Shown in pieces: positions 1 through 32,306 of a DNA stretch of 32,306 nucleotides. The stretch's first letter is position 1, and every line of letters starts with the position of its first letter. The stretch is from Candidatus Pacearchaeota archaeon (lineage in GTDB: Archaea > Nanobdellota > Nanobdellia > Pacearchaeales > DTIR01): contig JACRHU010000043.1 in NCBI GenBank assembly GCA_016211995.1, forward strand, positions 1 through 32,306, in the 5' to 3' direction. The translations under genes and the position numbers were made by a program. The notes below the pieces were generated by a model. That model searched no databases and had not been told where the DNA came from. It worked only from the letters and a program-made list of their open reading frames with translations.

Positions 1-2
1 AT

Positions 3-1700
3 TTATTCTTCAAGCATAGAAGTATCGCCTAAGCTGAGATGCAGCTCTTTTGCCTTTAATAAACGACGCAAAATTTTCCCACTTCTTGTTTTAGGCATCT
101 TATCAATAAATTCTATTTCTTTAGGATATGCGTGGCCAGCAAGCTTTTTCTTTACAAATTGCTGAATATCTTCTATTAATTTATCTCCTATTCCAATTTT
201 TGTATTTCTCAAAACAATAAAAGCTTTGATTATCTCTCCACGTAATTTGTCAGGTTTTCCAATTACAGCAGCTTCTGCAACAGCAGGATGCTCTAGTAAA
301 GTAGATTCAATTTCAAAAGGACTTACTCTTTCTCCTGCTGTCTTAATTATTTCAGATGCTCTACCAACAAACCAGAAATATCCTTCTCTATCTCTATACG
401 CACGATCATTTGTAATATACCATTTACCTCTGAAATAAGAATTATACATTTTTTTATTTTCCCATACAGTTTTCATCATAGCAGGCCAACCTGGTTTGAA
501 TGCCAAGTCTCCTTCCTTCCTATCTTTTAAGATTTTTCCATTTTTATCCACAATTTCTGCTTCAATTCCAGGAACAGGCTTGCCCATTGAACCTTCTTTT
601 ACAGGAACACAGGGAAAATTACATATCATCATTGCGCCTGTTTCTGTTTGCCAGTAAGTGTCATGCACTATCAATCCAAATTTTTTCTTTGCCCATTCTA
701 TTGCTTCTGGATTTAGTGCTTCTCCTACACAACATACATGTCTTAAATTCAATTTAGGAATTTTTGGTTCAGCACTCTGCAACATTCTCAATGCTGTTGG
801 AGCAGTATAAAGCATGTCTACTTTATAATCAGCTAAAATATCTATCCACTTTTGAGCATCAAATCTTCCTTCATAACTTATAATGCTGTTTCCATTTATT
901 AATGGAGCAAGTATACCATAAACTACACCAGTAATCCATCCAGGATCAGCTGTACACCAGTAAACATTTTGCTTATGTAAGTCAAGTACATATCTTGCTG
1001 TTATTAGTTGCTGGACTATTGCATAATGTGTAATGACGATGCCTTCAATTGGAGTGCCAGCAGTTGAAGAAGTAAACATCAATAACATTTCATCATCTTT
1101 ATTCATTTTTTCAATATTAAACTCACTAGAGGCAACTTGCATTTCTTTTTTGAAAGAGATTTTTGAATCAGAATCTGTTAAAATAATATTTTTTGGTTTA
1201 TTTTTCATCTTTCTGATTCTTTCATAAAGTTCAGAATTAGTTACAAAAACAATTGGCTTAGCTTTTTTAGCTCTCTGTTCCACTCCCCAAGAACCAAATG
1301 CAGGAAATAAAATTGTTGCTATTGCACCAATTTTTAAAATTCCAAAAAAAGAAATATACAATTCAGGTGTACGTGGTAAAAAGATATAACATCTATCTCC
1401 TTTTTTAACACCAAGTTTTTTTAATACATTAGCAAATTTATTTGAAAGTATTGAAAGTTCTTTGTATGTATATTTTTTCTTTTCTTTTTCAGATTCCCAA
1501 TACAATGCAATTTTGTTTCCATTTTTCTCTACATGCCTGTCCAGTGCATTATATGCAGCATTTAGTTTTCCATTTGAAAAAAAAGAAATTTCTTTTTCTG
1601 CATCTTTCCATTTAAAATTTTTATAAACTTTGTTATAATCTTTTAAATTTGGTTCGATTCTCAAATTTTTTTCTTTGATTGAGTAAATTTTAGTTTTCAT
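3..1700 (-). CDS. acs: AMP-forming acyl/acetyl-CoA synthetase (ANL superfamily)
   Basis: Motifs DTYWQTETG, GRASEIIKTAGERVSPFEIE and PKTRSGKILRRL. Start trimmed from ORF start 1769 to the ATG at 1700, which gives an ATGA overlap with the upstream NUDIX gene. Confidence 0.85.
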   Translation of the reverse strand: MKTKIYSIKEKNLRIEPNLKDYNKVYKNFKWKDAEKEISFFSNGKLNAAYNALDRHVEKNGNKIALYWESEKEKKKYTYKELSILSNKFANVLKKLGVKKGDRCYIFLPRTPELYISFFGILKIGAIATILFPAFGSWGVEQRAKKAKPIVFVTNSELYERIRKMKNKPKNIILTDSDSKISFKKEMQVASSEFNIEKMNKDDEMLLMFTSSTAGTPIEGIVITHYAIVQQLITARYVLDLHKQNVYWCTADPGWITGVVYGILAPLINGNSIISYEGRFDAQKWIDILADYKVDMLYTAPTALRMLQSAEPKIPKLNLRHVCCVGEALNPEAIEWAKKKFGLIVHDTYWQTETGAMMICNFPCVPVKEGSMGKPVPGIEAEIVDKNGKILKDRKEGDLAFKPGWPAMMKTVWENKKMYNSYFRGKWYITNDRAYRDREGYFWFVGRASEIIKTAGERVSPFEIESTLLEHPAVAEAAVIGKPDKLRGEIIKAFIVLRNTKIGIGDKLIEDIQQFVKKKLAGHAYPKEIEFIDKMPKTRSGKILRRLLKAKELHLSLGDTSMLEE

Positions 1701-2161
1701 ATTTGCTCCTTTTCCAATTTTGAAATATATTTTGAGGCAATTCTTAATATCCTTTTCTGATTTGGCCAAGTTAATAGTTTTAATGCATTTTTATAATCTC
1801 CCCACATACATCCATCATGCTCTCTTTTATCTAATCTTATTTTTCCTTTTTTAATTTTAACAAGGAATGAACTGAATGTTTGCCCTTTAAAACCAAGCTT
1901 CTTCTGTTCATTTTTTTTGTAGTCATATTTCCCACCAAAACCGAGTTTCAAAAATTTTAAAGGTTTCTGGCCACTTTCCTCCTTTATTTCTCTTGCTACG
2001 GTTTTTTTCCTATTTTTATCTGATTTTTTAATTCCACCTTTTGGAAATTCCCAACCAACCCAATGTAATTTTCTGTGAAGCAATAAGAATTTTGTTTTAT
2101 TTCCTTCTTTAGCATATGTAACACAAAAAATTCCTTCTCTATATCCCAATTTTTTTAGCAT
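1697..2161 (-). CDS. NUDIX hydrolase
   Basis: NUDIX box-like GGIKKSDKNRKKTVAREIKEESGQ; overlaps the next gene by 4 nt. Confidence 0.8.
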   Translation of the reverse strand: MLKKLGYREGIFCVTYAKEGNKTKFLLLHRKLHWVGWEFPKGGIKKSDKNRKKTVAREIKEESGQKPLKFLKLGFGGKYDYKKNEQKKLGFKGQTFSSFLVKIKKGKIRLDKREHDGCMWGDYKNALKLLTWPNQKRILRIASKYISKLEKEQI

Positions 2162-2391
2162 GTATCGGTAAACCTATTCATATTTAAAAAGATTATTAAT
2201 CATTATATTTAGAATATTTTTATATTTTTTAATTACTTTTCAATAATTATCAATATTTTAAAAATTTTTCAAAAAAAGAAAAATTTAAATACAAGTATTA
2301 ACTAACTTTGATAATTAAAATTAAATTTTAATTAATGTTTAATCCAAATTTAAAATTTAAAAATAAAAAAGAGGAGCTTTTAATATCAAAA

Positions 2392-2490
2392 AAACCCAGG
2401 GGGTTTACATAAAAAGCTATGCTTTTTAGGTTCCCAAAAACCTAAGGTTTTTGCGATTAGGATGCTAAAAACAGCAAAGCTGTTTTTTTC
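2392..2490 (+). repeat. Array of four tandem triloop hairpins in the pdaD leader; the last follows GGATGCT
   Basis: AAACCC-agg-GGGTTT (2392-2406); TAAAAAGC-tat-GCTTTTTA (2410-2428); CAAAAACC-taa-GGTTTTTG (2435-2453); GGATGCT (2460-2466) then AAAAACAGC-aaa-GCTGTTTTT (2467-2487). Confidence 0.8.
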
Positions 2491-2507
2491 ACAATAAAGA
2501 AGTTTTA

Positions 2508-3089
2508 ATGATACCTACAAAGATATTTTTTACCAAAGGCATAGGAAGGCATAAAGAAAAATTAGCAAGTTTTGAATTAGCATTAAGAGATGCAGGTATA
2601 GCTCCATACAATCTAGTTAATGTTTCTTCTATATTCCCCCCGGGATGTAAAATCGTTCCAAGAGAAAAAGGTTTGACTGAGTTAAAACAAGGCCAAATAG
2701 TTTTTGTTGTTCTTGCTAGAAATGAGACAAATGAAGCAAACCGACTTGTTGCAGCAAGTATAGGCTGTGCAATTCCTTCAGATCCAAATGCTCATGGTTA
2801 TCTTTCTGAGCATCACTCATTTGGAGAGCCAGATGATAAAGCAGGAGATTATGCAGAGGATTTAGCAGCACATATGCTTGCTTCGACTCTTGGAATAGAG
2901 TTTGATGCTGATGCAGACTATGATGAAATGCGCGAGACATGGAAAATAGATGGTAGAATAGTTAGAACAATGAATGTCACACAATCAGCTATAGGCAAAG
3001 AAGGTATGTGGACTTCGGTTATAGCAGTAGCTGTTTTTTTAGGTAATGAAAGTAATGGCGAGAAAAAAGAAGGGAATAATGATAGATAA
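2508..3089 (+). CDS. pdaD: Pyruvoyl-dependent arginine decarboxylase
   Basis: PvlArgDC-like sequence with self-cleavage context [13 protein letters not shown] (Ser40/Ser41) and [25 protein letters not shown]. Confidence 0.9.
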
Positions 3090-3173
3090 GTCTATAACTT
3101 TTCGATTTAGATGTATTTGATAAGATTTAAATATTTTCTTATTCTTTCTAACTAGAGCAAAAGGGGTTGTAAA

Positions 3174-4367
3174 ATGGATTCTGACAAACTAGAAGAAAAG
3201 AACAATAACTTAGCAGAGAATTTTAATCCTTATCCTGAAGAAAAATCTGTTTCAGATGAAAAGCTGATAGTGAAGGCCTTGCCTGAAAGAGATCTTGAAA
3301 AAGGTTACAAGTCAGTTGGAGATAGAAAGCAAAAAACAAAACAAGAAAATTTTTTGAATATAATCAAGCTAGTCGCTCCAGGCACTATAATCAGAGAGGC
3401 AGTAGATGATATAATAAAATCAAGAAATGGTGCACTGATTGTACTTGATTCTGCAGGTTTGGGCAAGATTATAGAGGGGGGCTTTAGAGTTAATTGCAGA
3501 CTTACTTCACAAAGGCTTGTAGAACTAAGCAAAATGGATGGTGCGATTATAATATCTAAAGATATGTCAAAAATACTTTCTGCAAATACTTTACTTGTTC
3601 CAGATTCTGACATACCAACAGAGGAAACAGGAACAAGACATAAGGCTGCAGAAAGAACATCAAAACAGCTTGGAACATTGGTAATTGCGATTTCGGAAAG
3701 AAGAAGAATAGCAACACTATACCATGGAGATACAAGATACCCATTAAGAGGAACTCAAGAATTACTAAGAAGAGCAGTAGAATCTTTACAAATCTTAGAA
3801 AAACAATCAGAAATTTTTAATGATATGATGCTCAAATTCAATGTTCTTGAATTTACAAAATTAGTGACTCTAAATGACGTATGCCTGCTTATCCAGCGGG
3901 CAGAAATAATAATAAAAATAGCATCAATAATTAAAAGGCACGTCATTGAACTAGGAAAAGAAAGTAGTATTTTAAAAATTAGATTGAGAGAATTAATGAA
4001 AGATGTAGAGAGAGAAGAATTTTCTGTAATTTCTGATTTTTCTAAACTCAAGCTGAAAAAAACTAAAAGTTTACTTTCTATTCTTTCACTAGAAGAACTT
4101 TTAGAGATAGATAATATAATACTCACTTTAGGTTATTCTGACAAAGAGAGTATAATTTATAGCAAAGGATATAGAATACTGAATAGGCTGGGTTTACCAG
4201 AAAAAGAGATAAAATTATTGATGAATGATTTCCAAAACTTAAACAATTTGCTTGAAGCCCCAGCAGAGAACTTAACGAATGTTTTAAAAGACAAGAAAAA
4301 AGCAAAGTCTATACAGGAAAGACTCGCAAATCTGAAAGAGCAAGTTATTCTTGGTAAAAAAATATAA
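3174..4367 (+). CDS. disA: DisA-like diadenylate cyclase (DAC domain, linker, HhH-like C-terminus)
   Basis: DGAIIISKDMSKILSANTLLVPDSDIPTEETGTRHKAAERTSKQLGTLVIAISERRRIATLYHGDTRYPL matches DAC DGA and RHxxAE motifs, followed by a helical linker and HhH-like tail. Confidence 0.88.
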   Translation: MDSDKLEEKNNNLAENFNPYPEEKSVSDEKLIVKALPERDLEKGYKSVGDRKQKTKQENFLNIIKLVAPGTIIREAVDDIIKSRNGALIVLDSAGLGKIIEGGFRVNCRLTSQRLVELSKMDGAIIISKDMSKILSANTLLVPDSDIPTEETGTRHKAAERTSKQLGTLVIAISERRRIATLYHGDTRYPLRGTQELLRRAVESLQILEKQSEIFNDMMLKFNVLEFTKLVTLNDVCLLIQRAEIIIKIASIIKRHVIELGKESSILKIRLRELMKDVEREEFSVISDFSKLKLKKTKSLLSILSLEELLEIDNIILTLGYSDKESIIYSKGYRILNRLGLPEKEIKLLMNDFQNLNNLLEAPAENLTNVLKDKKKAKSIQERLANLKEQVILGKKI

Positions 4368-4393
4368 TTGTAAAGATTAAGACTAGGAAATCT

Positions 4394-5443
4394 TTGAATA
4401 TGTTAACTGATAAGCAAATCTCAGAAATAAGGAAACTACTTGAAGAGTCCCAAAATCCCCTTATCTTTTTTGATAATGATAGTGATGGATTAGCTTCTTT
4501 TCTTTTATTAAGAAGATATCTTGGAAGAGGAAAAGGAGTTGTAATAAAAAGTTTTCCAGATTTGAATGAAAGCTATACAAGGAAAATAAATGAATTAAAT
4601 CCAGATGTGGTTTTTGTTTTAGACAAACCATTGATATCGGAAAAATTTCTAGAATTTTTAGAACAGCACTCTCTTCCTTTAATCTGGATAGATCATCATC
4701 CAGTTCAAGAAATAAATTCTCCTCTTATTTATTATTTTAATCCGCTGTCAAACAAGCCAGAATCAAATGAGCCCACTTCATACTGGTGCTATAAAATTAC
4801 TAATAAAAAAGAAGATATTTGGATTGCAATGATTGGTTGTATTGGAGACTGGTTTTTGCCAGATTTTCTTGGAGAATTTGAAAAACTTTATCCTGATTTA
4901 ATTGATTTAAAAACTAAGAACTCGGCGCAGGTTTTATATGAAACAAAAATAGGAAAACTTGCAAATATTCTAAGTTTTGCATTGAAAGATAGGACAAGCA
5001 ATATAGTTAATATGCTTAAAATTTTATCTAATATAAAATCAGTTTATGAGCTTTTTGAAGAAGATAAAGATAAAACAAAGAAGATTTATAAAAGATATAA
5101 ACAGATTAATGCAAAATATTCAGCATTGCTTGAGAAAGCTAAATCCTTAGTTAAAAATAGCAAAAAACTATTTTTATTTAAATATAGTGGAGATTTGAGC
5201 ATATCTGGAGAATTATCAAATGAATTATTCTACTTGTTTTCTCCCAAAGTGATTGCTGTGGCTTATATAAAAGGTGAAGAAGCAAAAATTTCTTTAAGGG
5301 CAAAGTCAAATATAAGAGATATTGCTGTTAAAGTAGCAGAAGAATTAGGCGGAAGAGGTGGCGGACATGAACAAGCATGTGCTGTCAGTGTTCCTGTATC
5401 AGAGCTCTCAAAATTCAAGGAAAAAGTTGAAGGGCTAATTTAA
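4394..5443 (+). CDS. DHH/DHHA1 family phosphoesterase
   Basis: FFDNDSDGLAS, WIDHHPV and C-terminal GGRGGGHEQACA. Confidence 0.85.
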   Translation: MNMLTDKQISEIRKLLEESQNPLIFFDNDSDGLASFLLLRRYLGRGKGVVIKSFPDLNESYTRKINELNPDVVFVLDKPLISEKFLEFLEQHSLPLIWIDHHPVQEINSPLIYYFNPLSNKPESNEPTSYWCYKITNKKEDIWIAMIGCIGDWFLPDFLGEFEKLYPDLIDLKTKNSAQVLYETKIGKLANILSFALKDRTSNIVNMLKILSNIKSVYELFEEDKDKTKKIYKRYKQINAKYSALLEKAKSLVKNSKKLFLFKYSGDLSISGELSNELFYLFSPKVIAVAYIKGEEAKISLRAKSNIRDIAVKVAEELGGRGGGHEQACAVSVPVSELSKFKEKVEGLI

Positions 5444-5556
5444 GAACCAGCTGCTGCCTGTAATAATGCTTTTATTATTATAAATCCAATAATAGCTACT
5501 GCAGCCGCTTTTATTATATCAATCAAAGTATCACTTAAATCATTATGTTTGCCCAT
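5440..5556 (-). CDS. Small 38-aa single-TM protein, not in the ORF track
   Basis: MGKHNDLSDTLIDIIKAAAVAIIGFIIIKALLQAAAGS*; starts 1 nt after the stop of the upstream minus-strand membrane-protein ORF. Confidence 0.5.
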   Translation of the reverse strand: MGKHNDLSDTLIDIIKAAAVAIIGFIIIKALLQAAAGS

Positions 5557-5557
5557 T

Positions 5558-5827
5558 TTATTTAAAAACTTTCCTTTGAAGTTCCTTAATATCTGATTTA
5601 ATATTTATAAGGAGTTCATGTATTTTAAGCTTTTCCTCTATTTTTTTATTTTCTTCTTCTTGATCTTTTAATTTTTTTTCGAACCCAGATAAACTTACCC
5701 CAATTATAAAAAGGATGGCGGCCGCAATAATTAATATTCTATATTGTTCTGCGATTGGTAATGGTATAATTAATGAAATTACTACTACTATCACTGTAAG
5801 CAGAATTGTAATAAAGCTTTCACTCAT
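5558..5827 (-). CDS. Small membrane protein, two TM segments plus coiled coil
   Basis: Two hydrophobic segments then KKLKDQEEENKKIEEKLK; TATA-like TTTATAAAA about 25 nt upstream. Confidence 0.6.
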   Translation of the reverse strand: MSESFITILLTVIVVVISLIIPLPIAEQYRILIIAAAILFIIGVSLSGFEKKLKDQEEENKKIEEKLKIHELLINIKSDIKELQRKVFK

Positions 5828-5887
5828 TTAAATACTTGATTTATCTCTTTTATAAAAATTTATATACTTAAAATTATATTTTGTTTT

Positions 5888-6790
5888 ATGCAGCCAGTTA
5901 AGCCAGTCAAGATAAAAAAAGACATGAAAGTTTCCGAATTAGTAGATGCATTAAAAGAAACAGGGTTCAATGCAAGGAAGTTAGGCGAAGCCTCTGAAAT
6001 TCTTGTTGAAATGATTAAAGATAAGGAATGCAAAATTTTTCTCGGCCTTGCAGGAGCAATGGTTCCTGCTGGAATGAAATCAATTATCCTAGACTTGCTT
6101 GATTATACATATATTTTTGTTTCAACAGGTGCGAATTTAACACATGACTTAATTGAAGCTTTAGGGCATAAGCATTATAAAGGAGATGAAAAAGCAAATG
6201 ATGAAGAATTGCATAAACAGGGTATAGATAGAATTTATGATATTTTTATGAAACAAGATGTCTACAAAGATTTGGAAAAATTCTTCGAAAAGCATTGGCA
6301 GCAATTAGAGAAATGTACAAATATCAAAGAACTTTTATGGAAGATTGGAAAATTAGTTGATAATGATTGCATTTTAAAAAAATGTTTTGAAAAGAAAATT
6401 CCAATTTTCTGTCCAGCTATAGCAGACTCAGGCATTGGATTAATGATTTGGAGTAAAAAAGCAGCAGGCAAAAAAATTATTATTGATGCTTTTGAAGATA
6501 TGAAAGAAATTATAGACTTTGCTTGGCAGGCAAAGAAAAAAGGAGTTATTTATATCGGAGGAGGAGTTCCAAAGAACTTCATACAGCAGTCAATGCAGTT
6601 TTCAACACCTGCTTCATATGGAATACAAATTTCAACAGACAAGGAAGAATATGGTGGAAGCAGTGGTGCAAAGTTAAAAGAGGGCATTAGCTGGGGGAAA
6701 ATGTCAGAAAAAGGAAAATTTATTAGTATAATTAGCGATGCAACAATTATCTTGCCTTTGCTTGTTGCATCAGCATTTGACAAAATTTGA
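5888..6790 (+). CDS. dys: Deoxyhypusine synthase
   Basis: STGANLTHDLIEALGH, GGGVPKNFIQQ and catalytic-Lys motif SGAKLKEGISWGK. Confidence 0.92.
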   Translation: MQPVKPVKIKKDMKVSELVDALKETGFNARKLGEASEILVEMIKDKECKIFLGLAGAMVPAGMKSIILDLLDYTYIFVSTGANLTHDLIEALGHKHYKGDEKANDEELHKQGIDRIYDIFMKQDVYKDLEKFFEKHWQQLEKCTNIKELLWKIGKLVDNDCILKKCFEKKIPIFCPAIADSGIGLMIWSKKAAGKKIIIDAFEDMKEIIDFAWQAKKKGVIYIGGGVPKNFIQQSMQFSTPASYGIQISTDKEEYGGSSGAKLKEGISWGKMSEKGKFISIISDATIILPLLVASAFDKI

Positions 6791-6793
6791 AAA

Positions 6794-7459
6794 ATGAGAA
6801 AATTATTTTTAGCTTCATCAATGAGAAAGTTATTAGCAAATAAAAAACTTAAAAATGAGTTGATTAAATTTTTGCCTAAAAAACCAAAGAATATTTTAGT
6901 AGGGCATATCCCTAATGCAGCTGATCCTCAAAAAGATAAGTCATATGTTCAAGAATCAATAAATCAGCTTGAATCTATGGGTATGAAAATTAGAAAAGTA
7001 GATTTAAGAGAGGAAAATAGAAAATCATTAAAGAAAAAACTTTCTGATTGTGACCTAATTTTTGTCAATGGTGGCAATACTTTTTATCTTTTAGAAATTA
7101 TAAGAAAAAGTGGTTTCAACAAAATATTGCCCAAGTTGTTAGATAAAGGCAAAATCTATCTGGGTGCAAGTGCTGGGAGCTATGTTGCCTGCCCTACAAT
7201 AGAGGCTGCAGCATGGAAACATGCAGATAGAAATATCAATAATTTAAAAGATTTAACAGGATTAAATTTTGTTCCTTTTATCATTACAGCACATTTTGAA
7301 GAAGAGGTCAGGAAAGCAACAGAGAAAGGAGCAAAAAAGGCTAAATTTCCTGTTGTTGCATTAACCGATAAACAAGCAGTCATTGTTAAAGGTAACAAGT
7401 ATAAAGTGGTTGGAAAGGGTAAGAGAAGATTTTATAATGGTTTTAAAGAATCTCGATAG
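6794..7459 (+). CDS. Peptidase S51 / PepE-like protein
   Basis: FVNGGNTFYLLE and nucleophile motif GASAGSYVACPTIE. Confidence 0.82.
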   Translation: MRKLFLASSMRKLLANKKLKNELIKFLPKKPKNILVGHIPNAADPQKDKSYVQESINQLESMGMKIRKVDLREENRKSLKKKLSDCDLIFVNGGNTFYLLEIIRKSGFNKILPKLLDKGKIYLGASAGSYVACPTIEAAAWKHADRNINNLKDLTGLNFVPFIITAHFEEEVRKATEKGAKKAKFPVVALTDKQAVIVKGNKYKVVGKGKRRFYNGFKESR

Positions 7460-7475
7460 CTAAAAAAGGTGAAAA

Positions 7476-9341
7476 ATGAAAAAAATTTATTTTATAATAG
7501 TACTGTTTATATTTCTAATTCCAACTATTTATGCAGAGCAGTTCAGCGATTATCAAAATCTTGTTATTAAGACAAATTTATATGGCAAGCTGACTGCTTC
7601 TGGGATTGGAAAGCTGGCTGCAAATTTATCTTTGCTTCCTGAGGAAGATTTAAGACAGCAAGTAACAAGCCTTAAAACATTTCCTCCAACAGAAGTAGGG
7701 GATACGATTTTTTATTCATGGAATACAGATATTGCAGAATTTGGCTGGAATGCAACTGTAAAGACAAATGCAGTTTTACAGGAAATTAAAAGAATTAGGT
7801 TTCCAATAACAATAAATGAGTACCTAGAATATAAAGCAACAAGCGAACATATTAATATAAATGATGATATAAGAAATAAAGCCAATGAACTTGTTTCTGG
7901 CAAAACAGATTTATTTGATGCAATTCATGAAATAGGGAATTTTGTTTATACAAATTTAACCTATGATAAAGATTATGTTGATACTGTTGAGAAAGCTTCA
8001 TGGGTTTTGGAAAATAAAAAAGGAGTATGTGATGAATACTCTATCTTATTCATAGCTTTAGTAAGGTCCTTAGGAATTCCAGCAAAATATGTTACAGGGA
8101 TTGTTTATTCCCCTACTACTTATGGGGGTTTTTTTGGCAATCATGCTTGGGCAGAGGTGTACATGCCAGGCTATGGCTGGATTCCTTTTGATTTAACCTT
8201 TGGACAATTTGGGTGGATTGATTCAACACATATTGCACTATCAAAATCTGTTGATTCAGAAAGTTCTGTGGTATATACCTATCAAGTAGGCAAGCAAGTA
8301 GAAGCTAGCGAGCTTAACATATCATACGATGTAATAGATAAATCAAATCTTCTTCAAGAAAAGCTTTCAATATCTGCAGAGCCGATAAAAAAGGAAATTG
8401 GAACAAACTCTTATCTTCCTTTACAAGTTACTATTGAAAATCAAAATCTTTTCTATGTTCCAGCAATAATATATATCACAAAATCTCCTGGAGAGATTGT
8501 AGGCAAAAATGTTCAGAATATACTGCTAGGACCAGGAGAAACTCAAACAATATTTTTTATTCTAAAAATTCCAGATGAGCCAGCAGGTTACATATACAGT
8601 TCAAATATCCAAGTTATTGATCAGTTTAGTGATTTTGCACAAACAACTATCAAATTTTCAGATTTATACGAGCCAATGAGTTTATCAAAAGCAAAGACAA
8701 TTGCAGCAGAGCTGACAACAACAAAACATAGCCTTATTTATGATGCAGATATAACTTGTACAAAAGATAAAGAAAGTTATTATAGGGATGAATTAATAGA
8801 ATTGAACTGTAAAATAATGAGTCAGTCAAATACTCTTTTACAAAATTTAAATCTCTGTATTTTAGAAACAAATGAATGCAAAACTTTTAATCTTCCAATC
8901 AATTCAGAAATAGAAGAATCTTTTACCCTGCCAGCAGCTTCTGACTACTTAATTAAATTAAGTAATGCAAAATTAACAAAAAGCTTGTATCTAACTTCTA
9001 GCGTACTTGAAAAACCAGATTTAGAAGTTATGGATATTAAAGAAAAAACTCTTGATTATAAAGAAAGTTCTGTAACAACTACAATAAAAACCAAGTCTAT
9101 ATGCAATAATCTTAAACTTAATATAAATAACAAGCAGTTTGAGGTAAATTCCACAGAAGGAACAAAAGAGTTTGTTTTTGATTTTCCAGGTAAAAATGCC
9201 TTAAAAGGACAAATCAACATAAGTGCTGAATGTTTTGATTTAAGAGACAGAATTTACAAAGATGAAAAAACATTTAATGTCCAAATAGAAAATATTCCTT
9301 GGTATGGCCAGATTGTGAAATTTTTTATGAATTTATTCTAA
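7476..9341 (+). CDS. Secreted transglutaminase-like protein
   Basis: Signal peptide MKKIYFIIVLFIFLIPTIYAEQ; GVCDEYSILFIALVRSLGIPAKYVTG, NHAWAEVYMPGYGWIPFDLTFG (Cys-His-Asp). Confidence 0.85.
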   Translation: MKKIYFIIVLFIFLIPTIYAEQFSDYQNLVIKTNLYGKLTASGIGKLAANLSLLPEEDLRQQVTSLKTFPPTEVGDTIFYSWNTDIAEFGWNATVKTNAVLQEIKRIRFPITINEYLEYKATSEHININDDIRNKANELVSGKTDLFDAIHEIGNFVYTNLTYDKDYVDTVEKASWVLENKKGVCDEYSILFIALVRSLGIPAKYVTGIVYSPTTYGGFFGNHAWAEVYMPGYGWIPFDLTFGQFGWIDSTHIALSKSVDSESSVVYTYQVGKQVEASELNISYDVIDKSNLLQEKLSISAEPIKKEIGTNSYLPLQVTIENQNLFYVPAIIYITKSPGEIVGKNVQNILLGPGETQTIFFILKIPDEPAGYIYSSNIQVIDQFSDFAQTTIKFSDLYEPMSLSKAKTIAAELTTTKHSLIYDADITCTKDKESYYRDELIELNCKIMSQSNTLLQNLNLCILETNECKTFNLPINSEIEESFTLPAASDYLIKLSNAKLTKSLYLTSSVLEKPDLEVMDIKEKTLDYKESSVTTTIKTKSICNNLKLNINNKQFEVNSTEGTKEFVFDFPGKNALKGQINISAECFDLRDRIYKDEKTFNVQIENIPWYGQIVKFFMNLF

Positions 9342-9358
9342 TGTAGTTAAATATCAAA

Positions 9359-9412
9359 CCAAAGCTGATACCTTTGGACATTTGCAAGCCCGTCAATCGG
9401 CTTGTTCTTTAT
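9359..9412 (-). other. Two-hairpin 3'-UTR element, copy A (downstream of proS)
   Basis: + strand: CCAAAG-ctgatac-CTTTGG / ACATTTG / CAAGCC-cgTCAATC-GGCTTG / TTCTTTAT. Layout matches 20150-20205 with different stem sequences. Confidence 0.65.
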
Positions 9413-9421
9413 CAGAAATTT

Positions 9422-10864
9422 TTAGTAGCTCTTGCCAACATAAACCACAACATTGGCTTTTTTTCCGCAGACAAGGCATTTTCCTTTTGGCTGTTCTTGT
9501 TTGTCTCCTCTGCTTCCACGAACATCTGCTGCAAGCTCTTTTTCAATTATAGCAGAACATCTTTCTCCTGCTGACTCTGTAGAGCAGAAATTACATCTTG
9601 CTATTTTTTTGTTTTTTATTGCTTCTTCAATGTCCTCTAAACTTTCTGCGTCAACAATTGATTTTTCAAACCATTTATCTGCCTTTTCTTTAAGCCTTTC
9701 ATCAAGTTTCCTTCCTTGTTCTTGTATCTCTGAACTTAGATTTTTCTCCGAAATCTTTATCTTTTTTCTTTCATCACGCAAAAATAAAGTTAATTGCTTA
9801 TTTTTTATCTCCATATTTCCAATCTCAATTCTTAATGGAACTCCTTTCATCTCCCAGAAATAAAATTTTTCTCCTGGTTTTTTTTCAGTATCATCTATTT
9901 TTACTCTTAAAGGTTCTAAATCTTTTTTAATTTTTTCTGCATATTCAAGCACGACTTTTTTGCTCTTTGCATCATAAATTGGAACTATTATAATTTGAAT
10001 AGGAGAAACAATAAATGGAAGCACTAGGCCAGAGTTATCACCATGCATAGATATAATCGAGGCAACTATCCTACTCATTGCAGGTCCATAACAGGTTATC
10101 CAGACTAGTTTTTCCTGTCCATCTTTATCTTTGAATTTGACATCAAAGACTTTACTAAAACCTTGTCCAAGGAAATGCGTTGATGGTTGCTGTATTAACC
10201 TTCCATCAGGCAATAAAGAATCAGAGCCTATTGTATAAACAGCTCCTGCGAACTTGTCCCATTCAGGCCTTTTTAATGGTAAGAAAGGAATTCCTAATTT
10301 TTGATGCATTATTTTATCAGTTGTTTTTATGTCTTCTTGCACCTGAGCTTCAGCTTCCTCTTTTGTGGCAAAAGCATTATGGGTTTCAATCCAGTAGAAT
10401 TCTCTACTCCTTATAAAAGGTCTGGTTGCTCTTGTTTCATATCTCCAAATATTTGCTCTTTGATATAATTTAAAAGGCAAATCTTTGTAAGAACGAATCC
10501 ATAAATTATACATCTGGTAAAAAGCAGTTTCTGAAGTAGGACGCAAAGCTAATTTTTCTATTTCTGTTTCTCCGACTTTTGTAACCCAAAAAACATCTGG
10601 AGAAAATCCTTTAACATGCTGGGCTTCTTTCTTAAAGTTCTCTTCAGAAATCAGTGCAGGAAAAAAAGAGGGAAGATGTCCTTTAGATTGCAATTCTTTT
10701 TCAAATAAGCTATAAAGAATTTCAATTATCTGTGCACTCCAAGGCATAAAAACTACAAATCCTTTTATATTATAACGCAAATCAGCAAGCTCTGCCTTTG
10801 CAACAATCTCAGAATACCACTCTGAAAAATGCTTTTCTTTGTCTATATTAAATGTTTCTTTCAT
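9422..10864 (-). CDS. proS: Prolyl-tRNA synthetase, archaeal/eukaryotic type
   Basis: LRPTSETAFYQMYNLWIRSYKDLPFKLYQRANIWRYE, TRPFIRSREFYWIETHNAF. Confidence 0.93.
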   Translation of the reverse strand: MKETFNIDKEKHFSEWYSEIVAKAELADLRYNIKGFVVFMPWSAQIIEILYSLFEKELQSKGHLPSFFPALISEENFKKEAQHVKGFSPDVFWVTKVGETEIEKLALRPTSETAFYQMYNLWIRSYKDLPFKLYQRANIWRYETRATRPFIRSREFYWIETHNAFATKEEAEAQVQEDIKTTDKIMHQKLGIPFLPLKRPEWDKFAGAVYTIGSDSLLPDGRLIQQPSTHFLGQGFSKVFDVKFKDKDGQEKLVWITCYGPAMSRIVASIISMHGDNSGLVLPFIVSPIQIIIVPIYDAKSKKVVLEYAEKIKKDLEPLRVKIDDTEKKPGEKFYFWEMKGVPLRIEIGNMEIKNKQLTLFLRDERKKIKISEKNLSSEIQEQGRKLDERLKEKADKWFEKSIVDAESLEDIEEAIKNKKIARCNFCSTESAGERCSAIIEKELAADVRGSRGDKQEQPKGKCLVCGKKANVVVYVGKSY

Positions 10865-10866
10865 CT

Positions 10867-11925
10867 TTATGCTCCATCTAAATATTCACAGATTATAAAA
10901 TCATCCTTATCCACCTTACAACCTCCAGGGAGTTTGAATTTAGGGTCTATTTTTATAAACTGTTTTTTTGTATATGGTGTCTTAACTATAAGAATTTTGC
11001 CTTTTCTTCCTAGTATCTCTCCGTCTATCATTGGTTCCATTTTTCCAACAGGGGTCAAAATTATATATCTTGGATTACATCTGCCAGATAGATAGCCGCC
11101 AGCAAAAATTCTCTTTATTTCTATCCCCTTCTCTACTCTTGTTCTAAAATGATCTGCTCCCTCTACAGAAGCACAATGGTAAAGATAATGGATCTCAACA
11201 CCTATCTCTCTTAATTTCCTAAACAATTCAGCAAGTATTTTTACGTCATCATTTACACCCCTTAACAGAACACTTTGATTATAAAGTCTAATCCCCGCAT
11301 CAATCAATTTTCTGCAAGCTTTTATACTTTCTTTAGTTAACTCATCTGGATGATTAAATTGTGGCGATATCTCAATTGGTTTTCCTTCTCTATAATCATG
11401 ATATTTTTTGATCACCCTAACAAATTTATTATTTATTCTTTGTGGATCATACATTATGCTTCTTGTTCCGATTCTTATAGGCCCGATATGCTTAATCTTC
11501 CTCAATCCCTTAATGATATATCCTAATCTTCTTATATCCATTAAAGGATCACCACCAGTTATTAAGACTTCTTTAATTTCAGTATGCTTTTTAATATAAT
11601 TTAACGCCTTTTCAATTTCTTCATAGGTCATTGCTCTTTTTGATCTAACAAGATAGTCTTTCCTTACACAATGTCTACAATAAGCAGGACATTGGTTTAT
11701 AGGCATTATAATACACCTATCCCCATACATTCTTTCTAGGCCGTAAATACCTGTTTCTACTTTTCCGACCCAAGGCCTATGGATTCCAATGCTTTTCAGC
11801 TCATCACGTGAAGGTAAGAATTGTTTTGCAACAGCAGGAGACTTTTTAATTAATCTAGAAAGATATTTAGTAATTTTAACAGGATATTTTTCAATTACTT
11901 CCTTAAATTGTTCATCTTTCAACAT
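10867..11925 (-). CDS. Radical SAM protein of the lysine 2,3-aminomutase (KamA) family
   Basis: CPAYCRHCVRKDYL (CxxxCxxC cluster) and EVLITGGDPLMD. Confidence 0.82.
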   Translation of the reverse strand: MLKDEQFKEVIEKYPVKITKYLSRLIKKSPAVAKQFLPSRDELKSIGIHRPWVGKVETGIYGLERMYGDRCIIMPINQCPAYCRHCVRKDYLVRSKRAMTYEEIEKALNYIKKHTEIKEVLITGGDPLMDIRRLGYIIKGLRKIKHIGPIRIGTRSIMYDPQRINNKFVRVIKKYHDYREGKPIEISPQFNHPDELTKESIKACRKLIDAGIRLYNQSVLLRGVNDDVKILAELFRKLREIGVEIHYLYHCASVEGADHFRTRVEKGIEIKRIFAGGYLSGRCNPRYIILTPVGKMEPMIDGEILGRKGKILIVKTPYTKKQFIKIDPKFKLPGGCKVDKDDFIICEYLDGA

Positions 11926-11961
11926 TTTTAATAGAACTTTTTGTTTATTACAATTAATTAA

Positions 11962-12480
11962 CTAGGGCCTTGTACCAAATATTACATCATTCTTCTTTAA
12001 GACTACCTTTCCACCTGGATGATAAATCCACTCTTTTTTTCTTTTTATAGCAAAAATATACATTCCGTGAATATCCCCATATTCTGAGACACTCCTTTTA
12101 TGGAATTCTTTGCCTATCTTAACTCTAACAATCTTTTCTTCTGCTTCACTAAGGGCCTTTTTTTCTATTTCATGTATCTTTCCTCTAATGACCTTATTTG
12201 CCATTTCTGCTGCAACTCCACTAATTCTTTCAGCATATGCACCTAATCTAAGGACACTTGCTAAATCTCCTTCATGGCCAGCTAGTGTTGCAGTTTTAAG
12301 AACTAATTTCTCAAGCTGGTCTCTTAAATCATCCATATCATCATCTATATTCATGACCTCTCCAGCTATCTCTTTGCTGTTGAAGAGCACTGCTCCATAA
12401 GCTAAATCAATAGCTAGCACTGACAAATCCTTCATCTCTGTAAGCAGCTCTTTTATGCTCTTTCCTCTTTTTTCTGCCAT
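11962..12480 (-). CDS. PhoU-like domain protein with C-terminal TrkA-C/RCK_C-like domain
   Basis: Helical N-terminus (MKDLSVLAIDLAYGAVLFN...EISGVAAEMANKVI-like) then VSEYGDIHGMYIFAIKRKKEWIYHPGGKVVLKKNDVIFGTRP. Confidence 0.7.
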   Translation of the reverse strand: MAEKRGKSIKELLTEMKDLSVLAIDLAYGAVLFNSKEIAGEVMNIDDDMDDLRDQLEKLVLKTATLAGHEGDLASVLRLGAYAERISGVAAEMANKVIRGKIHEIEKKALSEAEEKIVRVKIGKEFHKRSVSEYGDIHGMYIFAIKRKKEWIYHPGGKVVLKKNDVIFGTRP

Positions 12481-12529
12481 TTTTGCCTCAAAGTAGGGTA
12501 TAAAAGTAGCCTCTTTTTAAATATCTTTC

Positions 12530-12847
12530 TTAAGAATCTCTTTTTGTTATTTCTTTAAAGAATCTTTCATATCCCTCTCTTAAATTTTGAGGCATATTCT
12601 CTTTTGTTGCTTTTTGAACCATAAGACTTGAGGATTCTGGCAAGTCCTTTATCAGTTCTTCAATAACCTCTTCTAGCTCACTAGAGCGAGCTAAGAAATA
12701 TAATCTATTATTATCGCCTCCCATAAATATGGAAGCCGGATATTTATGCCTTTTCTCCCAGATTACAGGCTCTCCTAAATCAGTTAATCTGAGATATTCT
12801 TTATGATGTTTCAATTCATCTTTAGATATAGAAATGTAATATTCCAT
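12530..12847 (-). CDS. Hypothetical protein, 105 aa
   Basis: Complete ORF in operon-like position. Confidence 0.6.
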   Translation of the reverse strand: MEYYISISKDELKHHKEYLRLTDLGEPVIWEKRHKYPASIFMGGDNNRLYFLARSSELEEVIEELIKDLPESSSLMVQKATKENMPQNLREGYERFFKEITKRDS

Positions 12848-12890
12848 ACTATTTTCTGACTTTTGATGTATTTAAAATTTTCCTCAAAAA

Positions 12891-12962
12891 TGGGCCTAGC
12901 AGGAGTCGAACCCACATCAGACGGTCCGAAGCCGCCTATTCTATCCGTTAAACTATAGGCCC
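12891..12962 (-). tRNA. tRNA-Arg (anticodon UCG)
   Basis: Reverse complement GGGCCTA...GGCGG-CTTCGGA-CCGTC...GTGGG-TTCGACT-CCTGC-TAGGCCC-A; cloverleaf folds by hand. Confidence 0.93.
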
Positions 12963-12983
12963 AGATTATAAAGTCAGATTAGT

Positions 12984-12991
12984 TTTATAAA
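12984..12991. promoter_or_regulatory. Palindromic TATA box TTTATAAA shared by divergent tRNA-Arg (-) and permease (+)
   Basis: Centre about 25 nt from both the tRNA 5' end (12962) and the permease ATG (13013). Confidence 0.5.
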
Positions 12992-13012
12992 TTCTCTTTT
13001 CTTGTCTTAATA

Positions 13013-14200
13013 ATGAAAAAGGGGTTTGGGATAGTGTACCTTGAGGGTATAGCTATCCTTATCGGAACAATAATCGGTGCAGGTGTTCTGGCAATTCCAT
13101 ATGCTATCTCAAAAGCAGGCTTTTTAACAGGCTTGCTCGATTTGATTATATTAAGTGCAGTTGTATTATTTCTCTATCTTTATATGGGTGAAATTGTACT
13201 TGCAACAAAAGGCAAGCATCAGCTAACAGGTTATGCTCAAAAGTATCTAGGCAAGACAGGCAAAACTTTAATGACATTCACAATGGTTTTTGGAATTTAT
13301 GGTGCATTAATAGCTTATTTAATCGGTGTAGGCAAAAGCCTTGCAGCTTTATTCGGATTACAGGGAACAATTGCTTTATTAGGAATAGCCTTGCCTTATG
13401 AACTGCTTTTCAGTTTTCTTTTTTTTATTATAGGAGCAACAATTGTTTATCTTGGAGTTAAGGCAGTAGGTGGTGGAGAGCTTTTAATGGTAATTGTTAT
13501 TGGAATAATTCTAATTGTCTCATTTCTTGCACTGACAAAAGCAGATTTCAGCAACTTGAATTATTTTGATGCAAAAAAGCTTTTCATTCCATTTGGAGTT
13601 ATTTTATTTGCACTGTCAGGAGCAGTTGCAATTCCTGAAATGAAAGAAGAACTTAAAAATCCAAAAAGATTAAAGAGAGCTATAATTATCGGCACACTAA
13701 TCCCAATCTTTTTGTACTTATTATTTGCTTTTTCTGTTATAGCTGCTTTGGGTTTTAATACAACAGAAATAGCAACAATTGGACTAGGAAAACATTTTGG
13801 AGAAATAATGACTATATTCAGCAATCTTTTTGCAGTATTTGCGATGTCAACGAGCTTTTTTACACTTGGTCTTGGTTTAAAAGAGATGTATAATTATGAT
13901 TACAAAATCAAAAAAGCAGTTGCATGGATTTTAGCATGCTTTATTCCTTTACTACTCTTCTTGCTTGTAATTCACTATATCCCTGTAGACAGATTCTACA
14001 AAGTTATAAGCCTGGCAGGAGGCTCTGCAATGGCACTAGAAGGCATACTTATAGTTTTAATGCATAATAAAGTCAAAAAGCTTAAAGAAATTGAGCCTGC
14101 ATATAAAATAAGAAAGAATATATTGATCTATATAATTCTGATAGCTCTCTTTGCCTTAGGAATGATTTATACAATTTTAAATTTTGTTGGATTAGTGTAA
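13013..14200 (+). CDS. Amino acid permease (APC superfamily, aromatic amino acid transporter-like)
   Basis: GTIIGAGVLAIPYAISKAGF and about 11 hydrophobic segments. Confidence 0.85.
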   Translation: MKKGFGIVYLEGIAILIGTIIGAGVLAIPYAISKAGFLTGLLDLIILSAVVLFLYLYMGEIVLATKGKHQLTGYAQKYLGKTGKTLMTFTMVFGIYGALIAYLIGVGKSLAALFGLQGTIALLGIALPYELLFSFLFFIIGATIVYLGVKAVGGGELLMVIVIGIILIVSFLALTKADFSNLNYFDAKKLFIPFGVILFALSGAVAIPEMKEELKNPKRLKRAIIIGTLIPIFLYLLFAFSVIAALGFNTTEIATIGLGKHFGEIMTIFSNLFAVFAMSTSFFTLGLGLKEMYNYDYKIKKAVAWILACFIPLLLFLLVIHYIPVDRFYKVISLAGGSAMALEGILIVLMHNKVKKLKEIEPAYKIRKNILIYIILIALFALGMIYTILNFVGLV

Positions 14201-14235
14201 AAAGATATTTAAACTATAACTTGTTAGATTAAAAT

Positions 14236-14712
14236 ATGGTAAAAAAACTTGACTGGGCTGCTTTGAGAGGAGGTATAGCAGCGAATAGCAAAGATGAGGA
14301 AGGAGCAAGTGAGAGAAGAAGATGGGAAGCAGCCGGAAAAGCAGAAGGATACGCAAGAGAATCGGAGAGGAAACAACGTGTGAAAAAAATAGGAGAGCTA
14401 AGAAAGGCTATAGAAAGAGGTAGAAAGCTTGAAGGCCTCGGACTAAGATATGCTGCTACCGGAGCTGAAGTTTTAGCTTATGGGGATAGAATTCTTAGAT
14501 ATGCAAAGGGGTGGGTTGGTAATTATCAAGAGGCATTCAGGGCTTATGCAGTCGCCTTATTAGAAAAAGATGCGGAATTTGAAAGTGTAGAAAAAAGAGT
14601 TTATAGATTATTAAAAGATATGGCAAAATATGGTCTTGGTAAAAGAACAGAGGAGATTTTACATCTATGGGACAGAGAAAAATCAAGATATGAACAAAAG
14701 AAAGGCAAATAA
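14236..14712 (+). CDS. Hypothetical highly charged helical protein, 158 aa
   Basis: K/R/E/A-rich ORF; TATA-like ATATTTAAA upstream. Confidence 0.6.
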   Translation: MVKKLDWAALRGGIAANSKDEEGASERRRWEAAGKAEGYARESERKQRVKKIGELRKAIERGRKLEGLGLRYAATGAEVLAYGDRILRYAKGWVGNYQEAFRAYAVALLEKDAEFESVEKRVYRLLKDMAKYGLGKRTEEILHLWDREKSRYEQKKGK

Positions 14713-14735
14713 AAAATTTCTGAATTTTGTTGGAT

Positions 14736-16106
14736 TTATTTAATCAATTTCAAAAGAATTTCTTTAACTTTGGTTATGTCTGCCCTGCCCCTTGTTTCTT
14801 TCATAACTTGTCCGATTAAAAAATTGAGAGCTTTCTCCTCCCCTTGCTTGTAATCCTCTACTGCTTTTTTTTCTTTTTTTAGTATCTCCTCACAGACTTT
14901 TTTGATTTCCCCTTCATCAGAAATCCTTTCAACTTTCTTTAGCTTATCGCTTGGAGAAAAGCTCTTAGGAACAAACTCATTTAGCATCTGCTTCGCAGCT
15001 GCTTCTGTGATCTTTTTTTCTTCAATCAGTTTGAGCAATTCTGCAAAATGCTCTGGTTTGATTTGTACTTCTGGTAATGATTTTTTATTCCAATTTAAAA
15101 CTCGAAGCAATTCAATTGTAACCCAATATGAAGTTAGTTTTTTATCCACACTAAGTTTAACAACTTTCTCATAAAATTCAGCTAATTCTTTATTACTGCT
15201 TAAAACTTTTGCAACTTTCTCTTGAACATCATGCTCTTTCTTGAATCTCTCTGCCTTAAGATGTGGAAGCTCTGGCAATTTTTTTTGTATCTCTTCAACA
15301 AGTTGCCTGTTAATAAAAAGTATAGGCAAGTCTGGATCTGGAATAAATCTATAGTCTGCTTGTTCCTCTTTTTCTCTCATTAACAGAGTAGTTTTTCTTT
15401 TTTCATTATATGCTCTTGTCTCTCTTTTAATCTGCTTTCCCTTCTTAATTTCCTCAATCTGCCTTTTTGTTTCAGCCTCAATTGCTTGAACAATGCTATA
15501 GATTGAATTTATATTCTTAATTTCAACCCTTTCTTGTCCAACAGAAACATTTACATCTGCCTTTATTCCGGCATCTTTATCTAAAGCTTTAATGTAGGAA
15601 AGGGTAATAATAATCTGATGCAGCCATTCTCGAACACTCTCTGATGTCTTAAAATCAGGTTCAGTGACTATTTCAACTAAAGGCAAGCCACTTCTGTTAA
15701 AATCAACTCTTCCTGTTTCAGGATCCCATCTCGCAGGATCTTCTTCAATATGTACTTCTCTTATTCCAATTCCAAGAAATTTGCCCTCAGAACCGACAGG
15801 AACAGAATATGCCCCGCTTACAGTTTCTTGGTACCCTTTTGGAAGATCAGGCCAATCATAATGCTTTCTCTGCCATATTAATGGCAGTTGTGAAATTTTA
15901 CACCCAAGCATTAGCGCAATCTCTATTACTTTTCCAACTGCAGTTTCATTTGGTAGCATTGGCCTTGCACCTGGATAGCCGCAACAGATTGGACAAATAT
16001 TTGTGTTTGGTTTTACTTGCTTATAATCAGTTTTATTTTCGCAAAACAGCTTTTCCTTTGTTACAAGGTACCCATGAATTTCTAAACCAATTTTAACTTG
16101 TTCCAT
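14736..16106 (-). CDS. gatB: Asp/Glu-tRNA amidotransferase subunit B
   Basis: GLEIHGYLVTKEKLFC, HIEEDPARWDPETGRVDFNRSGLPLVEIVTEPD, RFIPDPDLP. Confidence 0.94.
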   Translation of the reverse strand: MEQVKIGLEIHGYLVTKEKLFCENKTDYKQVKPNTNICPICCGYPGARPMLPNETAVGKVIEIALMLGCKISQLPLIWQRKHYDWPDLPKGYQETVSGAYSVPVGSEGKFLGIGIREVHIEEDPARWDPETGRVDFNRSGLPLVEIVTEPDFKTSESVREWLHQIIITLSYIKALDKDAGIKADVNVSVGQERVEIKNINSIYSIVQAIEAETKRQIEEIKKGKQIKRETRAYNEKRKTTLLMREKEEQADYRFIPDPDLPILFINRQLVEEIQKKLPELPHLKAERFKKEHDVQEKVAKVLSSNKELAEFYEKVVKLSVDKKLTSYWVTIELLRVLNWNKKSLPEVQIKPEHFAELLKLIEEKKITEAAAKQMLNEFVPKSFSPSDKLKKVERISDEGEIKKVCEEILKKEKKAVEDYKQGEEKALNFLIGQVMKETRGRADITKVKEILLKLIK

Positions 16107-16137
16107 TTTTATATTATTAAATTGTAGTTTATATTCT

Positions 16138-16764
16138 TTATCTTATTATCTGGCAAATCTCTTCTATACTCTTTCTGTTGGGCATTTCTGGCTGGCTATC
16201 TGTTTTTCCAAGAAGTATAGCTGAGACAAGTCTATATTCTGCAGGAAAATTTAGCACTCTCCTTATCTCATCTTCTGCAAATAATGGACCATCAAGAACA
16301 CATGTTCCATAATTCATCTCATATGCTTTAAGCAAAATATTCTGCATAGACATCGCAACGCTCTTTGTTACATTTTCATCAACCATTCTTCTTAGTCTAT
16401 TGCTTTTTTCAAACATGTAGCTGAAATTCTTATGAAAGTAAGGTCTTGCTAAAACAAAAATATATGCAGGTGCATCTTTCAATTTTCCATAACCAGAAAA
16501 TGCCCTCACTAATGCCGCAAATCTTTTATCACCAATTCTTTTTGCATATTCTATCTCTTTTTTATAGATATCATCAACAATTTCTTTTAATTTACTTTTT
16601 ACTTCCTTATTTGTTATAGCTATAAAATGCCAAGGTTGTGTATTTGTGCCGCTTGGGGCATACCTGCCAGCATCAATAATTTTTTTTAAATCTTCTTCAC
16701 AAATTTCTTCATCAAGGAATCTTCTTACACTTCTCCTTCCTTTTATAGCCTCATCTAAATCCAT
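16138..16764 (-). CDS. Nitroreductase family protein
   Basis: AIKGRRSVRRFLDEEI, GRYAPSGTNTQPWHFI, NYGTCVLDGPL. Confidence 0.88.
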   Translation of the reverse strand: MDLDEAIKGRRSVRRFLDEEICEEDLKKIIDAGRYAPSGTNTQPWHFIAITNKEVKSKLKEIVDDIYKKEIEYAKRIGDKRFAALVRAFSGYGKLKDAPAYIFVLARPYFHKNFSYMFEKSNRLRRMVDENVTKSVAMSMQNILLKAYEMNYGTCVLDGPLFAEDEIRRVLNFPAEYRLVSAILLGKTDSQPEMPNRKSIEEICQIIR

Positions 16765-16996
16765 TTTTCTTTTTATCTTTTTTATAAATCTGCATTTCTT
16801 TTAAACATTTTTCATGAAAATAAAAATGCCCCCCTTCAATTACCATATGGACATATTCATGAACAGGTTTAGAACATGCATAGCACGCGGCATCCCTTCC
16901 TCTTACTGCTCCTTTATTTCTTGTAAAATGACCTAAGTCATATTCTTCTTTTGCCATCTCAAGATTCTGAAAAATTCTTCTTCCAATCTGAACCAT
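16751..16996 (-). CDS. Small putative zinc-binding protein, 81 aa
   Basis: CYAC...HEYVH...HFYFHEKC; overlaps the nitroreductase start by 14 nt. Confidence 0.65.
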   Translation of the reverse strand: MVQIGRRIFQNLEMAKEEYDLGHFTRNKGAVRGRDAACYACSKPVHEYVHMVIEGGHFYFHEKCLKEMQIYKKDKKKNGFR

Positions 16997-17008
16997 TTTG
17001 TTTTTAAG

Positions 17009-17569
17009 CTATAATAATTTATATAACTTATTAATCTTTTTTCTTGTTCTTTCTAGCTTTCTATCTGCCTCTCTAACAAGTAATCTTAAAAAATTATCAG
17101 AAACAAGCAATTTGCCTTTATCAGCGAGAGGCATTGCAATCTGTTCTGTTGACATTAACTCACAAATAATCCTTTTTCGAGTTGCCATAATTCCGCTTCT
17201 CTTAAGTCCAGCGAATTTTGCTTTATCAACAAGTTTTTGTGCGTCACTCAAAGATTTGCATGCAACATGCAAAATACAAGGTTCTTGCTTGAAATAAATT
17301 AACTTCTTGTAACTTAATGCTTTTTTTAGTTCTTTAATAAATTTTTTATAATTTAGCTTATCATGTGTACGAAACAAAAATAAATTCTCTTTTTTCGTAT
17401 CTGCGTCCTTGATTAATATAATTCTTCCTGCACATGATGATGTTGTATAATACTCTTTTTTATAATTAATTCTGCTTACAAGTTTTAAAATAGGCCTATC
17501 AACATCTCCTTTATTACTTTTATCCTGTTTTGAGAGCTGTTTTCTCTTTTTTTCAGAAAAATTGTTCAT
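17009..17569 (-). CDS. taw3: TYW3/Taw3-family wyosine-tRNA(Phe) methyltransferase
   Basis: YYTTSSCAGRI motif and family-like architecture. Confidence 0.85.
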   Translation of the reverse strand: MNNFSEKKRKQLSKQDKSNKGDVDRPILKLVSRINYKKEYYTTSSCAGRIILIKDADTKKENLFLFRTHDKLNYKKFIKELKKALSYKKLIYFKQEPCILHVACKSLSDAQKLVDKAKFAGLKRSGIMATRKRIICELMSTEQIAMPLADKGKLLVSDNFLRLLVREADRKLERTRKKINKLYKLL

Positions 17570-18078
17570 TTTATTTTCAGATTATTTATTGAAATGTATT
17601 CAATAATCTTAAAACTTTTTAGTAAAGATTCTGGAAGTTTAGAATCTATTAATTCTTCTATTACATAAATTTTTTTTATCTTACCAAACCATCTTGTATA
17701 ATAAATTTCAACAAGTGTTCCACCACCCCATCCAATGCATATGAGTAAGCCCGAATTCTCACAAAAATTCTCTGGCTGATTTCTCCATATCCCACAGTTT
17801 ATTGTCTTATCTCCCACACCTAAATTTATCCACTCATAACCAAATTCCTTGTCATCAAGTGGAGCAACAATATAAACTTTTTTCCCACCAGCTTTTTTAT
17901 ATTCCAAAGCTACAAGTTCAGAGCAAGAGCCTTTATCAGGAGTTACAACAATTTCGCTTCCCGATCGAATTAAAATTTGAACTAATTTTTTAATTATCCC
18001 CCCATACTTTTCTCTACTAATTCCAATCTCTTTTGAATATCTAGTTACATCTCCAGGTCCGATAATTCCAACTCTCAT
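17566..18078 (-). CDS. SLOG/TIGR00725-like nucleotide-binding protein
   Basis: MRVGIIGPGDVTRYSKE...GLLICIGWGGGTLVEIYYTRWF; ATGA overlap with taw3. Confidence 0.65.
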   Translation of the reverse strand: MRVGIIGPGDVTRYSKEIGISREKYGGIIKKLVQILIRSGSEIVVTPDKGSCSELVALEYKKAGGKKVYIVAPLDDKEFGYEWINLGVGDKTINCGIWRNQPENFCENSGLLICIGWGGGTLVEIYYTRWFGKIKKIYVIEELIDSKLPESLLKSFKIIEYISINNLKIK

Positions 18079-18084
18079 TTTCCT

Positions 18085-19449
18085 TTATCTTTTTATTTTC
18101 CTTCCGATATATTCCTTCATTGTCACATTTAATAAAGAAGAATATGAGGGATATTTTTCAAGCACCTTGTCAAATGCGTCAACTGCTTTATCGATCTGCT
18201 CTTTTGTTACAATTAATGGTGGTTCAAACCTAGCGACATAATGGTTATTTAAGCTAAAAGCGATTAAGATTCCATGCTCATTCAGCATTCTTCCTGCAAA
18301 TAGGGCAGAAACATCTTCCCTATCAATCATATTTCCAGAAATTCTCTCTATCCCGCTCAAAAGTAAATTTTTGAGTCCACCTTCTGCAGGCTTTTCAAAT
18401 TCAACTCCAATAAGCAACCCCTCACCCCTTACATCTTTTATTATTTTATGTTTTTCTTTTAATGGTTTAAGTTTTTCCAAAATGTATTTACCGTTTTCTC
18501 TTGCATTTTCTACAAGATTTTCATTTACAATCCTATTTATTGAATCAATTGCAGTCTCACAACTTCTATAATTCCCCCCAAAAGTTGAATTATCAAGAAG
18601 ACAGCGAGTTTTTTTTGCATATGCACTATAAACTTCATCTGTAACACCCATTGCACCAATAATAGCTAGCCCTCCCCCCAATGCTTTTGCCATTGTTATT
18701 ATATCTGGAGAGGTATCATCGTGTTCTGCTGCAAACATTTTCCCTGTTCTTCCAAATCCTGTTTGGACTTCATCAAGTATAAAAAGAGTTTTATACTTTT
18801 TACATAAAAATTCAGCAGATCTAATATATCCTATACCTGGAATAATAACTCCTGCTTCTCCTTGGATTGGCTCAAGTATTAATGCAGCAAATTCTTTTGT
18901 TTTTAACTTTTCTTCAAGAGCATTAATGTTATTATAAGGGATTGATTCAAAGCCAGGAACTAGAGGCTCAAATAAGTCTTTATACTCTTTATTGCTAGAA
19001 GCAGACAATGTTCCTAAACTTCTTCCATGAAACGCATTTTCAGCGAATAGAATTTTTTTTCTTCCAGTGTAAGCTCTCGCAATCTTAAATGCACTCTCAT
19101 TGGGCCTTGCACCATCATTAAAAAAGAAAAATTTGTTTATTTTTCCAGGAGTGATTTGGACAAGATCGTATGCTAAAGCAGCAGCCATTGCATTTGGATG
19201 CGGATGTAAAATATTTGGATTATTTTCATGCCCAAAAGGAACAGAGCCAAAACCAGAGATAAAATCAAGTGCCTCAGAGCCATCATCATATCTTAAAAGC
19301 AAACCATCTGCAGAAACTACTTTTTTATCAAATCCAAGCTGTTGTAATAAATCTATAAAAGTAGAATTTCCATGTTTTTTATGCAGCTCATAAATCTCTT
19401 CTCTGCTTAATTTTCTTGCATCATCTGTGGTTAATAATTTTTCAATCAT
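18085..19449 (-). CDS. Class III PLP-dependent aminotransferase
   Basis: NDGARPNESAFKIARAYTGRKKILFAENAFHGRSLGTLS, LILEPIQGEAGVI, LDEVQTGFGRTG, ITMAKALGGG. Confidence 0.88.
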   Translation of the reverse strand: MIEKLLTTDDARKLSREEIYELHKKHGNSTFIDLLQQLGFDKKVVSADGLLLRYDDGSEALDFISGFGSVPFGHENNPNILHPHPNAMAAALAYDLVQITPGKINKFFFFNDGARPNESAFKIARAYTGRKKILFAENAFHGRSLGTLSASSNKEYKDLFEPLVPGFESIPYNNINALEEKLKTKEFAALILEPIQGEAGVIIPGIGYIRSAEFLCKKYKTLFILDEVQTGFGRTGKMFAAEHDDTSPDIITMAKALGGGLAIIGAMGVTDEVYSAYAKKTRCLLDNSTFGGNYRSCETAIDSINRIVNENLVENARENGKYILEKLKPLKEKHKIIKDVRGEGLLIGVEFEKPAEGGLKNLLLSGIERISGNMIDREDVSALFAGRMLNEHGILIAFSLNNHYVARFEPPLIVTKEQIDKAVDAFDKVLEKYPSYSSLLNVTMKEYIGRKIKR

Positions 19450-20111
19450 TTTTTCTCTAAAATTTTAGCATTAATCCCTTCTGCTTCACAGAGTTTTACG
19501 AAATTCTCAGCATCCTTATTGCTTCCAATAATACTTCCATAATGTATCGGAATGGCTATTGTTGGCTTGATTATAGAAGCAGCTTGAGCAGCTTCTTCTG
19601 CATTCATTGTAAATTTTCCACCAATAGGTAGCAGTGCAATAAAAGTTGTTCCTTTTTTGCCAAAGCCAGTAAGTTTTTTCATTTCTTCTATATAATCTGT
19701 ATCTCCTGCGTGATAGATAACAACATTTTCTATATTAATAGCATAACCAACCCATCCTTCTTCTTTAGTATGAAAAGGTTTTTTTGGGTTGTATGCTGGA
19801 ATTGCTTGTATAGTCATTTCTTGAACTTTGATTTTATCGCCTGCTTCTAGTACTTGCATATTTATTTTTTTCTCAACCTTAGTAATACTGGACTGACAAT
19901 CAACAGTGCAAACAATCACAGTGCCTTCTTTGACTATCTTATTTATATCAGGAACACTGCAATGGTCATAATGTGAATGTGTTATTAAGATAACATCCGC
20001 CTTTTCTGCTGTTGAGGAAATCTGAAAAGGATCAATATAGATAACTTTTTTATTTTTTATCTTAACTGCAGCATGCCCAAGCCATTCTAACTCGAGATTT
20101 TCAATTTTCAT
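19446..20111 (-). CDS. Metallo-beta-lactamase-fold hydrolase (UPF0173-like)
   Basis: WLGHAAVKI, LITHSHYDHCS, IYHAGDTDYI, PIHYGSI. Confidence 0.87.
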   Translation of the reverse strand: MKIENLELEWLGHAAVKIKNKKVIYIDPFQISSTAEKADVILITHSHYDHCSVPDINKIVKEGTVIVCTVDCQSSITKVEKKINMQVLEAGDKIKVQEMTIQAIPAYNPKKPFHTKEEGWVGYAINIENVVIYHAGDTDYIEEMKKLTGFGKKGTTFIALLPIGGKFTMNAEEAAQAASIIKPTIAIPIHYGSIIGSNKDAENFVKLCEAEGINAKILEKK

Positions 20112-20149
20112 TTTTTTTAATTAGTTCTAATTTGTTTAATCAGTAAGAC

Positions 20150-20205
20150 TCCAACCGCATGAAGGGTTGGACAAATGTTGAGCTATCAATCGCTCAAATC
20201 CTTAT
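20150..20205 (-). other. Two-hairpin 3'-UTR element, copy B (downstream of gatA)
   Basis: + strand: TCCAACC-gcatgaag-GGTTGGA / CAAATG / TTGAGC-taTCAATC-GCTCAA / ATCCTTAT. Confidence 0.65.
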
Positions 20206-20212
20206 TGTTTAG

Positions 20213-21595
20213 CTATTTACCTCCTTTTAATAAATTCTCTATAGCAGCTGCAACCTGGAACATTCTGGCTTCTGCAAATGAAGGAGCCATTATCTGCAAT
20301 CCTATTGGGCAGCCATCAATTCTTGCAAAAGGAATTGAAATTGCGCAAATTCCTGCTAAATTTGCAGGAATTGTTAATGCATCGTAACTATACATTTCTT
20401 CTGTTGTTATACTTGAACCAATTTTATGTGGAATTCTAGGAACAGTTGCAGAAATTATAACATCAACTTTTTTGAAAGCTTCGCTTAACTCTTTTTCAAT
20501 AAGCTGTTTTGCCTTTAGTGCACGCCTATAATAAAGTCCTTTATACTCTGCCTTACTTATCTCATTTCCTCCTAAAATTCTTCTAAGTACTTCTGGACCA
20601 GCGACATTTTCTATTCTTTCTCCATATCTTCTTCCATCAAATCTTCTTGTTGCAGAGAAAAATTCAACATAAACAAGAGGATAGTAAGTTTGAACAGCGA
20701 GATTAACATGTTTTAAATCAACATTTTGAGATTTCCATCCAAGTATCTTAAGCCTTGAAACAGCCCCCTCGACTTTTTTTCTTACATCCTTTCCTGTAAT
20801 ATTCTGTAGCTCATTTGAAATTCCTATATTAATTTTTATTTTTTCAGCTAGCATTTCATGATATGCAGGAATTTTTTCATTGAATGTTGTTGGATCTTTT
20901 TCATCTTTTCCTGCAATAACATTCAGCAGCAGAGCAGAGCCATAAACATCTTGGCTGAAAGGGCCTATCTGATCAAGTGACATTGATAAGTCTATTAAAC
21001 CATACCTGCTGACTAATCCATAACTTGGCTTAACTCCTATAATTCCACAATGTGAAGCAGGATTTCTTATACTTCCTCCTGTATCACTTCCTAAAGCAAG
21101 GTCACAGAATTCTGCTGCAACACTAGCAGCACTTCCAGAGCTTGAGCCACCTGGAATTTTTTCTAGACTTGCAGGATTTTTTGTTGGTCCAAATGCACTA
21201 GTTTCACCAGAACTACCACAGGCAAACTCATCCATATTTGTCATTCCAATTATAATGCCTTCTTCTTTTCTGATTTTTTCAATTACACTGGCATCATATC
21301 CTGCTTTATAATTTTCAAGTGTTTTAGAAGCGCAACTCGCAGGAAGTCCTGTAACATTCATGTTGCTTTTAACAGCAATTGCCAATCCTGCAAGTTTTCC
21401 TACACTTCCTTCTCTAATTTTTTTATCCACCCCTTTTGCCTCCCCCAAGGCATTTTTATTTAGATGCAAGAATGCATTAATCTGCCTTCCTTTTTTATCA
21501 TCTCTTTCAATTTTTTCAAGAAACTGCTTTATATTCTCTTCAGCACTCAATTTTCTTGTTCTAATCAAACTAAGTTTTTCCTTTATAGTTATCAT
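20213..21595 (-). CDS. gatA: Asp/Glu-tRNA amidotransferase subunit A
   Basis: Amidase signature GGSSSGSAASVAAEFCDLALGSDTGGSIRNPASHCGIIGVKPSYG. Confidence 0.95.
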   Translation of the reverse strand: MITIKEKLSLIRTRKLSAEENIKQFLEKIERDDKKGRQINAFLHLNKNALGEAKGVDKKIREGSVGKLAGLAIAVKSNMNVTGLPASCASKTLENYKAGYDASVIEKIRKEEGIIIGMTNMDEFACGSSGETSAFGPTKNPASLEKIPGGSSSGSAASVAAEFCDLALGSDTGGSIRNPASHCGIIGVKPSYGLVSRYGLIDLSMSLDQIGPFSQDVYGSALLLNVIAGKDEKDPTTFNEKIPAYHEMLAEKIKINIGISNELQNITGKDVRKKVEGAVSRLKILGWKSQNVDLKHVNLAVQTYYPLVYVEFFSATRRFDGRRYGERIENVAGPEVLRRILGGNEISKAEYKGLYYRRALKAKQLIEKELSEAFKKVDVIISATVPRIPHKIGSSITTEEMYSYDALTIPANLAGICAISIPFARIDGCPIGLQIMAPSFAEARMFQVAAAIENLLKGGK

Positions 21596-21996
21596 CTAAT
21601 ATCTCCTTTTTTAATTAGAAATTTAATATTTGGAGCAACCTTATATTTTCCTTGCTTAATCTCTTTTATTGGAATCCATTTAATTTCTTTAATTGGAAAA
21701 ATAGGTTTTATCTCTTTTTTATTTTTAAGTTTAGCAAGATAATGAATGAGTGCTATACACATTTTTTTCTTTGTTTGCGGATTTTTCCATATAATCATAG
21801 GATGCAATGGTTTGATAATCTCAATTTCTGCATTTATTTCCTCCTTAGTTTCTCTGTGGCATGCCCTTTCTAAATCTTCAATGTTTTTTTCTATAGTTCC
21901 CCCAGGTAGCTTATAAAAATCATCCTTATTGTCTTTATTCATTAATAATTTGCCTTTCTCGATTATAACTGGCCCAGACGCTATTGTTGTTTTCAT
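21592..21996 (-). CDS. NUDIX hydrolase
   Basis: LPGGTIEKNIEDLERACHRETKEEI; ATGA overlap with gatA. Confidence 0.82.
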   Translation of the reverse strand: MKTTIASGPVIIEKGKLLMNKDNKDDFYKLPGGTIEKNIEDLERACHRETKEEINAEIEIIKPLHPMIIWKNPQTKKKMCIALIHYLAKLKNKKEIKPIFPIKEIKWIPIKEIKQGKYKVAPNIKFLIKKGDIR

Positions 21997-21997
21997 T

Positions 21998-22255
21998 TTA
22001 TAACCATTTTCCTTTCTCGCTTTTTACAAAATCCTTATCATGTGGTGCATTTTCAAAGAAAATCTTTCTAAATTTCTTGTCTGTATTTTTTCCTTTCCCC
22101 TCTTTTCTAGAGTAGTTTTCACGTTTAACATTCCCACCTTCAGCAAGATTTTCAATTTTTTCAAGCTCAGAGGAAAAATTGTCCATTATCTCCTTTGCCT
22201 GTTTTCTTATACTCTCTTTTTCTTTTTCAGAAACCTTATGCCATAAAAAATCCAT
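21998..22255 (-). CDS. gatC: GatC-like subunit (short archaeal type)
   Basis: EKESIRKQAKEIMDNFSSELEKIENL...FRKIFFENAPHDKDFVKSEKGKW resembles short archaeal GatC; 1 nt upstream of the NUDIX-gatA pair. Confidence 0.7.
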   Translation of the reverse strand: MDFLWHKVSEKEKESIRKQAKEIMDNFSSELEKIENLAEGGNVKRENYSRKEGKGKNTDKKFRKIFFENAPHDKDFVKSEKGKWL

Positions 22256-22312
22256 AGCTTAAACAAACTAGTGGGATTTATAAAAGTTACTTATTAAATT
22301 AAAGAAAATCAA

Positions 22313-22370
22313 AAAAAAGATTGATAGTCAATCTTTTTTAGGATGCTAAAAATAGTTTTCTGTTTTTTTC
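22313..22370 (+). repeat. Hairpin - GGATGCT - hairpin module, copy 2
   Basis: AAAAAAGATTGA-tag-TCAATCTTTTTT (22313-22339), GGATGCT (22341-22347), AAAAATAG-tttt-CTGTTTTT (22348-22367). Confidence 0.75.
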
Positions 22371-22376
22371 ATCAAA

Positions 22377-22445
22377 TTAAAAGAATAAAAATTAAATAAT
22401 TATCAAATTCTAAAAATTCATTTTAAAAGAATAAAAATTAAATAA
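22377..22445. repeat. 23-bp direct repeat, two copies, 46-bp period
   Basis: TTAAAAGAATAAAAATTAAATAA at 22377-22399 and 22423-22445. Confidence 0.85.
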
Positions 22446-22471
22446 AATTCATTTATCTCAAACTTCTGAAG

Positions 22472-22891
22472 TTACTTATATTTACTGAGATAAAGCACAG
22501 CAGCTATTGTTGTTAAAATTCCTGCTTCAAGTCTTCCAAGTAGCATGCATATTAGGCCTATTATAAACATGAACCACATCTCAGATCTTGAGTGTTTAGC
22601 CTCTATCTGATGCAATGTTACCCAGGTTATTATACCAAGTACAATCCAGATAACTCCAAAAGTTAAAAGCTTGCTTGCTTCTACTGTGAATCCAGCAAAG
22701 CCAAATAAAGCAGAGAGCTCTTTCCTAAGAATTATCACTGTTAAACCATTCACTAGAAGAAAAAATGTTGCCAGAAATCCAAGTATATATGGTGCTTTTG
22801 TTTTTGGCGCTGCTTCTTTTGTTTCCAATGTTCTAAAAGATCTAGTCTTTACTTGTGTAACTTTCCTCTTTTTTGCTATATTTTTAGCCAT
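22472..22891 (-). CDS. Hypothetical membrane protein, about 4 TM
   Basis: Basic N-terminus and four hydrophobic segments. Confidence 0.7.
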   Translation of the reverse strand: MAKNIAKKRKVTQVKTRSFRTLETKEAAPKTKAPYILGFLATFFLLVNGLTVIILRKELSALFGFAGFTVEASKLLTFGVIWIVLGIITWVTLHQIEAKHSRSEMWFMFIIGLICMLLGRLEAGILTTIAAVLYLSKYK

Positions 22892-23060
22892 CTTTAATCC
22901 AATGAATTATAGTTTAAAAATGTTTTTACTCATTAGAAACTTTATTATTTAAAAAGAAGTGTACAGAAAGATATATAAATATTGTTTACTCCAAAAGAAA
23001 AGAGAGAAAGAAAAGATTATGGACTAAAAAGCTAGATAAATGAAAGGAGGTTAAAAAAGA

Positions 23061-23483
23061 ATGAGAAATAATTTATGGGCAATTGTTATTGTTGCTTTAG
23101 TTGTCTCAGTTATAGCTTCTTTGGCTACTTTATCTTTGACTGGAAATATAGTGAAGGTTGCTACAAATAAATTTGGTCCGCCAGTTTATAATACTACAGA
23201 GATAGATGCTAAGCTTAAGAGTATATCTTTAGGACTAGGAAACTTTGCAAAATTAAATACTTGTTATACTACTACGATAGATAATGAAGCAATGAAAAAT
23301 TGTACAACTGCTTGTAGTAGTATAAGTACTATTCGCCCCTATACTTGCTTATTTGGTATTGCATACGAATCTGCATATAACGGAGCTAATTATGGTTCTA
23401 CAAGTTTGATAGATTGTGCTAGTCTGTATGGTGCAGAACTCGCAACTAGATATGTAACCTGTCTATGTTGTGGCTCAGCTTAA
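23061..23483 (+). CDS. Secreted or membrane-anchored cysteine-rich protein, 140 aa
   Basis: N-terminal TM ending LSLTGNI; eight Cys (NTC, NC, AC, TC, DC, CLCC); GGAGGT 9 nt before ATG; TATA-like ATATATAAAT upstream. Confidence 0.75.
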   Translation: MRNNLWAIVIVALVVSVIASLATLSLTGNIVKVATNKFGPPVYNTTEIDAKLKSISLGLGNFAKLNTCYTTTIDNEAMKNCTTACSSISTIRPYTCLFGIAYESAYNGANYGSTSLIDCASLYGAELATRYVTCLCCGSA

Positions 23484-23546
23484 TTTAATTTTTTTCTTTT
23501 ATTTTTTAATTTCTTATTCAGAATTATGTTTAAATTAAGATTCAAT

Positions 23547-24860
23547 TTAAGGAGTCAGCCTGTCTCTGTCTCTTGGAAACATTGTTGCCTCTTTTACATT
23601 GTCAAGCCCGCATAAAATTTGTGTGAGCCTTTCTAATCCTATAGACCAACCACCATGATATGGAGCACCATATCTGAAGCTGTCAATATAAGACTGAAAA
23701 TTCTTTGGATTCAGACCTTTAGCCTTCAACCTTTCAATTAAAAGTTCTGGCAAATGGATTCTTTGTCCTCCTGAAGAAATTTCAATGCCACCATAAATTG
23801 CATCAAATCCTTCACTTAGCTTTGCGTTCTTTTCTCCATTTTTTGGAAATATATAGAAGGGTTTCAAAGAAGTGGGCCAGGAATGCACAAATATAACTGT
23901 GTGTGGAAACAATTCATTTAATTTTTTCTCAGCTTCAGGACTTAGGTCTTCTCCATATTTTATTTTTATCTTGCTTTTTTTCAGCAATTCAATTGTTTCA
24001 TCATAAGAGATGTACTTTGCATCAGGAATCTTCAATTTTACACCAAGTAGCTCAAGCTCTTTCTTATTTTGTTCAAGCACTTGAGAAACAATATCTTTTA
24101 CAACTTCTTCAAGCTGTTTCATAACATCAAATTGATTTGAGAAAGCCATTTCTATATCCATCTGCCTTATCTCATTTATATGCCTAGGTGTATTATGCTT
24201 TTCTGCACGCCACACAGGAGTAATCATAAATGTTTTTTCCATGCTACAAGCAAGCATTTGTTTGTATAATTGCGGAGATTGTGCAAGATATGCCTTTTTT
24301 TCAAAATATTGCACAGGAAATAGCTCTGTACCGCCTTCTGATGCAGCAGAAATTATGCAAGGAGGCTGCATTTCTATAAAACCTTTATCAAAAAAATGCT
24401 TTCTAAATGCATTTGCAATTGTTGACTGAATTTTAAAAATAGCTTGAGTCCTTTTTCTATGAAAATCCAAGAATCTATAATCAAGTCGTTTAGGAAGTTC
24501 TGTTTTTGAAAACTCAGAAACATCTATTGGCAGAGGCTGCTCTGCTTCTGCAATTATTTCAATTTTTTGAGGCAAAATTTCTCTTCCACCAGGAGCCTTA
24601 TCACTTTTTTTAACCTCTCCAGAAACAGAAATAACAGATTCTTTTGCAATCTCCCCGATTTTATTGAATACTTTTTCATCTGTCTTTCCTTTAATAGCAG
24701 TAACCTGAATTATTCCTGTAATATCCCTTAAAATTAAGAACCTTATTTTTCCAAGTTCGCGAACTTCTTGGCACCATCCTTCTAAAAAAACATTTTTTCC
24801 AGCATGCTTTTCACTAATATCTGTGACATAAATTCTTTCCTTTTCTTCTTTCTTAACCAT
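23547..24860 (-). CDS. aspS: Aspartyl-tRNA synthetase, archaeal type
   Basis: FMITPVWRAEKHNTPRHINEIRQMDIEMAF, GGWSIGLERLTQILCGLDNVKEATMFPRDRDRLTP. Confidence 0.95.
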   Translation of the reverse strand: MVKKEEKERIYVTDISEKHAGKNVFLEGWCQEVRELGKIRFLILRDITGIIQVTAIKGKTDEKVFNKIGEIAKESVISVSGEVKKSDKAPGGREILPQKIEIIAEAEQPLPIDVSEFSKTELPKRLDYRFLDFHRKRTQAIFKIQSTIANAFRKHFFDKGFIEMQPPCIISAASEGGTELFPVQYFEKKAYLAQSPQLYKQMLACSMEKTFMITPVWRAEKHNTPRHINEIRQMDIEMAFSNQFDVMKQLEEVVKDIVSQVLEQNKKELELLGVKLKIPDAKYISYDETIELLKKSKIKIKYGEDLSPEAEKKLNELFPHTVIFVHSWPTSLKPFYIFPKNGEKNAKLSEGFDAIYGGIEISSGGQRIHLPELLIERLKAKGLNPKNFQSYIDSFRYGAPYHGGWSIGLERLTQILCGLDNVKEATMFPRDRDRLTP

Positions 24861-24934
24861 CTTTAAAACAATAGAAATAGCCTTATAAATATTTTCTTAC
24901 GAAGCTTTTTAAAAAGAAAAAGAGTTATTATTAT

Positions 24935-25810
24935 ATGTTCAAAAAGTATGGTGTGCTGGGCGTAGTATTGATTTTAGTTGCAGAATTATCTATTTTTTTT
25001 AAAATAAATTTCATTCTGGAATATTTTTTTCCAATAGTCTGGTGGGGATTTATCTTACTAATCGATGCAATTGTATTTAAGCTGCAAAAAAACTCTTTAA
25101 TCTCAACTAGGTTTAGTACATTTATTTCATTAGTAATTATCTCTGCACCATTATGGTATATTTTTGACTTGTATAACTTGTTTTTCTATTCTAATTGGCA
25201 ATATGTAATTGGAATTCCAAATCTTCTTAGACCTGCTTTTGGAATGATATCCTTTGCGACAGTATTTCCAGCAATTTTTGAAACAGCTGATTTTTTGAAG
25301 GCACTGCATCTAGAGAGATATGCAGCAGATTATGTAGAAAAGAAAAAAATTAAAATTCCAAAAATCAGAATAAAAATAAATAAGATTCTGCTTTTTTCAA
25401 TGATTATTTTAGGACTAGTATGTCTGATTATCCCATTCACAATGCCAAAATCACCACTTGCTTTACTTGGTTGGGTTGGTTTTTTTCTGTTACTAGATCC
25501 AATAAACTATATGCATAATGATCCGAGTATAATAAGCTATATTAAAAAACGTAAATTTCTAACCCCTCTAGCATATTTCATTGCAGGTTATATCTGTGGA
25601 TTTTTTTGGGAATTCTGGAATTATTGGGCACGAACAAAATGGTATTATACTGTTCCACATTTAGGACCGAAGATATTTGAGATGCCTATTCTCGGTTACC
25701 TTCCCTATGGCTTTTTTGCATTAGAAGTATTTAGTATGTATTATTTTACAAGAGGTCTTTTCATAAGAGCAGAAGAAAAAATAAAGAAAAGAATTAAGGA
25801 GAAAAAATAG
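24935..25810 (+). CDS. Hypothetical polytopic membrane protein
   Basis: Multiple hydrophobic segments; aromatic-rich FFWEFWNYWARTKWYYTVPHLGPKIFEMPILGYLPYGFFALEVF. Confidence 0.75.
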   Translation: MFKKYGVLGVVLILVAELSIFFKINFILEYFFPIVWWGFILLIDAIVFKLQKNSLISTRFSTFISLVIISAPLWYIFDLYNLFFYSNWQYVIGIPNLLRPAFGMISFATVFPAIFETADFLKALHLERYAADYVEKKKIKIPKIRIKINKILLFSMIILGLVCLIIPFTMPKSPLALLGWVGFFLLLDPINYMHNDPSIISYIKKRKFLTPLAYFIAGYICGFFWEFWNYWARTKWYYTVPHLGPKIFEMPILGYLPYGFFALEVFSMYYFTRGLFIRAEEKIKKRIKEKK

Positions 25811-25976
25811 AGCGAAGAACAAAACTTGAATCAACAATTAAAGCTATGAATCCAATAATTAATCTTGTATAAATTTTCCAGTTCTTTATTCCTTTTTTTA
25901 ATTCATATGCCGCCCCAATAATTAGAAAAATCCAAAATGGTAGAGCAAGCATGTCAAAAAATGTTTGAACATTCAT
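25794..25976 (-). CDS. Small membrane protein, 60 aa
   Basis: Two hydrophobic segments; ATGA overlap with gatE and 17-nt convergent overlap with the preceding ORF. Confidence 0.6.
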   Translation of the reverse strand: MNVQTFFDMLALPFWIFLIIGAAYELKKGIKNWKIYTRLIIGFIALIVDSSFVLRSIFSP

Positions 25977-27412
25977 TTTTCAACGTACTTCTTCAGGATT
26001 TCAATTACATCTTTTCCATGGACTCCTTTATGGGTTTGCATAACTAATCCCATGTAAGCATTTATGTTAAGTCCTGGCTTTTCTTTTATTAATTTTTGAA
26101 TATAATGTTCTAACTCGCTGTGGTCAATTGTTTTTATTTCTAGAGCTTCTTCGATTGTCTTTCCCTTAACAATTTCTGTCATTACATGCTTCAAATGTGA
26201 CTCTGAAAGCTTTTTTTCTTTTATTCTAACAAGAAGAGTTTCAATTATATCTATGGTTAGTTTAGAATAAACTTTTTCTAGACCAATTTTTTCATGACTT
26301 GCAATCTCTTTTGGATAAAGAACTAAGGCTTTAATTACGAGATTGGGTTCAACACCTATGCTGCTTAGCTCTCTGAATTCTTCAAGCTTATCTTCTTGTA
26401 AAACAAGATTAATCATTTCATCATGGATTCCTTTTTCACCAAGCTCTTTTTTAATTTCTGACTTTAATTTTGGCAGTGAACTTTTAACTTCATTTACCAG
26501 TTCACGATTAATTTTAATCAAAGGCAAATCAGTTTCAGGGTACATCCTTGCTGCTCCTGGCAATGGTCGCATATAAGTTGTTGAACCATCAGGATTTGCT
26601 CTTCTGACCTCAGCTTGCATTTTTTTATCTTCTTTCAGAAGCTTGCTTTGCCTTTCAGTCTCTGTTTCTATGACTTTAGCTATTAATGCAGGCTCTTGAA
26701 CTCCTTTAATCTCCACACGAGAGCCATTTTTTATACTCATATTAACATCCTGCCTTATTGTTCCAATTCCTCGCTTAACTTTGCAAGCTCTTAAAATTTC
26801 TCCGATTAGTAATGCTACTTTCTTTGCCTCATCAGGTGTTGAAATATCAGGGCTTGTTGCAATTTCAACAAGCGGAATGCCTAATCTGTCAAGCCTGTAA
26901 ATAACTTCTTTCTCATTCTGTTCAATAATTCTTGCAGCATCTTCTTCTAATCCAATAGAAGAAATTCCGATTTTCTTGCCCTCAATTTCAAGCCAACCAT
27001 CTCTAGCAACAAGCAGGGTTCTTTGAAATCCAGAAGTGTTTGAGCCATCAACAACTGTTTTTCTCATAACTTGTGTAATTTCAAGAGGTTTTGTATTCAA
27101 AAGAAGTGAAATTTGCAAAGCTATTTTCAAAGCCTCTTTATTAATTAAATGTGGGGGCTCTTCATCAAGTTCAACAAGGCATGTGGAGTCTGAATATGCT
27201 TCATATTTAAATTCTCTTTCTTTTACATGTTCAAATTTAGCAGCAATATCAATTTCTCCACTCTCTCCTGCAACTGCATGAAGTTTTCTTTTAATAATTA
27301 CATCTGGCTCTTCAACACGTAAAATTGAAGGACATCCGCAGAATAGCTTGCTAGTATCAAGCTGCTGATGAATTTCTACTCCAGACTTCAAGCCAATTTT
27401 TTTATAGTCCAT
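25973..27412 (-). CDS. gatE: Glu-tRNA(Gln) amidotransferase subunit E, short form
   Basis: LKSGVEIHQQLDTSKLFCGCPS, KTVVDGSNTSGFQRT, GIGTIRQDVNMSI, MRPLPGAARMYPETDLP; 479 aa. Confidence 0.9.
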   Translation of the reverse strand: MDYKKIGLKSGVEIHQQLDTSKLFCGCPSILRVEEPDVIIKRKLHAVAGESGEIDIAAKFEHVKEREFKYEAYSDSTCLVELDEEPPHLINKEALKIALQISLLLNTKPLEITQVMRKTVVDGSNTSGFQRTLLVARDGWLEIEGKKIGISSIGLEEDAARIIEQNEKEVIYRLDRLGIPLVEIATSPDISTPDEAKKVALLIGEILRACKVKRGIGTIRQDVNMSIKNGSRVEIKGVQEPALIAKVIETETERQSKLLKEDKKMQAEVRRANPDGSTTYMRPLPGAARMYPETDLPLIKINRELVNEVKSSLPKLKSEIKKELGEKGIHDEMINLVLQEDKLEEFRELSSIGVEPNLVIKALVLYPKEIASHEKIGLEKVYSKLTIDIIETLLVRIKEKKLSESHLKHVMTEIVKGKTIEEALEIKTIDHSELEHYIQKLIKEKPGLNINAYMGLVMQTHKGVHGKDVIEILKKYVEK

Positions 27413-27465
27413 AATATACTTATATAGAAAAACAATTTAAATATATTGCTCTAGCTCCGAAATAT

Positions 27466-28860
27466 CTATCGCAGCAACTTTTCTATTTCTTCCACTCCAA
27501 TATCAACTAATTTAGGAGCGATGCCAATATAGGTTGAGGGAGTTATATCTAACAACTCATTTTTTATCTTTTCAGAGATATCAAGGCTAAAAACAAAATT
27601 ATGCATATCTTCTAGACTAACTTTTTTTCCTCTTGTTAACTCTTTTAATTTCTCATATGGCATCTCAAAACCCTCTCTTCTTAGTATTGTTTGATATGCC
27701 TCAGAAAGAATTTCTGGGTGCTGATTAAGCTCCTCTTTTATTTTCGGGTAGTTAGCATATATTTTTTCTAGTCCTTTAACTGCACTTTTTACAGCTAATA
27801 ATGAATGTGCAACTGCAGTACCAACATTTCTTGTTATCGTTGAGTCAACAAGATCACGTTGTAACCTTGATTGTTGAAGCCTGGAAACAAATGCACTAAA
27901 TACTCCATTGCTCATAATAGCGTTTCCTTCACTATTTTCAAAATCAATAGGATTAATCTTATGTGGCATTGTACTTGAACCAATCTCTTCTTTTTTTGGC
28001 CTTTGAACAATCCAATCATCAGAGATATAATGCCATAAATCTTGATTAAAATCAATTAGAATATTATTTATTCTGATTAGTAACTGTGACCATTCAACTA
28101 ATTTATCGTGAGGTTCAATTTGTGTGGTAATTAAGTTTGGTGCAAGCCCTAGATTTTCCACAAAATTTTTGCTAAATTCTATCCAATCTATTGTTGGATA
28201 AGCAGCATATAAAGAGTTAAAATTTCCAGTTGCACAATTAAGCTTACCTGGATATTTTAAATTTTTTAGAATGTTGATTTCTTTTGCAAGTCTTAAGGCA
28301 TAAATCATAAATTCCTTTCCCAAAGTTGTTGGAGAAGCTGGTTGTCCATGCGTTCTTGCGAGCATGGCAATATCTTTATAATCTTTTGAGTAATTAATAA
28401 GCTCCCCTTCAAGTCTTTTTAGTTTCGGAATATAGACTTCTGACATAGAATCTCGAGTCATCAAATAGAGTGCATTATCGTTTATGTCATAAGAAGTCAG
28501 GCCAAAATGAACCATCTCAACTATATACTCTAAACTATTTTTCTTTATGAATTCTTTTAATATATATTCTACAGCTTTAACATCATGATTTGTTATTTTC
28601 TCAGCTTCTTTTATTCTTTCAGCCATCTCTAAATTAAAGTTTGCATAAAATTCTTTTAAATTAGTTATTTCATTTTGGTTAAATTCCCTAATTACTCCTA
28701 CCTTTGATAAGGCGATTAGATATTCTATCTCAATCTTTGCTCTATATTTCATTAAGCCATATTCAGAAAAATATTGCCTCAATTCTTTTGTTTTGTTTCC
28801 ATACCTTCCATCTATTGGAGAAATCGCAGTTAACTCGCTTAAAATTAGTTCATTTCCCAT
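27466..28860 (-). CDS. purB: Adenylosuccinate lyase
   Basis: TSYDINDNALYLM, ARTHGQPASPTTLGKE, signature GSSTMPHKINPIDFEN. Confidence 0.94.
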   Translation of the reverse strand: MGNELILSELTAISPIDGRYGNKTKELRQYFSEYGLMKYRAKIEIEYLIALSKVGVIREFNQNEITNLKEFYANFNLEMAERIKEAEKITNHDVKAVEYILKEFIKKNSLEYIVEMVHFGLTSYDINDNALYLMTRDSMSEVYIPKLKRLEGELINYSKDYKDIAMLARTHGQPASPTTLGKEFMIYALRLAKEINILKNLKYPGKLNCATGNFNSLYAAYPTIDWIEFSKNFVENLGLAPNLITTQIEPHDKLVEWSQLLIRINNILIDFNQDLWHYISDDWIVQRPKKEEIGSSTMPHKINPIDFENSEGNAIMSNGVFSAFVSRLQQSRLQRDLVDSTITRNVGTAVAHSLLAVKSAVKGLEKIYANYPKIKEELNQHPEILSEAYQTILRREGFEMPYEKLKELTRGKKVSLEDMHNFVFSLDISEKIKNELLDITPSTYIGIAPKLVDIGVEEIEKLLR

Positions 28861-28862
28861 TT

Positions 28863-29276
28863 TTATCTGGCATTATATACTTTCTCAATTATTTCTTTAA
28901 ATGCCTTTGAAGCATTTTCTTGTATAGCATATTTCTCTTTGATCAAGACAAGCTCATTGCTTAGGATCATAGTAACTTCAGTTCTATTTAGTAGCCTAAT
29001 CTCTCTTGCTGGAAAGTCAGTATAAACAACAAAATGATGTTCTTTTGCTATTCTTTCAAGCTCTTTTCTTTTTTTAAAAATCTCTAGCCCGCCGAGCCCA
29101 ATTTGGCCTACATACCCTATCAGAATATCTTCTCCACCAAAATAACCTCCAAATTGTATCCTATATCTTTTTTCAAGCCATTCATTAAATTTTTGCTTAA
29201 ATTCTTGGTCTTTTGTTTTTCTTCCTTGCTTTGCTGCTAATCCTATCTCCTTTATTATCTCATCAAGTTTCATCAC
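28863..29276 (-). CDS. Hypothetical protein, 137 aa
   Basis: Complete ORF 2 nt upstream of purB. Confidence 0.65.
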   Translation of the reverse strand: MMKLDEIIKEIGLAAKQGRKTKDQEFKQKFNEWLEKRYRIQFGGYFGGEDILIGYVGQIGLGGLEIFKKRKELERIAKEHHFVVYTDFPAREIRLLNRTEVTMILSNELVLIKEKYAIQENASKAFKEIIEKVYNAR

Positions 29277-29348
29277 AAAATAATAGGGGAACAGATTTAT
29301 ATCATTTATTATTCTTGAAGATATACAAGAAAGAATATGATTACAAAT

Positions 29349-30308
29349 TTATCTGCTGCTTACAGGAACTCCAATTAAATTTCCTGCTCGGTCTTCAATT
29401 AATACAGAATTCTTTTCAATTTTTTTTACCAAAAAATTGTATACTTGCTGACCTTCTCTAACAACAAATCTTTCATTATCAACATTCAATATTGCACTAT
29501 CTCCTTTATCACTTATCATTATTCCATTTACAGAAATCTTTGGTTTTTGTTCTACAGGTTGAGTTTGTGCTGGCTGAACTTGTGGTTGATATGGATAGAA
29601 GTATATATTCACAGGAGCTTGTTGAACTGGCTGTGCAGCTGGTTGTTGTATTGCTTGTGCTTGCATCTGTGGTTGAAGTCTCATCTCACTTTGCTGAACT
29701 TGTTGCATCATCATTGCATATACCTCGCGGTTATAAATTTTATAATATTTTTGTGCAACTTTAAATGCAGCAAGCTTATCTCCAAGAACATTATAAGCAT
29801 CAAATGCCTCATTTAGATAAAGCTTTTTCTCAAGCTTTGGTGCACATTTTTTAATTCCTTCAATATCTCCTGATTTTTTATATTCCTGATAAGCTAGGTC
29901 AAACAAGTTAGCATTAAAAAAAGCATCACCTGCTTTTTTGCTTGTTTCTTTTGTTTCTTGATAACTCGGAGGCGAATGAGCTGGAAAAGGAATGGTTGAA
30001 TAATGATTAAGAATTGGTTGTTTATTTTCTACTCTCTGTTTATTCATTTCACTAGCCTTCTTTTCTAATTCTTCACATTTGCTTCTATTGCAGTTTGATT
30101 GGCTGTAACCATTAGTATAAGCAGCATAAGTATAAGGAGCAGGAGAATTATAAGAAGCAGGAACATATTGGACTATCTGTTCTCTTGGTTTTATAGAATT
30201 TATAGATTCGCTTATCTTATTTACACCCCATACAAAAGTACATCCGCTACCAACAAAAAATACAGCTAAGGCAGCACCTAGTCCTGCATATCTCACCTCT
30301 TCTTTCAT
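29349..30308 (-). CDS. Putative lipoprotein or membrane-anchored protein, Q/P-rich
   Basis: N-terminal hydrophobic segment with lipobox-like FVGSGC; repeat-like helical middle; Q/P-rich stretch. Confidence 0.65.
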   Translation of the reverse strand: MKEEVRYAGLGAALAVFFVGSGCTFVWGVNKISESINSIKPREQIVQYVPASYNSPAPYTYAAYTNGYSQSNCNRSKCEELEKKASEMNKQRVENKQPILNHYSTIPFPAHSPPSYQETKETSKKAGDAFFNANLFDLAYQEYKKSGDIEGIKKCAPKLEKKLYLNEAFDAYNVLGDKLAAFKVAQKYYKIYNREVYAMMMQQVQQSEMRLQPQMQAQAIQQPAAQPVQQAPVNIYFYPYQPQVQPAQTQPVEQKPKISVNGIMISDKGDSAILNVDNERFVVREGQQVYNFLVKKIEKNSVLIEDRAGNLIGVPVSSR

Positions 30309-30394
30309 GATTTAACTAAGAAATTGAATTATTTAAGATTTTTGGTTAGAGCTTTGGTAGTATGTTTGATTGGCAAAGTTATTCTTTATTTTAA

Positions 30395-31069
30395 TTATTT
30401 CATAAATCTGTTTAAACCTTTTTCTTGCTCATCGCATTCGTCTTTCCAATGGCAATAATTACACATCCAGTTTAGCTCTTTACATTTTTTTGCTTCTGGC
30501 TCTGGAATTTTATCTTTTTTTAGAGTTTCGTGTAGCACTTTAAATCTTGCAAGTATCTTTTCTGCTTTTTTCTTGTCATATGTAAAATTAAACCATCTTG
30601 TTTGAAGATTATCCTTTTGAATATAAAGAACAATTCCTTTTTGTACACCAGTAGCATGCATATATAGCTGCAATTGTGTAACATGGCTTTCTTGTGGTTC
30701 ATTTCGCAAAAATTTTGTTGATTTGACTTCTACAAGAACTTCTTCATTATTTATTTTAAGCATAACAAGATTGTCAACTCTACCTGATACTGTAAATTCT
30801 TTTTCTTCAATTTTTATAGGCATCTCTGCTTTAAGTAATTCGACATCAGGATTCTTTTCGCTTTTAATGACATTAGCAATAAATTCATGTAGTAAGTTTC
30901 CAGATTCAAAGATTCTTAGCAGATTTGAATCAGTTTCTTTTGGTATCTTGTAGCTATACCATACTTTTCTTAAACAACTGCCTACTTCAGAAGGCCAATA
31001 TTTTCCTATCTCGCGAGGTTTATTTTCTTTTATTAGATGATTGTCTATTAACTTGTTGAAGTCTATCAT
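30395..31069 (-). CDS. Cas4/RecB-like PD-(D/E)XK nuclease with probable Fe-S cysteines
   Basis: VGSCLRKVWY, GRVDNLVM, VLVEVKSTK, QLQLYMHATG, C-terminal CKELNWMCNYCHWKDEC. Confidence 0.8.
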   Translation of the reverse strand: MIDFNKLIDNHLIKENKPREIGKYWPSEVGSCLRKVWYSYKIPKETDSNLLRIFESGNLLHEFIANVIKSEKNPDVELLKAEMPIKIEEKEFTVSGRVDNLVMLKINNEEVLVEVKSTKFLRNEPQESHVTQLQLYMHATGVQKGIVLYIQKDNLQTRWFNFTYDKKKAEKILARFKVLHETLKKDKIPEPEAKKCKELNWMCNYCHWKDECDEQEKGLNRFMK

Positions 31070-31114
31070 ATATTTTTTTATTTGATAAAACTTATAAAGT
31101 TATGCTTGTTAAGA

Positions 31115-31228
31115 GCTTTGCACATAACTAGCTTTAGAACAATATGACTTTATACTTATTTATGTCAGAAATCAAAAAGATTTCTGAGCATCCCAAAAAA
31201 GCTTTAGCTTTTTTCTGATGTGCAAAGC
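31115..31228 (+). promoter_or_regulatory. Candidate structured leader of thiC: 11-bp closing stem around two hairpins
   Basis: GCTTTGCACAT (31115-31125) pairs with ATGTGCAAAGC (31218-31228); inside are TCAGAAATC-aaaaa-GATTTCTGA (31165-31187) and AAAAAAGC-ttta-GCTTTTTT (31195-31214). Confidence 0.55.
31165..31214 (-). repeat. Hairpin - GGATGCT - hairpin module, copy 3
   Basis: Minus strand: AAAAAAGC-taaa-GCTTTTTT, G, GGATGCT (31193-31187), then TCAGAAATC-ttttt-GATTTCTGA, the first T shared with GGATGCT. Confidence 0.6.
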
Positions 31229-31235
31229 CTTTATT

Positions 31236-32306
31236 ATGAAAAAAATGACTCAATTAGAAAAAGCATTAAATGATGAAATAACAAAAGAGATGAGGTATGT
31301 CGCGAGACAGGAAGAAATAGATGTTAATTTATTAAAACAAAGGGTTGCTGATGGTTTGATTGTAATTCCTGCAAATATTAGTCACAAGAATTTAAAACCA
31401 ATTGGAATTGGTTATGGATTAAAAACAAAGGTTAATGCAAATATCGGTACTTCTCCTATAAAATCAGATTTAAATGCAGAGTTGAAAAAATTAAATGTCG
31501 CTATAAAAGCAGGAGCTGATACTGTAATGGATTTAAGTACTTCTGAAAATCTTGATGAAATAAGAAAAGAAATAATTGCAAGTTCGCAGATTCCAATAGG
31601 CACTGTTCCAATTTATCAGGCAACTATAGAGATTGGTGGGCCAGAAAATTTAACTTTAGAAAAATATCTCGAAATTTTTGAAAAAAATGCAAAAGATGGA
31701 GTAGATTTTGCAACTGTTCATGCTGGAGTTGTGAAAGAAGTTTTGCCACTACTTGAAAAAAGATTAATGCCTGTTGTCAGTCGTGGAGGATCTTTTTTGA
31801 TAAAATGGATGCAAAAGCATGACAAGCAGAATTTTTTATATGAGCATTTTGATAAAATTTTAGATATTGCTAGAGAATATGATGTTACATTAAGTTTAGG
31901 AGATGGTTTAAGACCTGGCTGCATTGAAGATGCAACAGATAAGGCTCAAATCTATGAGCTTAGGATTTTAGGAGAACTTACTGCTAAGGCAAGAAGGAGA
32001 GGAGTACAAGTAATGGTTGAAGGTCCAGGGCATATTCCTTTGAATGAAATAGGGGATAATATTAAACTTGAGAAAAAAATTTGTAGAAACGCACCTTTTT
32101 ATGTTTTAGGGCCATTACCAACAGACATAGCAGCAGGTTATGACCATATTGCTTGTGCTATTGGCGGGGCTTTAGCAGGAATGCATGGAGCAGATTTTCT
32201 CTGTTATGTTACACCTAAAGAGCATATTGGTTTGCCTAATGAAAAAGATGTTAGAGAAGGAGTAATTGTAACAAAAATTGCAGCACATATAGCTGATATT
32301 GCAAAG
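31236..32306 (+). CDS. thiC: Phosphomethylpyrimidine synthase ThiC, truncated by window end
   Basis: MKKMTQLEKALNDEITKEMRYVARQE...GTVPIYQA...EGPGHIPLNEI...FYVLGPLPTDIAAGYDHI...GADFLCYVTPKEHIGLP; 357 codons, no stop, absent from ORF track. Confidence 0.95.
   Translation, partial: MKKMTQLEKALNDEITKEMRYVARQEEIDVNLLKQRVADGLIVIPANISHKNLKPIGIGYGLKTKVNANIGTSPIKSDLNAELKKLNVAIKAGADTVMDLSTSENLDEIRKEIIASSQIPIGTVPIYQATIEIGGPENLTLEKYLEIFEKNAKDGVDFATVHAGVVKEVLPLLEKRLMPVVSRGGSFLIKWMQKHDKQNFLYEHFDKILDIAREYDVTLSLGDGLRPGCIEDATDKAQIYELRILGELTAKARRRGVQVMVEGPGHIPLNEIGDNIKLEKKICRNAPFYVLGPLPTDIAAGYDHIACAIGGALAGMHGADFLCYVTPKEHIGLPNEKDVREGVIVTKIAAHIADIAK

Follow-up and report, generated by a model that had tools for sequence, protein, structure and literature searches.

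Nested double-hairpin elements in the genome of a Candidatus Pacearchaeota archaeon: a probable family of lineage-specific mobile DNA

Two double hairpins, copies A and B, lie in a 32,306-nt contig of a Candidatus Pacearchaeota archaeon (hereafter the window, i.e. the whole stretch of DNA that was analysed). They probably belong to a lineage-specific family of mobile DNA, F1: non-autonomous double-hairpin elements of about 73 nt that would move as a folded single strand by means of an enzyme acting in trans. The plan of a complete F1 would be an inverted end motif (GWTAAB), a hairpin with TGA in its loop, the linker CANNTG, a hairpin with TCA in its loop and the end motif TACCTTAAC. The genome that carries it (G000; 924,676 bases in 86 contigs, 78% complete) has several double-hairpin families, F1 among them, and the relatives of its prolyl-tRNA synthetase indicate a Pacearchaeota/Woesearchaeota-like DPANN archaeon. 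The mobility of a second one, F2, which inserts into F1, is well supported.

Copies A and B in the window

Copy A occupies positions 9359-9404 of the + strand. In its first hairpin (9359-9377), identified by sequence, fold and covariance model match, CCAAAG pairs with CTTTGG around the loop ctgatac, with TGA at its core. The linker ACATTTG (9378-9384; family consensus (A)CANNTG) separates it from the second hairpin (9385-9404), in which CAAGCC and GGCTTG enclose the loop cgTCAATC. Copy B (20151-20197, + strand) is built in the same way: CCAACC-gcatgaag-GGTTGG (20151-20170, also matched by the model), the linker ACAAATG (20171-20177) and TTGAGC-taTCAATC-GCTCAA (20178-20197). Both copies, each consisting of two perfect 6-bp hairpins with 7 nt between them, are exactly as a preliminary description of the window had given them. 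The covariance model matches copy A with E=1.8e-12 and copy B with E=3.9e-10, and single-strand folding of either strand gives -15 to -18 kcal/mol (z-scores -2.7 to -3.5). The 3' flank of copy A, ttctttatcag (9405-9415, + strand), is, from flank frequencies, a weak form of the F1 3' end motif TACCTTAACAA.

According to Pfam the neighbouring genes, both on the minus strand, encode prolyl-tRNA synthetase (9422-10864) and a gatA-like protein of the amidase family (20213-21595). Their stop codons lie 17 nt from copy A and 15 nt from copy B respectively, as already noticed in the preliminary description. Copy A sits in a convergent gap, also 17 nt past the stop of a plus-strand transglutaminase-domain ORF (7476-9341); since its flanking genes are convergent, it is “downstream” of two genes. 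Copy B is flanked by the amidase gene and by a downstream gene for a metallo-beta-lactamase fold.

F1: copy number and covariation

The layout of A and B is repeated in their genome far beyond chance. A strict layout pattern was found at 4 places genome-wide (reversed control, 0), and a covariance model, R1, gave 44 matches at E<=0.01, i.e. 43 places, one of them matched on both strands; the E-value calibration of these models was short. The two copies first noticed are thus a sample of about 43. The R1 seed comprised four sequences, one loop base having been taken out of copy B for a gap-free alignment; R1 and the F2 model described below, whose seed was edited as well, were both tested on the unaltered genome sequence. 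The copies have in common a first hairpin with TGA in its loop, the linker (A)CANNTG and a second hairpin with TCA, mostly TCAATC, in its loop. TGA is the complement of TCA and CANNTG is a palindrome, which makes F1 as a whole quasi-palindromic; the model matches some copies on either strand.

The stems themselves vary, and they covary. Over 41 distinct copies 99.2% of the 482 cells are paired, against 45-49% when the partner is slid by one column, and 12 of 12 pairs show two-sided changes; these counts were made on a model-fitted alignment and therefore lean towards structure. A MAFFT alignment of the raw copies had put the stems in wrong columns. Variants of the second stem are nevertheless visible in the raw sequence: CAAGCC/GGCTTG, GAAGCC/GGCTTC, TAAGCC/GGCTTA, CTGGGC/GCCCAG and TTGAGC/GCTCAA. 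The contrast between unpaired motifs that stay the same (TCA/TCAATC in the loop, CANNTG in the linker) and stems that change on both sides with pairing kept, proposed from two copies, thus holds for the whole family.

RNA helices under selection usually change by way of G-U. Such pairs number 4 of 478 in the F1 stems; the tRNAs encoded in that genome have 13 of 131 (Fisher P ~1e-6, on a small sample of six tRNA genes from the same stretches), and arms that are so nearly pure Watson-Crick fit a DNA palindrome. In Rfam nothing relevant was found at gathering or relaxed thresholds, in agreement with the preliminary description, which had recognised no known family. Kissing or pseudoknot interactions between the two loops were considered: a few copies have loops that could pair over their full length (ATTGACA/TGTCAAT, loci L048 and L055), most do not, and this candidate was dropped.

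Nearly perfect Watson-Crick stems would also be expected if the elements were once mobile and their hairpins are now subject to arm-templated correction, by template switching at palindromes. The covariation would then be mutational, with no current selection on structure or on mobility. One F2 hairpin that is identical over 46 nt while its partner is wholly different speaks for this explanation as well. Correction of the arms alone leaves the conserved loops and linkers (TCA, CANNTG, GGATCC) unexplained, and the presence of identical modules at loci that are not linked implies that they were copied recently; we regard it as possible, although rather unlikely. If F1 is mobile DNA, as we prefer, the stems would be free to change as long as the arms stay complementary, because the hairpin fold would be what is recognised.

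Genes and flanks around F1

We compared the strands of the flanking genes, relative to the orientation of the element, for the 38 copies with genes called on both sides; the calls are crude, being longest ORFs. All four arrangements occur (++ 17, -- 10, +- 7, -+ 4). For about half of the F1 copies the distance to a stop codon is no more than 50 nt; many are 15-20 nt before an ATG on the same strand and others 15-20 nt past a stop. Several copies at such like distances from start or stop codons may have acquired a secondary regulatory use, effects on neighbouring genes being otherwise, we suppose, incidental.

The preliminary description had read A and B as a shared RNA element of 3' untranslated regions: a terminator, a processing site or a protein-binding site. 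Their stems are indeed stable and covarying, and they lie, with about half of all copies, no more than 50 nt from a stop. We nevertheless hold this interpretation to be very improbable. Among the 38 copies there is no fixed position or orientation with respect to stop codons, many copies stand directly 5' of start codons, and G-U pairs are almost absent. Moreover F1 is confined to a single genome, the loops of other copies are interrupted by large insertions, and it is an insertional sister family, F2, that lands inside F1. A consistent U-run after the hairpins was looked for in the flank frequencies and not found, and the terminator reading was rejected on this ground.

The flanks carry motifs of their own. 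The 3' motif TACCTTAACAA is found in 10 of 36 copies versus 1.5% of random intergenic windows, and the inverted 5' motif GWTAAB in 13 of 36 versus 2.8%. An outer inverted repeat forming a third covarying helix was rejected: the 5' and 3' flanks of one copy show no better pairing than flanks combined from different copies. Lacking mutual covariation, they look like the ends of an element rather than a third helix. Two copies, on contigs C8 and C14, do not differ at all in the 45-nt core; both have the end motifs GATAATG and TACATTATC, and their remaining flanks differ. This pair is the best direct hint of a past movement of F1.

F2 inserts into F1

A census of double hairpins (stem >=7) in 316 kb of the genome gave 13.6 per 100 kb, versus 1.0 in relatives (312 kb) and 0 to 0.3 in shuffled sequences. 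Most of them are F2, i.e. TCA, an A/T-rich hairpin of about 8 bp, GGATCC, a second hairpin and TGA. An F2 model, R3, for which the loops of the seed were regularised, matches the genome at least 148 times at E<=0.01, usually on both strands of one place; this is a lower bound because 150 of 1036 candidates were scored.

F2 occupies 38 places in the 316-kb sample. When it was excised in silico and the flanks were joined, an F1-type double hairpin was restored in 12 of them (P ~2e-7 at an F1 share of 5% of intergenic sequence, of which F1 takes about 4-5%). A few other removals restore another F2-like element, and one of these is in the window, where an outer double hairpin, TCA ... TTCA (2386-2491, + strand), is host to a nested F2 at 2407-2456 (+ strand). 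The latter, matched by R3, reads ACA, TAAAAAGC tat GCTTTTTA, GGTTCC, CAAAAACC taa GGTTTTTG, CGA, and its removal restores AAAAACCC agg GGGTTTTT - AGGATGCT - AAAAACAGC aaa GCTGTTTTT.

Read on the strand of the TCA end of F2, the junctions within F1 fall in the linker (ACA|AATG), in loop 2 (TATCA|ATC) and in loop 1 (GACA|AGC). Thus both the linker, a 6-nt palindrome in many copies, and the loop TCAATC are landing sites of F2, in copies other than A. The target is mostly CA|, with ATA| and one more site also seen; the ambiguity is at most 1 nt and target duplication is absent. Exact empty sites of 20 nt exist in paralogous F1 copies. A relative of another genus, G001, offers the same comparison on a single contig: GGAAAGTTCA-[F2-like]-TAAGAAAACCTTG has the uninterrupted GGAAAGTTCATAAGAAAACCTTG no more than 100 nt further on, the tandem neighbour GGAAAGTTCA|TAAGAAAACC, without insert, representing the empty site.

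As insertion into F1 and depletion of G-U go together with the covariation, the latter points to a DNA hairpin and not to an RNA signal. The earlier view that covariation reflects selection on structure is retained for a DNA hairpin that is selected, or else copied, as the element moves; its RNA part is not.

The direct evidence of insertion, the empty sites, is that of F2, and we infer that F1 is mobile and may still be moving. The mechanism that we propose would be as follows. Each element would move as a single DNA strand folded into two hairpins; an enzyme in trans, HUH/Y1-like in its logic, would recognise the foot of the hairpin and cut there; F2 would jump precisely into unpaired parts of F1 and elsewhere, usually right after 5'-CA, without target duplication. 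In HUH/Y1 transposition of single strands, hairpins are recognised and insertion follows a fixed sequence of a few nucleotides, with no duplication (PMC6006769). It is from this match of F2 insertion to HUH/Y1 logic that a single-strand mechanism is proposed.

At locus L138 of G001 (1491-1600) one copy of a tandem repeat is occupied by an F2-like element, and the other is empty (GGAAAGTTCA|TAAGAAAACCTTG). Targets of the form GGAAGTT..CCA|TAAGAAACC, similar to the G001 site, are also seen at L082 near 15495 and at L096 near 5523.

Distribution in other genomes

In 54 relatives, one of the same family included, the F1 model gave a single marginal match (E=0.07), and no match at E<=0.001 was obtained among the 199 other genomes of the order. 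The exact F1 pattern was found neither in 84,980 species genomes nor in the 2.9 million viral contigs of IMG/VR, collections from which records very near the window may be missing. F1 is a lineage-specific expansion.

F2-like elements have a wider distribution. R3 matches 29 of 200 genomes of the order at E<=0.001, the source genome counted, with multiple copies in G001, G002, G004, G005, G009, G020 and G166. At E<=1e-4 it matches 32 of 378 genomes of the class (31 besides the source genome), across 31 genera; the calibration of R3 being short, lone weak matches in relatives need care. Alignments of F2-like elements from relatives show the same kind of covariation. Two F2-like double hairpins with linkers TGGCCC and GTCCC were seen at locus L101, from a Diapherotrites MAG (E14_metabat.bin.47), which suggests that this kind of element reaches beyond the order.

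Candidate enzymes and known systems

We searched for the enzymes that known systems of this type employ. No match to the Y1 transposase (PF01797) was obtained in the 78%-complete source genome, nor in 5 of the 9 F2-bearing relatives examined (G001, G002, G004, G005 and G197); the 4 others have Y1 transposases. An IS200/IS605 or RAYT enzyme as the driver was set aside on these results. Likewise, with no reverse transcriptase (RVT_1, PF00078) in the source genome or in G001, a driver of that type was rejected. For the source genome neither absence amounts to proof because about 22% of it is missing.

REPINs consist of two inverted REPs with compensatory changes in the hairpin arms and depend on a RAYT enzyme (PMC3116915); their movement is thought to involve single-stranded DNA and an enzyme in trans (PMC6006769). 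The elements described here are, like REPINs and BIMEs, intergenic pairs of inverted hairpin-forming repeats in tens of copies with compensatory arm changes. They differ in that each half is a hairpin of its own, the linker is a 6-nt palindrome, the sequence of the stems is not conserved and the elements nest. No Y1 (HUH) transposase was found in the source genome or in G001, nor, in the F1 and F2 copies inspected by eye, a tetranucleotide guide of the GTAG type at the foot of the hairpins. They could still be REPIN-type elements moved by a RAYT/TnpA-REP encoded in the missing 22% of the assembly: they share with REPINs the two inverted hairpins, the intergenic location, the compensatory changes and a site-specific joining without duplication, and some F2-bearing relatives do have Y1 transposases. 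Given the five F2-bearing relatives that have none and the lack of a conserved GTAG-like guide, we consider this unlikely.

MITEs and PATEs derived from IS200/IS605 also have hairpin ends and, like F2 (mostly CA|), insert on the 3' side of a fixed short target with no duplication. Here there are only two hairpins and a linker, no internal sequence and no partner transposase found; no resident element with matching ends was identified either, PF01797 genes being absent from the source sequence.

For the double-hairpin elements (DHEs) of Allomyces mitochondria, as for other organellar elements of the repetitive hairpin type, movement is reported to leave no target duplication (PMC2800124, citing Paquin et al. 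2000), and palindromes of Volvox are found nested in one another (PMC2670323). As in DHEs, two tandem hairpins with a short linker are intergenic and lineage-specific, and F2 is mobile without target duplication; the present elements reside in archaeal chromosomes, and for F2 both the landing site (CA|) and the ends (TCA...TGA) are defined. Movement at the RNA level (retro-insertion), a published suggestion for the Allomyces elements, would agree with the absence of target duplication, and small hairpin RNAs would be stable. The lack of RVT_1 in the source genome and G001, and a depletion of G-U that disfavours a fold selected as RNA, make it highly unlikely here. GC clusters of yeast mitochondria (GC42) are comparable in being mobile, short and palindromic and in merging with one another and shuffling their modules; the 2-3 nt direct repeats at their flanks have been read as target duplications (PMC4478555), whereas F2 leaves no direct repeats beyond the 1 nt ambiguity. 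Integron attC sites were set aside, the F1 copies being dispersed units of two hairpins.

Since neither the transposase nor the guide of REPINs was found, the present elements pass for full members of none of these families. They are best read as mobile double-hairpin DNA that is nested, lineage-specific and non-autonomous, and that is of a kind with REPINs, IS200/IS605 derivatives and mitochondrial double-hairpin elements. They might instead form a widespread archaeal class of double-hairpin DNA that has no enzyme of its own and moves by no known transposase family, whole hairpins being exchanged or re-made at each move and their pairing being a by-product of copying; to this we attach little weight.

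Small streamlined genomes of archaea of the DPANN type are generally expected to hold little mobile DNA. In the present one, very small hairpin elements from at least two families number in the dozens, and individual insertions can be read from clean empty sites. A survey of REPs in bacteria and archaea contains neither the word DPANN nor the word Nanoarchaeota (PMC12306157), and our literature search for such hairpin elements in DPANN found none. Archaea thereby gain a counterpart of REPINs and of mitochondrial double-hairpin elements, and this genome is a place to look for the enzyme. More generally, copies within a genome may covary without being a functional RNA, and the two cases can be told apart by their G-U content and by nested insertions.

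Modules and further double hairpins

Nesting of hairpin elements in the source genome goes up to three deep. A 46-nt hairpin with a third-level insert is identical at no fewer than five loci, in different F1 hosts, while the partner hairpin across GGATCC differs. The module (TTCCAGCTTTGCTGGA core) is located at C26:8230, C26:18202, C51:7326, C76:9576, C34:4295 and C20:3225, and the partners differ at several of these six loci. Either halves are exchanged or a hairpin can be rewritten as a unit, and the pattern bears on the origin of the covariation.

A double hairpin of a third type, recognised in the census and by its sequence, lies in the window at 31165-31218 (+ strand): TCAGAAATC..GATTTCTGA-GCATCC-CAAAAAAGC..GCTTTTTT-CTGA. 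Around it, at 31090-31240, is a longer element with the arms GGCTTTGCACATA ... TATGTGCAAAGCC and an inner stretch, TTAGCTTTAGAACAATATGA, in common with L088 (5749-5799) and L092 (7281-7330). This element hosts either the third type or an F2 double hairpin at varying inner positions, and is another nested repeat family. Elsewhere in the window (22311-22350) a perfect 12-bp hairpin, AAAAAAGATTGA-tag-TCAATCTTTTTT, has AGGATGC and then the beginning of a further arm on its 3' side, and looks like a further double-hairpin variant. Finally, five different TCAG...CTGA hairpins follow one another within 123 nt at L087 (1814-1936), apparently a pile-up of nested or tandem insertions.
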